Origin: Algoriphagus antarcticus
Lineage (GTDB): Bacteria > Bacteroidota > Bacteroidia > Cytophagales > Cyclobacteriaceae
Direction: 5' to 3'
Length of the DNA stretch: 64,000 bases
Assembly: GCF_002150685.1 (NCBI RefSeq)
Contig: NZ_MSSW01000040.1
Location: forward strand, 62,001 to 126,000
Shown: in pieces, positions 1-64,000 of the stretch
Layout: every line of letters starts with the position of its first letter
Position numbering within the stretch: position 1 is the stretch's first letter
Translations under genes and position numbers: made by a program
Notes under the pieces: generated by a model
Told to the model about the DNA's origin: nothing
What the model saw: only the letters and a program-made list of their open reading frames with translations
Database searches by the model: none

Positions 1-224
1 TCCAGTCCAGCTCCTGCCCTGCCGATAAACTTTAATTTAGTGGCGCGCTCCAAAAGATCTCTATCCATCGGAGTCTTTGATCTAATAATAAGTCCATCAA
101 AGTCTGCTACTATTGCTATGATTTCATCTCTTGTGATTTCTGGCGAGTAGATGACTTCATGCCCTTCTTTTTGCAGCATAGGCATGATACTTTGGTGCAT
201 CTCGTCAATGATAAGAATCTTCAT
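1..224 (-). CDS. D-isomer-specific 2-hydroxyacid dehydrogenase, N-terminal part (SerA-like), truncated by window edge
   Basis: Reading the minus strand from an ATG at 224 gives a protein starting MKILIIDEMHQS, followed by a segment with DGLIIRSKTPMDRDLLE and KFIGRAGAGLD. This is the N-terminal substrate-binding fold of NAD-dependent 2-hydroxyacid dehydrogenases, closest in pattern to D-3-phosphoglycerate dehydrogenase, the first enzyme of serine synthesis. About 74 residues are present; the Rossmann domain and the catalytic Arg/Glu/His lie beyond the edge. It starts 13 bp after mgtE on the same strand, so it is probably the last gene of an rsmA-mgtE-dehydrogenase operon. The exact substrate cannot be judged from this part. 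Confidence 0.8.
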   Translation of the reverse strand, partial: MKILIIDEMHQSIMPMLQKEGHEVIYSPEITRDEIIAIVADFDGLIIRSKTPMDRDLLERATKLKFIGRAGAGL

Positions 225-237
225 TTTTCTCAAAGAA

Positions 238-1605
238 TTAAATATGTAGTAAAGACATGGCGACGAAAAAATAAACAGCAAGGCCTATCAAATCATTTGC
301 AGTGGTGATAAATGGCCCGGAAGCCAAGGCAGGATTCACCCCAAATTTATCCAAAACTATAGGTGTAATAGTCCCCATAAATGAGGAAAGCAAAACAACA
401 GAAAATAAGGCTATAGAAACGACCAAGGCAAATGCAACCTCATTGTCATAGATCAGGACCACCACAGCAAAAACGAAAGTGGCCAAAATCAACCCATTCA
501 GCATCGCAACGAGCAACACCTTAATAAAACGCTTGGCTAAGGAATCATCAAAGATTGACTTATTTGCCAAAGACTGAACGACCAGCGAGGATGATTGAAT
601 ACCTACATTCCCGCCGGTAGCCGTAATCAACGGAATAAAGAATGCCAATGCTGTCACTTTGCTTAGCCCCTCTTCGAAGAAGCCAATAAATCCTGCTCCC
701 AACAAACCGCCACAAATACCAATCAGCAGCCAAGGAAGTCTGGCTTTAGTAAGTTTGATGACACTATCGTACTCATCCACCGTATCAGAAATACCCGTCA
801 TAGCCTGGATATCTTCCTCAGCTTCCTCACGGATTACATCCAAGATATCATCGACGGTGATTCTCCCTACCAATTTATTTTTGGCATTGATCACAGGCAC
901 AGATTCCAAATCGTACTTACGCATGATCTCAGCCACCTCTTCCTGGTCCATGTGAGTAGGCACAGAGATCACCTCTTCTTCATAGATATCTTCAATCTTC
1001 GTTTCTTCAGATGCAAGGACAATGCGCTTCAGGGACACGATTCCCATCAACTGCTGTCGATTGTTGACCACGAAAATTGAATAAATCTTACTTACATTTT
1101 CTGCCTGACGACGGATCTCATTGATCGTCTGTACGACATTCCAGTTTTTATTGGCGCGGATGTATTCTTTCGCCATGATCCCGCCCGCGGTGTCTTCATC
1201 GTAGCGAAGAAGTTCGAGGATTTGGTCGGATTTTACTTTATCCTGAAAATGACTTATGATATCTTCTCTTTCTCTTTCCAAAAAAAGATTGAGTATATCT
1301 GCTCCATCATCGGAATCCATCAGCTCAATCAGATTAGCCATTTCTTGAACTTCCAATTCCTTCAATACTCTGTGCTGAGTAGTGGCTTCCAACTCAATGA
1401 TTATATCAGCTGCTAACTGCGCATCCAATACCCGAAGTACAAAAATGGATTCCTCCATGGATAACTCGTCGAGCAGCGCCGCGATATCAGCCACATTCAC
1501 TCCGTCAAATGATTCCTGAATGAAGTTCAAATCCTGCGATTCGATTGCCTGCTGTAAACTTTCTAGGTATTCTTTCGAAAGTTCAAACTGCTTAATGATT
1601 TCCAC
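238..1605 (-). CDS. mgtE: Magnesium transporter MgtE
   Basis: This 455-residue protein has the MgtE order. An acidic, helical N domain covers roughly residues 1-130 (MgtE_N). Two CBS domains follow at about 135-255 (SKIYSIFVVNNRQQLMGIVS, then YDLESVPVINAKNKLVGRIT). A membrane part of about five helices starts near residue 290. In this family the N and CBS domains sense cytoplasmic Mg2+ and close the channel formed by a membrane homodimer. The membrane part carries the conserved ATGGNVGIQSSS and FGVNPALASGPF segments. The gene overlaps the end of rsmA by 14 bp, which implies co-transcription and coupled translation. Length is normal for the family. Confidence 0.96.
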   Translation of the reverse strand: MEIIKQFELSKEYLESLQQAIESQDLNFIQESFDGVNVADIAALLDELSMEESIFVLRVLDAQLAADIIIELEATTQHRVLKELEVQEMANLIELMDSDDGADILNLFLEREREDIISHFQDKVKSDQILELLRYDEDTAGGIMAKEYIRANKNWNVVQTINEIRRQAENVSKIYSIFVVNNRQQLMGIVSLKRIVLASEETKIEDIYEEEVISVPTHMDQEEVAEIMRKYDLESVPVINAKNKLVGRITVDDILDVIREEAEEDIQAMTGISDTVDEYDSVIKLTKARLPWLLIGICGGLLGAGFIGFFEEGLSKVTALAFFIPLITATGGNVGIQSSSLVVQSLANKSIFDDSLAKRFIKVLLVAMLNGLILATFVFAVVVLIYDNEVAFALVVSIALFSVVLLSSFMGTITPIVLDKFGVNPALASGPFITTANDLIGLAVYFFVAMSLLHI

Positions 1606-2377
1606 GGGAGGCTTCGATTGTCTGGGTTAGAAATATAAAATCTGCTACGTCCAATTGCTCGGCACGCAAATCCAAAATCGGATTTGAATTAAAGTCAGCA
1701 GGAAGGTTAAATGGTTTCATACAGTTACGAAGGGTTTTTCTCCTATTTCCAAAACCAGCTTTCACCACCTGTTTAAAGAGTTTTTCGTTGCAAGCCAAAT
1801 TTTCCGTTGCATTCCGTGTGAGTCGGATTACGCCAGAATTAACTCTTGGAGGAGGGTCAAATACATGAGGAGGCACGGTAAATAAATATTCTATGTCATA
1901 GAAGGCTTGCAAAAGGACAGACAGTATTCCGTAGTCCTTATTTCCTTTTGGAGAAGCAATACGCTCAGCTACTTCTTTCTGTAGCATGCAGACCACTTCA
2001 GTTACCTGGTCTTTTACTTCCAGTACTTTGAAGAAAATCTGCGAGGAAATATTGTAAGGGAAATTGCCAATAATGGCAAACTTGTCATGGAATGCGTCCG
2101 AAAGATCCATTTTCAAAAAGTCCCCTTCAATGATTTTATCCCCTAATTCAGGATATTTTTTATGTAGGTAAGCAATAGATTCCTTGTCGATATCGATGAG
2201 ATACAAATCTAGATTTCCCTTCAAAAGGAAATCAGTAAGCACTCCCATACCTGGCCCGATTTCAAGGACTTTGGTTACTTCATGATGTCCTTTGACCGCC
2301 TGCGCTATTTGCTCCGCAATACTTAAATCGGTCAAAAAATGTTGTCCCAAGTGTTTCTTGGCTTTGACCTTTTCCAT
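1592..2377 (-). CDS. rsmA: 16S rRNA (A1518/A1519-N6)-dimethyltransferase RsmA/KsgA
   Basis: This 261-residue SAM-dependent methyltransferase opens with KKHLGQHFLTD, the family signature. The SAM loop is VLEIGPGMG near residue 38, and the catalytic motif is NFPYNISS (an NLPY variant) near residue 105. KsgA dimethylates two adjacent adenines in the 3' hairpin of 16S rRNA during late 30S assembly. The C-terminal part carries PPPRVNSGVIRL and FGNRRKTLRN, as expected. It is the first gene of the minus-strand operon and is divergent from pdxA across about 120 bp, a common arrangement for these two genes in bacteria. Confidence 0.97.
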   Translation of the reverse strand: MEKVKAKKHLGQHFLTDLSIAEQIAQAVKGHHEVTKVLEIGPGMGVLTDFLLKGNLDLYLIDIDKESIAYLHKKYPELGDKIIEGDFLKMDLSDAFHDKFAIIGNFPYNISSQIFFKVLEVKDQVTEVVCMLQKEVAERIASPKGNKDYGILSVLLQAFYDIEYLFTVPPHVFDPPPRVNSGVIRLTRNATENLACNEKLFKQVVKAGFGNRRKTLRNCMKPFNLPADFNSNPILDLRAEQLDVADFIFLTQTIEASRGNH

Positions 2378-2496
2378 CGGTTAGCTCAGATTATTTTTTA
2401 TAAATTGCAGCCTAAAATTAAGACAATAATTCTAAAGGACTAGCTTAGATGCGGTAGCATTACCATTCCAATCGGCAAATCCAACTTACACCCTAT

Positions 2497-3519
2497 ATGC
2501 ATCAACGAAAGATCAAACCCATTATCGGAATAAGCATCGGCGACATCAACGGCATAGGTCCTGAGGTAACTATGAAAGCTTTGCTCGACAATAGAACGTA
2601 CAAGTCATTCACGCCACTGATCTATGGCCATGGTAAAGCGTTGACTTTCTACAGAAAGCAGTTAGGCATGGATGATTTCAATTTTGCGCAGATCAGAAGC
2701 ATAGACGAAATCCAGCACAAGCGCATCAATGTAATCAATGTGAGTGAAGAATGCCCGGAAGTCATCCCTGGGGCGGAAACACAAGAAGCAGGGAAATTCG
2801 CTTTGGAAACGCTGAAAATAGCCGTAAATGATCTGAAAGAAGGAAAGATCCAAGCTTTGGTTACTGCCCCACTGAATAAAAACAATGTGAATTCTGAGGA
2901 ACTTCACTTTGTAGGCCATACAGAATTCATTACAAATGAAGTAGGAGCTAAAGAAAGTCTAATGCTGATGGTATCGGAGCAGTTGCGCGTAGGATTAGTG
3001 ACGGGTCATCTGCCGTTGGCAAAAGTGGCTGAAAATGTCACGGAAGAGCTAATTATTCAAAAAGCTAACATACTTCTGAAAAGCCTCAAAAAAGACTTTG
3101 GCATCAATAAGCCAAAAATTGCAATCTTGGCATTGAACCCACATGCCGGAGAAGATGGTCTTTTAGGCGAAGAGGAGGAGAAAATCATCAAGCCTGCGAT
3201 TCATGCGCTGAAGGATCAGAACAAATTTGTGTTTGGGCCCTACCCTGCTGATGGATTCTTCGGAATGGCTCACCAAACCAAATTTGATGGGGTTTTGGCA
3301 ATGTATCATGACCAAGGTTTGGTACCTTTCAAATCCATAGCTTTCAGTACTGGCGTAAACTTCACTGCTGGCTTACCTGTAGTAAGAACTTCGCCTGATC
3401 ACGGAACAGCTTATAATATAGCAGGCAAAAATGTGGCAGACGAAGGCTCGATGCGAGCTGCAATTTTCTTAGCATCAGACATTATTGAACTACACAACCC
3501 ACAAGAATCGGAGGATTGA
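2497..3519 (+). CDS. pdxA: 4-hydroxythreonine-4-phosphate dehydrogenase PdxA
   Basis: The 340-residue product is a full-length PdxA, which oxidises 4-phosphohydroxy-threonine in pyridoxal 5'-phosphate synthesis. Visible motifs are GISIGDINGIGPEV at the N terminus, the metal-binding histidines in FVGHTEF, MYHDQGLVPFK and SPDHGTAYNIAGK, and LNPHAGEDG. The three histidines are those that hold the divalent metal at the dimer interface in this family. It is divergent from rsmA. The stop is followed by about 110 bp that carry a promoter for the next operon, so pdxA is probably monocistronic. Confidence 0.96.
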   Translation: MHQRKIKPIIGISIGDINGIGPEVTMKALLDNRTYKSFTPLIYGHGKALTFYRKQLGMDDFNFAQIRSIDEIQHKRINVINVSEECPEVIPGAETQEAGKFALETLKIAVNDLKEGKIQALVTAPLNKNNVNSEELHFVGHTEFITNEVGAKESLMLMVSEQLRVGLVTGHLPLAKVAENVTEELIIQKANILLKSLKKDFGINKPKIAILALNPHAGEDGLLGEEEEKIIKPAIHALKDQNKFVFGPYPADGFFGMAHQTKFDGVLAMYHDQGLVPFKSIAFSTGVNFTAGLPVVRTSPDHGTAYNIAGKNVADEGSMRAAIFLASDIIELHNPQESED

Positions 3520-3595
3520 GAAGGAAAAAGAGAGATTTATTAATTGAAACCAAAGATTATTTCAAAATCTCTTTCATCCTTTTATAAAAATTCAC

Positions 3596-3603
3596 TATTT
3601 TTG
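3596..3603 (+). promoter_or_regulatory. Bacteroidota-type -7 box before the DUF177-rpmF operon
   Basis: TATTTTTG fits the Bacteroidota -7 consensus TAnnTTTG exactly and lies 25 bp before the GTG start of the DUF177 gene. No good TTTG -33 element is seen at the usual spacing, so this is a moderate call. A purine-rich GAGAGGAGGAA stretch lies directly before the GTG. Confidence 0.45.
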
Positions 3604-3628
3604 CGGTCTTAAATCGAGAGGAGGAATC

Positions 3629-4198
3629 GTGAAATTCTGGAGAACATTTGATATCGAGGTGATTAAGTTCCTCGAAGGCATCCACGAAATTGACTTCGAA
3701 ATTGGAGATTCATTTTTCCAACAATTCGAAGACAACGAACTTGTCAAAAAAGGCAATTTGATCGTACGGATCAAAATGAAAGTCGGAGCAAACGTAATTG
3801 AAATGGATTTTCATATTGCAGGTAAAGTCACCTTGACTTGCGATCGAAGTCTTGAGCCTTTTGAACAGCCTTTGGACTTTCATGAAAAGATGCTTTACAA
3901 GTTCGGTGCGGAAGAAAAAGAAATCGATGAGAACGTCATGATGATCACTCGGGATACCCCGAAAGTCAATGTGGGTCAGTTGATTTACGAATTTATTTTG
4001 TTGGCATTACCAGCAAAGAAAATTCACCCTGATTACAGAAATGAAATGGATGATGAGGAATACGAAGGAGAAGGAATCTACGCTTACATAGATGGGCAAG
4101 ATTCGGATAATCCTGAAGGTGATTCAGAATCCGATGAAAATAATGAAGCAGTCGATCCTAGATGGGATCTTTTAAAAAAGTTAAAAAACAAGGAATAA
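3629..4198 (+). CDS. YceD/DUF177 family 23S rRNA accumulation protein
   Basis: This 189-residue protein starts at GTG behind a strong GAGGAGG ribosome-binding site. It contains the family segment VTLTCDRSLEPF with a conserved cysteine near residue 72, and an acidic C-terminal tail. DUF177 proteins are almost always coupled to rpmF. In E. coli YceD and in plants the family is needed for normal 23S rRNA levels, though its biochemical activity is not settled. Here rpmF follows after 18 bp, which fits that pairing. The alternative of an upstream ATG start is unlikely because the -7 box lies only 25 bp away. Confidence 0.88.
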   Translation: MKFWRTFDIEVIKFLEGIHEIDFEIGDSFFQQFEDNELVKKGNLIVRIKMKVGANVIEMDFHIAGKVTLTCDRSLEPFEQPLDFHEKMLYKFGAEEKEIDENVMMITRDTPKVNVGQLIYEFILLALPAKKIHPDYRNEMDDEEYEGEGIYAYIDGQDSDNPEGDSESDENNEAVDPRWDLLKKLKNKE

Positions 4199-4216
4199 TC
4201 ATAAACCACGCATAAA

Positions 4217-4408
4217 ATGGCACATCCTAAACGAAAAATTTCGAAAACCAGAAGAGATAAAAGAAGAACTCATTACAAGTTGGAGGCTCCAGGTTTGGCG
4301 AAATGTCCTACCACGGGCGAAATGCACTTACCACACAGAGCTTTCTGGTTGGACGGTAAATTGTACTACAAAGGACAAGTTATCATCGAGAAAGAAATCT
4401 TGGCTTAA
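4217..4408 (+). CDS. rpmF: 50S ribosomal protein L32
   Basis: The 63-residue basic protein starts [20 protein letters not shown], the L32 signature, and continues with [15 protein letters not shown]32 is a small structural protein of the large ribosomal subunit. Only one cysteine of the zinc-ribbon pattern is present (CPTTG), so this is a C-minus paralogue type that would not bind zinc. It is co-transcribed with the DUF177 gene and is followed by an intrinsic terminator. Confidence 0.97.
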
Positions 4409-4430
4409 TCATTCATCTGAATTTGATATA

Positions 4431-4463
4431 AATCCATTCGCTAATTGCGGATGGATTTTTTTG
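4431..4463 (+). terminator. Intrinsic terminator after rpmF
   Basis: AATCCATTCGC pairs with GCGGATGGATT (11 bp with one G-T pair) around a five-base loop and is followed by a run of T. It closes the DUF177-rpmF operon. Confidence 0.85.
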
Positions 4464-4526
4464 TTTATTGGGCCCAATCCAAACCGCTTGTCTATCAAGC
4501 CTATTACTTTCCATTGATGGATTTCT

Positions 4527-4558
4527 TTTGGTAGAGAATGACAATTGTAATATTTTTG
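4527..4558 (+). promoter_or_regulatory. Bacteroidota-type promoter of fabH
   Basis: TTTG at 4527-4530 and TATTTTTG at 4551-4558 are separated by 20 bp. This matches the Bacteroidota consensus TTTG-N19-21-TAnnTTTG on both elements. It is the clearest promoter in the window. Transcription would start near 4565, leaving a 5' leader of about 75 bases before fabH. Confidence 0.65.
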
Positions 4559-4640
4559 CCTTCCTTACAGGATAGAACACATCCATAACATACAGCTTGA
4601 GATGATAATGATTTGATCATCTTAACTTAAACCCAGCAAA

Positions 4641-5639
4641 ATGGACAAACTCAGAGCCATGATCACCGGAATACAAGGTTACGTTCCGGAATACAGGTTG
4701 ACTAATAAAGAACTTGAGAAGCTCGTAGATACAAATGATGAGTGGATCGTCTCAAGAACAGGAATAAAAGAAAGAAGAATACTTAAAGGAGAAGACCAAG
4801 GCAGTTCAGTAATGGGAGCCGAAGCAGTAAAAGGTCTTCTGGAAAAGACAGGAGTTGATCCTTTAGATGTAGATTTGATTATCTGCGCTACTGTGACTCC
4901 TGACATGCCTTTTCCTGCCACCGCAAATATCATTGCAGATCTTGTGGGTGCCAAGAATAGCTACAGCTTCGATATAGGAGCAGCTTGTTCCGGCTTTTTA
5001 TTTGCTCTTCAGATAGGTAACCAATTCATACAAACTGGAACACATAAGAAAGTAATCATAGTAGGCGCAGATAAAATGTCCTCTATCGTAGATTATACAG
5101 ATCGCGCTACGTGTATACTTTTCGGAGATGGAGCGGGCGCAGTTATGCTTGAGCCTACCACGGAAGATCTTGGAATCATCGATGCAATCCTGAAATCTGA
5201 TGGATCAGGAACCCCATATTTACATATGAAAGCTGGTGGAAGTCGCAGACCTGCAACACACGAAACTATCGATTCAAAAGAACATTATGCATTTCAGGAA
5301 GGCTCCACAGTATTTAAATTCGCTGTTACCAATATGGCCGACGTAAGTGCTGAAATCATGCATAAAAATGGGTTGACTGGTGATGATATAGCTTGGCTAG
5401 TACCTCATCAAGCCAATCTTCGCATCATAAACGCAACCGCCAACCGCATGGGAATCGGATCTGATAAAGTGATGATGAACATAGAAAAATATGGAAACAC
5501 CACTGCTGCCACCATCCCTCTTTGCCTTTGGGACTACGAAAGCCAATTGAAAAAAGGTGACAATTTAGTGCTTGCTTCTTTTGGAGGTGGTTTTACATGG
5601 GGCTCTATTCTCCTCAAGTGGGGCTACGATCCGAAATAA
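4641..5639 (+). CDS. fabH: 3-oxoacyl-[acyl-carrier-protein] synthase III (FabH)
   Basis: This 332-residue thiolase-fold enzyme starts fatty-acid synthesis by condensing acetyl-CoA with malonyl-ACP. The catalytic triad is visible: Cys116 in GAACSGFLF, His256 in VPHQANLRI and Asn286 in [12 protein letters not shown]. The C terminus carries [12 protein letters not shown]. Here the neighbour is rpmF rather than plsX, which often lies between rpmF and fabH in other bacteria. The gene has its own promoter and sits upstream of efp and accBC, so lipid synthesis genes cluster here. Length is typical. Confidence 0.97.
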
Positions 5640-5761
5640 GTTCTTAAGAAATCGAGCATGAATCAAGAGACACACAGAGTGATGATTGTTTTACATGCGA
5701 GATTCCATATGACCTCTGAAAAACGATAATAAACAGATGAAAATAATACGATAATTATATT

Positions 5762-6325
5762 ATGGCTAGTACTGCAGATTTTAAAAACGGACTTTGTCTG
5801 GTAATGAATAATGACATTTACTCTATCGTTGAGTTTCAGCATGTCAAACCTGGAAAAGGCCCTGCATTTGTCAGAACCAAAATGAAGGGAATTACTTCTG
5901 GAAAAACACTGGATAAGACTTTCAACGCTGGAGAGAAAATAGAAACTGCTAGAGTGGAGAAAAGACCACATCAGTTTTTATACGCTGATGACATGGGCTA
6001 CAACTTCATGGACACCACTACTTTTGAGCAAATTTCTATTGAAGAAAAACTGATCGAAAGAGCAAATCTTCTGAAAGACGGACAGCTTTGTGATATTTTG
6101 ATTCATGACGAAACTGAAACTCCTCTTTCCGTAGAACTTCCTCCTTTCGTGGAATTGATGATTACTTACACAGAGCCCGGCATCAAGGGCGATACGGCTA
6201 CCAATGCATTAAAACCAGCTATCGTAGAGACCGGAGCCACTGTGATGGTGCCGCTTTTCGTAGAGCAAGACATCCTAATCAAGGTTGATACCCGCGATGG
6301 TTCCTACTCAGAAAGAGTAAAATAA
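5762..6325 (+). CDS. efp: Elongation factor P
   Basis: The 187-residue protein has the three-domain EF-P form and relieves ribosome stalling at polyproline stretches. The domain I loop reads [12 protein letters not shown], placing Lys32 at the tip, the usual site of modification. The C-terminal oligonucleotide-binding domain ends in [14 protein letters not shown]. It lies 120 bp after fabH and is followed by a terminator, so it is probably its own unit. No modification enzyme is seen in the window. Confidence 0.97.
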
Positions 6326-6332
6326 CTTAGTT

Positions 6333-6371
6333 AAGCTGTGTGATTTCATTAAATTACACAGCTTTATTGTT
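6333..6371 (+). terminator. Intrinsic terminator after efp
   Basis: AAGCTGTGT (6333-6341) pairs with ACACAGCTT (6356-6364), followed by TATTGTTTT. It separates efp from accB. Confidence 0.8.
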
Positions 6372-6422
6372 TTAAAACCCATTTACAAAAACTGCCTTTT
6401 GGCACCCTTAAATAATAGACCT

Positions 6423-6881
6423 ATGAAAGCAAAAGAGATTCAGGAGTTGATCGATTACATCTCTAATTCTGGTTTGGCGGAAGTTAAAATCAAAACTGAC
6501 GAGTTTGAACTTTCTATTAAAAAATATGCAGAATCTTCTGCACCTAGAATGGTAGAAATGACTCAAACTGCACCCGCTATTCCGGCACCTGCTCCAGCAG
6601 CAGCACCTGCAACGCCAGCGGAATCAACACCTTCTAATTTAGTGGAGATCAAATCCCCAATGATCGGCACGTTCTATATGACATCAAGTCCAGATGCAGA
6701 TCCTTTTGTATCTGTTGGAGATTCTATCAAAACTGGTGAGACTGTTTGTATCATTGAAGCTATGAAGCTTTTCAATGAGATCGAATCTGAGATTTCTGGT
6801 AAAATCGTCAAGATATTGGTGACTAATTCTACCCCGGTAGAATACGATCAGCCTTTATTCCTTGTAGATCCAGCAGGTTAA
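6423..6881 (+). CDS. accB: Biotin carboxyl carrier protein of acetyl-CoA carboxylase
   Basis: From the ATG at 6423 this gives 152 residues, starting MKAKEIQELIDYI. A TTG start 24 bp upstream is possible but adds residues not usual for the family. The N-terminal part is followed by an Ala/Pro-rich linker (APAIPAPAPAAAPAT) and a biotinyl domain with EAMKLFNEIES, in which Lys115 carries biotin. It transfers CO2 from biotin carboxylase to the carboxyltransferase. accC follows after 24 bp in the same operon; accA is far away at 41316-42263 and accD is not in the window. Confidence 0.96.
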   Translation: MKAKEIQELIDYISNSGLAEVKIKTDEFELSIKKYAESSAPRMVEMTQTAPAIPAPAPAAAPATPAESTPSNLVEIKSPMIGTFYMTSSPDADPFVSVGDSIKTGETVCIIEAMKLFNEIESEISGKIVKILVTNSTPVEYDQPLFLVDPAG

Positions 6882-6905
6882 TTTTTTTACTAAAAATAAA
6901 TAGCT

Positions 6906-8255
6906 GTGTTTAAAAAAATACTTATCGCCAACAGAGGTGAAATTGCCCTTAGGATCATCCGTACTTGTAAGGAGATGGGGATAGAGACTGTGGCCGTTTA
7001 TTCCACTGCAGACAAAGATAGTTTGCATGTCAGATTTGCTGATGAAGCCGTCTGTATAGGTCCTGCTCCCAGTCGTGATTCTTACCTTAACATCCCACGA
7101 ATCATTGCCGCTGCAGAAATCACAAACGCTGATGCTATTCATCCTGGGTACGGTTTCCTTTCCGAAAATGCGGAATTCTCTAAAATCTGTGAAGAATACG
7201 GAATCAAATTCATAGGTGCAAGCCCTGAAATGATCAACCAAATGGGTGACAAGGCTACTGCAAAAGCTACTATGAAAGCTGCTGGAGTGCCCACAATCCC
7301 AGGTTCTGAAGGTATTTTAGATTCTATGGAGCAAGGCATCAAGCTTGCCAATGAGATGGGATATCCTGTCATCCTAAAGGCTACTGCCGGTGGTGGTGGT
7401 CGAGGAATGCGGATAGTGAAAGAGCAAGCTGGTTTCAAAAAAGCGTGGGATGATGCAAGAATGGAATCAGCTGCGGCTTTTGGCAACGATGCCTTGTATC
7501 TTGAGAAATATGTAGAAGAACCTCGACACATTGAGATTCAGATCATCGGGGACAAAAATGGAAAAGCGTGCCACCTTTCTGAACGCGATTGCTCCATCCA
7601 GAGAAGACATCAGAAACTGATAGAAGAAACCCCATCCCCGTTCATCACGGATGAACTTCGTGAAGAAATGGGAAAAGCTGCCATAAAAGGCGCTGAAGCA
7701 ATTGGATACGAAGGTGCTGGTACAGTAGAATTCCTAGTCGATAAACATCGCAACTTCTTCTTCATGGAAATGAATACTCGTATTCAAGTGGAGCATCCGA
7801 TTACTGAAGAAGTTACTGATTTTGACTTGATCAAAGAGCAAATCAAAGTTGCGGCAGGCGAGACTATTTCCGGAAGAAATTATTATCCTAAGCTATTCGC
7901 TATGGAATGTAGAATCAATGCGGAAGATCCTATGCATGGCTTCAGACCGAGCCCGGGAAAAATTCAAAATTTACATATCCCCGGTGGACGTGGCGTAAGA
8001 ATTGATTCCCATGTTTACGCTGGTTATGTGATTCCACCGAATTACGATTCTATGATTGCCAAGCTGATTGTCAGTGGCCAATCAAGAGAAGAAGTGATTG
8101 TGAGAATGAAAAGAGCCTTGGAAGAATTTGTAATAGACGGTGTGAAAACCACTATTCCTTTCCATATCGCACTGTTAGAGAATGAGCAATTCAAGGCCGG
8201 AAACTTCACTACGAGTTTTCTCGATACGTTTGATTTCTCTGTGATAAAAGGGTAA
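6906..8255 (+). CDS. accC: Biotin carboxylase subunit of acetyl-CoA carboxylase
   Basis: This 449-residue ATP-grasp enzyme carboxylates biotin on AccB using ATP and bicarbonate. It starts at GTG ([17 protein letters not shown]). It shows [14 protein letters not shown], the glycine-rich ATP loop GGGGRGMR near residue 164, [15 protein letters not shown], and the catalytic segment [13 protein letters not shown]. Length and motif order match AccC with no fused biotinyl domain. It ends the accBC operon and is followed by a strong terminator. Confidence 0.97.
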
Positions 8256-8275
8256 ATATCAATTTAAAAAATATG

Positions 8276-8305
8276 AAAAGCCGTTCCATCAGGAATGGCT
8301 TTTTG
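8276..8305 (+). terminator. Intrinsic terminator after accC
   Basis: AAAAGCCGTTCC pairs with GGAATGGCTTTT (12 bp, one G-T pair) around the loop ATCA and runs into TTTTTG. The minus-strand lipoprotein gene ends just beyond it and may share it. Confidence 0.85.
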
Positions 8306-8309
8306 CTTT

Positions 8310-8752
8310 TTAGAGATTATCCTGCCCCAATTCACTATAAACATCCACCAAAATAATAATAATTCCCACGGTAGCTGCTACACCCAATCCAAGAGTCCAA
8401 GCCAGAGTAGCTCCAACACTTTTTCGTTTGACCTTGATAAAATCAATTTGATCCAAGGGGATAAGGATGTGTTCAGGCTCACCAAGTTTTCGACCTTGAT
8501 CTTTCCGTAAATCTCCTGAGAGATGCCCTTGCCCACTCCAGAATAAACCAAGAATTTAACGCTTTTATCTATTCCTGTTATTTTTAGTTGATCCCCCACA
8601 AGTAAATTTTGAAGTCCTGGTATTTTATCTGCCAGCTCCGGTGATTTTATAGGGTACTTTGGATTAAGATTATTGGGATTTCGATATGCCTTGCAGGAGG
8701 CTAATAAAGAAAAAGCAATAATTAAAGCGAAAAGTGAAACTAAATTTTTCAT
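8310..8752 (-). pseudogene. Small lipoprotein split by a one-base frameshift
   Basis: The minus strand from the ATG at 8752 encodes a lipoprotein signal peptide ending LLASC, followed by about 80 residues including LLVGDQLKITG and GKGISQEIYGKIKVE. In the given frame the sequence then becomes low in plausibility and stops at 8378. If one A is added in the four-base run at 8487-8490, the frame continues as KLGEPEHILIPLDQIDFIKV, then a hydrophobic segment, and stops at 8310. That tail resembles small Bacteroidota proteins with a beta domain (IPLxxI) and a C-terminal membrane helix. Either the gene is recently broken or one base was lost in sequencing. Function is unknown. Confidence 0.7.
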
Positions 8753-9192
8753 ATTTAATTTTGTGATTATATGGAATCGTGTCAGTAGAAAATTTATAGG
8801 ATCGAAAATCCAAAGACACATTAAATTCTGGTTTACTCCGGTGGCCTGCCTCGCCGTGGCGGGTCTTCCAACCCATTAACGAAAGAGAATTCGCTTACTG
8901 GCAGAATAGCGTACATACAGATTTAATTTTATAGTTATATGCTGTCAATCAGGTACTTATAATGTCGTTTGAAAATTTAAAACATAATTATTTAAATCCT
9001 GTTATAAGATAATTTAAAAAATCAAAAGTAGTTTTTTTCAAAAATAACAGAACAATCTTTTATTATTTAATATTTTAACCTAAGTTTTGATCCTTTGATC
9101 AAAAAAATACAGCTAAATTTCAATCTGTCTGATGGATTTTCTTCAGATTATAGCTAGTTTGGGAAAGATTTCAATTTTACCCAGAACCCAAA
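8753..9192. other. Gene-free interval holding dispersed repeat copy A
   Basis: This 440-bp stretch between the broken lipoprotein and the cytochrome cassette has no supported gene. Its left part is the repeat element described at 8762-8920. The remainder is very AT-rich (about 9000-9110) and probably carries the promoter of the downstream operon, though no clear TAnnTTTG box is seen. Confidence 0.6.
8762..8920. repeat. Dispersed palindrome-ended element, copy A
   Basis: This 159-bp segment matches 63431-63581 over its whole length except for a variable GC-rich centre. Shared blocks include AGTAGAAAATTTATAGGATC, CCAAAGACACATT, AATTCTGGTTTACTCCGG, GTCTTCCAACCC and GAATTCGCTTACTGGCAGAA. Near the ends, GTCAGTAG (left) and TTACTGGC (right) are an imperfect inverted repeat. 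No transposase is present. It could be a MITE-like or REP-like element, and short apparent ORFs through it are not credible genes. Confidence 0.75.
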
Positions 9193-11505
9193 ATGGCAGC
9201 TTCTAAACTCCTACGATATTTCATTCTATGTAGCATTTGCACGCTAGCATATAGCTGCACCATGCAGCAAAAAGATGAAGTGGAATTGTCAGACATCGAG
9301 CAAATAAGTTACAACTTCCATATCCGTCCAATTCTTTCTGACAAATGCTTTGCCTGCCATGGACCGGATGCAAATAAAAGAGAATCCGAATTACGATTGG
9401 ATACCGAAACTGGTGCTTATGCTGCGCTAAAGGATAATCCCAACCAGTTTGTGATCAAACCAGGCAACCTAGAGGAATCTACAGTTTATCATAGAATTAC
9501 TTCCGAAGATCCCGGTGAACTGATGCCACCTCCGGAATCCAATCTTTCTTTATCGAATACAGAAATACAACTGATCAAAAAGTGGATTGAGCAGGGAGCT
9601 AAGTATGAACCTCACTGGGCTTTTGTAAAAGCAGAAAAATCACAGCTTCCAAAAGAAACTGACTGGACTATCAATGAAATAGACCGCTTCGCTTTGAAGA
9701 AAATGACTGAAAAAGGTCTTCAGCCAAATCCAGAAGCTAAACCGTATGAATTGATCAAAAGAGCAAGTCTCGATCTTACAGGTCTTCCTCCTAGCCCTGA
9801 AGTTTTGGATAGGTTTGGTGATTTCTCGGGAGAACTTACTTATGCCGATTTACTCGATGGATTGCTGGGTGATCCAGGATTTGGGGAGAAAATGGCAATT
9901 CTTTGGATGGATATCTCCCGATATTCTGATAGTTATGGCTATCAAGACGACAACATCAGAACGCAGTGGCCATATCGGGATTGGGTAATTCATGCCTTCA
10001 ATGAAAATCTTCCTTATGATCAATTTCTCACTTGGCAACTAGCCGGGGATCTTTTGCCTGATGCAAGCAAAGAACAAATTTTGGCGACAGCCTTCAATAG
10101 AAATCATAAATACACAGAAGAAGGTGGAGTAATCGACGAGGAGTACAGAATCGAATATGTGCTTGACAAAACGAATACGGTAAGCAAAGGGCTTTTGGGA
10201 ATCACTATGGAGTGTGCCCAGTGTCATGATCATAAGTATGATCCATTCTCACAGAAAGAATATTACGAGATGTTTGCCTTTTTTAATAATACTCCTGAAA
10301 AAGGATATCAAGGCGATGTGTCACAATCTAAGCCTGCCAAAACTCCAATTCTTTGGGTAGATCAGGAAGATCTTTCTGGGGTTATGAGTTTTATCAACTA
10401 TGCTGACACCTCCAAATTGAGTATTTCTGTAATGGGAGAATTGGATGAGCAGCGCCCTACCTACATTCTAGATCGCGGAGTGTATGATGCTCCGACCACG
10501 GAAGTTGAGCCTTCCACTCCTTCTTCCATTTTGGAGTTTCCAGCAGATTTGGAAAAGAACCGTCTGGGTCTGGCCAAATGGGTTACTGCCAGAGAAAACC
10601 CTTTGACAGCCAGAGTATTTGTAAATCTGATGTGGCAGGAGATATTCGGCCAAGGCATAGTCAAATCTGCCGGTGACTTTGGTATGCAGGGAGATCTTCC
10701 TACGCATCCCGAATTGTTGGATTGGCTGGCAGTTGATTTTATGGAAAATGGTTGGGATATCAAGCGTCTGATGAAGCAAATCTTAAGTTCGGCTACCTAT
10801 AAACAGTCCGCAGTGATCACCGACCAACACCTCAATACTGATCCTGCTAATTTGTACTTATCCAGAGCTTCCCGCTTACGACTTCCTGCTGAAAATATTC
10901 AGGATCTAGTGCTTGCCAGCAGTGGCTTGCTTGTGAGAAAGCTAGGTGGGCCCAGTGTGAAACCATATATGCCAGAAGGAATTTGGGAAGCAGCCACTTC
11001 AGGAAGAGGGGTATTAGCGACTTATATTCAGGACAAAGGGGACAAGCTGTACAGAAGAGGTTTGTACAATTTTATCAAACTAACAGTGCCACCACCGAAA
11101 GCTATCATCTTTGATTCCAGTAATAGAGATCGATGTGAGATTGGCAGAAGCAGGACCAACACCCCGCTTCAGGCACTTGTGATGATGAATGATCCGATGA
11201 TTCTGGAAGCTTCTCGGGTCTTAGCAGGCAAAATGTGGGATGAAAATAAGGATGAAGAGAAAGCGATTTCTACTTCATTCAAGCGAATAGTTTGTAGAGA
11301 TATGAGTAGTGAAGAAAAGTCTATCCTACTCTCCTACTATCAAGATCAATTAGAAAGATTTAGAAAAAATCCGGAGCAGGTTCTGCCTACGTTGAGTGTA
11401 GGGGAATTTCCTCTGGAAGAAAAAAACATTAATCCAGAAACTGCCGCTCTCATGCAAGTGATTGTGAGCATTTACAATCTGGAAGAAACGATTACCAAAA
11501 GCTGA
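9193..11505 (+). CDS. Lipoprotein cytochrome with PSD1, DUF1549 and DUF1553 domains
   Basis: This 770-residue protein has a lipoprotein signal peptide ending LAYSC (Cys22). A Planctomycete-type cytochrome c segment follows with a heme motif CFACH at residues 52-56 (ACHGPDANKRESELRLD). DUF1549 covers about 150-350 and contains a second CxxCH, CAQCH at 341-345. DUF1553 covers about 455-720. The family is very abundant in Planctomycetes and Verrucomicrobia and always pairs with DUF1501 proteins; its biochemical role is not established, though links to polysaccharide use are often proposed. The next gene starts 2 bp after the stop, so they form one operon. Export and covalent heme attachment are inferred from the motifs. 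Confidence 0.93.
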   Translation: MAASKLLRYFILCSICTLAYSCTMQQKDEVELSDIEQISYNFHIRPILSDKCFACHGPDANKRESELRLDTETGAYAALKDNPNQFVIKPGNLEESTVYHRITSEDPGELMPPPESNLSLSNTEIQLIKKWIEQGAKYEPHWAFVKAEKSQLPKETDWTINEIDRFALKKMTEKGLQPNPEAKPYELIKRASLDLTGLPPSPEVLDRFGDFSGELTYADLLDGLLGDPGFGEKMAILWMDISRYSDSYGYQDDNIRTQWPYRDWVIHAFNENLPYDQFLTWQLAGDLLPDASKEQILATAFNRNHKYTEEGGVIDEEYRIEYVLDKTNTVSKGLLGITMECAQCHDHKYDPFSQKEYYEMFAFFNNTPEKGYQGDVSQSKPAKTPILWVDQEDLSGVMSFINYADTSKLSISVMGELDEQRPTYILDRGVYDAPTTEVEPSTPSSILEFPADLEKNRLGLAKWVTARENPLTARVFVNLMWQEIFGQGIVKSAGDFGMQGDLPTHPELLDWLAVDFMENGWDIKRLMKQILSSATYKQSAVITDQHLNTDPANLYLSRASRLRLPAENIQDLVLASSGLLVRKLGGPSVKPYMPEGIWEAATSGRGVLATYIQDKGDKLYRRGLYNFIKLTVPPPKAIIFDSSNRDRCEIGRSRTNTPLQALVMMNDPMILEASRVLAGKMWDENKDEEKAISTSFKRIVCRDMSSEEKSILLSYYQDQLERFRKNPEQVLPTLSVGEFPLEEKNINPETAALMQVIVSIYNLEETITKS

Positions 11506-11506
11506 C

Positions 11507-12961
11507 ATGGAAAAGGAAATATTAGAAGAAGGACTCAATCACAATCGGAGGAAATTTCTATCCAGATTAAGCCTGGGTGTAGGAAGTCTAGCACTGGGTT
11601 CTCTCCTGGTTCCTGATCTCTTTTCTGGAAAAGCTGGAGCTGAAGAAGCCATGATGAATGCGCTTCCGCATTTCGCTCCTAAAGCCAAAAGAATCATCTA
11701 TCTTTTTCAGAATGGCGCTCCAAGTCAACTGGAATCATTTGATTACAAACCCCTTTTAAATAAAAGGATGGGAGAAGAACTCCCCGAATCTATTCGTGGT
11801 ACGCAGCGACTTACCGGAATGACTGCTGGTCAATCCTCCTTTCCTTTGGTAGGATCCCATTACAAATTTAATCAGTACGGGGAGTCGCGAGCCTGGATAT
11901 CAGAGGTTTTTCCACATACCGCTGGAATAGTTGATGACATCTGCATTGTGAAATCCATGCACACAGATGCGATCAACCATGACCCCGCACTTACCTTCTT
12001 TCAGACAGGAGCGCAAGTAGGAAATCGTCCGAGTATGGGCTCTTGGCTGAGCTATGGCTTGGGAAGTGAAAACAGTAATCTACCTGCATTTTCTGTTCTT
12101 CTTAGTCGAGGCAGAGGAAATGGTCAGGGTGTTTATTCTAAACTTTGGAGCAATGGATTTCTAGAGGCAACCCACCAAGGTGTACAGTTTTCGAATTCGG
12201 AGGATCCTGTGCTATATCTCAAAGATCCAGAATCTATGAGCCGTGAAGAGCGAAGGAAAATGATAGATCAGATCGCTGCAATGAATGACTTGAGCATGCA
12301 GCAATTCAATGATCCGGAGATTTCTGCGAAAGTAAAGCAGTACGAGATGGCCTACCGCATGCAAACAGCCGTCCCTGAAATGACGGATATTTCAAAGGAA
12401 CCGGAAAGTATAATCAAACTTTACGGGCCTGATTGCCTAGTTCCAGGCACTTATGCGGCAAATTGTCTTTTGGCCAGAAAACTATCTGAAAGTGGCGTTC
12501 GTTTCGTTCAGCTCTACCATCAAGGATGGGATCAGCACGGTAATTTGCCGAATGAAATGCGACTTCAGGCCGAAGACGTGGATCAGGCTTCAGCAGCGTT
12601 GATTACTGATTTGAAGCAAAGAGGCTTGCTCGATGAGACTTTAGTTATCTGGGGTGGAGAATTTGGAAGAACAAATTATTGCCAAGGAAAAATAGTAGTT
12701 GACAATTACGGTCGTGATCATCACCCTCGTGCATTCTCCATCTGGATGGCAGGTGGCGGAGTGAAATCTGGAATGGTCTATGGCGAGACAGATGAATTTG
12801 GCTACAACATCACTGAAAATCCAGTACATGTGCATGATTTCCAAGCGACAGTCCTTCACCTGATGGGAATAGATCACGAGCGTATGACATATAAGCACCT
12901 CGGCAGAAGATATCGCCTAACTGATGTCTCTGGTAAAGTAGTAAAAGACTTAATTGCTTAA
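11507..12961 (+). CDS. DUF1501 family exported protein with Tat-type signal
   Basis: The 484-residue protein starts with a twin-arginine signal (NRRKFLSRLSLGVGS) and then follows the DUF1501 pattern: IYLFQNGAPSQLESFDYKP, GGEFGRTNYC and DHHPRAFSIWMAGGGVK. DUF1501 proteins have an alkaline-phosphatase/sulfatase-like fold, and several conserved Asp/His residues typical of metal binding are present (DNYGRDHHPR, HVHDFQATV). No substrate is known. It is the middle gene of the cassette, 2 bp after the cytochrome gene and 6 bp before the next. The pairing suggests an exported complex, with folding in the cytoplasm before Tat export. Confidence 0.92.
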   Translation: MEKEILEEGLNHNRRKFLSRLSLGVGSLALGSLLVPDLFSGKAGAEEAMMNALPHFAPKAKRIIYLFQNGAPSQLESFDYKPLLNKRMGEELPESIRGTQRLTGMTAGQSSFPLVGSHYKFNQYGESRAWISEVFPHTAGIVDDICIVKSMHTDAINHDPALTFFQTGAQVGNRPSMGSWLSYGLGSENSNLPAFSVLLSRGRGNGQGVYSKLWSNGFLEATHQGVQFSNSEDPVLYLKDPESMSREERRKMIDQIAAMNDLSMQQFNDPEISAKVKQYEMAYRMQTAVPEMTDISKEPESIIKLYGPDCLVPGTYAANCLLARKLSESGVRFVQLYHQGWDQHGNLPNEMRLQAEDVDQASAALITDLKQRGLLDETLVIWGGEFGRTNYCQGKIVVDNYGRDHHPRAFSIWMAGGGVKSGMVYGETDEFGYNITENPVHVHDFQATVLHLMGIDHERMTYKHLGRRYRLTDVSGKVVKDLIA

Positions 12962-12967
12962 GCCTAT

Positions 12968-15100
12968 ATGCTCAAGATTTCTTCGATCAGATCTTTTCTG
13001 GAAAGCACCCTTTTTGTCTGGATAGGTCTTACCCTCATTATCACTTTAGCAGGAAATACTCTGGTTTTGCCCGATTGGCTTCAGGTCGTCGGTAGAAGTC
13101 ATCCGATCCTATTACACTTTCCTATTGTGCTACTCTTGATGGGCTTGCTCTTTTTTTGGATTCCAGGTATTGACAAAAAGCCAGAGATTAGAGAAATAGG
13201 AGAAATAAGTTTTCTAGCAGGCTGCAATTTCGCAGGAATTACTGTGCTGGCTGGGTTGATTTTGGCGCAAGAAGAATACACTGGTGAGATCTTGACCTGG
13301 CACAAATGGGCAGGTCTGGTAGTTTTCGGAGGTTGTGTAATTCTCTATTTTTTCAGAGCAATGCAAGCCAAAGTCATTCGGATATCCAGTGTCGTGCTAG
13401 CAGGAGCAATAATCGCAACCGGACATTGGGGAGCGGGATTGACTCATGGAGAAGATTTTCTTCTGGCACCCATCCAATCAAATAATATTGAAGTAGTCCC
13501 TTTGGCTGAAGCTGAAATATTTGGCGATGTAGTGCTGCCTATATTGGAGGCAAAATGTATCAGTTGCCACAAAGAGGGGAAGATAAAAGGAGAGCTAAGA
13601 ATGGATCATATCGAAGGCTTGCAAAAAGGCGGGAAGTCTGGGCCATTTGTACTTGCGGGAGATTTTGAAAAATCGCTTCTCATACAGCGAATCAATCTTC
13701 CTTTAGACGAAAAAAAGCACATGCCACCAAAGAATAAGGCTCAATTGACTGATGAGGAACTTTTGATCTTGAGTGAGTGGGTTGCCTCCGGAGCTAGTTT
13801 TGAGCAAAAACTGGTTACCCTACCTGCGAAAAACGAGTTGTATCAATTGGCTTCTGTGAAGTTTGAAGGAAATAAAATTTATTCCTTTGATGCTGCTGAT
13901 CAAGATGATATCACTGAGTTAAACACTTCCTTTCGCTCGGTTCAACCCCTCTTTCCTGAATCTCCAGCATTGGATGTTTCTTATTTTGGTATTTCAGCGT
14001 TTCCACCTGAGTCACTTTCTGACCTGAAAATGGTCAATGACCAAATTGTGCAATTTAGTCTGAGCAAGATGCCTCTAGCTGGAATTGATCTCAAGTTTTT
14101 AAAGGATTTCAAACACTTGGAAGAACTTCAATTAAACTTTACAGAGTTGGATGCTGATCAGCTGAAAGTGATTTCTGAACTGAATACCCTCGAAGTTTTG
14201 GCCATTTCTGGAAATGAGATTGATTCAGAATCACTCCAAAATCTCGCTAAAATGAAATCGCTTAAAAAGCTGTATCTATGGCAGACAGGATTGAGCGACC
14301 CAGATCAGAAAAGTATTCAAAAGTCACTATCGACGACTGAGATAGACTTTGGTTTTGATGGAAAAGGAATTATATATGAGCTGAATAGCCCAGCCATTTC
14401 CCAAGCGGAATTGATCTATCAAGACAGTTTGGAACTTACCCTTTCCCACCCGATCAAAACCGCTGAGATTCGCTACACTCTGGATGGCACAGAGCCAGAT
14501 AGCATATCAAGTGCTGTTTACTCAGCACCTATATTTGTCAAAAACACTGGAAAAATAGTAGCTAAGGCGTATGCTGCAGACTGGAAAGGCTCTAAAGCAA
14601 TTGAAGCAGTTTTTATGCATTCTGGAATTACGCCCTCTAAATTTTCGCTAGTCTATGAGCCAAATTCAAAGTACAAGGCATCAGGTGCCGCCACGCTTTT
14701 TGATTTGGAAAAGGCTAAAACGCCGAATCTTGGAGAAAAATGGCTGGGATTTCAAGATGAGCCTATGGTGTTGGAAGTAGGCTTTGAGAAAAATGCAGAC
14801 AAACCTAAAGATGTTTCAATTAGCCTGCTTTACAGTGAAGGCTCACATATTTTCCCGCCTTCAAAAGTATCCATTCAAGGTTTGGAAAATGGAAAGTGGA
14901 ATCAATTGGCGAGTACAATTCCTACACCTTCCACTAAAGCATCCTCAGCCCGATCTGAATTGTTAAACTTTGAACTTGCAAATACGAATTATGATAAGCT
15001 AAAAATCACACTAACCCCACTTGCTCATTTGCCTAAGTGGCATCCTGGTGCGGGAGGTAAGGGGTGGGTATTTGTGGATGAGGTGATTTTTAATAAGTAA
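12968..15100 (+). CDS. Membrane-anchored cytochrome c protein with DUF2231-like, LRR and chitobiase C-terminal domains
   Basis: This 710-residue protein opens with about four membrane helices (residues 15-165, DUF2231-like, with HPILLHFPIVLLLMG). A Planctomycete-type cytochrome domain follows with CISCH at 197-201 and LRMDHIEGLQKGGKSG. A short leucine-rich repeat region lies at about 360-450. A chitobiase/hexosaminidase-type C-terminal domain near 480-555 shows EIRYTLDGTEPDS. The C terminus ends in a discoidin-like beta region. It is the third gene of the cassette. The architecture suggests an electron-accepting membrane partner for the two exported proteins, which is an inference. Confidence 0.88.
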   Translation: MLKISSIRSFLESTLFVWIGLTLIITLAGNTLVLPDWLQVVGRSHPILLHFPIVLLLMGLLFFWIPGIDKKPEIREIGEISFLAGCNFAGITVLAGLILAQEEYTGEILTWHKWAGLVVFGGCVILYFFRAMQAKVIRISSVVLAGAIIATGHWGAGLTHGEDFLLAPIQSNNIEVVPLAEAEIFGDVVLPILEAKCISCHKEGKIKGELRMDHIEGLQKGGKSGPFVLAGDFEKSLLIQRINLPLDEKKHMPPKNKAQLTDEELLILSEWVASGASFEQKLVTLPAKNELYQLASVKFEGNKIYSFDAADQDDITELNTSFRSVQPLFPESPALDVSYFGISAFPPESLSDLKMVNDQIVQFSLSKMPLAGIDLKFLKDFKHLEELQLNFTELDADQLKVISELNTLEVLAISGNEIDSESLQNLAKMKSLKKLYLWQTGLSDPDQKSIQKSLSTTEIDFGFDGKGIIYELNSPAISQAELIYQDSLELTLSHPIKTAEIRYTLDGTEPDSISSAVYSAPIFVKNTGKIVAKAYAADWKGSKAIEAVFMHSGITPSKFSLVYEPNSKYKASGAATLFDLEKAKTPNLGEKWLGFQDEPMVLEVGFEKNADKPKDVSISLLYSEGSHIFPPSKVSIQGLENGKWNQLASTIPTPSTKASSARSELLNFELANTNYDKLKITLTPLAHLPKWHPGAGGKGWVFVDEVIFNK

Positions 15101-15192
15101 TAGGATTATCTTCTACTTTACCATTAACCTTCTTTGCTTTGACAGACCAAAGACCGCAGAACGAAGTGGCTAAATGCTTTATTTCAGCAAAT

Positions 15193-15237
15193 TCTAGTAC
15201 GCTTTTATATCTTTACTGGTAGAAAAGCGGTTACACA
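15193..15237. repeat. Partial relative of the dispersed element, with inverted repeat
   Basis: The segment TTACTGGTAGAAAAGCG here differs by one base from the right end of element copy B (TTACTGGCAGAAAAGCG). A preceding GTACGCTTTT is the reverse complement of the same end, so ACGCTTTT and AAAAGCG can pair. It lies between two convergent genes and might act as a terminator. Confidence 0.4.
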
Positions 15238-15262
15238 TAATAAGTAAATTACATCGTCTAAA

Positions 15263-16147
15263 TCAATCCTCGGTTTTACTCAGTATCTCCTTATACATTT
15301 CGATATTCTCTTTTACTTTTTCGTCAAGTTCTGGCTCTTGGATATCTTTGATAGAATTCATCTTATCCAAAATCGCTTTGGCTACTAAAACACGAGCAGC
15401 TTCTTTATTATCTGATGGAATCACAAACCATGGAGCATGTGTTTTGGAGGTTTTATTAATCGCATCTTCATAACACCTCTGATAATCATCCCATCTATCC
15501 CGCTCTTTTAGATCTCCAGGCGAAAACTTCCAATTGTGTTTTTCCTTATTGAGCCTACGTAGCAATCGCTGTCTTTGCTCCTCTTTACCGAGATGCAAAA
15601 AGAATTTTAGGATGATCGTACCATTATCAGAGATTTGCTTTTCGAAATTATTGATCTGCTCAAATCGTTTATCCCAAAAATCGAGTGTGATATCATCTAA
15701 CGAATTGATTCCTGGGATATTTTCTCCCAAAATATACTCAGGATGCACTCGGGTCACCAATACATTCTCGTAATGCGTACGATTGAAAACTCCATATTTA
15801 CCTCGCTGCGGCAAGGCTACGATATGCCGCCACAGGTAATCATGCTGAAGCTCCAATTTGGAAGGAGTTTTGAAACTATGAACTACCACTCCACGAGGGT
15901 TGAATTCTTTAAAAACCTCACGAATCAAGCTATCCTTCCCAGCCGTGTCCATTCCCTGCAAACATATCAGAACGCTATATTTATTATGTGCATACATAAT
16001 ATCTTGATGATCACTGAGTTTTTCTCTTATCTTATTCAGTTCTTTCTCCTTCTTTTTTTCCGATGCTTCCAAGTCTATTGAAGTAGGTATCTCTTTTAGA
16101 GAAATAGTCTTAGTCACTTTAAAGTCATCGATGGAAATATTTTTCAT
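15263..16147 (-). CDS. Polyphosphate kinase 2 family phosphotransferase (PPK2)
   Basis: The 294-residue protein belongs to the PPK2 family, which transfers phosphate between inorganic polyphosphate and nucleotides, usually making NTP or NDP from polyphosphate. The Walker A loop is LQGMDTAGKDS, followed by FNPRGVVVHSFKTPS and the catalytic lid segment HDYLWRHIVALPQRGKYGVF. The end carries WFVIPSDNKEAARVLV. The length fits the single-domain type. Which nucleotide it prefers cannot be told from sequence alone. It stands alone between divergent or convergent neighbours; ppk1 and ppx lie 8 kb away, giving the cell both synthesis and use of polyphosphate. Confidence 0.94.
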   Translation of the reverse strand: MKNISIDDFKVTKTISLKEIPTSIDLEASEKKKEKELNKIREKLSDHQDIMYAHNKYSVLICLQGMDTAGKDSLIREVFKEFNPRGVVVHSFKTPSKLELQHDYLWRHIVALPQRGKYGVFNRTHYENVLVTRVHPEYILGENIPGINSLDDITLDFWDKRFEQINNFEKQISDNGTIILKFFLHLGKEEQRQRLLRRLNKEKHNWKFSPGDLKERDRWDDYQRCYEDAINKTSKTHAPWFVIPSDNKEAARVLVAKAILDKMNSIKDIQEPELDEKVKENIEMYKEILSKTED

Positions 16148-16263
16148 GCGTTTTATGATTTTGAATGGATAAAAAGTATGTTTTCAAGTAAAGAACAAGA
16201 TAATATTTTATCTTAACCCAACAGAAAAACCCCTTCTTTTAACTTCATTCCCCCAACCTTAAA

Positions 16264-17409
16264 ATGACCCAAAATTCTATCTCACCAGGTATAACTAATC
16301 GTTACCTGGCTCTAGACGTGTTACGCGGATTGACGATTGCCTTTATGATAATAGTCAATACAGCAGGCGACTGGAGCAATTTGTTTGCGCCGCTTGCTCA
16401 TGCATCCTGGCATGGCTTCACTCCCACTGACTTGGTTTTCCCCACATTTCTATTTGTAGTTGGGAATGCGATGAGTTTTTCTATGAAAAAGCTCGAGCAA
16501 ATGTCTAGCGCTGAGTTTTTCAAAAAAGTTGGAAAGAGAACGATACTTATATTCCTGATCGGCTGGCTACTTAATGCTTTTCCTTTTTATCACATCTCAG
16601 ATTCAGGAGCTATCAGCTTTATAGACCTAACTGAAGTTCGCCTTTTTGGCGTATTGCAGCGAATTGCGCTTTGCTACTTCTTTGGAGCAATTGTTTTGTA
16701 CTATGGAGGAATCAAAGGAGCATGGATATTCAGTGCGATCGCTCTCTTGGGTTATTGGGCCATCATGTATTTCTTTGGTGATGCAGCCGATCCTTACAGC
16801 CTCACAGGAAATGCTGCTATCAAACTAGACCTGGCGCTAATAGGCCCGGAAAGAATGTACGGAGGCGAGGGAATCCCATTTGATCCCGAAGGGATTTTAA
16901 GCACTTTACCTGGAATCGTAAATGTAATCGCAGGCTACCTAGCCGGGAAAATGATTCAAAAGTTGGGTAACACAATGCAGTCTGTGAAAAAACTCATTGC
17001 TATAGGATTGGTTTTAATCATTGTAAGCTACCTATGGGATATAGTTTTCCCAATCAATAAAAAGATATGGACAAGCTCATACGTTTTACTCACCACAGGT
17101 ATTGACCTATTCTTACTTGCTCTTCTGGTTGGTGTGATAGAAATCAAAAACTGGAAAGGCTGGACATACTTCTTTGAGGTTTTTGGTAGAAATCCACTCA
17201 TTCTATACATTTTATCAGGCTTAGTTGTAACTCTTTTATCCATGATTCCTGTTGGGGACACAACGCTTAAAGGTTTCATTTATGCTAATTTCTATAAGAG
17301 TTGGCTGGCTCCTAAAACTGCCTCCTTCCTATTCGCATTTAGCTACATGCTAGTTATTTGGCTGATTGGACTTTGGATGGACAAAAAGAAAATCTACATC
17401 AAAGTGTAA
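16264..17409 (+). CDS. Membrane acyltransferase-like protein, DUF5009/HGSNAT (NagX) family
   Basis: This 381-residue polytopic protein has about ten predicted membrane helices. It begins NRYLALDVLRGLTIAFMI, the start motif of the heparan-alpha-glucosaminide N-acetyltransferase/NagX-like family, followed by HGFTPTDLVFPTFLFVVG. Members in Bacteroidota are often linked to amino-sugar use and are proposed to acetylate sugars across the membrane. Conserved histidine and aspartate are seen near residues 44-52 (WHGFTPTD). No amino-sugar genes are next to it, so the substrate is unknown. It is probably monocistronic. Confidence 0.88.
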   Translation: MTQNSISPGITNRYLALDVLRGLTIAFMIIVNTAGDWSNLFAPLAHASWHGFTPTDLVFPTFLFVVGNAMSFSMKKLEQMSSAEFFKKVGKRTILIFLIGWLLNAFPFYHISDSGAISFIDLTEVRLFGVLQRIALCYFFGAIVLYYGGIKGAWIFSAIALLGYWAIMYFFGDAADPYSLTGNAAIKLDLALIGPERMYGGEGIPFDPEGILSTLPGIVNVIAGYLAGKMIQKLGNTMQSVKKLIAIGLVLIIVSYLWDIVFPINKKIWTSSYVLLTTGIDLFLLALLVGVIEIKNWKGWTYFFEVFGRNPLILYILSGLVVTLLSMIPVGDTTLKGFIYANFYKSWLAPKTASFLFAFSYMLVIWLIGLWMDKKKIYIKV

Positions 17410-17467
17410 ATAATGTATTTGATTATCCATAATGATCCCATTATCGATAATCTCTACGATATACATG

Positions 17468-17511
17468 CTGGAAGACCGGGGACCCACCACGTCATCAGGC
17501 AGGCCGAAGTG
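17468..17511 (-). repeat. GC-rich relative of the element centre
   Basis: On the minus strand this reads CGGCCTGCCTGATGACG, then GTGGTGGGTC and CGGTCTTCC. It shares GGCCTGCCT, CGTGG, GGGTC and GTCTTCC with the variable centre of element copy A at 8838-8870. The base composition stands out from the AT-rich intergenic DNA around it. It is a fragment or a diverged copy in reverse orientation. Confidence 0.4.
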
Positions 17512-17660
17512 GCCCATATCCTAAAGTGATCATTGTTCTATGATCCTTTAGTCCCTTTTCCGAAAGAAAAGTGGATAGACAGAATTGAATTACTTGTTGC
17601 TCAGATATTTACATTTAAAAATGTAACTTCATATCGACTTTTAACCTAAGCTATATTTTT

Positions 17661-18662
17661 ATGACACTTAAAATCGGAGTTTACAATGTAGAGTGGATGC
17701 GTGATCTTTTTGACACGGACGGAAATCCAAAAACCACAGGAAAAGAACAAATAAGAAGTCAGCAATTAGCCGATGTAATCCGATCAATGGATCCGGATTT
17801 CCTCGGAATAGTGGAAGGCCCAAACACTTTGGTGGACGGCTCCAAAACTGCTTCCGCCCAAATGGAAATCTGGACTCAAACTTTCATTCCCGGATCAAAT
17901 TACAAAGGTATTCATGGATTCCCTTCCGCAGGTCAGCAGGAGCTTTGTGCAATTTACAATCCCGACAAGATCAATGTCCTCTTTACTCCTGAGACGAAAG
18001 AAGGGAAGAGATTTGATGAGCCTTTTCTGCAAGACACCACCAATCGACTGATCAAGGAACAATATCGACACTATCGTCCTCCGCTTGAGCTGAGCATTTT
18101 AGGTTTGGACAATTCATTAATTACACGGGTGATCATTGCCCACACCAAATCAAAAGGGATTTTCGATATGGTGGATTATGCACGATTTGAGCAGATTTCC
18201 GCGAGAGATCGACTCAAGTTATTCGCAGAATGTATGTCTATTCGTGAAAGATGTGATGAGTATTTGGAAAAAAATCAACAAGTCATGGTGATGGGTGATA
18301 TCAATGATGGTTTTGAATTGGATTTTTATGAAAATAAATTCTCGAAAAGTGCAGTAGAAATTTTGCTCGGTGATGTCTGGAAACCTGAGTTGGTTTTGAA
18401 ACCAGTTCTACCCAAACCAAAACTCAATAGCTATGGGTATACCCCGAATTCCAGCAAATACAGGGACAGAATTACTGGAGATCAGATCAATGTGTTGATT
18501 GATCACATACTTGCCAGTCAAGGATTGAAGATTATAAAAGGGTCGGTTTGGAATCCATATTTGGAAAAAAGCAATCCTATAATCCAAGCAGTAAGCGACG
18601 CACTCAAAAAAGCTTCTGACCACTTTCCTATTCTTTGCGAAATAGAAATACCAACCCATTAA
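17661..18662 (+). CDS. Endonuclease/exonuclease/phosphatase family protein
   Basis: This 333-residue protein has the EEP fold seen in exonuclease III, DNase I and phosphoesterases. Active-site elements are visible: YNVEWMRD (N-terminal Asn), GIVEGP (metal-binding Glu), AHTKSKG, MGDINDGFE (Asp/Asn pair) and SDHFPILCEIE (final catalytic Asp-His). No signal peptide is seen, so it acts in the cytoplasm. It is followed after 6 bp by a DUF4287/DUF5655 gene and may form an operon of three or four genes. Whether the substrate is DNA, a lipid or a small phosphoester cannot be told. Confidence 0.88.
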   Translation: MTLKIGVYNVEWMRDLFDTDGNPKTTGKEQIRSQQLADVIRSMDPDFLGIVEGPNTLVDGSKTASAQMEIWTQTFIPGSNYKGIHGFPSAGQQELCAIYNPDKINVLFTPETKEGKRFDEPFLQDTTNRLIKEQYRHYRPPLELSILGLDNSLITRVIIAHTKSKGIFDMVDYARFEQISARDRLKLFAECMSIRERCDEYLEKNQQVMVMGDINDGFELDFYENKFSKSAVEILLGDVWKPELVLKPVLPKPKLNSYGYTPNSSKYRDRITGDQINVLIDHILASQGLKIIKGSVWNPYLEKSNPIIQAVSDALKKASDHFPILCEIEIPTH

Positions 18663-18668
18663 CTAACT

Positions 18669-19223
18669 ATGGATCAAGCTGCGCAAACAATGATCGACAA
18701 TCTAGAAAAAAACACTGGAAAAAGTCTAGATCAGTGGGTGGTGATTGTTCAAAAAGAAGGATTTGAGAAGCATGGTGAAATACTAAAATTCCTAAAGACA
18801 AAACATGGATTTTCATATGGATTTGCAAATCTAGTGGCTCACAAAGCTTTAAAATCAGATGCAGGATCTGTTTCAGAAACAAATGAACTGATCACCAAGC
18901 AATACAAAGGCAAAGAGAATTTTTTACCCATTTATGAAAAACTAAACTCTGAAATCAAAGCCTTTGGTTCTGATGTAGAATTCGCTCCAAAGAATTCTTA
19001 TGTGAGTGTGAGACGCAAAAAGCAATTTGCAATGCTCATCCCTGCCACCAAAACCAGATACGAAATAGGATTAAATCTAAAGGATCAACCAACTCAAGGG
19101 ATTTTGGAAATAGACACCAAAACTAATGGTATGTGCAGTCACAAGATTCAATTGACCAGCGAATCTGAAGTCACTAGTGAGGTTATAGAATGGCTGAAAA
19201 TGGGGTATGAAAATGCCGGATAA
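18669..19223 (+). CDS. DUF4287 and DUF5655 domain protein
   Basis: The 184-residue protein has two small domains. The first, about residues 1-65, matches DUF4287 (QTMIDNLEKNTGKSLDQWV, HGFSYGFANLVAHKAL). The second, about 75-180, matches DUF5655 (FLPIYEKLNSEIKAFG, NSYVSVRRKKQFAML). DUF5655 is related to the C-terminal domains of some nucleases and predicted transport proteins. The combination is common as a small cytosolic protein in Bacteroidota and Actinobacteria and has no known function. The spacing of 6 bp to the upstream phosphoesterase and 2 bp to the downstream gene points to one transcript. Confidence 0.8.
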   Translation: MDQAAQTMIDNLEKNTGKSLDQWVVIVQKEGFEKHGEILKFLKTKHGFSYGFANLVAHKALKSDAGSVSETNELITKQYKGKENFLPIYEKLNSEIKAFGSDVEFAPKNSYVSVRRKKQFAMLIPATKTRYEIGLNLKDQPTQGILEIDTKTNGMCSHKIQLTSESEVTSEVIEWLKMGYENAG

Positions 19224-19225
19224 GT

Positions 19226-19717
19226 ATGGGAGACTTCAACATAATTGCAGCTTTAACATTTTGTGCGGTAGCTTTTGCAGCCTGGATAGGTTACAAAAAA
19301 TTCATCCTCGACAAGAATAAAGACGAAAAAGCAGACAAAATCGGTATTGTAGTCAATCTCAAAATACTTAATTACTTTGATGACTTTGCTTTGGGAGATA
19401 AGCCCCTTTTAGGAAAGAAGTTGGCATTTTCGTTCGTCAACACTGAGTCCAAGAGTATTTACATCCATAAAGTGAAAGTGGATTTTTTCAAAAACTCTAT
19501 ATTTTCAGACGAAAGCTGGGAAAGTGAATTAAAGTCAACAGTAAGATTAATCGAAGTTAAAATTGGAGAAGAATTACCAGAACAATGGCCTCTTTCTTTC
19601 GCCAATGACCAGCACTACATTGATTTATTCCTGAGCAATTCGGTAAAGGTTTACGTGTCAATTTCTACCGGTCAAATAATAGCTTCGAAGATTTTTAAGC
19701 CTGAAATTATTCCCTAA
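19226..19717 (+). CDS. Hypothetical protein with one N-terminal membrane helix
   Basis: This is a 163-residue protein that I do not recognise. Residues 5-22 form a hydrophobic helix (NIIAALTFCAVAFAAWIG) followed by a charged linker (KFILDKNKDEKADK), so it is probably anchored with the rest facing the cytoplasm. The soluble part is rich in beta-type segments (KLAFSFVNTESKSIYIHKV). It follows the DUF4287 gene after 2 bp, which suggests that the two products are used together. No catalytic motif is seen. Confidence 0.65.
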   Translation: MGDFNIIAALTFCAVAFAAWIGYKKFILDKNKDEKADKIGIVVNLKILNYFDDFALGDKPLLGKKLAFSFVNTESKSIYIHKVKVDFFKNSIFSDESWESELKSTVRLIEVKIGEELPEQWPLSFANDQHYIDLFLSNSVKVYVSISTGQIIASKIFKPEIIP

Positions 19718-19756
19718 AATTCATTTTTGCATTGTGTAAGTCTAAATCTACAACTA

Positions 19757-20245
19757 ATGAAATCAGGGATTTTTAAAATTAATCTTATATTCTTCGCGAG
19801 CCTTCTACTGATACATTCGGGTTTTACGCAAATCACCGAGGATACCTATCATAAGGCCGAATACTTCCTCAGCAATACTATACAGCGAGAAATCTATCAT
19901 TTGGATGTAAACCCGAATTGGTTAGACGACAAAAAGAGCTTTTGGCATCAGGCCTACACCGAAGACGGCAAGCGATTTTTCCTAACAACTATCGAAAAGG
20001 GAGAAACCAAAGTAGCTTTCGATCATGAGGAGTTAGCCCGATTGTTAACTGAAAAAAGCGGGGAATCTATTGATTCCAAAAGTTTGCCTTTCAATCGAAT
20101 TCAACTCAAAGACGATGGATCAATAGTATTCGATTGGATGAATAAAAACTGGACTTATACCAATGGAGATCTTGAGTCAGAAAGAGCTGCATCGGATTCC
20201 AGAGACAGATCTGTTTCCATTTCTCCTGATGGCAATTGGCCTTGA
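19757..20245 (+). pseudogene. N-terminal fragment of an S9 family (DPP IV-like) peptidase
   Basis: The reading frame of 162 residues starts with a signal peptide (IFFASLLLIHSGFTQ) and continues YHKAEYFLSNTIQREIYHLD, NPNWLDDKKSFWH, AFDHEELARLL and SVSISPDGNW. This is the exported N-terminal part of Bacteroidota prolyl-oligopeptidase family enzymes, whose beta-propeller continues directly after the SPDGNW motif. Here the frame ends two codons later. The remaining several hundred residues, including the catalytic Ser-Asp-His domain, are absent, so it should be inactive. A functional small protein cannot be fully excluded. A TTG 30 bp upstream is an alternative start. Confidence 0.7.
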
Positions 20246-20385
20246 TAAATAGGCAACAACAAATCAGAAATAATTTATTATTCATTTTAGGTTAAATAGG
20301 TATTGATCTCCAAAGGTAATTTCCTAGGGATTTTTAAAAAATAGGATTATTTCAAGCAAAAATTGAAAGAGTTGGTATATATACA

Positions 20386-20412
20386 ATAAAAAAGCAGGAG
20401 AAAATCTCCTGC
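20386..20412 (-). terminator. Intrinsic terminator after the DUF3078 gene
   Basis: On the minus strand GCAGGAG pairs with CTCCTGC around a five-base loop and is followed by TTTTTTATT. It lies about 100 bp beyond the stop of the gene at 20516. Confidence 0.8.
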
Positions 20413-20515
20413 CCTTTATTTGAAAACTAAACCAACTATTATTTAACTACCACAATGAATTCAAAAATAATAAATTTATAATCAAATAAAAATTCCAAAT
20501 AAAAATTTGTTTGGA

Positions 20516-21415
20516 TTATTTCTTCTCAGGGAAGTTACCACGTTTAAATGCAATTCCCAATGCTAATCCTTGACTAAATTGAATTTTACTATCCTGATCC
20601 AAATCGTATATCATTAAACTTGTCAAACTAACGTTCACTAAGTTCGAAACTTTAGCAGTTAACCCGAAGTCTAATCGATGATCTATAGCATCAAATGCCA
20701 AGGTTTCGTAGTTCGCATACATTTGATACCTCACCATTAGCGATAGATTATCTGAAAGTTTTTTGTTGTAGTCAGCCATCAAGCTGAACGCTAACCATTC
20801 CGTGCGCACGGTCTCCCCTATTTCCACACCGTAGTTTTCCGGTACATTCAGATACAAATCTGTGTCAGTGACAAAGGTCCACCTCGGAGAGAATGGGGAA
20901 ATACGCAAGCTAAACTCATCATTAGGCTTATATTCTACACCTATAGAGGTGGTAAAATAAGCTGGATTGGCAAACTTGGAGATCAGGATTCGGTCAGCGC
21001 CCTCAGGGAATTCATAACCAGGAGCAAACTGAGACAGAAAATTAACTGCAAAGAAATAATTCCATTTGTCATTAATCTCGTAGCCTACTTTAGAATCTAG
21101 AAAAATACGGTCATTGGTTTTACGACCTTCTTCGTCCTTGTTTTTTACCACACCATAGATGAAATCCATCGTATTGTCCCAAGACCATTTGTCTTTTGCA
21201 TAATTTGCACGACCATTGAGATAGACACCCAGAGCAACAGAGTTGACACCACCACCTTGCCAGTTACCACTAAATGACGCCTGATTGAGATTTAAACCAC
21301 CGCTTAATTCTTTAAGCCAATAGCTTGTATCTTGTAGGATTAACGTCGTGTCATTTTGGGCAACTACTTGCCCACAAAACATAATAGAGAGGAAAAGTGT
21401 ATAAATTCTTTTCAT
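20516..21415 (-). CDS. DUF3078 family outer-membrane beta-barrel protein
   Basis: The 299-residue protein has a signal peptide (MKRIYTLFLSIMFCGQVVAQ) and the DUF3078 start YWLKELSGGLNLNQASFSGNW followed by GGGVNSVALGVYLNG. The rest is made of alternating amphipathic strands (KWNYFFAVNFLSQFAPGY, DEFSLRISPFSPRW) typical of an outer-membrane barrel. The family is restricted to Bacteroidota and has no assigned function. It is monocistronic with its own terminator and is divergent from the DUF202 gene across about 50 bp. Confidence 0.87.
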   Translation of the reverse strand: MKRIYTLFLSIMFCGQVVAQNDTTLILQDTSYWLKELSGGLNLNQASFSGNWQGGGVNSVALGVYLNGRANYAKDKWSWDNTMDFIYGVVKNKDEEGRKTNDRIFLDSKVGYEINDKWNYFFAVNFLSQFAPGYEFPEGADRILISKFANPAYFTTSIGVEYKPNDEFSLRISPFSPRWTFVTDTDLYLNVPENYGVEIGETVRTEWLAFSLMADYNKKLSDNLSLMVRYQMYANYETLAFDAIDHRLDFGLTAKVSNLVNVSLTSLMIYDLDQDSKIQFSQGLALGIAFKRGNFPEKK

Positions 21416-21463
21416 AATTAAAAGAGATTGAATTATTTCAATTTAAATAAACACAATAAAAAT

Positions 21464-21739
21464 ATGGAAAATGACTTGGAAAGTGAATTAATAATTCGTG
21501 ATTTCTTAGCAAGACAGCGTACAACCCTCGCAAATGATAGGACGTTATTATCCTTTATTCGTACATCTCTATATTTTTTGGTGTCTGGGACGGCGCTTTT
21601 TGAAGTGAAGGAATTAGACCATGTAAGGGACTTAGGCTACTTGGCATTTGGATTGAGTCTGGTGTTTTTAATCATCGGGTTTATGAATTATTTCCGTATC
21701 AGAAAAAAACTCAAAAGAGGGAACTACCTAAAAATGTAA
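21464..21739 (+). CDS. DUF202 family small membrane protein (YidH-like)
   Basis: From the ATG at 21464 the product has 91 residues. It carries the DUF202 signature RDFLARQRTTLANDRTLLSFIRTSL near residue 10, then two membrane helices. YidH-type proteins are inner-membrane proteins of unknown role. The TTG 36 bp upstream adds a poorly conserved Asn-rich stretch and is less likely to be the start. The SLC13 permease gene follows after 3 bp, so the two are co-transcribed. (The signature is quoted only in part where longer than the limit.). Confidence 0.83.
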   Translation: MENDLESELIIRDFLARQRTTLANDRTLLSFIRTSLYFLVSGTALFEVKELDHVRDLGYLAFGLSLVFLIIGFMNYFRIRKKLKRGNYLKM

Positions 21740-21742
21740 TTA

Positions 21743-23524
21743 ATGACCTTTGAAATCGGACTTGTTTTTTCAATAATTGGAGTTGCCATCATTCTATTTT
21801 TCACTGAGAAATTCACCATAGATACAGTTGCTATCGGGGTAATGGTTGCATTTCTGCTAACAGGAATTCTGGATGTAGAAGAAGGTTTATCTGGATTTTC
21901 CAATTCTGCTACGATCACTGTGGCAGCCATGTTTGTAGTTTCTGCTGCGATTTTTAATACCGGTCTTTTGGATACTTTCACTCAAAAGCTAAGCTCGCAG
22001 GCCGGAAAAGGTCAAACCCACCTCCTTTTCACCTTAATGCTATCTGCTGGTTTTCTTTCTGCATTCATCAGCGATACTGCTGTAGTTGCATTGCTGATGC
22101 CTGCTGTGATACGACTAAACAAAACGGATAACATTCCGCCATCTAAGCTTCTAATGCCACTTTCTTTTGGTGCTTTGATGGGAGGAATTTGCACATTGCT
22201 GGGCACTAGCACTAATATTTTGGTCAGTGGAATAGCTGAAAAATCCGGATTACCTTCCTTTGGCGTATTTGAAATGAGTTTGATGGGTTTGGTTTTTTTT
22301 GCCACCGGATTAATCTATATGCTGACTATAGGTAGATGGCTTACTCCTAATCGAAAAGCGAACTCAAGCCTTGGAGAAAATATTCAGCTGGGGAATTACC
22401 TCTCAGAATTGATTATTCAAAAAGAATACGAACAAATAAACGAACCACTTTTCAAACAGAAGATATTTGACAAACTGCCAGTAAAGCCTTTACAGATCAT
22501 CCGATCAGATGGCAGGAAAGTGCGGGTGTATCCTAATACTGCCATTCAGGAGGGCGACATCATCCGTATCAACTGTGACAAAGAAAATTTGGAAAAAATC
22601 AAAACTACCAAAGGAATTGAGCTGAAAGCGGATTTGAAGTGGAACGAAGAAAATATCACCGACGATGAAGAAAGACTCTATGAAGCATTGGTGACACCAA
22701 ATTCATTCTTAATAAATAAGAGTATTAAAGGTCTCAATTTCAAAAAACTATACAATCAAGTACTCGTAATCGGGATTAGGCATAGATCGGATATGCTAGA
22801 TTCTTTACTTTCAAGAACTGCCTTAAGAGCAGGGGACATTTTGCTCCTTCGGGCTACGGAAGAATCTATACAAACCGTAGAAACTAGCGTCGATCTTCTT
22901 CTACTCTCCGAGACGAAAAGTAAATCACTTAATAAGACGAAAAGTGTATTGACGCTAGTTGTACTGGCTTTGATCATAGGCTTGGCATCATTCGAGGTAT
23001 TTCCGATCGTAGTCACTGCAGTGGCAGGAGCCATTACTTTAATAATGATAGGGTCATTGAATACAGAGCAAGCTTATAAAGCCATTGACTGGAAAGTAAT
23101 TCTAATGCTTGCCGGTGTTTTATCTATGGGATTAGCTCTGGAAAAAACAGGCGGATCTCAGCTAATCGGCGCTTCGATCGTTGAAAGCGTGGGAAAATTT
23201 GGCCCTAGAGCAGTGATGAGTGCACTGTTTGCTTTGACATTTATCATGACTAACGTGATGTCCAATAACGCAACGGCGGCTTTGCTGGCGCCTATTGCAA
23301 TCAGCATAGCCACTGCACTGGACGTGGATTCCAGACCAATGTTGATGGCAGTCACTTTTGCCGCAAGTTTGAGTTTCATGACTCCTATGGGATATCAGAC
23401 CAACACAATGATCTATACACCAGGAAATTATAGGTTTAGTGATTATATAAAAGTCGGTACTCCTTTGAATCTTTTACTTTGGATCGTAGCTACACTCTGT
23501 ATTCCTTATTTTTTCCCCTTCTAA
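21743..23524 (+). CDS. SLC13/DASS family permease with central TrkA-C (RCK) domains
   Basis: This 593-residue protein has the ion-transporter superfamily layout: about five N-terminal membrane helices, a soluble middle at roughly 210-380 with two TrkA-C-type segments (KVRVYPNTAIQEGDIIRI, LRAGDILLLRATEE), and further helices at the end. Substrate-loop sequences are GTSTNILVSG (residues 152-161) and NVMSNNATAALLAP, in which the SNT/NAT motifs bind substrate and Na+ in this superfamily. Homologues move sulfate, dicarboxylates or phosphate, usually with Na+. The substrate cannot be fixed here. It is translated 3 bp after the DUF202 gene. Confidence 0.92.
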   Translation: MTFEIGLVFSIIGVAIILFFTEKFTIDTVAIGVMVAFLLTGILDVEEGLSGFSNSATITVAAMFVVSAAIFNTGLLDTFTQKLSSQAGKGQTHLLFTLMLSAGFLSAFISDTAVVALLMPAVIRLNKTDNIPPSKLLMPLSFGALMGGICTLLGTSTNILVSGIAEKSGLPSFGVFEMSLMGLVFFATGLIYMLTIGRWLTPNRKANSSLGENIQLGNYLSELIIQKEYEQINEPLFKQKIFDKLPVKPLQIIRSDGRKVRVYPNTAIQEGDIIRINCDKENLEKIKTTKGIELKADLKWNEENITDDEERLYEALVTPNSFLINKSIKGLNFKKLYNQVLVIGIRHRSDMLDSLLSRTALRAGDILLLRATEESIQTVETSVDLLLLSETKSKSLNKTKSVLTLVVLALIIGLASFEVFPIVVTAVAGAITLIMIGSLNTEQAYKAIDWKVILMLAGVLSMGLALEKTGGSQLIGASIVESVGKFGPRAVMSALFALTFIMTNVMSNNATAALLAPIAISIATALDVDSRPMLMAVTFAASLSFMTPMGYQTNTMIYTPGNYRFSDYIKVGTPLNLLLWIVATLCIPYFFPF

Positions 23525-23619
23525 TTCTTTCACAAGCTATCACTTGAACCATCATTCCTATCATAAAATTTTCACCATTTTTATGGCAATAAATTTGAAC
23601 AACGTAAACAAAAACACTT

Positions 23620-23832
23620 ATGAAAGTCTTCAGTATATTATTAATCATCGTCGGCATTTTTATGCTTTTCAGCAACAGCTTTTCTTTCACTACAAAAGAA
23701 AAAATAATCGATGCGGGTCCGATCCAAATAAGTGCTGACAAACAGCGCGAGGTTAACTGGCCTACTTATGCAGGAGGTATTGTACTTGCGGCAGGTGTGA
23801 TAATGCTAGTCGTAACTCAGAAAAAAAAGTAA
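23620..23832 (+). CDS. Small two-helix membrane protein, DUF3185-like
   Basis: This 70-residue protein has a helix at 4-20 (FSILLIIVGIFMLFSN), a short exposed segment containing KEKIIDAGPIQISADKQRE, and a second helix at 50-66 (YAGGIVLAAGVIMLVV) before a lysine-rich tail. The IDAGPIxIxADKxxxVxWP pattern is shared by many small proteins of Bacteroidota and other Gram-negatives (DUF3185 type). Function is unknown. It has no close operon partner; the exopolyphosphatase gene follows after 41 bp. Confidence 0.75.
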   Translation: MKVFSILLIIVGIFMLFSNSFSFTTKEKIIDAGPIQISADKQREVNWPTYAGGIVLAAGVIMLVVTQKKK

Positions 23833-23873
23833 CCTCAAAACCTAATTTTTTATTCAACTAATCCCATCTGCAT

Positions 23874-24761
23874 TTGAAATTAGCCGCGGTAGATATTGGC
23901 TCCAATGCCATCAGATTACAAATCACCAGCGTAACTCAATACGAAGGAATAATCAAATTCAAGAAACTCGAATACCTACGTTTTCCACTTCGCTTGGGTC
24001 AGGATGTTTTTAACACGCAAAAGATCTCAGAAGTAAACAGAAGAAAATTCGTCAAATTGATGAAGGCTTTTAAAATTCTAATTGATTTATATGAAGTAGA
24101 TGATTACATGGCTTGCGCTACCTCTGCGATTCGAGAGAGCGTCAATGGTAAGGAAATAGCACTCGAAGTGAAGGAAGAAATCGGTTTGAAAATCAATATT
24201 ATTGATGGCAATAAGGAAGCAGAGCTGATTAATAAATCACTAAACAAGTTCTTCGACGAAAAGACTTATTTGCATATTGACGTAGGTGGAGGAAGTACTG
24301 AGTTGAACATTTATAAGAACCGGGAGAAATTGGCTTCAAAATCATTTCAGATTGGTTCAGTTCGAGCCTTAGAAGACAAAATAGCCACTCCGGTATGGAG
24401 TTCGATGGAAAACTTTATCCTGAAGCATTTAGAAAATTCTCCGTCAGTCACTTCTATAGGTACCGGCGGAAATATCAATAAGATTTTTGAGCTGTCGCTA
24501 CCCCGTAAAAACAAACGTTACTTAGATTTTGAAAAAATCACAGAAGTACTGGATCACTTACAGTCCCTCACTTTTGACGAACGAGTGCACAAATTCAATT
24601 TAAATCAAGATCGGGCAGATGTCATTATTCCTGCGGGAAAAATATATCAGCGAGTGATGCAGGCTGCAAAATCGAGAAAAATGATTGTGCCCGATCTGGG
24701 TTTGAAAGATGGGATCATTCATGTACTCTACGAGCGTAATAAATCAAAAAAGCCCCTATAG
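23874..24761 (+). CDS. Exopolyphosphatase, Ppx/GppA family
   Basis: The 295-residue protein belongs to the ASKHA ATPase fold family that hydrolyses polyphosphate ends or pppGpp. It starts at TTG with KLAAVDIGSNAIRLQI. The second phosphate loop is HIDVGGGSTELNIY and the third is SIGTGGNINKIFE. CATSAIRESVNGKE, with the catalytic-type glutamate region, is also present. It lacks the C-terminal HD-type domain of long Ppx enzymes. It is convergent with ppk1 and shares a bidirectional terminator with it, so polyphosphate synthesis and removal genes are adjacent but under separate promoters. Confidence 0.93.
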   Translation: MKLAAVDIGSNAIRLQITSVTQYEGIIKFKKLEYLRFPLRLGQDVFNTQKISEVNRRKFVKLMKAFKILIDLYEVDDYMACATSAIRESVNGKEIALEVKEEIGLKINIIDGNKEAELINKSLNKFFDEKTYLHIDVGGGSTELNIYKNREKLASKSFQIGSVRALEDKIATPVWSSMENFILKHLENSPSVTSIGTGGNINKIFELSLPRKNKRYLDFEKITEVLDHLQSLTFDERVHKFNLNQDRADVIIPAGKIYQRVMQAAKSRKMIVPDLGLKDGIIHVLYERNKSKKPL

Positions 24762-24774
24762 TAAGGGCTTTTTT
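24746..24774. terminator. Bidirectional terminator between ppx and ppk1
   Basis: AAAAAAGCCC (24746-24755) pairs perfectly with GGGCTTTTTT (24765-24774), giving U-runs in both directions. The stop codon of ppx is inside the loop. Confidence 0.9.
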
Positions 24775-24777
24775 GCA

Positions 24778-26901
24778 TTAGTCCACTAGTCGAACTTGCA
24801 TCACACTTTCTACATCCAGCTTGAAAAACTCTCGGTGAACATTAAATTCTGGTTCACCACCTATTGGATGCTTGGCTAAGTAAGTACCGTCTTCCTGCAT
24901 CACATATGAGTTTACATTGTCCTTTAGGTTATAAGCTAGAATATTCATCAACTGCTTTTCAAGCAAAGTTGATTCTACTTTGAATAGTGCTTCCAATCTC
25001 TTGTCGAAGCTCCTTACCATCATATCAGCACTTCCCGCATAAGTTTTGGTATCACCATTATTGTGAAAATAGTAGATTCTAGAATGCTCTAAGAAATCAC
25101 CCACAATAGATAAAACCTCAATGTTTTCGCTCAATCCCACTCTTCCAGGTCTTATGCAGCAAATTCCGCGAACAATTAATTTAATTGTCACACCAGACTG
25201 TGAAGCACGATACAGGGCATAAATCATCTCAGAATCTTCCAGCGAATTGACTTTAATAAATACTCCGCTTGGAAGGCCATTTCTGGCATTTTCAGCCTCT
25301 TTCTCTATGTACTCGATCAGTTGATTTCTCATATCACGGGGAGCGGTGATTAGATTTTGGTATTGAGAAGGCATGGAGTGCCCAGTGATTACATTGAAAA
25401 ACTCAGAAACATCATTTGCCAAAACCTCATTGGTCGTCATCAATCCTATATCAGTATAAAGTCTTGCTGTGTCTTCATTGTAATTACCTGACCCTAAGTG
25501 AACAAACCGTGTGATTTCTCCCCCGTCACGCTTCACAATCAATAGGAGTTTCGTATGGGTTTTCAAATGAGAAATCCCATAAATCACGAAGCAACCAGCC
25601 TTCTGAAGTTTCTTAGCTTCCCGAATATTGTTCTCTTCGTCAAATCTAGCTTTGACTTCAAAAAGAACGGACACATGCTTTCCGTTTTCGGCGGCTTTCA
25701 GCAGAGCCTTAGTAATTCTACTTTCCTTGGCAAGCCTGTAAATAGTCATTTTAATAGCCATCACATCCGGATCTTCCGATGCTTTTTCTATCAAATCCAA
25801 TATCGAATCGATGTTGTTGTAAGGGTGATGCAGCAGAATATCCTTCTCTTTCAATACATCAAAAATATCCGCAACCCCTTCATCCTGATAGGATAATGGC
25901 TTCACCGGAGCAGGAATTTGAGGCAAGCGCTCACGGAATTTTTTATTTCCTACGATCTGCCAAAGTCCTGTAAAATCAATCATACTAGTTCTTTTGATCA
26001 GAAACACTGAATCCATTTTCAGATTCCATCTTTCCAATAGTGAATTCATCATCCACTTACTATAACCCTCCTCAATCTCTATCCTTACCACACGGCCACT
26101 TTTTCTTTCCATCAACTTTCGCTTCACTTCCTCGAGGAAGTTCGCGTCCATATCTTCACTTTCTTCTAAAGTAAAATCACCATTTCGAGTAATTCTAAAT
26201 AGGCTAATTCCTTCTATTTCTACATTTCTGAAAAGAGAAACGATATTTTCACGGATCACCTCTTCAATAGGAACAAGTAGAAGAGAGTCTTCGCGCTCTA
26301 TTTCGAAAAAGCGAGGAATATTAGCTGGAATCTGCACAAAACTCATCTTGCGCATATCCTGCCGGTCACCTGGACTGGTAGTCACCACTCCAAAAACCAG
26401 CAGCTTATTCATCAAAATCGGAAATGTACGATACCCATCATACACCATTGGCGTGAGCATTGGGTAGATAGCTTTTACAAAGTATTCATGAACTTTCTCC
26501 TGCTCTTTCTCAGTAAGTTTAGACAGATTGCAAAGTATGACCCCTTGTTCCTGCAATTCCGACATGATCACCTCAGAAAAATGCTCATGCTGATCAGTAT
26601 GAAAAGTATGACTCTCATTCATCAACTTAGTCTTGAAAGGCTCTTCTCTCAAACCAGAGTAATCAACTCGCTCCTTTTCGTAGTCTAGGTAATTATAAAG
26701 TGAACCTACGCGGATCATGAAAAATTCATCCAGATTGGACGCTGTAATGGCTAGAAATTTTAGCTTTTCGAAAACACTACGATGCATTTTCTTGGATTGA
26801 TCCAAGACACGCTCGTTAAACTTCAACCAACTTAAATCCCTGCTTACCAGGTCACTCTGTTGTATAATCGAATCGTATTTTTCAACAACTTCCAATTTCA
26901 T
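24778..26901 (-). CDS. ppk1: Polyphosphate kinase 1
   Basis: From the ATG at 26901 the product has 707 residues; a TTG 9 bp upstream is an alternative start. Ppk1 makes polyphosphate from ATP by autophosphorylating on histidine. Motifs include SRDLSWLKFNERVLDQ, FFMIRVGSLYNYL, HHPYNNIDSILDLIEKA, FEVKARFDEENNI, the PLD-like catalytic histidine segments HLKTHTKLLLI and LEHSRIYYFHNNGD, and YAGSADMMVRSFDKRLEALF. Length and order are normal. The C-terminal stretch contains PEFNV, which by chance resembles a word of the dispersed element. It is convergent with ppx. Confidence 0.97.
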   Translation of the reverse strand: MKLEVVEKYDSIIQQSDLVSRDLSWLKFNERVLDQSKKMHRSVFEKLKFLAITASNLDEFFMIRVGSLYNYLDYEKERVDYSGLREEPFKTKLMNESHTFHTDQHEHFSEVIMSELQEQGVILCNLSKLTEKEQEKVHEYFVKAIYPMLTPMVYDGYRTFPILMNKLLVFGVVTTSPGDRQDMRKMSFVQIPANIPRFFEIEREDSLLLVPIEEVIRENIVSLFRNVEIEGISLFRITRNGDFTLEESEDMDANFLEEVKRKLMERKSGRVVRIEIEEGYSKWMMNSLLERWNLKMDSVFLIKRTSMIDFTGLWQIVGNKKFRERLPQIPAPVKPLSYQDEGVADIFDVLKEKDILLHHPYNNIDSILDLIEKASEDPDVMAIKMTIYRLAKESRITKALLKAAENGKHVSVLFEVKARFDEENNIREAKKLQKAGCFVIYGISHLKTHTKLLLIVKRDGGEITRFVHLGSGNYNEDTARLYTDIGLMTTNEVLANDVSEFFNVITGHSMPSQYQNLITAPRDMRNQLIEYIEKEAENARNGLPSGVFIKVNSLEDSEMIYALYRASQSGVTIKLIVRGICCIRPGRVGLSENIEVLSIVGDFLEHSRIYYFHNNGDTKTYAGSADMMVRSFDKRLEALFKVESTLLEKQLMNILAYNLKDNVNSYVMQEDGTYLAKHPIGGEPEFNVHREFFKLDVESVMQVRLVD

Positions 26902-26970
26902 TGCATTCAAAGTTAATAGTAGAAAGCAAGTTAAGATATGCTTGCTTATTTGGGTTTATCAATTTGTTAA

Positions 26971-27001
26971 TAATTAAAAAAGGGGCTAAAAAGCCCCTTT
27001 T
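26971..27001 (-). terminator. Intrinsic terminator after gyrB
   Basis: On the minus strand AAAAGGGGCT pairs with AGCCCCTTTT around a four-base loop and is followed by TTTAATTA. It starts 7 bp beyond the gyrB stop. Confidence 0.88.
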
Positions 27002-27007
27002 GAGTGA

Positions 27008-29301
<2,294 letters not shown>

Positions 29302-30045
29302 ATGAATTACACCTTAACTGCGGATCTAATTGGATTAGATCGGATCACAAACTCAGATCCAGTAGCGATAACCTTCTTCATAGGTTACATGGCGATGTTG
29401 GCTTCAGCTGTTTTCTTTTTTGTAGAGCGAGGCTCTGTAGATGGAAAATGGAAGCTGTCCCTCTTAGTATCAGGTCTCATTACAGGTATTGCGGCTGTGC
29501 ACTACTACTACATGAGAGATTTTTATTTGCAAACAGGCACTAGTCCAACGGCCTTCAGATATGTGGATTGGACATTGACTGTACCTTTAATGTGTGTTGA
29601 ATTTTACCTTCTCACAAAACCGTTTGGTGCGAAAGGTGGAACTCTATTTAAGTTAATCGTAGCATCTCTAGTGATGTTGATCACGGGATATATCGGTGAA
29701 ACCTCCGGGTTAGACAGCAATATTATGTGGGGTATATTTTCCACTCTCGGGTACTTGTATATTGTGTATGAGGTTTTTGCCGGAGATATTGCAAAACTTT
29801 CAAAAGACTCCAATAGTCCTGCGCTCAACCGAGCTATGTTCTTGTTGAAGATCTTCATCACACTAGGATGGTCTATTTATCCAATTGGATATATGGTACT
29901 TCCAGGCAACTTACTGTCAGGTGCATTTGAAGTAAGTTCTATTGATCTGTTTTATAATATTGCAGATGCAATAAATAAGATTGGTTTTGGATTAGTAATT
30001 TATTCAGTAGCAATTGCTGAATCCTCCAAAACGTCAAAAGCCTAA
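29302..30045 (+). CDS. Light-driven proton pump, green-tuned proteorhodopsin/xanthorhodopsin type
   Basis: This 247-residue seven-helix protein binds retinal at Lys226 (DAINKIGFG). Helix C reads RYVDWTLTVPLMCVEFYLL. It supplies Arg86, the proton acceptor Asp89, Thr93 and the donor Glu100, the DTE pattern of outward H+ pumps. His67 is 22 residues before Asp89, as in proteorhodopsin, and helps set its pKa. Met97, at the spectral-tuning position, indicates green absorption. In helix E, IMWGIFST puts Gly144 at the place of bacteriorhodopsin Trp138, as in carotenoid-binding xanthorhodopsin. crtY and blh follow, giving the retinal supply. A strong hairpin follows the stop. There is no signal peptide. 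Confidence 0.97.
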   Translation: MNYTLTADLIGLDRITNSDPVAITFFIGYMAMLASAVFFFVERGSVDGKWKLSLLVSGLITGIAAVHYYYMRDFYLQTGTSPTAFRYVDWTLTVPLMCVEFYLLTKPFGAKGGTLFKLIVASLVMLITGYIGETSGLDSNIMWGIFSTLGYLYIVYEVFAGDIAKLSKDSNSPALNRAMFLLKIFITLGWSIYPIGYMVLPGNLLSGAFEVSSIDLFYNIADAINKIGFGLVIYSVAIAESSKTSKA

Positions 30046-30055
30046 TCCTTTAATG

Positions 30056-30097
30056 AGCTATCTCTTGTACCTAGTGTACAAGAGGTAGCTTTTTAAT
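30056..30097 (+). terminator. Strong terminator or attenuator between rhodopsin and crtY
   Basis: AGCTATCTCTTGTAC (30056-30070) pairs with GTACAAGAGGTAGCT (30076-30090), 15 bp with one G-T pair and a five-base loop, followed by TTTTTAATTTT. The crtY ATG is at 30101, immediately after the T-run. The hairpin should end most rhodopsin transcripts and leaves no room for a separate crtY promoter downstream of it. Confidence 0.88.
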
Positions 30098-30100
30098 TTT

Positions 30101-31243
30101 ATGGATAGATACGACTATATTTTTGCCGGTGCAGGTTGCGCTGCTTTAAGCTTGGTTTTTCACATGAACCGAAGCTCGCTTAGCAATAAAAGAATACTAC
30201 TTATTGACCCATTGATCAACCAAGTTCCCAATAAAACTTGGTGCTATTGGGCAACAAAGCCGCTTGCAATTCACCCCATAAATTCGAACCATTCCTGGAA
30301 CACCTTAAACTTTAGATTTGAGGAAAATTTAGATCGAAAGGATTTAGGCAATTTGAGATATTTCCACATTAATTCTAAAGAGTTTTATCATTCTGTTTTC
30401 GAGGAGCTCAAGAATTCAGATAACATTTTTTTCAAAGAAGCAAGAGTTCATGAAATTTCCGAGAATCACAATAGTGGAATCGTGACCACCCTCGAAGGTG
30501 ATGAATACCTCGGCGACATGATATTTGATTCGAGATTTATACCTTCTAAATTAGTAGCTACACCCTACCTAAAGCAAGTGTTTGCAGGTTGGACAGTTGA
30601 AACTACTGAACCGCTTTTTGATCCATCTACATTTACGCTGATGGATATCCAAAAGAATTCACATTCGCAATTTGAGTTCTTTTACATCTTACCCTTCTCT
30701 CCAACAAGTGCATTAATTGAACTGACCGCATATTCCCAAGAGAATATAGACACGGAGATACTTGAAAGAAAATTGAAAAAATACCTCTCTACTTATTTGA
30801 AAACCAGAGAATACCAAGTTTCTTTTCAAGAAATAGGAGTCATTCCAATGACTAATAAGAGATTAGACAGTACCCCTTCCAACCGTATATTCCCGATCGG
30901 AACGGCAGCGGGTTGGACTAAGGCTTCTACAGGTTATACTTTCCAAAAAATACAAGAGAATTCAAGTAAAATAGTACGCAATATTGAAAAAGGCCAACCT
31001 CCATTGGAAGGGATAAACAGGAAGAGTAGATATGAGTTTTATGACAATATCTTATTGAATATAGCTACAAAATGGCCTGAAAAACTATCTGGTGTATTCG
31101 CTGACCTTTTCCAGAAAAATCCACCTGAAAAAGTCTTGATGTTTTTAAGTGAAGAAACTACTTTACTTGATGAGTTGAAGTTGTTGGGGAAATTGAACTA
31201 TTCTATTTTCATTAAGAGTTTGCTACACTATGAATCGCGTTGA
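30101..31243 (+). CDS. crtY: Lycopene beta-cyclase (CrtY type)
   Basis: The 380-residue flavoprotein-like protein starts with DYIFAGAGCAALSLVF, the dinucleotide-binding start of CrtY-type cyclases. NKTWCYWA near residue 46 and the C-terminal PIGTAAGWTKASTGYTFQKI are family signatures. It converts lycopene to beta-carotene, the substrate of the next gene product. It overlaps blh by 14 bp, so the two are translationally coupled. No Shine-Dalgarno is seen, as the T-run of the preceding hairpin comes directly before the ATG. The other genes needed for lycopene (crtE, crtB, crtI) are not in the window. Confidence 0.93.
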   Translation: MDRYDYIFAGAGCAALSLVFHMNRSSLSNKRILLIDPLINQVPNKTWCYWATKPLAIHPINSNHSWNTLNFRFEENLDRKDLGNLRYFHINSKEFYHSVFEELKNSDNIFFKEARVHEISENHNSGIVTTLEGDEYLGDMIFDSRFIPSKLVATPYLKQVFAGWTVETTEPLFDPSTFTLMDIQKNSHSQFEFFYILPFSPTSALIELTAYSQENIDTEILERKLKKYLSTYLKTREYQVSFQEIGVIPMTNKRLDSTPSNRIFPIGTAAGWTKASTGYTFQKIQENSSKIVRNIEKGQPPLEGINRKSRYEFYDNILLNIATKWPEKLSGVFADLFQKNPPEKVLMFLSEETTLLDELKLLGKLNYSIFIKSLLHYESR

Positions 31244-32111
31244 GCTCTTCTCAAAGACAGGAGGTCTGTTCCTTTGTATTCTTTTTATTTTCCTCCCAAA
31301 AGACGATCAAACTTTTGAATATATTTTCTTTAGTATAGTACTTATCATCGTAGGAATTCCTCATGGTGCAATCGATCATCTTACTTCAGATCCTCAGATA
31401 AATAAAAAAGGATTGCTGAGGTTTTTATTGCTATACATTTCTTTGATTTCAATCTATTTACTTAGCTGGATTTACTTGCCAGTACCAGCTTTGCTGGCAT
31501 TCATTCTGATGTCTGCGTATCACTTTGGACAAACACATTTTATCAACAGGACTGTAAAAAACAAATTTAAGGTTCTACTTTATGTTTCCCGAGGCCTCTA
31601 TTTTTTACTGTTAATTTTAGCTGGTGATTTATCACTTACCAAATCCATTTTGAGCCCAATAGCAAAACTTCCTGATGTAAACCTTTTCTATATTCTTCCC
31701 TTTTTTTTAGTTGCTACTGTAGTGATACAATGGTTTTCTACTATAAAATTTAACCGATATGATCTTTTAGAGTTAGCCATACTAGGGCCTATCCTATTTT
31801 TAAGTCCATTGATGATTAGTTTTATCGTCTATTTCGGATTCTGGCATGCTCTTCCAAGCATGACCTCAGAGTATGAGTTTTTAAAAAAATATCCAGGATA
31901 CAATACCTTCAAAAAATTCAGTAAGCATCTGCTTCCGTTTTCCGCTATCAGTATCGTGGGTATAGCATTAACTTTGATTATCGGTATTAATTATCTGGAT
32001 AAAAATGAATTAATCTTGATTTTCTTCGTTTTGATTTCTTTGATTTCCTTCCCACATATCCTCTATATGGATAGATTTTGGAATAAAACAACTAATACTG
32101 ACCAGCACTAA
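31230..32111 (+). CDS. blh: Beta-carotene 15,15'-dioxygenase, Brp/Blh family
   Basis: This 293-residue membrane protein belongs to the Brp/Blh family, which cleaves beta-carotene to two retinal molecules. The iron-binding histidine motifs are visible: GIPHGAIDHL near residue 45, SAYHFGQTHF near 94, FGFWHALPSM near 207 and FPHILYMDRFW near the end. About seven to eight hydrophobic helices are present. It starts inside the 3' end of crtY and overlaps the convergent CoA-binding gene by 20 bp. Together with crtY it supplies the chromophore for the rhodopsin upstream. Confidence 0.94.
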   Translation: MNRVELFSKTGGLFLCILFIFLPKDDQTFEYIFFSIVLIIVGIPHGAIDHLTSDPQINKKGLLRFLLLYISLISIYLLSWIYLPVPALLAFILMSAYHFGQTHFINRTVKNKFKVLLYVSRGLYFLLLILAGDLSLTKSILSPIAKLPDVNLFYILPFFLVATVVIQWFSTIKFNRYDLLELAILGPILFLSPLMISFIVYFGFWHALPSMTSEYEFLKKYPGYNTFKKFSKHLLPFSAISIVGIALTLIIGINYLDKNELILIFFVLISLISFPHILYMDRFWNKTTNTDQH

Positions 32112-32463
32112 GCATCACTAACGTGCAAGCCTCTAAAACCTCAATACCCTTGGCTTTTGCTTTTTGGAAAAAAATCGAATTTTCAGTACCTGGATTGAAG
32201 ATGATTCTACTAGGGTTTAGACTGACCAGATAATCGATCCATTCTTCTTGATTCGCAGGTCCTATATAAAGAGTAATTGTATGAATATTCTTCAATTCTG
32301 GCTTTGACCGAAGATCAATGATTTTCTCTCCAAAAATTTCACCTGATTTAATCCCTATCGGAATGAAGGGAATACCTGCACCAGCTAATCTACTGGCAGC
32401 GAAATACGCAAACCTAGATGGGTTAGTGGTAGCCCCTACAATCAACGTTAACTTATCAGACAT
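32092..32463 (-). CDS. CoA-binding domain protein (YccU/CoA_binding_2 family)
   Basis: From the ATG at 32463 the product has 123 residues and starts MSDKLTLIVGATTNPSRFA, the Rossmann-like start of CoA_binding_2 proteins. IGIKSGEIFGEKIIDL and RIIFNPGTENSIFFQKAKA follow, with VLEACTLVMLSAGQY at the end. The family binds CoA-like nucleotides but its role is not known. An in-frame start 78 bp upstream would extend it into the neighbouring gene and is unlikely. It overlaps the end of the upstream acyltransferase gene by 8 bp and so is the last gene of that operon. Confidence 0.85.
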   Translation of the reverse strand: MSDKLTLIVGATTNPSRFAYFAASRLAGAGIPFIPIGIKSGEIFGEKIIDLRSKPELKNIHTITLYIGPANQEEWIDYLVSLNPSRIIFNPGTENSIFFQKAKAKGIEVLEACTLVMLSAGQY

Positions 32464-33424
32464 CACTGCTACTTCTAAAGGTTTTATCTCGCTCAAAGGT
32501 GTCCATATGCCTATGCTTTTTGGTTTCGTAAATATCAGCAAGTGTGATTAAAATCCCCGTCTCTTCCACTTCCCCAAACTCATCATTCAATGCTGTACCA
32601 AAAGTCATCATGGTAGGCGATAGATTCATGTAGGTGTTGATGAGTGGCGGGATATTCTCTCCGTAAGTTCTAATCCTCCCATTAAGGAGCTTATAGCCCT
32701 CTTTGTATTCCAAACCTTCAAATGGATTCCCTGCTTTTGGTAAATCTGTTTCGTAACCCAATTTCAATTCATCTTTCGGCTTGACCAATCCGTCTTTATC
32801 AGGAAAATAGTAATTCATGAACATTAACAACAAATCTCTTGCCTCACGGCTGAAGTGCGGATACATAGTCACTTTTCCAAATAGATACTTGACATCTGGA
32901 TTCATCAAGACTACTGCTCCTAGCCCGTCCCAAAGATTGTCAAGGCTGAAAATACCCTTTCTATTATCAAGTGCAGGTTGATATTTTGGCTGAACAAAGG
33001 ATCGTCCCAGCTCAATCGTGTAGGGAATATAATCTTGAATAAAACGCTCGGTAAAATCAAATAAATGAGTTGTAGAAAGATTCAAACTACCATCCTCCTT
33101 GGTAGAATTTTTGCAATTAATCAATCGGTAGCCTGCTACTATTTCTTGATCCTCTGGATTCCAGGTAATTAATTGCTCATAGCAATTTTCGCAGATATCA
33201 TTTTCATCCAAATCTACCTCAAGGCCTGTCCCTCCTCCGGCTGCTCTAAAAGTCAATTCCCTTAATCTACCAATCTCTCGAACGACATTCGGGGAATTAT
33301 GAAAATTAACCAAGTAAACCAGGTTGTCTCCATTATTAGCATATCGTAAAAATCGCTCCGGAACTAACTCAGCCTTTAGTAGCTCTTTATCAATTGCCGG
33401 AATTATCTCTGCTTCTTTATTCAT
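32456..33424 (-). CDS. N-acyltransferase of the OlsB/GlsB (GNAT, hemolysin-like) type
   Basis: The 322-residue protein has the Acetyltransf_5 (OlsB-like) core: VREIGRLRELTFRAAGGGTG, ITWNPEDQEIVAGYRL and IELGRSFVQPKYQ. OlsB-type enzymes attach a 3-hydroxyacyl chain to the amino group of ornithine or glycine. In Bacteroides GlsB makes the first step of glycine-lipid synthesis. The adjacent O-acyltransferase overlaps by 4 bp, the same two-gene arrangement as glsB-glsA. This points to glycine, ornithine or flavolipin-type aminolipids in the membrane. Which amino acid is used cannot be told from the sequence. Confidence 0.85.
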   Translation of the reverse strand: MNKEAEIIPAIDKELLKAELVPERFLRYANNGDNLVYLVNFHNSPNVVREIGRLRELTFRAAGGGTGLEVDLDENDICENCYEQLITWNPEDQEIVAGYRLINCKNSTKEDGSLNLSTTHLFDFTERFIQDYIPYTIELGRSFVQPKYQPALDNRKGIFSLDNLWDGLGAVVLMNPDVKYLFGKVTMYPHFSREARDLLLMFMNYYFPDKDGLVKPKDELKLGYETDLPKAGNPFEGLEYKEGYKLLNGRIRTYGENIPPLINTYMNLSPTMMTFGTALNDEFGEVEETGILITLADIYETKKHRHMDTFERDKTFRSSSDV

Positions 33425-34239
33425 TCTTTTTTACTAAGTTCGTAAACTACATCCTTCACATATTCAGCCCATTGTCCGTCCGTCTTGGAGGAATCTAAGC
33501 TATGATAGGAAATCTGTTCACCTACAGTGATGACCACTTTTTTTCCTTGTTGCTTATACAATTCATCTGCTAAATACAGCATCTCAATATTTGCTTTGAT
33601 GCCCATTCTCTTTCTCCAATAAGCCAAATTGTAGAAAAAACTGGAATTCTCACCTCCTATAAAACAAGGTAGGATATCTTTCTTGTATTTCTTCGATTTC
33701 GCGATAAAGCTCTTTTTCCATTCCAAATCACTAATTCCCGACCCATGCTTCCTCGAAACCAAACCCGCTGGGAAAATTAAAACAGCGTAGGACTCCGCAT
33801 AAGCAGATTCGATGGCAGCTAACGTATCCACTGAATTTTTGCCATGTTTATTTATAGGAATAAATAAAGGATGAAAATTTTTCATCGCCATCAATAGATC
33901 ATTTACCAGGAATCGCATATCTGTCCTCACCTTACCGATAGCCTGCATTAAGGCTATTCCATCAATTCCTCCGAGTGGATGATTTGCGGCGACGATAATT
34001 CCTCCAGTTTTTGGAATATTCTCTGCCCCGACCAGCTCCACATCTATGTTCAACTCCCGGATCAAACCATTTGCAAAATCGAGCCCATGCAGATGATCAA
34101 CTTTATCCAGCACGTCATTCATCCAGTCTTCATGAGTCACTCGCTTGATGTACTTGAGCAAAAAGCCTGGCATCCATTTCAAAACCGCAGGATTTTTGGA
34201 ATCAATGGCTTTCTCAATATCGATAAATTTCTTGGACAT
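33421..34239 (-). CDS. O-acyltransferase of the PlsC/GlsA type
   Basis: This 272-residue protein has the lysophosphatidic-acid acyltransferase fold. The catalytic NHPLGGIDGIAL (HX4D) is at about residues 92-103, and IFPAGLVSRK takes the place of the usual PEGTR block. The C-terminal part reads EMLYLADELYKQQGKKVVIT. It overlaps the GlsB-like gene by 4 bp (ATGA), so the pair probably adds N- and O-linked acyl chains in turn to make an aminolipid. It is the first gene of the three-gene operon. Confidence 0.86.
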   Translation of the reverse strand: MSKKFIDIEKAIDSKNPAVLKWMPGFLLKYIKRVTHEDWMNDVLDKVDHLHGLDFANGLIRELNIDVELVGAENIPKTGGIIVAANHPLGGIDGIALMQAIGKVRTDMRFLVNDLLMAMKNFHPLFIPINKHGKNSVDTLAAIESAYAESYAVLIFPAGLVSRKHGSGISDLEWKKSFIAKSKKYKKDILPCFIGGENSSFFYNLAYWRKRMGIKANIEMLYLADELYKQQGKKVVITVGEQISYHSLDSSKTDGQWAEYVKDVVYELSKKE

Positions 34240-34541
34240 TTTTTTACTCTGGGATGGTTGCGAGGATATAGCAAATAGGTTAATTCGTTCTATTTCTCTT
34301 TCAAAATAAAGCTAAAAGTACAAAAAAACAGATTTAACATTACGCTTTGATGAGATCCTGGTATTACTACCCTGACAACCAATCCAGTTAATTTAAATTC
34401 TATCGTAAAAGCAACAATTCTCAGGGTAGTTGTGGGAGCAATTCAATCTCTTTTTGATCTGATATATTAATTTTTAGCTGCTTGGTGAACCTGAAAATTT
34501 GATTCCTACGATGCCTTCCCAATTGCCTCCAATTAATTTCT
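34240..34541. other. Gene-free divergent interval with a spaced inverted repeat
   Basis: No gene is supported here. ACTACCCTGA (34366-34375) and TCAGGGTAGT (34421-34430) are a perfect 10-bp inverted repeat 45 bp apart. This could be a pair of operator half-sites or a long-looped hairpin. Nothing else is recognised. Confidence 0.4.
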
Positions 34542-34549
34542 TATTTTTG
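34542..34549 (+). promoter_or_regulatory. -7 box of the methyltransferase gene
   Basis: TATTTTTG matches TAnnTTTG and lies 21 bp before the ATG at 34571. Its position argues that translation starts at 34571 and not at the in-frame TTG at 34499. The possible TTG -33 element (34523-34525) is spaced a little too close. Confidence 0.45.
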
Positions 34550-34570
34550 CTACCTGAAAAACGACACCCT

Positions 34571-35467
34571 ATGAGCGAATCCATCCTATCACTTTGTCCC
34601 GGCCCCTGGAAAGATTATGAACTTATTGACACAGGAGGATTTGAGAAATTGGAGCGATTTGGAGAATTCATTCTCAGCCGACCAGAGCCGCAGGCCATCT
34701 GGGATAAAACACTTCCAGAAAGTGAATGGAGAAATTTGGCTCATGCACATTTTGCCAAAGAAAAAAGCAATCCTGAAAAGGGGAATTGGGAGCAATTGAA
34801 AAAAATGCCACATAACTGGGCTGTTGAATATTCTAATCCTGAAGGGCTTAACTTAAAGCTTAATCTCGCTCAGACCTCCTTCAAGCACATTGGGCTTTTC
34901 CCTGAACAAGCAGTAAACTGGGACTATCTTTACAAGATTATCAAGCGCTCACCAGTAGCAAAGCCTAAAGTGCTTAATCTTTTTGCATACACCGGTGCTG
35001 CAAGTGTGGCTGCCAAAGCCGCGGGAGCTGATGTGACTCACTTGGACTCTGTAAAGCAAGTCGTCACATGGTCTAGGCACAACATGGAATCTTCTGGCGA
35101 ATCCGACATCCGCTGGATGGTGGATGATGCGATGAAGTTTATCAAACGAGAAGCACGCCGAGGAAATAAATACAACGGAATCATCCTAGATCCCCCTGCT
35201 TATGGTCGCGGGCCAGATGGAGAAAAATGGGTTTTGGAAGAGCAAATCAATGAAATGCTGAAAGTTTGCGCGGAAATCCTAGACCCTAAAGATCACTTCC
35301 TTTTGCTCAATATGTATTCACTGAGCTTTTCTTCACTCATTGCCGCCAACTTGATAAATACAACATTCAGCAATATACAGAACGCCGAACATGGCGAACT
35401 TTATCTTCAGGACAATCAAAATAAAAAACTTCCACTGGGAATTTTCTTCAGATTTTCCAGCTTTTGA
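34571..35467 (+). CDS. Class I SAM-dependent methyltransferase, RlmI/RlmK-like without PUA domain
   Basis: The 298-residue protein is related to the catalytic half of 23S rRNA m5C methyltransferases. The SAM loop is VLNLFAYTGAASVAAKAAGA, and ILDPPAYGRGPDGEKW is the catalytic DPPxY-type motif. The N-terminal part (PQAIWDKTLPESEW, WAVEY) is a beta domain typical of this subgroup. The target is not known; it could be rRNA, tRNA or a protein. The aminotransferase gene follows after 14 bp and is probably on the same transcript. A second RlmI-like gene is at 54123-55304. Confidence 0.85.
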   Translation: MSESILSLCPGPWKDYELIDTGGFEKLERFGEFILSRPEPQAIWDKTLPESEWRNLAHAHFAKEKSNPEKGNWEQLKKMPHNWAVEYSNPEGLNLKLNLAQTSFKHIGLFPEQAVNWDYLYKIIKRSPVAKPKVLNLFAYTGAASVAAKAAGADVTHLDSVKQVVTWSRHNMESSGESDIRWMVDDAMKFIKREARRGNKYNGIILDPPAYGRGPDGEKWVLEEQINEMLKVCAEILDPKDHFLLLNMYSLSFSSLIAANLINTTFSNIQNAEHGELYLQDNQNKKLPLGIFFRFSSF

Positions 35468-35481
35468 TCTAAACACCAACA

Positions 35482-36711
35482 ATGAATAACCGTCAGCTTT
35501 TTTTACAACATTTAGCTCAAACGACAGATTTCCCTCTGATGATTGAAGTGGAAAAAGCGGAAGGAATCCATCTGTTTGGCCCAAATGGTGAGAAATACAT
35601 CGATCTAATTTCGGGTATCGGCGTGAGTAATGTGGGACATAGACACCCAAAAGTGCTGGAGGCAATCCAAGGGCAATTGGACAAATACTTACACTTGATG
35701 GTCTATGGGGAATACGTTCAAAGTCCTCAGTCACTATTAGCCAAAGCACTTTGCGACACCTTACCCGAGAAACTAGACAATGTCTATTTGGTAAATAGTG
35801 GAAGCGAGGCTATTGAAGGTGCTATGAAACTAGCAAAACGATACACAGGAAAGCCGAACTTCATATCCTGCGTGGATGCCTACCACGGCAGTTCTCATGG
35901 TTCTCTGAGTATTGGTGGAAATGAGATTTTCAAACAAGCCTATCGTCCGTTATTACCTGGAATTAGTCATATAAGGTATGGTGTAGTTTCAGATTTAGAA
36001 AACATCAATTCAGATACTGCCGCTGTCATCATTGAGACGATTCAGGGAGAGGCAGGAATACGGGTTGCTACAACGGAGTATTTTCATGCTTTACGCAAGC
36101 GCTGTGATGAAACTGGCACTTTATTGATTTTGGATGAAGTTCAATGTGGATTTGGTAGAACGGGTAAATTCTGGGCTTTTGAGCATTTTGAGTTTGTGCC
36201 GGATATTGTTGTTTGTGCCAAAGGAATGGGTGGGGGAATGCCAATCGGAGCGTTTATCGCTAATAAAGAGGTGATGGGTGTATTCAAAAACAATCCTATT
36301 CTAGGCCATATCACCACTTTTGGAGGACACCCAGTGAGTTCTGCAGCATCTCTGGCAACGATACAGATCCTTTTAGAGGAAAAACTGATTGAGGAAGTTG
36401 AAGAGAAAGCAGATTTATTTAAAGCTCTTTTGGTCCATCCAAAAATAAAGGCCATCAGAAATCAAGGATTACTGATGGCCGTAGAGTTTGAGTCCTTCGA
36501 AGTGCTAAAGCCAATCATTGATGCGGCCATAGAGTTAGGTGTCATCACAGATTGGTTTTTGTTTTGCGATGACTCTATGAGAGTTGCCCCGCCCCTTACT
36601 ATTACGAAAGAGCAGATTCATGAAGCCTGTGCAGTGATTTTGCAGGCAATTGAGAAGGTATTTCCTTCTTTAAACGTCGCATATATTCACAATTCAGAAA
36701 CTTCTTGCTAG
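35482..36711 (+). CDS. Class III PLP-dependent aminotransferase (acetylornithine/ornithine aminotransferase-like)
   Basis: This 409-residue enzyme has the class III pattern: FGPNGEKYIDLISGIGVSNV, VNSGSEAIEGAMKLAKRYTG, LILDEVQCGFGRTGKFWAFE and VVCAKGMGGGMPIGAF, where the lysine binds PLP. It moves an amino group from an omega-amino donor to 2-oxoglutarate or pyruvate. Annotation pipelines often call this group aspartate aminotransferase family. No arginine-synthesis genes are adjacent, so the substrate stays open. msrB follows closely. Confidence 0.9.
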   Translation: MNNRQLFLQHLAQTTDFPLMIEVEKAEGIHLFGPNGEKYIDLISGIGVSNVGHRHPKVLEAIQGQLDKYLHLMVYGEYVQSPQSLLAKALCDTLPEKLDNVYLVNSGSEAIEGAMKLAKRYTGKPNFISCVDAYHGSSHGSLSIGGNEIFKQAYRPLLPGISHIRYGVVSDLENINSDTAAVIIETIQGEAGIRVATTEYFHALRKRCDETGTLLILDEVQCGFGRTGKFWAFEHFEFVPDIVVCAKGMGGGMPIGAFIANKEVMGVFKNNPILGHITTFGGHPVSSAASLATIQILLEEKLIEEVEEKADLFKALLVHPKIKAIRNQGLLMAVEFESFEVLKPIIDAAIELGVITDWFLFCDDSMRVAPPLTITKEQIHEACAVILQAIEKVFPSLNVAYIHNSETSC

Positions 36712-36743
36712 CGCAAAGAGTTAAACAGTCAAAGGAAAATTCT

Positions 36744-37163
36744 ATGAAAAATCAAGAAAAGAAAATATATCCAGTTCAGAAATCCGAAGAAGAATATCGT
36801 AAAGAATTGGATTCAGATTCGTATCGAGTTTTGAGAGAAAAAGGAACGGAAAGAGCGTTTACAGGAGAATACAATCTGAATAAGGAAACTGGCATCTATG
36901 AGTGTAAAGCCTGTGGAAATGAGATTTTTCACTCTTCTAACAAATTTGACAATGGTTGCGGATGGCCTAGTTTCACTAAGCCAGTAAAACCAGAAGCTAT
37001 CGACGTGCATATGGATTACACACATGGAATGATCCGCGAGGAGATTTTATGCGCCAATTGCGGTTCACATCTGGGACATCGTTTTCCTGATGGCCCATCA
37101 GACCAAGGCGGAATCAGGTATTGCATCAATTCTGTGAGTTTGGATTTTGAGAAAGAGAAATAG
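36744..37163 (+). CDS. msrB: Peptide-methionine (R)-S-oxide reductase MsrB
   Basis: From the ATG at 36744 the product has 139 residues (MKNQEKKIYPVQKSEEEY). A TTG start overlapping the aminotransferase gene is possible but less likely. MsrB repairs the R form of methionine sulfoxide using thioredoxin. The zinc site is formed by CKACG and CANCG, the substrate region reads FDNGCGWPSFTKPV, and the catalytic cysteine is in GIRYCINSVSLDF. There is no signal peptide, so it acts in the cytoplasm. Confidence 0.95.
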   Translation: MKNQEKKIYPVQKSEEEYRKELDSDSYRVLREKGTERAFTGEYNLNKETGIYECKACGNEIFHSSNKFDNGCGWPSFTKPVKPEAIDVHMDYTHGMIREEILCANCGSHLGHRFPDGPSDQGGIRYCINSVSLDFEKEK

Positions 37164-37205
37164 TCGTCAGGTTTTGTTACTTTAGAGAGGCAAATCTTTA
37201 CAATC

Positions 37206-37436
37206 ATGTCAAAACAAGAACTCATCAGTAAAACAGTAACTATTTTGGATCAGCTTCCAGTAGAAAAGATTCAGGAGATAAATGATTTTGCTGATTTTAT
37301 CTTAAAAAAACTTGATGATACAACACTCCAAATTGGTATTAATCAAATGATTATGGAGGGTAAACCATACCGATTTTTGGAAAAAGATGAAGAGAATATT
37401 TATTCTGTAGAGGATCTAAAAGTGAGATATAAATGA
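37206..37436 (+). CDS. Probable antitoxin of a MazF/PemK-type pair
   Basis: This 76-residue protein begins MSKQELISKTVTILDQLPVE and continues IQEINDFADFILKKLDD, a DUF2281-like helical start common in small antitoxins. The C-terminal half is acidic and probably flexible, which suits a toxin-wrapping tail. Its stop overlaps the start of the MazF-like gene (ATGATGA), the usual antitoxin-first order. The identification rests mainly on this context. Autoregulation by the pair is expected from the family. Confidence 0.72.
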   Translation: MSKQELISKTVTILDQLPVEKIQEINDFADFILKKLDDTTLQIGINQMIMEGKPYRFLEKDEENIYSVEDLKVRYK

Positions 37437-37756
37437 TGAAAGGCGACATAGTACTTGTCCCCTTTCCTTTTACCGATTTAACAGGAATTAAAAACCGTCC
37501 AGCATTAATACTTTTAGCTACTGAAATTGATATAACGGTTGCATTTATCTCGACACAATTAAAGGGAGCTTCAACTTACGATCTCTTGGTTCAACCAAGT
37601 TTTGAGAATGGACTAAAAAAAGATTCTCTAGTACGTGTTTCCAAAATCGCCACTTTGGATAAAGAGATCATCTTAGGCAAGTTAGGTAGCCTTTCAATTG
37701 AGAATTTGGAGAAAATAGATAACCTATTAATCGAAGCCTTTTCAATAAGAATATAG
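37433..37756 (+). CDS. Type II toxin, MazF/PemK family endoribonuclease
   Basis: The 107-residue protein starts MKGDIVLVPFPFTDLTGIKN and continues RPALILLA, the classic PemK/MazF beginning. LVRVSKIATLDKEIILGKLG near the end matches the conserved dimer strand. These toxins are mRNA endonucleases that slow growth when the antitoxin is degraded. The start may be either of two adjacent ATG codons. It overlaps the antitoxin gene by 4 bp. It lies alone between metabolic genes, so it could have arrived by transfer, though base composition does not stand out by eye. Confidence 0.9.
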   Translation: MMKGDIVLVPFPFTDLTGIKNRPALILLATEIDITVAFISTQLKGASTYDLLVQPSFENGLKKDSLVRVSKIATLDKEIILGKLGSLSIENLEKIDNLLIEAFSIRI

Positions 37757-37810
37757 TAAGAACTTAACAGGCCTCAGTTCTTGGGGAAACCTTACTAATG
37801 ATCTTCCAAT

Positions 37811-38963
37811 CTAAAGAATCTCAACATCCATGATAACGAAAGCCAACTCATCGTTTATGTTTTCATACATCCAGATCTTACCATCCTTTACAAAATGCAC
37901 TCCTATCGAATGAGTCAATTCTGGAATTTGATATTCTGAAATCAAATTAAAATCCTTATCAAATACACTTAAAAAAACATCCGCTCCAGTCGAGACATAA
38001 CTCCCAAAGTCTGTTAGTTCCTCTGAGAAGTGTTTTTTTTCAGAGAACCTGAAATACCTTTCGTTTTTGTCATCCCAAACCAAACTCCCAAAAGATATGT
38101 CCTCATCTGATTTCCTTACCATATCTTTAAATTCTTGGGAGGAAAATTCTACTGTCTTGGGAGGTAAATAAGTTCTTCTGTACCCAAGTAATGGCGTATC
38201 CCATTTTTTAACATATAGACTATCTGTTTTTAAATCAAAAACTAGTACCTCATTGAAGGCTTTGGTATTATAAATAATTTTCCCATTAAACTGATAAGAA
38301 CTTACTGCACCTCCATATCCGCCTGTAGGACGTCCATCAGACAGTAGTTCTACCTTATAGTCTGAATTTTTCTCCAACTCAGGTAAGTTTATTTTTTTAA
38401 ATGTTTGACTGATTAAATCAAAGTCAAGTATGAAATTAGTTCCGCTTTTCGAATGCATAACTAGCGCTAAAATCCTCTCTGGAGTATTTACGTCCTCAAA
38501 GAGTCTCATAGGGTAATATTCCGTTCCCTCGAGGTATTCATCAGCTAGTTTATTCAATTCCAGATCCCTTATCAATTGCCCATTTTGATCAAATGTTTTG
38601 TAGAACTTATATGTCCAAAATAGCAGATTTTGATTGGTCAAGAATGCAAAATATCTAGGATTAGAAGAGAGACCATTTGGGACCTTCTTTCTCAAATTGA
38701 ATTCTCTTTTCCAACTTTAGCTGATTCAAATCAATTTTCTCTACTATAAAATTTTGAGGATTAAAATTGAATAAGTAGTTTTTGTCTTCTGATAAACTGG
38801 ATGAATAAAGTTGGTCTTGTAAAAAAAGAAACTCCTCTCCTGAATCAACTAGTACAGTATCCAAAGAAATTCTAATTTGATCTGAAACGGTTTGTGCTTT
38901 TTCTTGATTCTGACTGCAAGCTTGAAAAATCATTAAAAATGCAATCCCTGCCAATAATCTCAT
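37811..38963 (-). pseudogene. DUF4221 family lipoprotein split by a one-base frameshift
   Basis: The first part, from the ATG at 38963, has a lipoprotein signal (MRLLAGIAFLMIFQACS) and runs to FEKEGPKWSLF before a stop at 38661. The second frame, stopping at 37811, starts in overlap with KKVPNGLSSNPRYFAF. Removing one A from the run at 38676-38678 joins them as FEKEGPNGLSSNPRYFAF and gives about 384 residues. EKEGPNG is the typical motif of DUF4221 proteins, Bacteroidota lipoproteins with a propeller-like fold that often occur in paralogous sets. The role is unknown. It may be a fresh pseudogene or a sequencing error. Confidence 0.8.
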
Positions 38964-39074
38964 AACGCGATGTTTGAAGTTCAATTAAACTAAACTCGAA
39001 GTAAAAGTTAATTGAATCCTACTTAACTATGATCTTGATAGGTTATAAAAAATGTTAAGGTGGAAAAAGTACCA

Positions 39075-39635
39075 CTACAGTATCCCCTTCTCAGGATGTC
39101 TTCCAGTTACAGTTCTGCCAAATACTTTTAGCTCTTCAATCTGCTCATCCATATTTCCATCAGGATAGATGCATGGACCGATACCAGCCTCCTTTTTCTT
39201 GTAATCAAGATAACCAACTACTATTGGAACGTTTGCTCCAAGAGCGATGTGGTAAAATCCTGACTTCCATTTTTTTACCTGACTTCTAGTTCCTTCTGGA
39301 GTCACCATGATGACGAGCTCATCTCGCTGATTAAGCATAGATACCATAGACTCGGAATAGGTTTGTTTTCTACCTCCCGGGGCCCGCTTTCTATCAATAG
39401 CAATTGCTCCAAGTCCTTTTAGCAACCAACCTAATGGGCCTATCATCACTTCTTTCTTAATCGTAAAACGCACGGGAATATCCATAAGAAAAAATGCTGC
39501 TCTCGCATACAGGATATCCCAGTTGGATGTATGGGGAATAGCGATAAGAACGGCCTTCTTTAATCCCCTGGGCCAATTGTCATTCAAAGACCAGCCTGAA
39601 ACCCAAAACACAATACGTGACAAAAACTTCATCAT
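39075..39635 (-). CDS. 1-acyl-sn-glycerol-3-phosphate acyltransferase-like protein
   Basis: This 186-residue protein has the PlsC motifs: IAIPHTSNWDILYARAAF (the HX4D catalytic block, here HTSNWD) and MVTPEGTRSQVKKWKSGF. It is shorter than typical PlsC and resembles a family in Bacteroidota that acylates unknown lipids. The start overlaps the patatin gene by 4 bp, so the two are translationally coupled. A phospholipase that frees acyl chains next to an acyltransferase suggests lipid remodelling. Confidence 0.86.
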   Translation of the reverse strand: MMKFLSRIVFWVSGWSLNDNWPRGLKKAVLIAIPHTSNWDILYARAAFFLMDIPVRFTIKKEVMIGPLGWLLKGLGAIAIDRKRAPGGRKQTYSESMVSMLNQRDELVIMVTPEGTRSQVKKWKSGFYHIALGANVPIVVGYLDYKKKEAGIGPCIYPDGNMDEQIEELKVFGRTVTGRHPEKGIL

Positions 39636-40438
39636 ACTTTACTGGTTTTATCACTTTTCACGGCCAACTCTAAAATAGAAGGGTTTTCCTCTATAAAATT
39701 CATTGTGTGATCGTAGCCTACGCCAAATAGTTCGGAAGCCTTTTTAATATCGAAAACACCATATCTCCCCAGCCCAGGAGGCTCGATAAAATAGTCGCAT
39801 TTAGACTTCCTGCTGTACACATTATAGTTCATTGCCATGATTACTGATCTCTCAATCAGTTTTTTCATGTTACTGATATTTGTTTCTTCTGGTAGCTGAT
39901 TGCAATTCACCCCGATCACATAATCACATGTGCCATCCAGCGGCTCCACTGGAAGATTATTCAGCACACCACCATCTACAAGATATCTGTCACCTATGAC
40001 TATAGGATCAAACATCCCAGGAATACAAGATGAAGCCATAATTGGCCGGATCAACTCCCCTTCTGAATAGTATCTAACTTTACCTTTTTTGATATCGGTA
40101 GCTGCTACAGTAAGAGGAATCTGAAGCTTCGCAAAATCATTATGATCAAGATAGAGCTTGAATAAATTTCCAACAGAATCCATTTTCAGAAACCCAGTCA
40201 AAGAAATCGCTGGGCGCAAAAATTTGAAATAATTCGTTTCAACAATGATTTTAAGGATTTCTTCAGGCGTATAACCTTGGCAAAACATGGCTCCAACTAT
40301 GGCTCCAGCTGAAGTGCCAGAAACCTTCGTGGGATGGACACCAGACTCGGTCAGCGCTTTCAATACTCCCAAATGAGCAATTCCACGAACTCCTCCACCC
40401 GAAAGTGCGATACCTATTTTAAGATTAGATTTCATCAA
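39632..40438 (-). CDS. Patatin-like phospholipase
   Basis: The 268-residue protein carries the full patatin set: the oxyanion loop ALSGGGVRGIAHLGVL, the nucleophile in GTSAGAIVGAMF (GxSxG) and the catalytic Asp in VDGGVLNNLPV. Such enzymes hydrolyse acyl esters of phospholipids with a Ser-Asp dyad. No signal peptide is seen, so it probably works on the inner membrane from the cytoplasm, like the RssA/YchK group. It overlaps the MBL-fold gene by 14 bp and the acyltransferase by 4 bp. Confidence 0.92.
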   Translation of the reverse strand: MMKSNLKIGIALSGGGVRGIAHLGVLKALTESGVHPTKVSGTSAGAIVGAMFCQGYTPEEILKIIVETNYFKFLRPAISLTGFLKMDSVGNLFKLYLDHNDFAKLQIPLTVAATDIKKGKVRYYSEGELIRPIMASSCIPGMFDPIVIGDRYLVDGGVLNNLPVEPLDGTCDYVIGVNCNQLPEETNISNMKKLIERSVIMAMNYNVYSRKSKCDYFIEPPGLGRYGVFDIKKASELFGVGYDHTMNFIEENPSILELAVKSDKTSKV

Positions 40439-41264
40439 GTCTGAATGTTTGATCCAAACGAACTCCTTTGTCAGTCATTTTGAGAGTGCAACACTCATTT
40501 TGGGGATCATGCTCAAGGAATAAAACATACTCTTCCCTTGCTGCTTCCTCCAAAAACTTAGCCTTTTCGTCCATCGTAAGGAGTGGACGAGTGTCGTAGC
40601 CCATCACATATGGTAGAGGAATATGACCGACTGATGGCAGTAAATCCGCCACAAAAACAACTGTTCTCCCCTTGTATTGAATCTTTGGAAGCATTTGCTT
40701 ATCGGTATGCCCATCTGCGGTGATAAATTCAAAACCCGGAAGGAAAGACTTCTGAGCCAAATCTAAGTAACCCATTTGACCCAACTCCTGCATCGGAAGA
40801 ATATTCTCCTCAAGAAACGATGCTTTTTCACGAGGATTAGGTACAGTCGCCCATTGCCAATGGTCCTTATTTGACCAATAAGTAGCTCTTGGGAAAGTCA
40901 TCTCATATTGTCCATGCGAGCCATACTTCACTCCGCCTCCACAGTGATCAAAATGCAAATGAGTAAGAAAGTTGTCTGTGATTTGATGAGGACTGACACC
41001 AAGTTTTCTCAGACTTTTCTCCAAAGAATCATTTCCATGAAGGTATAAATGGGAGAAAAATTTAGCATCCTGCTTATCTCCAATACCATTGTCAATCAAT
41101 ACTATTCTATTGCCATCAACTGCGAGAAGTGATCTCATAGCCCAAGTACAAAGGTTATTCTCGTCAGCCTGATTAGTCCTGGACCAAAGTGTCTTTGGCA
41201 CCACGCCAAACATGGCTCCTCCGTCTAATTTGAAAAATCCGGTGTTGACTACGTGTAATTCCAT
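40425..41264 (-). CDS. MBL-fold metallo-hydrolase
   Basis: This 279-residue protein has the metallo-beta-lactamase fold with the metal motif THLHFDHCGG (HxHxDH) near residue 105. Further histidines or aspartates lie in TADGHTDKQM, FVADLLPSVGH and LEHDPQ. The layout suggests a lactonase or a thioester/phosphodiester hydrolase of the AHL-lactonase-like group. It is the first gene of the MBL-patatin-acyltransferase operon. The substrate is unknown. Confidence 0.88.
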   Translation of the reverse strand: MELHVVNTGFFKLDGGAMFGVVPKTLWSRTNQADENNLCTWAMRSLLAVDGNRIVLIDNGIGDKQDAKFFSHLYLHGNDSLEKSLRKLGVSPHQITDNFLTHLHFDHCGGGVKYGSHGQYEMTFPRATYWSNKDHWQWATVPNPREKASFLEENILPMQELGQMGYLDLAQKSFLPGFEFITADGHTDKQMLPKIQYKGRTVVFVADLLPSVGHIPLPYVMGYDTRPLLTMDEKAKFLEEAAREEYVLFLEHDPQNECCTLKMTDKGVRLDQTFRLDEI

Positions 41265-41315
41265 GATTTGAAAGAAAAATCCCGGACTTTGTAAGAAATC
41301 CGGGCTTGAAATATT

Positions 41316-42263
41316 TTACTCTACTACTACACCCATCGAACAAAACTTATCGATGCGTTGATCAATTCTTTTCTCTGGTTTGATTTTATCTAATTCCTTC
41401 AGGGCTTTTAGAATAGTTTCTTTCAGTGTGATTGCCATTTTCTTCATATCTCTATGTGCTCCGCCAAGTGGCTCTGGGATAATACCATCTACCAATCCAT
41501 TGCCTTTCATATCTATTGCAGTCAACTTCAATGATTCAGCAGCCTGCTCCTTGTAATCCCAACTTCTCCAAAGGATAGTGGAACAGTTCTCAGGAGAAAT
41601 AACAGAGTACCAAGAGTTTTCCAGCATCAGTACTCGATCTCCGATTGCAATGCCTAAAGCACCACCTGAAGCTCCTTCACCGATGATGATGCAGATCACA
41701 GGTACTTTCAGCATGAACATTTCTTTGATGTTGCGGGCAATCGCTTCTCCTTGACCTCTTTCTTCTGCTTCCAAACCTGGAAATGCACCCGGAGTATCTA
41801 TCAATGTAACTATAGGCTTACCGAACTTCTCCGCCATTTTCATAAGGCGAAGTGCCTTTCTGTAGCCTTCAGGATTAGCCATCCCAAAATTCCTCATCTG
41901 ACGCTGTTTGGTATTTCTACCTTTTTGCTGTCCAATAAACATGACTGATCGACCGTCTAGATCTCCCAGACCACCTACCATTGCCTTGTCATCTGCAACA
42001 TTTCTGTCTCCATGCAGTTCGACAAAATCATTTGTCATCTCATAGATATAATCTAGCGAATAAGGTCTATCAGCGTGCCGAGAAAGCTGAACACGCTGCC
42101 AGCGGGTCAGATTTTGAAAAGTTTCTTTTTTCAAAGCAAGAATTTTATCTTCAAGAGATTCAATATCTGAACTTAAATCGATTTTTCTGCCGATAGCCAA
42201 CTCCTTCATTTCCTGAAGTTTCTGTTCTAAATCGGCTATAGGTTTTTCGAATTCTAATACCAT
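41316..42263 (-). CDS. accA: Acetyl-CoA carboxylase carboxyltransferase subunit alpha
   Basis: The 315-residue protein starts at the ATG at 42263 ([16 protein letters not shown]). The open frame further upstream only reads through the tRNA-Asp gene. AccA with AccD moves the carboxyl group from biotin to acetyl-CoA. Motifs include [51 protein letters not shown] and [21 protein letters not shown] -7 box (TATCTTTG on the minus strand, 42285-42292) lies 22 bp before the start. It is separated from accBC by 33 kb. Confidence 0.96.
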
Positions 42264-42284
42264 TCTGGTGATTTTTGGGAAATT

Positions 42285-42292
42285 CAAAGATA
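42285..42292 (-). promoter_or_regulatory. -7 box of accA
   Basis: On the minus strand TATCTTTG matches TAnnTTTG and lies 21 bp from the accA ATG. No convincing -33 element is seen. Confidence 0.4.
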
Positions 42293-42376
42293 AGCATATA
42301 CCCTTGGGAATTAAAATTTTTAATGCGTAACCTAATGTATTTAATAACGAAGAATATAAGAATAACTGAAAACAAA

Positions 42377-42402
42377 AAAGTCCCGAATTTCTTCGGGACT
42401 TT
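42377..42402 (-). terminator. Intrinsic terminator of the tRNA-Asp unit
   Basis: AAAGTCCCGAA and TTCGGGACTTT form a perfect 11-bp stem around a four-base loop. On the minus strand it is followed by a T-rich stretch (TTTGTTTTC). It lies 4 bp beyond the second tRNA. Confidence 0.88.
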
Positions 42403-42405
42403 ATG

Positions 42406-42479
42406 CGGAATGGACGGGACTCGAACCCGCGACCTCCTGCGTGACAGGCAGGCATTCTAACCAGCTGAACTACCACTCC
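42406..42479 (-). tRNA. tRNA-Asp (GTC)
   Basis: The minus strand begins GGAGTGGTAGTTCAGCTGG and folds into a cloverleaf. The acceptor stem is GGAGTGG with CCATTCC, the anticodon loop is CTGTCAC with anticodon GTC, and the T arm is GCGGGTTCGAGTCCCGT. The discriminator base is G. CCA is not encoded. It is identical to the copy at 42527-42600. Confidence 0.97.
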
Positions 42480-42526
42480 AATATTTTAAACGTCACTAAT
42501 TGATGAACTTTCTCATCATCTCAAAG

Positions 42527-42600
42527 CGGAATGGACGGGACTCGAACCCGCGACCTCCTGCGTGACAGGCAGGCATTCTAACCAGCTGAACTACCACTCC
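42527..42600 (-). tRNA. tRNA-Asp (GTC), second identical copy
   Basis: This 74-base gene is identical in sequence to the tRNA at 42406-42479 and lies 47 bp upstream of it on the same strand. The two are probably transcribed together and end at the shared terminator. Confidence 0.97.
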
Positions 42601-42811
42601 GTTTAATTCAAAATCGTGTTTGTATCTGATTTCTCTTCAACTACCCCGTTTTTGAGTGATGCAAAGGTATGTTTTAGATTTGTTATTGCAAAAGTAGATT
42701 CAAAATTTTGCGCTATTAATTCGTATGAACTTCTATTTCAACGAGATATTTTTTTGAAAACGATACATCACTGACATATTTGTAATGTTCGTATGCTTCA
42801 AAAATGGCCAA

Positions 42812-45800
42812 TTAGGATTCCCTTGTCTCTATGATCTTTAACACAAGACCTATCTCTTCCTCTATATCTTGATAAAGAGCATTCATTTGACGCATGTCAT
42901 ATGTATCCAAATGCTCAAACTCATTTGCCATCTTGGCAAGCCTTTTCATCCCTGAAGAGATGGCTGTTCCATAGAGTTTATGCCCTGCTTCGTTGATTTG
43001 AGTTAGTTCTTTCTCCTGAATTACTTCCTTCAATGACACCAATGAGCTTCTCAACTCAGATTTCACAATAATCAAAATCTCCTTCAAAACCTCTGGATCG
43101 TGATCTGTATAGTTCTCCAACTTAGCTGGATTATAATGAAGATCCACTTCAGAACTTTTTTCATCGTCGTTTGAATTCATACATGTAGAATCCGGATCAA
43201 GCCATTTATTTAAGATCATTTCAATTGTCTCCTGCACTACTGGCTTCACCACAAAATCATCCATTCCCGCAGCCAGGCATTTATCACGTTCTCCTTTCAC
43301 ATTTCCAGCTGTAAATGCAATGATTGGAACATGTTTGTCTTTTTCTAGCATTCTGATTCTTTTGGTAGCTTCATACCCATTCATTTTAGGCATTTGAACA
43401 TCCATCAGGATAATATCAGGGAGCTGTTTTTGGCAGTACTCCAGCGCTTCAAGACCATTGGCTGTTTGAATTACAGTGGCATTCGGAGCTATTTTTTTAA
43501 TGATAGTCTTCGCCAAAAGCATATTTACCAGATTATCCTCAGCTACGAGCACTACAAATTCTTTGACAGAATCTTGAGTCTGCTCTGCCAATGAATGCAT
43601 CTCTTTATAGGCATCTGCTGTGTAAAGTCTAGAGAGTGTCTGATAAAAATCTTTAATCTTAATTGGCTTAATTAACCTATGTTTTACATGTAATTTTCGG
43701 CAGCTTTCGATGATTTTCTGATCATCTGAAGAACTGTGAAGCAACATAATCGGCTCCTGCTCACCCCAGGAAGAAAATGTCTCTCTTATCTTCCGTATAG
43801 TCTCAAGTCCATCCATAAAAGGCATATGATAATCCATCAGGATCACGTCAAAATGCTTTCCGGTTGCCAAGAGTTGGAGTGCTTCAAAACCATTTGATGC
43901 TTCTGTAGATTGAATGTTTTTCAAGAGCAACATTTGTTTGACAATCAATCTGTTATTTTCATTATCATCAACTATCAATACACTCTTTACTCGATCCATT
44001 TCAAACCAATTTATTGGTTCGCCTTGTTCAGTTTTTAACCTGACATCAAAGTAAAACGTACTGCCTTCTCCCGGTGCACTTGTCAAAGAAAGTTGACTAT
44101 TCATCAGCCTAAGAAGGCTATTTGAAATCGTCAAACCCAATCCTGTCCCTCCATATTTTTTGGTGGTAGAGCTGTCTTCTTGGGAAAATGCCTCGAATAT
44201 TTTTGACTGTTTTTCAGGTTTAATTCCAACACCTGTATCGCGTACAGCAAAACGGATTTTATGATAATCCCCCTCCGCCTCCAGTGTTTCTACTTTCAAT
44301 TCTATCTCCCCACTTTCGGTAAACTTGGAAGCATTTCCCAAGAGGTTTACAAGAATTTGCTTCAGCCGAACCGAATCTGCATTTACAAACCTCGGCAGAT
44401 CTGTTGCTATGTTAAGCAACATTTCCAGCCCTTTATTTTGAATCTGATAAGTAATAATGTCAGTAGCTTGAGCACACATCTCATACAGGTCGCATTTGTC
44501 GATATCCAGCTCCAGACGACCCGCTTCTATTTTTGAAAAATCAAGTATATCATTGATAATACTCAGTAGCGCATTTCCGGACTGGTTGACGATAGAAAGG
44601 TATTGATGCTGCGTTTCATTAAGAGTTGTTTTCAGAACGAGATCTGTAAAACCTATTACTCCATTCAACGGGGTACGGATCTCATGACTCATATTTGCCA
44701 AAAACTCCGACTTGGCAACACTGGCTTCCTCAGCTTTTAGTTTAGTTTTTACCAGCTCTAATTGCGCCTTTTTCTGTACATCTATATCTTGAAATGTCCC
44801 AAAGACTCTGACACATTTCGCTTCACTAAATTCTACTTTTCCAATTGATCTAACCCACAATTCATTTCCTTTAGCAGTAATCAGCTGCAACTCCAAATCC
44901 CATCCTTCTCCAGTACTTATAGCTCTGTCTAATGCCAACGTAATTTTCTCCCTGCTCTTACCCTCCTTATAAAAATCAATCGCGGAAGTAGCGTCAGGCT
45001 CAAAATCGTCAGGCACCTCATGAATAATTTTTGTCATCGGAGTCCATTTAAGCTCCTGTGCTCTTAGGTCTAGATTCCAGCCACCCACTCTTGCAACTTT
45101 CCCAGTTTCTTCCAGCATCACTCTAGCCTGAGATAATTCTTCCTCCAGTTTGACCCGCGATGAAATATCTATCCCATTTCCGATCACATAATCCCCTTCC
45201 CCACAAGGATCACTTTCCAGGACATTATTGAACATCCATATCAACAGCGAACCGTCCTTGTGACTAGTGATCATCTGACCACTTGCTTTGCCTTCACTTT
45301 TGACAACCAGAAGATACTGATCTATCAAAGGATGACGATGCTCAGGAACGATATCATATAGACTTCTACCTACCATCTGCTCTGAAGTATATCCCAATTT
45401 TTCGGCTCCGGCCTCATTTACAGAAAGAAAAACGCCATGCAAATCATGTGTACACATTAAGCCTTGAGAGTTTTCAAAAAAAGCTCTAAGCCTTCCTTCA
45501 CTTTTCGCCAATTGCTGTTCCTTAATTTTGGCATCCGTTGTATCTCGGCCTATGCAATAGATATTTCCGGATGTAGGTTCTGGTGTGGCTATCCAGTCCA
45601 GGCTTTTATAGGATCCATCCTGACAATTTAATCTATGGGAAAATTCTATGGAGATCTCTCCCTGTTTTAATTTTTCCAGTTTTCGACGAGAATTTTTAAT
45701 ATCATCTGGATGTATTAATTCAAAAAAAGAACGGGAAAGCAACGTTTCATTAGTCCATCCAAGCAAATGGGTGAAAGACGGACTTACTTTTTTAAAATAA

Positions 45801-46363
45801 CCGTCTGTCCCGGCTATGCAAATCAAGTCATTTGATATATTAAAAAATTTCTCTGCAGTACTGAATTCGGCAATCAACTTACGCTCTTGGATGACGATCA
45901 ATGCTTCACTGCCTAGCAATTGGAGCGCTGTTGTACTCTTTTCTTCTAGCGAAATCGCATTGCTTCCCAACACAAAAAGGCAACCTACCCATTCGCCTTG
46001 TTTATCAAGTAGAGGCAGACCTACAAAGGATTTGATCTCATTAATGGAAAACTCCCTAAAAATTTTTTCTGTTAGCGGCAGTGTGGTAATATCTTCGCAG
46101 CTAATTAATGAATTGCTACCGAAGGTTTGCTCTTTAAAAAAACAAGCTAGCCCATTGCTTACCAAACTAATTCCCACCTGCGCCTGAAATCCTTCTTTGG
46201 AAGAATCCTCAAAAAGGATAAGAGATTTTGAGGTACCACAAACAATAGAACTTAACTGGCAGATTCTATATAGAGAAATATCCTGAATAGGATCGAGATT
46301 TTGATACTTATGAACCGACAATTGAACTGATTTACTTATTTCCTTAACGGAATTAATATTCAT
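42812..46363 (-). CDS. Hybrid sensor histidine kinase/response regulator (GAF-PAS3-HisKA-HATPase-REC2-HPt)
   Basis: From the ATG at 46363 the product has 1183 residues and no membrane helix. A GAF domain lies at about 20-160, then three PAS domains at about 165-285, 290-405 and 415-545. The HisKA box SEFLANMSHEIRTPLNG places the phospho-His at about 560. The ATPase has GTGLGLTIS. Two receiver domains show LIVDDNENNRL with ILMDYHMPFMDG (Asp near 843) and VVAEDNLVNMLL with ILMDVQMPKMNG (Asp near 987). A C-terminal HPt domain has AGHKLYGTAIS (His near 1127). All parts of a phosphorelay are in one cytosolic protein, so the output partner must be encoded elsewhere. The signal is unknown. Confidence 0.95.
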   Translation of the reverse strand: MNINSVKEISKSVQLSVHKYQNLDPIQDISLYRICQLSSIVCGTSKSLILFEDSSKEGFQAQVGISLVSNGLACFFKEQTFGSNSLISCEDITTLPLTEKIFREFSINEIKSFVGLPLLDKQGEWVGCLFVLGSNAISLEEKSTTALQLLGSEALIVIQERKLIAEFSTAEKFFNISNDLICIAGTDGYFKKVSPSFTHLLGWTNETLLSRSFFELIHPDDIKNSRRKLEKLKQGEISIEFSHRLNCQDGSYKSLDWIATPEPTSGNIYCIGRDTTDAKIKEQQLAKSEGRLRAFFENSQGLMCTHDLHGVFLSVNEAGAEKLGYTSEQMVGRSLYDIVPEHRHPLIDQYLLVVKSEGKASGQMITSHKDGSLLIWMFNNVLESDPCGEGDYVIGNGIDISSRVKLEEELSQARVMLEETGKVARVGGWNLDLRAQELKWTPMTKIIHEVPDDFEPDATSAIDFYKEGKSREKITLALDRAISTGEGWDLELQLITAKGNELWVRSIGKVEFSEAKCVRVFGTFQDIDVQKKAQLELVKTKLKAEEASVAKSEFLANMSHEIRTPLNGVIGFTDLVLKTTLNETQHQYLSIVNQSGNALLSIINDILDFSKIEAGRLELDIDKCDLYEMCAQATDIITYQIQNKGLEMLLNIATDLPRFVNADSVRLKQILVNLLGNASKFTESGEIELKVETLEAEGDYHKIRFAVRDTGVGIKPEKQSKIFEAFSQEDSSTTKKYGGTGLGLTISNSLLRLMNSQLSLTSAPGEGSTFYFDVRLKTEQGEPINWFEMDRVKSVLIVDDNENNRLIVKQMLLLKNIQSTEASNGFEALQLLATGKHFDVILMDYHMPFMDGLETIRKIRETFSSWGEQEPIMLLHSSSDDQKIIESCRKLHVKHRLIKPIKIKDFYQTLSRLYTADAYKEMHSLAEQTQDSVKEFVVLVAEDNLVNMLLAKTIIKKIAPNATVIQTANGLEALEYCQKQLPDIILMDVQMPKMNGYEATKRIRMLEKDKHVPIIAFTAGNVKGERDKCLAAGMDDFVVKPVVQETIEMILNKWLDPDSTCMNSNDDEKSSEVDLHYNPAKLENYTDHDPEVLKEILIIVKSELRSSLVSLKEVIQEKELTQINEAGHKLYGTAISSGMKRLAKMANEFEHLDTYDMRQMNALYQDIEEEIGLVLKIIETRES

Positions 46364-46594
46364 AACTAAGCTTTGATTATAAAATAGCAATCAGAATCTT
46401 ACTTGAATCTGCTTCAATTTGTCTTTAAATTATGACTCTTTGAGTACAATCAAAGAAAAATAGTACGAATAAAAACTTTTCTTCCATCCACTGAAATACA
46501 AATTTAAAATCCTAATACAGCTAAATACCTTAAAACGTCTGTTGAATAGCAGATTCCGATTTTCATTTGCATTTCAATATTTAAAATAAAACAA
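46364..46594. other. AT-rich interval upstream of the kinase gene
   Basis: No gene or clear motif is seen here beyond the galE terminator to its right. It should contain the kinase promoter on the minus strand, but no exact TAnnTTTG box was found. Confidence 0.4.
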
Positions 46595-46626
46595 CTCTCT
46601 CGATGGGTTTATAGCCATCAAGAGAG
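46595..46626 (-). terminator. Terminator of galE
   Basis: CTCTCT-GATGG pairs with CCATC-AGAGAG around the loop (11 pairs with one mismatch), followed on the minus strand by TTGTTTTATTTT. A second hairpin, TAAATTCTA/TAGAATTTA at 46629-46650, is followed by eleven T on the plus strand, so transcription from either side should stop here. Confidence 0.75.
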
Positions 46627-46671
46627 CCTAAATTCTAACTCTAGAATTTATTTTTTTTTTTGCTCTTTACA

Positions 46672-47679
46672 TTATAATGTCTTCTGCCAATTCCAGCTAT
46701 CTCTCAGAGAATCTTCGAGCGAATAACTTGGGCTCCAGTTGAGCACTGAATTGATTTTAGTAGTATCAGCCCAGATCTTCACTATGTCGCCAGGCCTCCT
46801 AGCTCCGATTTCGAAGTTGACTTTTACGCGGTTGACTTTTTCAAAGGTCCTTATCACCTCTAAAACTGTGTTTCCATTTCCAGTACCAACATTGAATACA
46901 TCGTAGAAATCATCCTTCTGCTCTGCCAAGTAAGCTAAGGCCTTCACATGAGCGTCAGCTAAGTCCATTACATGAATAAAATCACGAACACATGAACCGT
47001 CTGCCGTATCGTAGTCATCACCGAAAACAGTAAGCTTCTCTCGTATTCCAGCAGCAGTTTGGGTCACGAAAGGAACCAAGTTAGCAGGAGTACCAATCGG
47101 CAACTCTCCGATTTTGCCACTGGGATGCGCTCCAACAGGGTTGAAATAGCGCAAAGAAATCACTCGGATTCCAACTTGGCTTTTCACGAAATCCACTAAA
47201 ATATCCTCACAAATTTTCTTGGTATTCCCATATGGGCTCTCCGCTTCCTGTCTAGGAGTAGCTTCTGTCACTGGCAATAATTCCGGCTGACCATAAACTG
47301 TGCATGAAGAAGAAAAAACCAAATCCTTAATTTGATTTGACTTCATAAAATCAAGAATTGTCAATAAGGAGCCTAAGTTATTCTGGTAATATTTTAAAGG
47401 CTGCATGGTACTTTCTCCTACAGCTTTGAAAGCTGCAAAATGAATAACACCTTCGATTTCATGCTCAGAAGCAACTTGATCCAGAAGACTTCGATCACTA
47501 CAATCTCCCTTATAAAAAGTAAGTCTTCTGCCGATAATCTCCTCCAGTCTATCTAGCACTTTGGAATCCGAGTTTGACAAATCATCAATGATGATTGGTT
47601 CAAAACCTGATTTCACTAATTCAACTGCAGTATGAGATCCTATATATCCGGCGCCTCCTGTGATTAAAATCTTTTTCAT
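46672..47679 (-). CDS. galE: UDP-glucose 4-epimerase GalE
   Basis: This 335-residue extended short-chain dehydrogenase interconverts UDP-glucose and UDP-galactose. It begins ILITGGAGYIGSHTAVELV, with the NAD loop GGAGYIG. The catalytic elements are FSSSCTVYG and SPYGNTKKICED (YxxxK). RYFNPVGAHPSGKIGE and CVRDFIHVMDLADAHVKAL are typical of GalE. A TAGTTTTG box (47703-47710, minus strand) may be its -7 element. It probably supplies sugar nucleotides for surface polysaccharide; the glycan genes lie 11 kb away. Confidence 0.96.
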   Translation of the reverse strand: MKKILITGGAGYIGSHTAVELVKSGFEPIIIDDLSNSDSKVLDRLEEIIGRRLTFYKGDCSDRSLLDQVASEHEIEGVIHFAAFKAVGESTMQPLKYYQNNLGSLLTILDFMKSNQIKDLVFSSSCTVYGQPELLPVTEATPRQEAESPYGNTKKICEDILVDFVKSQVGIRVISLRYFNPVGAHPSGKIGELPIGTPANLVPFVTQTAAGIREKLTVFGDDYDTADGSCVRDFIHVMDLADAHVKALAYLAEQKDDFYDVFNVGTGNGNTVLEVIRTFEKVNRVKVNFEIGARRPGDIVKIWADTTKINSVLNWSPSYSLEDSLRDSWNWQKTL

Positions 47680-47838
47680 TAGGGTATAAAAGTTTGCTTA
47701 GGCAAAACTATCCAAATGCATGGATTATAGAATTTTTTTCTTCGAAGAGTTAGTGAAAAATCTACCAATTGGAAAGCCATGAGAAATTGTCCAGACCAAC
47801 ACAGTTCTAATCATAGAGACTGCCTCCTGTTTATCTAG

Positions 47839-50800
47839 CTACCTAATTAGGACAAAACTTCCGCGTTTTTCCACTTTCTGCATCACTCCATCAAGAGGAA
47901 ATGAATACTGCATCAGGAAGGTGTAAGTTCCTTGTGTGGCATTCACTCCATTTACCAAGCCATCCCAACCTTCCGCTCCGGTGTATATCAGCTGTCCCCA
48001 TCTGTTATAAACCCAGAGGGTAAAATTGATATCACAATTGGAAACGCCCTGAAAAACTCCTTCATCCTGCATTGGATTATATCCAGTCGGCATTCTTACT
48101 TCTGGAGCCTTTTCTGACACCAGTCCGGACCCTAGACTCACGCAGCCAGAAGCATCTAAAACTGAAATGGTGTAAGTGCCTTTTGACAAACCAGTAAGTG
48201 CATTGGCAGAAGCATTTCCCTCCTGCCAGTTATATATATAGGGAGCCTTTCCGCCTGTAGGAAACGCAAATAATTCACCGTTGCTACCTCCAGGACAGGC
48301 TGGTTTCGTCAATCTCACATCCACGTCCAAAGCTGGTGGAGAGTTGATTTCGAAAGAAATCGGAATAGAACAACCTTGCTGATCGACTACAGAAAGGTCA
48401 TAAACCCCTTGAGGTACATCAGATAAATTCAACTGACCTGAAAATACTTTCTCACCATCCAACTCTAAGGTATAAGGAGCCGTCCCACCAGTCACAAACA
48501 ATTCCAATATTCCATCCTTTTTGCCATAGCAGCTTACAGGTGCCACATTGATAGAAATAACCTCAAGCAGATTAGGCTCGGTGATTTCCAAGTTGTCTAG
48601 TACCCTCTCACAGCCTAATTGATCCACCACAGTTACTGAATAGGTTCCTACAAGCAAATTTTCCACAGTTGCAGAATTCAAACCTGGATCATGAGACCAG
48701 GTAAACTCAAATGGAGCGACTCCACCTTGTATATTAAGAGCTAGCCTCCCATTAACATCCCCAAAGCATTTGACATTCTCAATGATCTCAATACTTACAA
48801 CAAATTCCTCTGCCACTGTTACGACCAAAGCTTCTGAAGTTCCTTCGCAAGATTGATCAATTAGGCTGTAGATCGTATAGCTCACAGTCCCTACTATTCC
48901 TGGCATATCCCAACTGACTTCTACCATATTTTGATCTTCACCAGAAATAACTTCACCACCTGTCACCACCCAATTATACCCACGTCCTTCTGGAGAGATT
49001 GGTGCTTCATAGAAATGAGTAGTGAGCGGATCAAAGCACACATCTTGGTTTCCAATAGGATCTTCAGCGTCAAGTTTAAGGTTAATGACCACATTAATAG
49101 AAACAGGTTCTACTAAACATCCATTCGTACCTATTGGTGTGGCTGTGATTTTAGCATTTGGATTAGAAGGACCCCAATTGACCAAAACTGAGTCTCCATA
49201 ATTTTCAACTATAGTCCCACCCTCCACCTCAAAACTTACAGACTTTATGTTCTCTTGAGAACCGAGTTTATATACTAGTTCCTCTATATCCGGACATACT
49301 GATTGTGGTCCGATAAGCTCTGCTTTCGACTCCAACACTTCGACCTGAAACGTCTCTTCTTCCTGCTGATCGCATGTATTGGGACTGATCGAAGCAGTAA
49401 CCGTAACATCATATATTCCAGGCTTGTCAAATGTATGAGTTACTTCCTGCCCTTCTTGAAGAATAGATCCATCGCCAAAATCCCATGTAAAATAAGTAAA
49501 AACATCACTCTCAGGTGTAATACTCCAATTTCCTTGCTGATCAAGACACGCTACACGATCGCCATCCACTTCAAAAGCATACTCAGCCTTAATTTCAAAA
49601 TTCAAATTATCCAAAGCTGCACCTACCGCGTACCCGTAAGACTCCAAGTATCCGAAACCATAAACATATGCTATAAAACCCTCTGGATTAGTCAACTGAT
49701 GTACTCCTTGGGAAATACTAAGTCGGGCAAAATAAAACGAAGAATTTCCCGGAACCTGTGAAAAGGAAGTCCCAATATTTCTTCCGTCCAAAATAGTATT
49801 GGATTGCGCTCCAGCGGGAACAAGAATAGTGACATAATTCACTTGTATAGACTGCAATGAGAGAGCAGAAAACTTCACATCCACTAGCAACTGCTCATTT
49901 GGACTGTAAGTGATCATAAATGGATCACCCTGATCATAATTTGGGTCGCCTATTCGGTTGCACCCCTGACTTTTAGAAAATACTGTGACCGATGAAGGTT
50001 TAGAGGTTGTTATTGAAGCTGTTTCATTCACATCAAAATCCAAACTCAAAAATTCAGCACTATTTATCGTTCCTCTTCTTGTACCATTTACAAACACATC
50101 TGTACCGTCTTCAGATGCAAGCACTTTCACCAATTCACCTGATGTCCTTCCTTCTAGCGCAATATGTATAAATGATTGCCCCCAAGTGGTTATTGGATAA
50201 GCTTGCTGAAATAGGTTGTCATTTGCACCTCCGCAATTCCCCACCGAAGTCCATTTATTTCCGCCGAAGACTGCTATTTTCTTACATGAATTAGCATCGT
50301 CTCCAATCACACTGACTCTAGATCCGGTAAGGTCATATCTCTCTTTGATCTGGTAGCTTTGACCCCGATCCAAGGTTATGGTGAATGGTGAGGAATTAGC
50401 CCTACTCTTCGTGATTTCTATTTGTGTATTATCCTCAGTAGCAATCACAAGTAGCGTGCTTTCATTATCGATATTACCATCATACGCCACTGGAGCTGTG
50501 AGTCTTTCGAAATGAGAGGTTACCAAATAGTCTTTACCGAGGGCTACTAATGGCAGTACCACCGTTCCATCAGCACTTCTGATCCGTTCATTAAAAGCAT
50601 ACACCGACAAATCACCCGAGGAACTGATATAAACCCCTTTGTTTTCAACCCTATCAGAAAATCTATGGAGCAGATCGCTAGTCTGCGAATCAACGATCAA
50701 ATTATATCGCTCCCCTTTGCTTAATGAGCCACTTCTGGACTGTCCAAGATATTCTATGGTAAATGTAGCATCTTCAAAGGCAGTAATTTCCAAGACTGCT

Positions 50801-50946
50801 CTATCTGATGCGCCTGGGAGAATACGGTTATTTTCCATAAACCCTACCCAAAACTCTTTCCCGATCGTAGAGATTTGTCCATAAGATGCCAATACAACAA
50901 AATGTAGCAATAGCATTATTGAAAAAATACGGTAAAACTTCTTCAT
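47839..50946 (-). CDS. Large exported adhesin-like protein with IgGFc-binding-like, PKD and SprB-type repeats and T9SS type B C-terminal domain
   Basis: The ATG at 50946 gives 1035 residues with a signal peptide ending VLASYGQ. Residues about 25-440 resemble the IgGFc-binding N-terminal domain (STIGKEFWVGFMENN). A PKD domain follows near 480-560 (YFTWDFGDGS, THTFDKPGIYDVTVTA). Two Ig-like regions come next, then three SprB-type repeats (VKCFGDVNGRLALNIQGGVA, VSCYGKKDGILELFVTGGTA, PACPGGSNGELFAFPTGGKA). The end is a gliding-motility C-terminal domain with LWVYNRWGQLIYTG and GWDGLVNGVNATQGTYTFLM, the signal for type B export by the type IX system. It should be a cell-surface protein. Confidence 0.92.
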   Translation of the reverse strand: MKKFYRIFSIMLLLHFVVLASYGQISTIGKEFWVGFMENNRILPGASDRAVLEITAFEDATFTIEYLGQSRSGSLSKGERYNLIVDSQTSDLLHRFSDRVENKGVYISSSGDLSVYAFNERIRSADGTVVLPLVALGKDYLVTSHFERLTAPVAYDGNIDNESTLLVIATEDNTQIEITKSRANSSPFTITLDRGQSYQIKERYDLTGSRVSVIGDDANSCKKIAVFGGNKWTSVGNCGGANDNLFQQAYPITTWGQSFIHIALEGRTSGELVKVLASEDGTDVFVNGTRRGTINSAEFLSLDFDVNETASITTSKPSSVTVFSKSQGCNRIGDPNYDQGDPFMITYSPNEQLLVDVKFSALSLQSIQVNYVTILVPAGAQSNTILDGRNIGTSFSQVPGNSSFYFARLSISQGVHQLTNPEGFIAYVYGFGYLESYGYAVGAALDNLNFEIKAEYAFEVDGDRVACLDQQGNWSITPESDVFTYFTWDFGDGSILQEGQEVTHTFDKPGIYDVTVTASISPNTCDQQEEETFQVEVLESKAELIGPQSVCPDIEELVYKLGSQENIKSVSFEVEGGTIVENYGDSVLVNWGPSNPNAKITATPIGTNGCLVEPVSINVVINLKLDAEDPIGNQDVCFDPLTTHFYEAPISPEGRGYNWVVTGGEVISGEDQNMVEVSWDMPGIVGTVSYTIYSLIDQSCEGTSEALVVTVAEEFVVSIEIIENVKCFGDVNGRLALNIQGGVAPFEFTWSHDPGLNSATVENLLVGTYSVTVVDQLGCERVLDNLEITEPNLLEVISINVAPVSCYGKKDGILELFVTGGTAPYTLELDGEKVFSGQLNLSDVPQGVYDLSVVDQQGCSIPISFEINSPPALDVDVRLTKPACPGGSNGELFAFPTGGKAPYIYNWQEGNASANALTGLSKGTYTISVLDASGCVSLGSGLVSEKAPEVRMPTGYNPMQDEGVFQGVSNCDINFTLWVYNRWGQLIYTGAEGWDGLVNGVNATQGTYTFLMQYSFPLDGVMQKVEKRGSFVLIR

Positions 50947-51075
50947 CCTGAACTTGAAAACACAATAATTACCCAATATAGGCAACAGATAAAAATAAAG
51001 CACCCTGTCCAGCAAAAAGGGTATTCTCTTATTCCAAAAGCTTTCAAAACCCCCAGTCTTAAAATATAAAATTCC

Positions 51076-51083
51076 TATCTTTG
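51076..51083 (+). promoter_or_regulatory. -7 box before the ABC-F gene
   Basis: TATCTTTG matches TAnnTTTG and lies 25 bp before the ATG at 51109. No TTG element is seen at the -33 position. Confidence 0.4.
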
Positions 51084-51108
51084 CGCCTCAAAAAAGAAGA
51101 ACAAACGG

Positions 51109-52728
51109 ATGATCTCAGTAGATAACTTATCACTTAAATTTGGCAAACGAACACTTTTCGACGAAGTTTCCCTGAAATTCAACCCTGGCAATTGCTATGG
51201 TGTGATCGGGGCTAACGGCGCAGGAAAGTCAACTTTTTTGAAAATCCTTTCCGGCGAAATGGATAGTACCAGTGGTGGCATCAGTATCACTCCAGGTCAG
51301 CGTATGGCTGTTTTGAGCCAAAATCACTTCGGTTTTGATGAAGTGGATGTACTGAAAACGGTTCTAATGGGGCATAAGACGCTTTATGCTATCATGGAGG
51401 AAAAAGATGCCGTCTACATGAAGGAGGATTTCTCCGAAGAAGACGGCTTGCGCGCTTCTCAATTGGAAGCTGATTTTGCAGAGATAGATGGCTGGAATGC
51501 CGAGTCTGATGCGGCTGCCCTACTCTCCGGATTGGGAATCACCGAAGACCTGCATTACATGCAAATGAAAGATCTTGCGGGTAATCAGAAAGTCCGGGTA
51601 TTGCTAGCTCAGGCACTTTTTGGAAATCCTGATATATTGATTCTCGATGAGCCTACCAATGATTTGGATGCGGCTACCATCGAATGGCTGGAGAATTTCT
51701 TGCTTGATTTCAAAAACTTGGTGATCGTGGTTTCTCACGATAGACATTTCCTCGATTCAGTTTCTACGCACATTGTTGATATTGATTTCGGGAAAATAAA
51801 AATCTACTCTGGTAACTACACCTTCTGGTACGAGTCTTCTCAGCTTGCTTTGAAGCAGCGTTCTGATTCCAACAAGAAGGCTGAGGACAAAAGAAAGGAA
51901 TTGCAGGCGTTTATCGACCGATTCTCCGCCAACGTCGCCAAGTCTAAGCAGGCAACCGCCCGTAAGAAAATGATCGAAAAGCTGAACATCGATGAGATAG
52001 AGCCTTCGATGAGGAAATACCCGGGCATCATTTTCAAACCAGAAAGAGAAGCCGGAGATCAGATTTTCATGACTGAAAATCTTGAACTGAAAGCGGATGG
52101 CGTGACTTACTTCACCGATGTCAATCTGATGGTGGATAAAGGCGACAAAATTGCTTTTATCTCTAAAACCAAACAGGCAGTCAATAAATTCTTCCAAGTA
52201 ATAATGGAGGAAATTCCATCGACAAAAGGAAGTCAAAAATGGGGAGTTACTATCAACAAGGCTTACCTGCCAAACGATAACTCAGAATATTTCAAAACTG
52301 ACATTTCCCTGATCGATTGGCTAAGACAGTTTTCTGGAAATCAGGAGGAAGCTTATGTAAGAACCTTCTTAGGAAGAATGCTCTTCACAGGTGAGGAATC
52401 ACTGAAGAAATGTTCTGTACTTTCCGGAGGTGAAAAAGTACGTTGCATGGTCTCCAAGATGATGCTTCAGAACCCAAACCTTCTGGTAATGGATGAGCCT
52501 ACAAATCACCTGGATTTGGAATCGATCACTGCATTCAACAACGCAATAATTGAATTCACCGGAACGGTATTGATGTCATCTTATGATTACACATTTGTAC
52601 AATCCTCTGCAAACAGAATTGTAGAATTCACTCCAAACGGGACGATCGACAGAAGAATGCCATATGAAGCTTACTTGGAAAGTGAGGAAGTCAAAGCATT
52701 GAGGGAGAAAATGTACCCAAAATCTTAA
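51109..52728 (+). CDS. ABC-F family ATPase (YbiT/EttA-like)
   Basis: The 539-residue protein has two ABC nucleotide-binding domains and no membrane part, the ABC-F layout of ribosome-associated translation factors. Domain 1 has GVIGANGAGKSTFLKIL and LILDEPTNDLDAATIEW. The charged linker KSKQATARKKMIEKL reaches toward the ribosomal P site in this family. Domain 2 has the signature LSGGEKVRCMVSKMM and VMDEPTNHLDLESI. Its Walker A region (AFISKTKQAVNKFFQ) lacks the GxxGxGKS consensus, as in some YbiT relatives. It is followed after 10 bp by a symporter gene. Confidence 0.92.
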   Translation: MISVDNLSLKFGKRTLFDEVSLKFNPGNCYGVIGANGAGKSTFLKILSGEMDSTSGGISITPGQRMAVLSQNHFGFDEVDVLKTVLMGHKTLYAIMEEKDAVYMKEDFSEEDGLRASQLEADFAEIDGWNAESDAAALLSGLGITEDLHYMQMKDLAGNQKVRVLLAQALFGNPDILILDEPTNDLDAATIEWLENFLLDFKNLVIVVSHDRHFLDSVSTHIVDIDFGKIKIYSGNYTFWYESSQLALKQRSDSNKKAEDKRKELQAFIDRFSANVAKSKQATARKKMIEKLNIDEIEPSMRKYPGIIFKPEREAGDQIFMTENLELKADGVTYFTDVNLMVDKGDKIAFISKTKQAVNKFFQVIMEEIPSTKGSQKWGVTINKAYLPNDNSEYFKTDISLIDWLRQFSGNQEEAYVRTFLGRMLFTGEESLKKCSVLSGGEKVRCMVSKMMLQNPNLLVMDEPTNHLDLESITAFNNAIIEFTGTVLMSSYDYTFVQSSANRIVEFTPNGTIDRRMPYEAYLESEEVKALREKMYPKS

Positions 52729-52738
52729 CTTCGGATCG

Positions 52739-54136
52739 TTGCTACTCACCGCAATAATCATTTATTTGGCGATCACAATCGCCATTGGAGCTTGGGCTTC
52801 AAAATTCGTAAAGGGATCGAATGACTTTGTTTTAGCAGGTCGTTCGCTCCCTTTATTTCTTTCAGCTTCAGCTTTATTTGCTACCTGGTTTGGGTCAGAG
52901 ACCATTTTTGGAGCATCTTCAGTTTATTTGGAAGAAGGACTACAAGGTGTGATAGAAGATCCTTTTGGCGGAGCACTCTGTTTGGTGCTTTTTGGAATGT
53001 TTTATCTCCGCCCCATGTACCGCATGGGAGTGCTCACCATCGGAGATGTTTTTAAGAGAATTTATGGCAGTAAAGTAGAATTCCTGTCCACCATTTTTAT
53101 GGTTCCGGTTTTCTTTGGATATGTAGCCGCTCAGTTGGTTGCGCTGAGCCTAATCTTGGGAACAGTCACTGGGCTGAGTATCACAGAAGGCATAGTAATA
53201 GCTGCCAGCATCGTCGTTATTTATACTTTTCTCGGTGGAATGTGGGCTATATCGATTACAGATTTTATCCAGACTATAATGATTGTTCTTGGGCTGATCG
53301 TAGTGTCAGTACTGGTGACAAAGGAAGCAGGTGGAATCGGAGTTATTCTGGTCTCTGCACCTGCGGAAAGTTTCCAGTTCTTTCCTGATCCCGGTTTCAA
53401 TTCATGGATTAATTATTTCGGCGCTTGGGTGATTCTGGGATTGGGAAGTATTCCCAGTCAGGATATTTACCAGCGGGTGATGTCTTCCAAATCAGAGAAG
53501 GTAGCTGTTCAATCCACTTACTTGGCGGGTGGTTTTTACCTCACTTTCGGACTTTTACCGCTTTTTATTGCGCTTGGCGCAAAGGCGCTGTACCCAGAAC
53601 TTTACTTGGAAAACCAACAAATGCTCTTGCCTTCAATGGTTCTGGCCCATGGCGGATTACCAGTGCAAATCATATTTTTTGGTGCATTGATTTCTGCTAT
53701 TATGAGTACGGCAAGTTCGGGAGTATTGGCACCAGCGGCTTTGATTTCCGAAAACTTAATCAAGCCACTATTTAAAGAGAAACTAACTGATCGTCATCTT
53801 CTTTGGATCTTGCGGATCAGTGTTCTTGCGGTAGCCATTATATCAGTGTTTATGGCACTTCAAGATTCCAATATCTATGAACTGGTGGCAGGAGCATCCA
53901 TCCTATTGCTGGTTTCACTTTTCATCCCACTCACTACTGGATTGTACTGGAAAAAGTCTTCAAAAGTCGGTGCAATTTTATCCATGAGCCTAGGTATGCT
54001 TACCTATTTGATCATTGACAATTTTGAGCCAGAAATTTCTTCTCACATTTACGGATTGCTTGCAAGTGCCATTGCTATGATGGTTGGTAGCTTGCTTTTC
54101 CCAAACAAACCACAAGTCACTTATGAACTATCCTAA
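52739..54136 (+). CDS. Sodium:solute symporter family protein
   Basis: This 465-residue protein has about 13 membrane helices and the SSF pattern: SNDFVLAGRSLPLFLSASAL at the start, ATWFGSETIFGASS and YTFLGGMWAISITDFIQT near residue 165. The second Na+-site region contains SAIMSTASSGVLAPAAL. Translation starts at TTG. The substrate (sugar, proline, pantothenate or a carboxylate) cannot be told. It lies 10 bp after the ABC-F gene and overlaps the RlmI gene by 14 bp, so the three are probably one operon of unrelated functions. Confidence 0.9.
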   Translation: MLLTAIIIYLAITIAIGAWASKFVKGSNDFVLAGRSLPLFLSASALFATWFGSETIFGASSVYLEEGLQGVIEDPFGGALCLVLFGMFYLRPMYRMGVLTIGDVFKRIYGSKVEFLSTIFMVPVFFGYVAAQLVALSLILGTVTGLSITEGIVIAASIVVIYTFLGGMWAISITDFIQTIMIVLGLIVVSVLVTKEAGGIGVILVSAPAESFQFFPDPGFNSWINYFGAWVILGLGSIPSQDIYQRVMSSKSEKVAVQSTYLAGGFYLTFGLLPLFIALGAKALYPELYLENQQMLLPSMVLAHGGLPVQIIFFGALISAIMSTASSGVLAPAALISENLIKPLFKEKLTDRHLLWILRISVLAVAIISVFMALQDSNIYELVAGASILLLVSLFIPLTTGLYWKKSSKVGAILSMSLGMLTYLIIDNFEPEISSHIYGLLASAIAMMVGSLLFPNKPQVTYELS

Positions 54137-55304
54137 AATCATCCTCAAACACGGAAAAGAGATTTCTCTAAAAAGGAGGCACCACTGGGTATTCTCTGGA
54201 GCTATTTTCCATAAAGACGCTGATCTTGAAAGCGGGCAAGTTGTGTCTGTTTTCTCTTCAAAAGACGAGTTTTTGGGGATTGGCCATTTTGCTGAAGGCT
54301 CCATTATGGTGCGCATCATTTCCTTTGAAGAACGGGAAATTGATCAGGTGTTTTGGAATGAGAAAATAGCTTCAGCACTTTCATTAAGAAAAAGCCTCGG
54401 ACTTGCTGACAATAAAGAAACTAACGTATATCGATTGATTCATGGTGAAGGCGATTTACTACCTGGATTGATTGTCGATTTCTATAATGGTACTGCAGTC
54501 ATTCAAGCACATCAAATTGGAATGCATGCACATTTGAAGGAAATAGCTCAGGCTATCAAGGCCGCTTATGGAGATCAACTATCAGGTGTGTACGATAAAA
54601 GCGCAGAGACTTTGCCAAAGAATCTGGGTATCACTTCGAATGAATGGATTCTCGGTGAGCCGAAAACTGACCTTGTCCAAGAATATGGAGCCACTTATAA
54701 AATCGACTGGGAAAAGGGACAGAAAACTGGCTTTTTCATCGATCAGCGGGAGAACAGAAAATTGCTTGCCTCCTATTCCAAGGGCAAAAAAGTATTAAAT
54801 ACCTTTTGTTACTCTGGCGGTTTTTCAGTCCTTGCTTTGAAAGAAGGAGCAGCGGAAGTACATTCAGTAGACATTTCTCCAAAGGCAATAGAACTCACCG
54901 AGGAAAACATACAACTCAATTCAGAAATCAAAGGAAAACATGAATCCAAAGTTGCCGATGTGGTGAAATACATCCGTGAGATTGGAGATGATTACGATGT
55001 GATCGTGTTAGATCCGCCAGCTTTTGCCAAAAATCTAAAGGCAAGACACAATGCCGTCCAAGCTTACAAGCGATTGAATCTTGAAGCCTTGAAGAAAATC
55101 AAATCAGGTGGAATACTCTTTACTTTCTCTTGTAGCCAAGTGGTGGACAAAGCGCTTTTCCGAAATACCGTCACCGCTGCAGCATTAGAATGTGGTAGAA
55201 AAGTGAAAATCCTGCATCAAGTAACTCAGCCCGCTGATCATCCCATCAATATCTTTCATCCCGAAACTGAATACCTAAAAGGCTTAGTGCTTTTTATAGA
55301 GTAA
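54123..55304 (+). CDS. rlmI: 23S rRNA (cytosine-C5)-methyltransferase RlmI family
   Basis: The ATG at 54123 gives 393 residues. A PUA domain occupies about 1-75 (ILKHGKEISLKRRHHWVFSG), a connecting beta domain about 75-190, and a Rossmann methyltransferase the rest. NTFCYSGGFSVLALKEGA is the SAM loop, VIVLDPPAFAKNLKA the substrate motif and TFSCSQVVDKALF contains the catalytic cysteine. RlmI methylates C1962 of 23S rRNA in E. coli. The start codon lies within the end of the symporter gene. Confidence 0.92.
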   Translation: MNYPKIILKHGKEISLKRRHHWVFSGAIFHKDADLESGQVVSVFSSKDEFLGIGHFAEGSIMVRIISFEEREIDQVFWNEKIASALSLRKSLGLADNKETNVYRLIHGEGDLLPGLIVDFYNGTAVIQAHQIGMHAHLKEIAQAIKAAYGDQLSGVYDKSAETLPKNLGITSNEWILGEPKTDLVQEYGATYKIDWEKGQKTGFFIDQRENRKLLASYSKGKKVLNTFCYSGGFSVLALKEGAAEVHSVDISPKAIELTEENIQLNSEIKGKHESKVADVVKYIREIGDDYDVIVLDPPAFAKNLKARHNAVQAYKRLNLEALKKIKSGGILFTFSCSQVVDKALFRNTVTAAALECGRKVKILHQVTQPADHPINIFHPETEYLKGLVLFIE

Positions 55305-55429
55305 AATCAGGGGTTCTATCGGCAATTCAACTATTTTAGCTAAGTCAATTTTGCCCAATTTGTAATTCAGATTTTAGTCTGCTGTAACCAGAAAAGAATG
55401 AGAGGTTAGGTTAATACTTTCGATGAAGT

Positions 55430-55461
55430 AACTTCGGACTTCCGTCATCGGTCATCCCGCC
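55430..55461 (+). repeat. Short heptamer repeat related to the dispersed element
   Basis: CGGACTT, CCGTCAT, CGGTCAT and CCCGCCA follow one another without a gap. The same CGGTCAT-type 7-mer is repeated three times in the centre of element copy B. No gene is seen in the 205-bp interval between rlmI and the next gene. Confidence 0.5.
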
Positions 55462-55510
55462 AATGAATTAATAAAATATTAAAAATTACTGAAACTCATC
55501 TAATCAAATT

Positions 55511-55945
55511 ATGTACACAGGAATTCAACATTTACACTCAGGTATCGCTTATCTCGCATTGCTCGCTTTGGTAGTGGTAATTATTTACATGCTTATCGGA
55601 TCTCTTTCAGGAAGAGAGTTTACCGAAAAAGACCGAAAAATAGGCTTGATCGCATTTATTATTTCCCACATCCAATTACTAGTTGGCCTGATCCTTTACT
55701 TTATCAGCCCGTTAGGCTTGGAAATGTTGAAATCTGGCTCTGCAATGTCTGATCCAGCAGCTAGACTGATGGCGTTAGAGCATCCGCTGATTAATATAAT
55801 TGCCATAGTGCTGATAAGTATTGGCTATATCCGAGCGAAAAAGCCAGGTGCTTCTCGTGCTAGATTCAGAAGCATCTATATGATGTATGCGATAGGACTT
55901 GTTCTTATTCTTAGCCGAATTCCTTGGTCAACTTGGATAGGGTAA
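55511..55945 (+). CDS. Four-helix membrane protein, 'cytochrome B'-like
   Basis: This 144-residue protein has four predicted membrane helices at about 10-31, 44-65, 88-105 and 120-137. It begins MYTGIQHLHSGIAYLALLAL. Histidines at 7 and 9, in IISHIQLLVGL and in LEHPLINI, lie in or near helices, so a heme role is possible. Homologues in Bacteroidota are often labelled cytochrome B, but no function has been shown that I know of. It is monocistronic and is followed by a strong hairpin. Confidence 0.75.
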   Translation: MYTGIQHLHSGIAYLALLALVVVIIYMLIGSLSGREFTEKDRKIGLIAFIISHIQLLVGLILYFISPLGLEMLKSGSAMSDPAARLMALEHPLINIIAIVLISIGYIRAKKPGASRARFRSIYMMYAIGLVLILSRIPWSTWIG

Positions 55946-55970
55946 ATCAAAAAGAAGTTATATAAGGAGT

Positions 55971-55999
55971 AAGGGGTAGCATGTCAAGTGCTACCCCTT
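55971..55999 (+). terminator. Hairpin after the four-helix protein gene
   Basis: AAGGGGTAGCA (55971-55981) pairs perfectly with TGCTACCCCTT (55989-55999) around a seven-base loop. It is followed by CCTGTTTTAAG, a weak T-run, and lies 26 bp after the stop. Confidence 0.75.
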
Positions 56000-56026
56000 C
56001 CTGTTTTAAGTCAATCTCTAAACTTT

Positions 56027-56609
56027 GCCACCGCTAGTCGCATCACAATGGTCAATTAATCCTTAAACTTTTAACCTGGTAATTTAACAGCTTCAACTCT
56101 GAAATCCTTCATCTTTTAGCCACCGCTCGTCGCATTACGAGGATCAATTAATCCTTAAACTTTTAACCTTTAACCTGGTGATTCAACAGCTTCAACTCTT
56201 AAATCCTTCATCTTTTAGCCCCCGCTCGTCGCATCAAGAGGGTCATTTAATCCTTAGACTTTTAACCTTTAACCTAATAATTCAACAGCTTCAACTCTGA
56301 AATCCTTAATCTTTTAGCCACCGCTCGTCGCATCAAGAGGGTCATTTAATCCTTAAACTTTTAACCTTTAACCTTGTGATTCAACAGCTTCAACTCTGAA
56401 ATCCTTCATCTTTTAGCCACATCTTGTCGCATCACAATGGTCAATTAATCCTTAAACTTTTAACCTTGTAATTCAACAGCTTCAACTCTGAAATCCTTCA
56501 TCTTTTAGCCACCGCTTGTCGCATCACGAGGATCAATTAATCCTTAAACTTTTAACCTTTAACCTTGTAATTCAACAGCTTCAACTCTGAAATCTTTACA
56601 CTTTTAACT
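56027..56609. repeat. Six tandem 92/99-bp units
   Basis: Units begin at GCCACCGCTCGTCGCAT-like sequences at about 56027, 56119, 56218, 56317, 56416 and 56508. Spacings are 92, 99, 99, 99, 92 and about 99. The difference of 7 bp comes from one or two copies of TTTAACC. Each unit contains TTAATCCTTAAACTTTTAACC, then TTCAACAGCTTCAACTCT and CCTTCATCTTTTAGCC. (Runs are quoted in parts.) The length is not a multiple of three in every unit and no long ORF crosses it. The region is non-coding. Confidence 0.9.
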
Positions 56610-56650
56610 TTTTACTCTATGTCAGGAATTTGTAATTATACAGCTAATTT

Positions 56651-56667
56651 CGACACAGTTCGTGTCG
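56651..56667. repeat. Small REP-like palindrome
   Basis: CGACAC and GTGTCG enclose a five-base loop (AGTTC). It is one of two palindromes just beyond the tandem repeat. Confidence 0.5.
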
Positions 56668-56722
56668 CCCCAAGCAAGCCAACTAATTCTTTGGCCGCGA
56701 AGAGGCTCTGGATATTCTACCT

Positions 56723-56750
56723 GTACGGGCGAATAATTATTCGCCCCTAC
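56723..56750. repeat. REP-like palindrome with GGGCGAAT core
   Basis: GGGCGAATAA is followed directly by its reverse complement TTATTCGCCC at 56727-56746, and the flanks GTAC and CTAC extend the symmetry. Palindromes of the GTAGGGGCGAAT...ATTCGCCCCTAC type recur between genes in many bacteria. It lies 18 bp past the end of the minus-strand oxidoreductase gene and may protect or end its transcript, although no T-run follows. Confidence 0.6.
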
Positions 56751-56767
56751 TAATACTCTCCTATAAA

Positions 56768-58345
56768 TCACTTCACATAAGCTTCAATCAAACGCTCGGC
56801 ACATCTTTCACCATCCATGGCTGCTGAAACAATCCCTCCAGCATATCCAGCCCCTTCTCCACATGGATAAAGTCGCTTGATCTGTATATGCTCAAAAGAA
56901 TCACGATCGCGGGGAATTCGAACTGGTGAAGAAGTTCTGCTTTCCAGTCCTATCAACTGAGCGTCGTTCGTATAGTAGCCTTTCATTTTTTGACCAAAAG
57001 CCTTAAAAGCCGTTGCAAGACGTTCTGAAATAAAATCAGGCAACACACCCCTCATTTCCACTGAATTGAGACCTGGTTGATAAGAGGTATCGAGCAAACT
57101 TGAGCTGAATCTTTTTTCTACAAAATCTACCATTCGCTGAGCTGGAGCCACTTGCGTGCTACCTCCAGCTATCCAAGCTTTTTTCTCCACATCTGCCTGA
57201 AACTCCATTGCTGCCAAAGGGCCGAATTTTTGATATTCAGGCAAATCTTCCAACTCCACCGAGGCTACTATTCCAGAGTTGGCAAACTTCCCATCACGGC
57301 GACTCGGACTCATTCCATTCACCACTAATTCTCCTGGAGTGGTAGCTGCAGGAACGATAAATCCACCAGGACACATACAAAAACTAAAAACCCCTCTCTG
57401 TTTCTTTTTATATTCAGTTTGATGAACTAATGAATAAGCTGAGGCTGGGAGATATGGACCACGATCCAACCCGCAATGATATTGAATACTATCGATCAGA
57501 TTCTGACTATGCTCAATTCTAACGCCTAGCGCAAAGGGTTTTGCCTCAATAGTAATCTCCTTTTTGTGTAGCAAATGAAAAATATCCCTAGCAGAGTGCC
57601 CTGTTGCCAGTATTACTCCCATTCCCGTGATTTTATCTCCTGTCTGGGTTACCACCCCTTTGATTTCATTTCCTTCCAAAAGAAAATCTTCCACGCGGGT
57701 TTCAAACAAGACTTCACCGCCAAACTTCTTGATACTTTCCCGTAGGTCTTCAACTAGTTTGGGGAGTTTGTTTGTACCAATATGAGGATGCGCATCCACT
57801 AGTATCTCTTCCGTAGCGCCGTGAGCCACAAGAATCTCCATGATTCTTCGAATATCTCCGCGCTTTTTAGACCGGGTATAAAGTTTCCCATCGGAATAAG
57901 TACCTGCTCCACCTTCCCCAAAACAGTAATTGGAATCTGGATTTACTATATGATTTTTATTGATTGCTGCCACATCTCGACGGCGAGCTCTCACATCCTT
58001 GCCTCGCTCGATCACAATCGGCTTCACACCCAACTCTATAGCTCGAAGTGCCGCAAAAAGTCCTGCTGGCCCAGCTCCTACAATAATGATTGGATCTTCA
58101 TTCGCTACATTCTTATATTTGGGCTGATGATCAAGAAGCGCCGGAGGAGTTTCTTTGACAAAAAGCTCAGCCTGAACATTCACTTTTACATTTCTTCCCC
58201 TTGCATCTATCGACCGCTTCACCTGTCTGGCAAAAATATCGCTTGAATCTGCCGGAAGTCCAGCTTTCTTTAGTACTACTTCCTGAAAAACAGCAGGGTC
58301 ATAAGCCTCTTCAGGGCTCAATTGTAAGTTGAATTCTTGCTTCAT
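56768..58345 (-). CDS. NAD(P)/FAD-dependent oxidoreductase, YhiN/BaiN-like or FAD-dependent dehydrogenase family
   Basis: This 525-residue protein has an N-terminal domain of about 85 residues (FNLQLSPEEAYDPAVFQE) followed by a Rossmann loop IIVGAGPAGLFAALRAIELG. The FAD segments include VIERGKDVRARRRD, NYCFGEGGAGTYSDGKLYTR and MGVILATGHSARDIF. The C terminus has LYPCGEGAGYAGGIVSAAMD. It matches a widespread group of soluble flavoproteins of unknown substrate (COG2509 type). The start at 58345 is the only good one. It appears to be monocistronic. Confidence 0.88.
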   Translation of the reverse strand: MKQEFNLQLSPEEAYDPAVFQEVVLKKAGLPADSSDIFARQVKRSIDARGRNVKVNVQAELFVKETPPALLDHQPKYKNVANEDPIIIVGAGPAGLFAALRAIELGVKPIVIERGKDVRARRRDVAAINKNHIVNPDSNYCFGEGGAGTYSDGKLYTRSKKRGDIRRIMEILVAHGATEEILVDAHPHIGTNKLPKLVEDLRESIKKFGGEVLFETRVEDFLLEGNEIKGVVTQTGDKITGMGVILATGHSARDIFHLLHKKEITIEAKPFALGVRIEHSQNLIDSIQYHCGLDRGPYLPASAYSLVHQTEYKKKQRGVFSFCMCPGGFIVPAATTPGELVVNGMSPSRRDGKFANSGIVASVELEDLPEYQKFGPLAAMEFQADVEKKAWIAGGSTQVAPAQRMVDFVEKRFSSSLLDTSYQPGLNSVEMRGVLPDFISERLATAFKAFGQKMKGYYTNDAQLIGLESRTSSPVRIPRDRDSFEHIQIKRLYPCGEGAGYAGGIVSAAMDGERCAERLIEAYVK

Positions 58346-58407
58346 AGTGTAAGGTATTTATCCTTAAAATCAGGAGACAAAGATAGGGGATTAAAAAGTA
58401 TTGAATT

Positions 58408-58484
58408 GCAGTTGGCTGTTGGCAGATTTCAGTCGGCAGTCGACAACTGTCAGTAGTCAGTAGACAGTTTTCAGTGATCAGGTG
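58408..58484. repeat. Eleven phased degenerate heptamers
   Basis: Read in steps of seven from 58408 the units are GCAGTTG, GCTGTTG, GCAGATT, TCAGTCG, GCAGTCG, ACAACTG, TCAGTAG, TCAGTAG, ACAGTTT, TCAGTGA and TCAGGTG. The consensus is about NCAGTNG. The phase is never lost although few units are identical. Confidence 0.8.
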
Positions 58485-58509
58485 CTTTATACAATAACCC
58501 CTTTAATCC
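58464..58509 (+). repeat. 46-bp direct repeat, copy 1
   Basis: This segment (ACAGTTTTCAGTGATCAGG and onward to TTTAATCC) matches 58558-58603 with only a few substitutions and the same length. It overlaps the last three heptamers of the array. Confidence 0.7.
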
Positions 58510-58557
58510 AATTAACCCCACAAACCAAAGTTTTCATTTGTCCGTTGGTAGTTGACG

Positions 58558-58603
58558 ACAGTTTTTAGTAATCAGGTGCTTTAAACATTAACCCTTTAAA
58601 TCC
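58558..58603 (+). repeat. 46-bp direct repeat, copy 2
   Basis: ACAGTTTTTAGTAATCAGG through TTTAAATCC repeats the segment at 58464-58509, offset by 94 bp. The shared word ATCAGGTGCTTTA is exact. Confidence 0.7.
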
Positions 58604-58695
58604 TAAATATTTAATCCGATTACCCCTTTAATTAACAGTTTTCAATTGGCAGTAGAAAGATTTTAAGCCGAACGTGGAAAATTAACAGTGAACCA

Positions 58696-60606
58696 CTAAT
58701 TCAACCTATCCAACACTCCAAATCTTGATGAGTTGGAGATGAATTCAGGCACTATTACTTTCAGGTGTGAAACCAATTCGTTTTCAGAATTTTTGGTTAC
58801 CATCTCTATAAACAATTCGATTTGACCGTTTATTTTATTATAAGAGGAAGGCAGTACCTGAGCAATTTTAATCTTAGGATGGTGAGTGATTTTGACAGTT
58901 TCAAAATCATTTAGCAGCTCTTCATAAAGCTTCTCCCCTTCTCTCAATCCTGAGACAACCACCTTAATATCTTCATCTACTTTTTTTCCTGAAAGCTGAA
59001 TCATCTTGATTGCCAAATCAAGAATTTTTATTGGTTCTCCCATATCAAAGACAAAAATCTCTCCGCCCTCACCCATAATACCTGCTTCCAAAACTAATTG
59101 ACAAGCTTCTGGAATAGTCATGAAATATCGGGTGATCTCTGGATGAGTCACTGTAATAGGCCCGCCATGCAAAATCTGCTTTTTGAATAGAGGTATTACC
59201 GATCCATTTGAGTCTAGTACATTTCCAAAACGGGTAGTAATGAACTTAGTATGAAAGCTTTTGTGATTCGTTTCAAGATATTCATTCAATGCTTGCACAT
59301 ACATTTCAGCAGCTCTTTTACTCGCTCCCATTACATTTGTAGGATTCACTGATTTATCTGTTGACACAAAAACAAATTTGTCTACTTTAGCGAAAGCAGA
59401 AATATCGGCTAATATTTTAGTGCCTAATATATTGGATTGAATGGCTTCTTCAGGATATTTTTCCATCATTGGCACATGCTTATAAGCAGCTGCGTGGAAT
59501 ACTACTTGAGGTTTGTAAGCTTTGAAAACTTCCTTCACCTTCTTCATGTTCCGGATATCGCCTAGAACAATTTTTATTGGGCAAAAAGCATGATTTTCCT
59601 TAAACTCCTGCTCCACATCGTACAAAGCTGATTCTGCAATGTCAAATAGTATAAGAAGCTTTGGATCATAATGACTGATTTGCCTGCAAAGCTCAGAACC
59701 TATAGATCCCGCAGCTCCTGTTACTAGAATCACTTTCCCCTCCAAGTCCTGATGAATTCTAGGGTTATCCAGAAAAATCTGCTCACGACTAAGTAAATCC
59801 TCAATTTTCACTTCCCGAATTGCTCCAGCTGACAAGCCTCCATTAATCCATTGATCTACAGGAGGAACTATGGAAACTGAGATTTTCAAACGGAGGCATT
59901 CATCAGTTATTTCATTTTTCCGCGTTACTGCAAGATCTCTTACGGCGATAATCAACTCAGTGACCCCAAATTTCTCGGCCAACTTCTCTAGATCGCCAAG
60001 TCCCTTGTAGATTCGCTTACCAAGAATATGTTTACCTTCTTTCTTGGGATCATCATCCAAAAAAGCAACAATATTGAAAAGACTTTTGCTGTCGCGCACA
60101 ATTGCCTCTTTCGTAATAATTCCAGCTTCACCTGCCCCAAAGATCACCCCGTTCTTAGATGATTTCACCACACCTTCATTTTTGAAATAAACAAAAAGCT
60201 CCTTAACCATTAATCTATAAAAAATCAATAAGACCAAAGAGAACACACTGGCAATAATCAATATGGAGGTGGGTAGAATAAAACGGTCATATAAAATATT
60301 CCCCCTAAAAAAAATCAATATACAAATTACACCAAAGTTAATGAAAATGGATTTAAATATATTCAGCCCATCCCTAAATCCAGTGTGACGAACTATTCCT
60401 TCTTGGCTGTTAGTAGCTTGAAGGACTGAAATTCCTATAACCATAAAAACGGCGCTCCCTAAAGCAAAATCATTATCTTGAATCTCAAGCCACTCGAAAT
60501 TAAACCGAACCAAAAAAGCGAAAAAGGCTGAAGAAAACAAAATACAGGCATCAATGACTGCAATTACCCATCTTGGAAGTATCGTTAGTTTGGTGAAAAA
60601 ACTCAT
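58696..60606 (-). CDS. UDP-sugar 4,6-dehydratase, membrane PglF/WbpM/CapD family
   Basis: The 636-residue protein has four to five N-terminal membrane helices (about 10-125), then a CoA-binding-like Rossmann region (GVIFGAGEAGIITKEAI near 150), and a short-chain dehydrogenase domain with VTGAAGSIGSELCRQI near 295. VFVSTDKSVNPTNVMGASKR carries the family's altered catalytic site, in which Met replaces the usual Tyr of YxxxK. These enzymes convert UDP-GlcNAc to a 4-keto-6-deoxy sugar for glycans such as bacillosamine. The neighbours are an aminotransferase and a sugar transferase of the same pathway type. (Motif quoted in part.). Confidence 0.92.
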   Translation of the reverse strand: MSFFTKLTILPRWVIAVIDACILFSSAFFAFLVRFNFEWLEIQDNDFALGSAVFMVIGISVLQATNSQEGIVRHTGFRDGLNIFKSIFINFGVICILIFFRGNILYDRFILPTSILIIASVFSLVLLIFYRLMVKELFVYFKNEGVVKSSKNGVIFGAGEAGIITKEAIVRDSKSLFNIVAFLDDDPKKEGKHILGKRIYKGLGDLEKLAEKFGVTELIIAVRDLAVTRKNEITDECLRLKISVSIVPPVDQWINGGLSAGAIREVKIEDLLSREQIFLDNPRIHQDLEGKVILVTGAAGSIGSELCRQISHYDPKLLILFDIAESALYDVEQEFKENHAFCPIKIVLGDIRNMKKVKEVFKAYKPQVVFHAAAYKHVPMMEKYPEEAIQSNILGTKILADISAFAKVDKFVFVSTDKSVNPTNVMGASKRAAEMYVQALNEYLETNHKSFHTKFITTRFGNVLDSNGSVIPLFKKQILHGGPITVTHPEITRYFMTIPEACQLVLEAGIMGEGGEIFVFDMGEPIKILDLAIKMIQLSGKKVDEDIKVVVSGLREGEKLYEELLNDFETVKITHHPKIKIAQVLPSSYNKINGQIELFIEMVTKNSENELVSHLKVIVPEFISNSSRFGVLDRLN

Positions 60607-61288
60607 AGCATAAATATATCTAAATTGTAATAGAGTTAGATATCCTTAACAGAGAATATATTCAATATGTTATAGTTTGATGAAAGACCAAAAAAATATA
60701 AGCGTATTCATTTCACACAGAAATGCGTTTCAAACATCAATATATATCCAAAAAAATATACGCCTACACGAAATGGCTTAATTATTAAAATGAGTATTCG
60801 CTTTATTGCATGTTCCGGAATAAAGCGAAATCTTGATTTGAAATCGGATCAAAATCTCCCTTTCTTAAAGGGGGTAAGGCGGATTTTAGCAAGCAAATAA
60901 GTATTCAATTTGGCAACGAGCAGGATTACCAATACTCATAATTATTAATGTGACTGTTTGCAATGTAGGGTGTACCGTAATAATATTTGGATTTTGCTTT
61001 AGAAAATCCCACTAGCCCTCCGCCGCGGTGGAAGGAATTGTCGAATTTGCACTTCAAACATTTATTCAAAGAACATACGTTCAAGATCGTGGATAATCAG
61101 AATTATCCATCAAAATCTAGGTGTAAAAAACTGAAATATAAATGAGAAGGTGAGGGTTTTTATGACTTCAAACAAAAAACTTAACCAATAAACCTTCAAT
61201 TTTAAGTGGTCAGTTTTAGCGCCATGGTTCCCTCTTTACCGATCATGTCCCTACAGCGCTTTAAGCATTAATCTTATACAAACAACGC
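60607..61288. other. 682-bp gene-free interval in the glycan locus
   Basis: No gene is supported on either strand. TTCGCTTTATT (60797-60807) and AATAAAGCGAA (60819-60829) form a perfect 11-bp hairpin. AAAATC/GATTTT with CCCTTT/AAAGGG at 60851-60887 is a second palindromic block. A GC-richer patch CCCTCCGCCGCGGTGGAAGG lies near 61015. The minus strand at 61215-61260 reads MIGKEGTMALKLTT before a stop, a fragment I cannot assign. The interval is about the size of the acetyltransferase gene often found at this place. Confidence 0.5.
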
Positions 61289-61903
61289 TTAACCCTTTGT
61301 ACTGCCTTCAAATCTCTCCACGCTTGCATGTCCCTGCTGAGTGATTCCTTTGCCAAGCATTACATTGAACAAGGTTTGAAAAAGAATTCGAAGATCTAAT
61401 AGGAAGTTTAAATTATCTACATACCAAACATCAAACTTTAGCTTTGCATCCCAAGAAACAGCATTTCTGCCGTTTACCTGCGCCCAGCCTGTCACTCCAG
61501 GTTTGACTTCATGTCTCCTTGCTTGTTCATCAGAATAAAGCATTATGTAATCAACTAATAATGGTCTGGGGCCAACTAGACTCATGTCACCTTTGAGGAC
61601 ATTGATTAATTGAGGAATTTCGTCTAAAGAAGTCTTCCGTACCAATCTACCGAAACTAGTAATTCGCTCTGAGTCAGATAAAAGATCACCATCCCCATTT
61701 ACCATATCTGACATTGTTTTGAATTTCAAAATCTGAAATGGAATGTTTCCTCTGCCTGGACGAGACTGATAAAAGAATGGCGCTCCTCTGTGGTGAATGC
61801 TTAAAGCAACCAGCAAAAGAAAGAATATAGGCATAAGTATTACAAACATCAAAAAAGCAAGAATTAAATCTATTCCTCTTTTGATCAAATTACGATAACT
61901 CAC
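61289..61903 (-). CDS. Initiating sugar-phosphate transferase, PglC/WcaJ C-terminal type
   Basis: This 204-residue protein is the small monotopic form of bacterial sugar transferases, which move a sugar phosphate from a UDP-sugar to undecaprenyl phosphate. It starts YRNLIKRGIDLILAFLMF with a re-entrant hydrophobic helix. It shows FYQSRPGRGNIPFQILKFKT, TSLDEIPQLINVLKGDMSLV with the catalytic Asp-Glu pair, and GPRPLLVDYI. VKPGVTGWAQVNGRNAVSWD follows. The stop of the aminotransferase gene lies 1 bp upstream of the start, so the two are coupled. It probably starts assembly of an O-antigen, capsule or glycoprotein sugar chain. Confidence 0.95.
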   Translation of the reverse strand: MSYRNLIKRGIDLILAFLMFVILMPIFFLLLVALSIHHRGAPFFYQSRPGRGNIPFQILKFKTMSDMVNGDGDLLSDSERITSFGRLVRKTSLDEIPQLINVLKGDMSLVGPRPLLVDYIMLYSDEQARRHEVKPGVTGWAQVNGRNAVSWDAKLKFDVWYVDNLNFLLDLRILFQTLFNVMLGKGITQQGHASVERFEGSTKG

Positions 61904-63043
61904 TTATTTGAATGTTTTGCTAAGTTCTTCATGGATTACTTCTACTATCATCTCTTGGGCTTGAAGCGTTAAATCAGCGGAACTTGGAAGACAAAGTCCT
62001 TCTTCAAATAGCCTTTCTGCCAAGCTTCCTCCATAGTATGGCATCATAGTGAAAACGGGTTGCATATGCAGCGGTTTCCACAAAAATCTACTTTCAACTC
62101 CCTTTTTCATTAAGGCTGTTTTCAATTGGTCATTAGAAAAACCTGTCTTCTCTTTATCCACCAAAATACAAGTAAGCCAATAATTTGAGATTGATTTATT
62201 CGACTCAGGTTGAAACTCAATACCTGGAAAATCATTTAGCAATGTCCTATACCTCTGATTTACCAATCTTCTTCCTTTAATAAAGAAATCCAACTGCTCC
62301 AGCTGCGCAAGTCCCACTGCAGCCGAAAGATTATTCATTTTGTAATTATAGCCAATTTCCAAGTGGTGGTAGAAAGGCCGGTCTTCTTTTGCCTGAGTGG
62401 ACAATAATTTTGCACGTTGAATAATTGCCATGTCATTTGAAATCAATGCTCCCCCACCCCCAGCAGTGATGATTTTATTTCCATTGAAGGAAAAAATACC
62501 GATGGTTCCAAATGTTCCACATTCTTTACTCTGATATTTACTGCCAATTGCCTCAGCTGCGTCCTCCAAAACAGGTATTTGATACTTTGCGGAGATTTCT
62601 AAGATCTCTTTCATTTTAGCAGGCATTCCAAACAAGTGAACAATTACAATAGCTTTTGGTTTTTTGCCTTTGGATATCCTACTTAGGATTGTGTCCTCTA
62701 AAATCTCCGGACAAATATTCCATGTATCCTTTTCACTATCTACAAAAATCGGAGTCGCACCCAAATAAACTATAGGGTTGGCTGAAGCACAAAAAGTAAA
62801 GGACTGGCAGATTACTTCATCTCCAAGCCCAATCCCCAAAAGTACCATCCCAAGATGCAAAGCTGATGTACCCGAATTTAAAGCAACGGTTTCATGAGTA
62901 TGTAGCCTTTTAGAAAGTTTGCTTTCAAACTTATCGATAAATTGACCAGAAGTCGCAATATGCCCAGAGCTTATCGCCTGTTGAGTGTAGAAATTTTCGT
63001 TACCGTTAAATACTGGAAATGATAATGGAATTTGAGAGGCCAT
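61904..63043 (-). CDS. DegT/DnrJ/EryC1/StrS family sugar aminotransferase (PglE-like)
   Basis: The 379-residue PLP enzyme adds an amino group to a keto sugar nucleotide. It shows ETVALNSGTSALHLGMVLLG, QSFTFCASANPIVYLGATP, VLEDAAEAIGSKYQ and FGTIGIFSFNGNKIITAGGGG, in which the Lys after GN binds PLP. The C terminus reads MKKGVESRFLWKPLHMQP. The product of a 4,6-dehydratase, such as the one at 58696-60606, is the expected substrate, as in bacillosamine synthesis. A TATATTTG -7 box lies 44 bp upstream, so the gene is first in its operon. Confidence 0.94.
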   Translation of the reverse strand: MASQIPLSFPVFNGNENFYTQQAISSGHIATSGQFIDKFESKLSKRLHTHETVALNSGTSALHLGMVLLGIGLGDEVICQSFTFCASANPIVYLGATPIFVDSEKDTWNICPEILEDTILSRISKGKKPKAIVIVHLFGMPAKMKEILEISAKYQIPVLEDAAEAIGSKYQSKECGTFGTIGIFSFNGNKIITAGGGGALISNDMAIIQRAKLLSTQAKEDRPFYHHLEIGYNYKMNNLSAAVGLAQLEQLDFFIKGRRLVNQRYRTLLNDFPGIEFQPESNKSISNYWLTCILVDKEKTGFSNDQLKTALMKKGVESRFLWKPLHMQPVFTMMPYYGGSLAERLFEEGLCLPSSADLTLQAQEMIVEVIHEELSKTFK

Positions 63044-63086
63044 TTTAATATTATTGCTAAGACTGTAAAATGTGCTATGCAGAAAT

Positions 63087-63094
63087 CAAATATA
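63087..63094 (-). promoter_or_regulatory. -7 box of the glycan operon
   Basis: On the minus strand TATATTTG matches TAnnTTTG exactly, 44 bp before the aminotransferase ATG. The -33 region does not show a clear TTTG. Confidence 0.45.
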
Positions 63095-63430
63095 GCTAAG
63101 TGATTAAATATTTTGTAATAACGGCATTAATAAGTTAAAGAAATATTTTTCTTCAACTTGAAGTGATTAAACCTACCTTATATTTTTTCTCATTTATCTT
63201 TTAAAGATCTTAAACCACTCATTTACAATACCTTACAATAATTTAATATTTTCAGTTATATCATTGACTGTTATTTTATATGGTCAATAAATTAGGATAA
63301 ACATTAATTAGGATAAACACTAAAATTAGAGGGTTGGTGATTAATACATGAAGTCAAATTGTATGCATAATGTACAAATAATTAATATCGAAGAGCATTT
63401 TTAGATATTTGAAAATATATTAAAAAAATA

Positions 63431-63581
63431 TGTGACTATACAGAATCTTGCCAGTAGAAAATTTATAGGATCGAAGATCCAAAGACACATTGAATTCTGG
63501 TTTACTCCGGTCTTCGGTCATCGGTCTTCCAACCCGTTGACCTGAGAGAATTCGCTTACTGGCAGAAAAGCGTACATACAG
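63431..63581. repeat. Dispersed palindrome-ended element, copy B
   Basis: This 151-bp copy matches 8762-8920 in the same orientation. GCCAGTAG near the left end and TTACTGGC near the right end form the inverted repeat, more exactly than in copy A. The centre holds CGGTCTT, CGGTCAT and CGGTCTT in tandem, where copy A has an unrelated GC-rich sequence 8 bp longer. Confidence 0.75.
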
Positions 63582-63762
63582 AAAAAAATATAATCTAATC
63601 ACTTATAGCATATATCAGTATTCGTGGGTTATTTGCTTTGGTGAAATCCAAAAAAAACTAAAATCTTGGTAGATCAACACAGACTAAAAAATTATGTTCC
63701 TTTGAAAAAATTGGAATTATAGTGATCTTTACAACCAGTTTAAACCTACAAGGTATTCACTT

Positions 63763-64000
63763 TTGAAGCTCACATCAGACCCAAATATCCAATCAAATAA
63801 GGAAAGTATTGATATCAATTCAAACTTTCTACTGCCTCAAGGACAAGAGGATATTTTGGTTTCCAATAAGCTAAACTGGTACAACTTGAGCATAAAACGC
63901 TTCATTGATCTTTTTTGCTCTATTGGACTGATGATAGTGATAGGATGGTGGCTTTTCCCTATTGTTGCTATTTTAATCAAACTCGATTCGCCAGGACCAA
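63763..64000 (+). CDS. Sugar transferase, N-terminal part, truncated by window edge
   Basis: The plus frame from a TTG at 63763 (KLTSDPNIQSNKESI) leads into WYNLSIKRFIDLFCSIGL, a hydrophobic helix, and AILIKLDSPGP at the edge. KRxxDxxxS with a helix and IKLDSPGP is the start of WcaJ/PglC-type initiating transferases. About 79 residues are seen. AAGG lies 10 bases before the TTG, supporting this start, but no ATG is available and an upstream frame without a start codon is open to 63706. A second initiating transferase so close to 61289-61903 suggests two glycan systems or a divergent operon. Confidence 0.75.
   Translation, partial: MKLTSDPNIQSNKESIDINSNFLLPQGQEDILVSNKLNWYNLSIKRFIDLFCSIGLMIVIGWWLFPIVAILIKLDSPGP

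Follow-up and report, generated by a model that had tools for sequence, protein, structure and literature searches.

A probable proton-pumping proteorhodopsin of Algoriphagus antarcticus with a carotenoid-accommodating glycine and a promoter repeat in common with carotenoid gene clusters

Several microbial rhodopsins bind a carotenoid beside retinal, and a pocket glycine has been named as the primary criterion for such a site (PMC12308411). In Kin4B8, the pocket is described as consisting of Gly153, Thr157, Tyr204, Ser208 and Tyr209; energy transfer from hydroxylated xanthophylls reaches ~56% in this protein, and ~40% is given for salinixanthin in xanthorhodopsin (PMC13093654). The same source reports that 4-keto carotenoids (canthaxanthin, salinixanthin) bind Kin4B8 but transfer energy poorly, the transfer from bound salinixanthin being undetectable (PMC13093654). 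In Gloeobacter rhodopsin, the substitution G178W abolished carotenoid binding, and the mutants showed greater stability and better pumping (PMC9151804). Proteorhodopsins are treated in that paper as a type without carotenoid binding (PMC9151804); complexes with lutein and zeaxanthin are reported elsewhere for two of them, KR1 and EINA29G6 (PMC12308411), and the glycine has been published as a general feature of Bacteroidota proteorhodopsins (PMC13043013).

The DNA analysed here is a single 64 kb stretch of the Algoriphagus antarcticus genome, hereafter the window. At positions 29302–30045 (+ strand), it contains a 247-aa open reading frame that is probably a green-tuned Bacteroidota proteorhodopsin, that is, a light-driven proton pump. 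The frame matches the PF01036 profile at 143.5 bits (cut-off 24.6), and the residues named in the original prediction—His67, Asp89, Thr93, Met97, Glu100 and Gly144, together with Trp143—are all found in it. The predicted proton pump agrees with the D-T-E motif (D89, T93 and E100) and with a non-blue residue, Met97, at what we take to be the colour-tuning site. Placement within the proteorhodopsin clade, a retinal lysine (Lys226, kept in 99 of 100 aligned rhodopsin rows) and the adjacent crtY and blh genes also mark the protein as a member of this group of pumps. Its two best relatives come from an Algoriphagus MAG and from A. marinus, at 96% identity (records from the host's own genome were possibly excluded).

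The wording of the prediction is not borne out in one respect: the protein is not of the xanthorhodopsin type. Among solved chains, the best relatives by sequence are 9jov and 9jou (NM-R1; 223 bits), while 8cnk and 8cqc (green proteorhodopsin) score 196 bits, 7ytb (Kin4B8) 99 bits and 3ddl (xanthorhodopsin) 92 bits. In a tree of 32 rows, for which the program flags long branches, a branch with support of 100/95 separates nine rows (five xanthorhodopsin-type, 3ddl among them, and four Na+-pump-type) from 23 rows that include the window protein. Membership of the xanthorhodopsins is therefore rejected on both bit scores and tree, even though the equivalent of xanthorhodopsin Gly156 is present. 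An AlphaFold2 model of the window protein (mean pLDDT 87) adopts the rhodopsin fold. In a fold comparison its top match is 8cnk (Z 32.0, tied with 4kly and 8cqd); against 9jou, the model gives Z 29.9 and an rmsd of 2.0, with 49% identity over 229 residues. The title of the 9jou entry describes a zeaxanthin-bound proton pump, NM-R1, and the protein carries the same glycine; thus, there is already a solved proteorhodopsin that has the glycine and binds a hydroxylated carotenoid.

The codons for Trp143 and Gly144 (TGG GGT; 29728..29733, + strand) lie, by alignment with solved rhodopsins, at the opening of the carotenoid pocket. Gly144 had been equated with xanthorhodopsin Gly156 by eye, and a MAFFT alignment that included stretches of 3ddl, 7ytb, 6nwd, 9jov, 4jq6 and 8cnk places the two in the same column, each preceded by a Trp. 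The bulky residue foreseen for green proteorhodopsin is also seen, as the Phe of 8cnk; 4jq6 has Trp in this column. Two more residues of the carotenoid-binding class accompany Gly144: Tyr197, which aligns to xanthorhodopsin residue 207 (Tyr207), and Thr148, which shares a column with Kin4B8 Thr157. Measured against the five pocket residues of Kin4B8, the window protein keeps the first three (G144, T148 and Y197) and replaces the last two, Pro201 and Gly202 standing in the columns of Ser208 and Tyr209. This missing pair is an extra rather than a class-defining feature, and 9jov (NM-R1) is likewise without it, having Thr and Pro in those columns. In the Thr179 column of Gloeobacter rhodopsin, the window protein has Ile145. 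A glycine at this point of helix E would leave a gap beside the retinal ring, and a hydroxylated carotenoid could fit its end ring there. We regard carotenoid binding by the window rhodopsin as likely.

The glycine itself is widespread. It occupies column 144 in 98 of the 100 aligned rows, a partly pattern-selected set in which the window gene is present twice; one peptide of the six used in the search covers Gly144. Because selection by peptide biased this set toward Gly144, a second survey was made by Pfam profile across 148 genomes of the host's family. Rhodopsin matches were obtained in 53 genomes, including G477, whose match is under the family cut-off, and two with broken or fragmented genes (G372 and G491). 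The matches numbered 72, and 63 regions were aligned; those left out were the window gene, three pieces from G491, two matches in G498:C1, one in G419:C1, that in G477, and a second G372 piece lying inside a region already counted. The equivalent glycine is present in all 63 regions (46 with H-D-T-M-E, 14 with the N-D-Q of Na+ pumps, and three others including one that is broken), with the G372 region interrupted by a stop and a few regions situated at contig ends. With 63 of 63 family regions carrying it, the glycine is rejected as a rare or diagnostic mark, and its occurrence in 14/14 Na+-pump-type rows means that by itself it is no sign of carotenoid use. The pocket glycine is a known, general trait in Bacteroidota; alone, the window protein's glycine adds one more sequence. 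Two genomes in the survey have rhodopsins that are unusual in other respects: G351 has four open rhodopsin genes (L139, L164, L181 and L196), one with an unusual Y-N-T-I-Q set of key residues, and G462 encodes a strongly divergent rhodopsin (L197) whose key residues read S-D-T-L-K and which keeps the pocket glycine.

Downstream of the rhodopsin gene, the window operon continues with crtY (30101..31243, +), a lycopene cyclase family gene (PF05834, 169.6 bits, cut-off 23.4; under the NCBIfam cut-offs), and blh (31230..32111, +), of the beta-carotene 15,15'-dioxygenase family (TIGR03753, 139.3 bits, cut-off 95.25). The predicted CrtY would supply beta-carotene, which the predicted Blh would cleave to retinal. 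The arrangement recurs among relatives, with crtY directly 3' of rhodopsin in 38 of 80 related loci and blh in the same locus in 36 of these 38.

Cyclase genes elsewhere in the genome show a further pattern. The host's crtYcd (L003 7567–8240, − strand) is a pseudogene: it has a gap of 11 residues, and a conserved position is taken by an in-frame stop. Relatives have intact copies. The host also has a second, stand-alone CrtY (L114 1486–2637, on G000:C1) that is 33% identical to the rhodopsin-linked one. Across 60 genomes of the genus, rhodopsin occurs in 34, and a strong PF05834 cyclase (>100 bits; a hand count that includes pieces) in 35, namely all 34 rhodopsin-bearing genomes and G516. A second stand-alone CrtY is found in four of the 60: the host (G000), G518, G526 and G532. 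A strong open CrtYcd match is found in 55, the exceptions being the same four genomes and G513, which is 67% complete. The crtB–ispH gap is too short for crtYcd in G518, G526 and G532, and two control genomes carry the gene there. CrtYcd may have been replaced by the stand-alone CrtY.

A carotenoid for the pocket would be supplied by a separate crt cluster (contig C95, locus L003), which encodes CrtZ- and CrtW-like enzymes. The cluster comprises a crtW-like gene, ispH, the crtYcd remnant, crtB, crtI (NF058655, 750 bits, cut-off 640), an ECF sigma factor gene, a MerR-B12 regulator gene, and genes for a PF04116 protein and a CruF-like protein (76 bits against a cut-off of 155). The search for crtZ and crtW that had been proposed for naming the pigment yields one candidate of each, below a curated cut-off or without an NCBIfam model match: the crtW-like gene scores 240 bits against an NCBIfam cut-off of 350, and the CrtZ candidate is recognised by its PF04116 match and its place in the crt cluster, with no NCBIfam match. 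From this gene content, the ring of the host carotenoid is probably 3-hydroxy or 3-hydroxy-4-keto—perhaps the latter, because both crtZ- and crtW-like genes are in the genome. For comparison, flexixanthin, a monocyclic carotenoid of the 3-hydroxy-4-keto kind, is made by Algoriphagus oki45; this strain has the same crt genes as well as crtE, crtD and crtYcd, the pathway being predicted from genes (PMC10784355). The word rhodopsin is absent from that paper. Within the host's family, a crtZ match is present in 53/53 rhodopsin-bearing and 77/95 other genomes, and a crtW match in 36/53 and 21/95, respectively (raw counts, kinship included; for crtW, seven weak matches with E above 1e-6 were removed from 64). 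As proof of an antenna, crtZ co-occurrence is weak, with 130 of the 148 family genomes giving a match, and crtW co-occurrence is equally weak owing to kinship.

A 2025 paper on marine Bacteroidota by Fujiwara et al. reportedly calls carotenoids 'photocycle-accelerating pigments' in its title. This emphasis bears on whether the host carotenoid is a true antenna that, seated in the pocket, feeds retinal with energy from blue light, like those of xanthorhodopsin and Kin4B8. The conserved glycine, Thr148 and Tyr197 are in favour of an antenna, as are the transfer values published for hydroxylated xanthophylls in Kin4B8 and for salinixanthin in xanthorhodopsin. However, the host has a crtW-like gene, and 4-keto carotenoids transfer poorly on Kin4B8; together with the stress on photocycle acceleration, this makes an antenna role rather unlikely in our judgement. 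Since 4-keto carotenoids on Kin4B8 combine binding with poor transfer, we take binding by the window rhodopsin to be likely, and efficient energy transfer to be less likely than binding. A carotenoid bound by this proteorhodopsin would most likely support or speed the pump, with energy transfer a possible addition.

A second link between pump and pigment comes from the rhodopsin promoter. An inverted repeat, TTGTTTAA-N17-TTAAACAA (29204..29236, no strand assigned), lies upstream of the rhodopsin ATG and is a probable regulatory site. The repeat was first noticed in an alignment of relatives' rhodopsin promoters; in its exact form, it has a single match in the 64 kb window and none in 100 shuffles. 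In 778,745 bases from the 80 related loci, the strict repeat (spacer of 14–18) occurs 17 times, and 16 of these occurrences begin 66 to 119 bp upstream of a rhodopsin match. These loci divide into 35 close loci, with a rhodopsin at least 77% identical, 44 more distant ones, and one that is too short. With 0, 1 or 2 mismatches allowed, the repeat is found at most 260 bp upstream in 10, 24 and 29 of the close loci and, more patchily, in 6, 10 and 20 of the distant loci. Among these relatives, which are not independent of one another, the half-sites are conserved, whereas the spacer is divergent in its middle.

The repeat is also seen in promoters drawn from the profile survey, for which 27 of 46 proteorhodopsin-type and 13 of 14 Na+-pump-type regions were used (those left out include G391, G498 and G469:C115, at contig ends). 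At 0, 1 and 2 mismatches, respectively, it occurs in 10, 18 and 23 of the 27 proteorhodopsin promoters, some of the two-mismatch sites lying at odd distances (e.g., L248), versus 0, 1 and 1 of the 13 Na+-pump promoters. Twenty first-order Markov versions of the 27 promoter regions gave means of 0, 0 and 0.3 regions matched.

Carotenoid clusters carry the same kind of element. We examined 26 crt clusters, a non-random set in which 20 were chosen by crtZ–crtW proximity and five by crtB in chosen genus genomes, the last being that of the host. In all 26, the repeat (up to two mismatches) is found just upstream of the ECF sigma gene; 24 have at least two copies, mostly 44–45 bp apart, and in six clusters from the genus the last copy ends 12–15 bp before the sigma ATG. 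In the ~470 kb scanned of the host's 5.88 Mb genome, there are four matches with up to two mismatches: one at rhodopsin, the other three lying within or bordering the gap between the sigma and carH-like genes. These three sites (L003 11110–11303) have the form TTGTTTAA-N16/17-TTAAACAA with one or two mismatches, the strict repeat being absent from L003 (0 matches). Copies with one or two mismatches also occur elsewhere in the crt cluster in two genomes without a rhodopsin match (L222 1066, 5733 and 7487; L223 998 and 5599), perhaps reflecting a wider use of the element. The presence of the repeat upstream of both proteorhodopsins and the ECF sigma genes of carotenoid clusters suggests that pump and carotenoid are expressed jointly, perhaps under the control of light. 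The letters of TTGTTTAA are in print at least within a gene sequence (PMC6692529) and within a primer (PMC11217422), and among the papers listed in our literature searches we know of no published source for a repeat common to rhodopsin and crt promoters; this common element may be new.

What might read the repeat? Adjoining the crt genes, L003 11296–12186 encodes a regulator with a MerR domain (PF13411, 60.3 bits) and a B12-binding domain (PF02607, 41.7 bits). Residues 139–150 of the protein form a W-x9-E-H motif, which has been named for CarH (PMC8156234). We label it only 'CarH/LitR-like', because its score against the curated CarH equivalog model (NF052513, 104.1 bits) is under the cut-off of 400. 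We put the chance that this CarH-like protein reads the repeat at about even. Among the titles and abstract openings listed in our literature searches, none ties CarH or LitR to proteorhodopsin expression in Bacteroidota.

Alternatively, the repeat could be a promoter that the crt-cluster ECF sigma factor reads, made up of two boxes 16–17 bp apart, rather than a CarH/LitR-like operator. Such spacing resembles a −35/−10 pair, and the sigma gene itself bears the repeat, as would fit autoregulation. Yet the element is a near-perfect inverted repeat, is present in two or more copies in nearly every cluster at a rather constant distance, and in the six genus clusters lies so close to the sigma ATG that a repressor site suits it better; further, its half-site holds TnnACA, which is part of the CarH operator consensus nAnnTnnACAn (PMC8156234). 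A sigma promoter is hence, in our view, a doubtful account of the repeat, and the simplest controller would be the CarH/LitR-like B12 light sensor whose gene adjoins the crt genes.

Taken as a whole, we think it fairly probable that the window encodes a proteorhodopsin with a carotenoid-accommodating glycine, that a carotenoid supports this pump, and that the pump operon and the crt cluster, bearing the same kind of inverted repeat, are controlled together through it. Least plausible is a pocket that is lipid-filled or open, with the glycine inherited and the protein running on retinal alone: the glycine is in all proteorhodopsin-type and Na+-pump-type regions surveyed (and is maybe kept for other reasons) and the Ser208/Tyr209 anchors are missing, but NM-R1 (9jov), which shares the glycine and likewise lacks the anchors, has a zeaxanthin-bound entry, and every one of the 53 rhodopsin-bearing family genomes has a crtZ match, common though such matches are.

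A bolder version of the favoured reading, in which proteorhodopsin and carotenoid are co-controlled, is that both belong to one light-switched regulon. Here, a CarH/LitR-type B12 photoreceptor would act in darkness through the common repeat to silence both the proteorhodopsin operon and the ECF-sigma-led crt cluster, light would free both, and the partner pigment in this host would be a 3-hydroxy-4-keto carotenoid. We advance this only tentatively; if true, each pump would be made together with its xanthophyll. The literature passages covered, none of which came from a search aimed at the topic, contain no report of such a pairing of pump and pigment in a regulon. Through the shared repeat, a connection between making proteorhodopsin and making carotenoids could be put to direct test in a group of aquatic bacteria, and one could begin to ask when these cells produce their pumps. 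The crtW-like gene, in turn, makes this host well suited to the question of whether a carotenoid that is both ketolated and hydroxylated acts as antenna, photocycle accelerator or filler in a proteorhodopsin.

Among known systems, NM-R1 (9jou; 9jov in the alignment) resembles the window protein in its H-D-T-M-E residues, the W-G at the pocket and the Tyr at position 197. The two differ in that NM-R1 reads W-G-x-x-S-G and the window protein W-G-x-x-S-T, as in xanthorhodopsins, and in that a crtW-like gene is found in the window's host. Salinibacter ruber xanthorhodopsin (3ddl) and Kin4B8 (7ytb, 8i2z) share with the window protein the glycine (156 and 153, respectively) and the pocket Thr and Tyr; however, the window protein stands across the 100/95 branch from them and is without the Ser208 and Tyr209 of Kin4B8. 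Green proteorhodopsin (8cnk, 8cqc) has the same proton-pump motif, but Phe in place of Gly144. Finally, CarH/LitR B12 light sensors resemble the L003 regulator in combining MerR and B12-binding domains beside crt genes and in the W-x9-E-H motif. Whereas CarH operators are 11-bp direct repeats (PMC8156234), the host element is inverted, although its half-site TTAAACAA contains the TnnACA of the CarH consensus.
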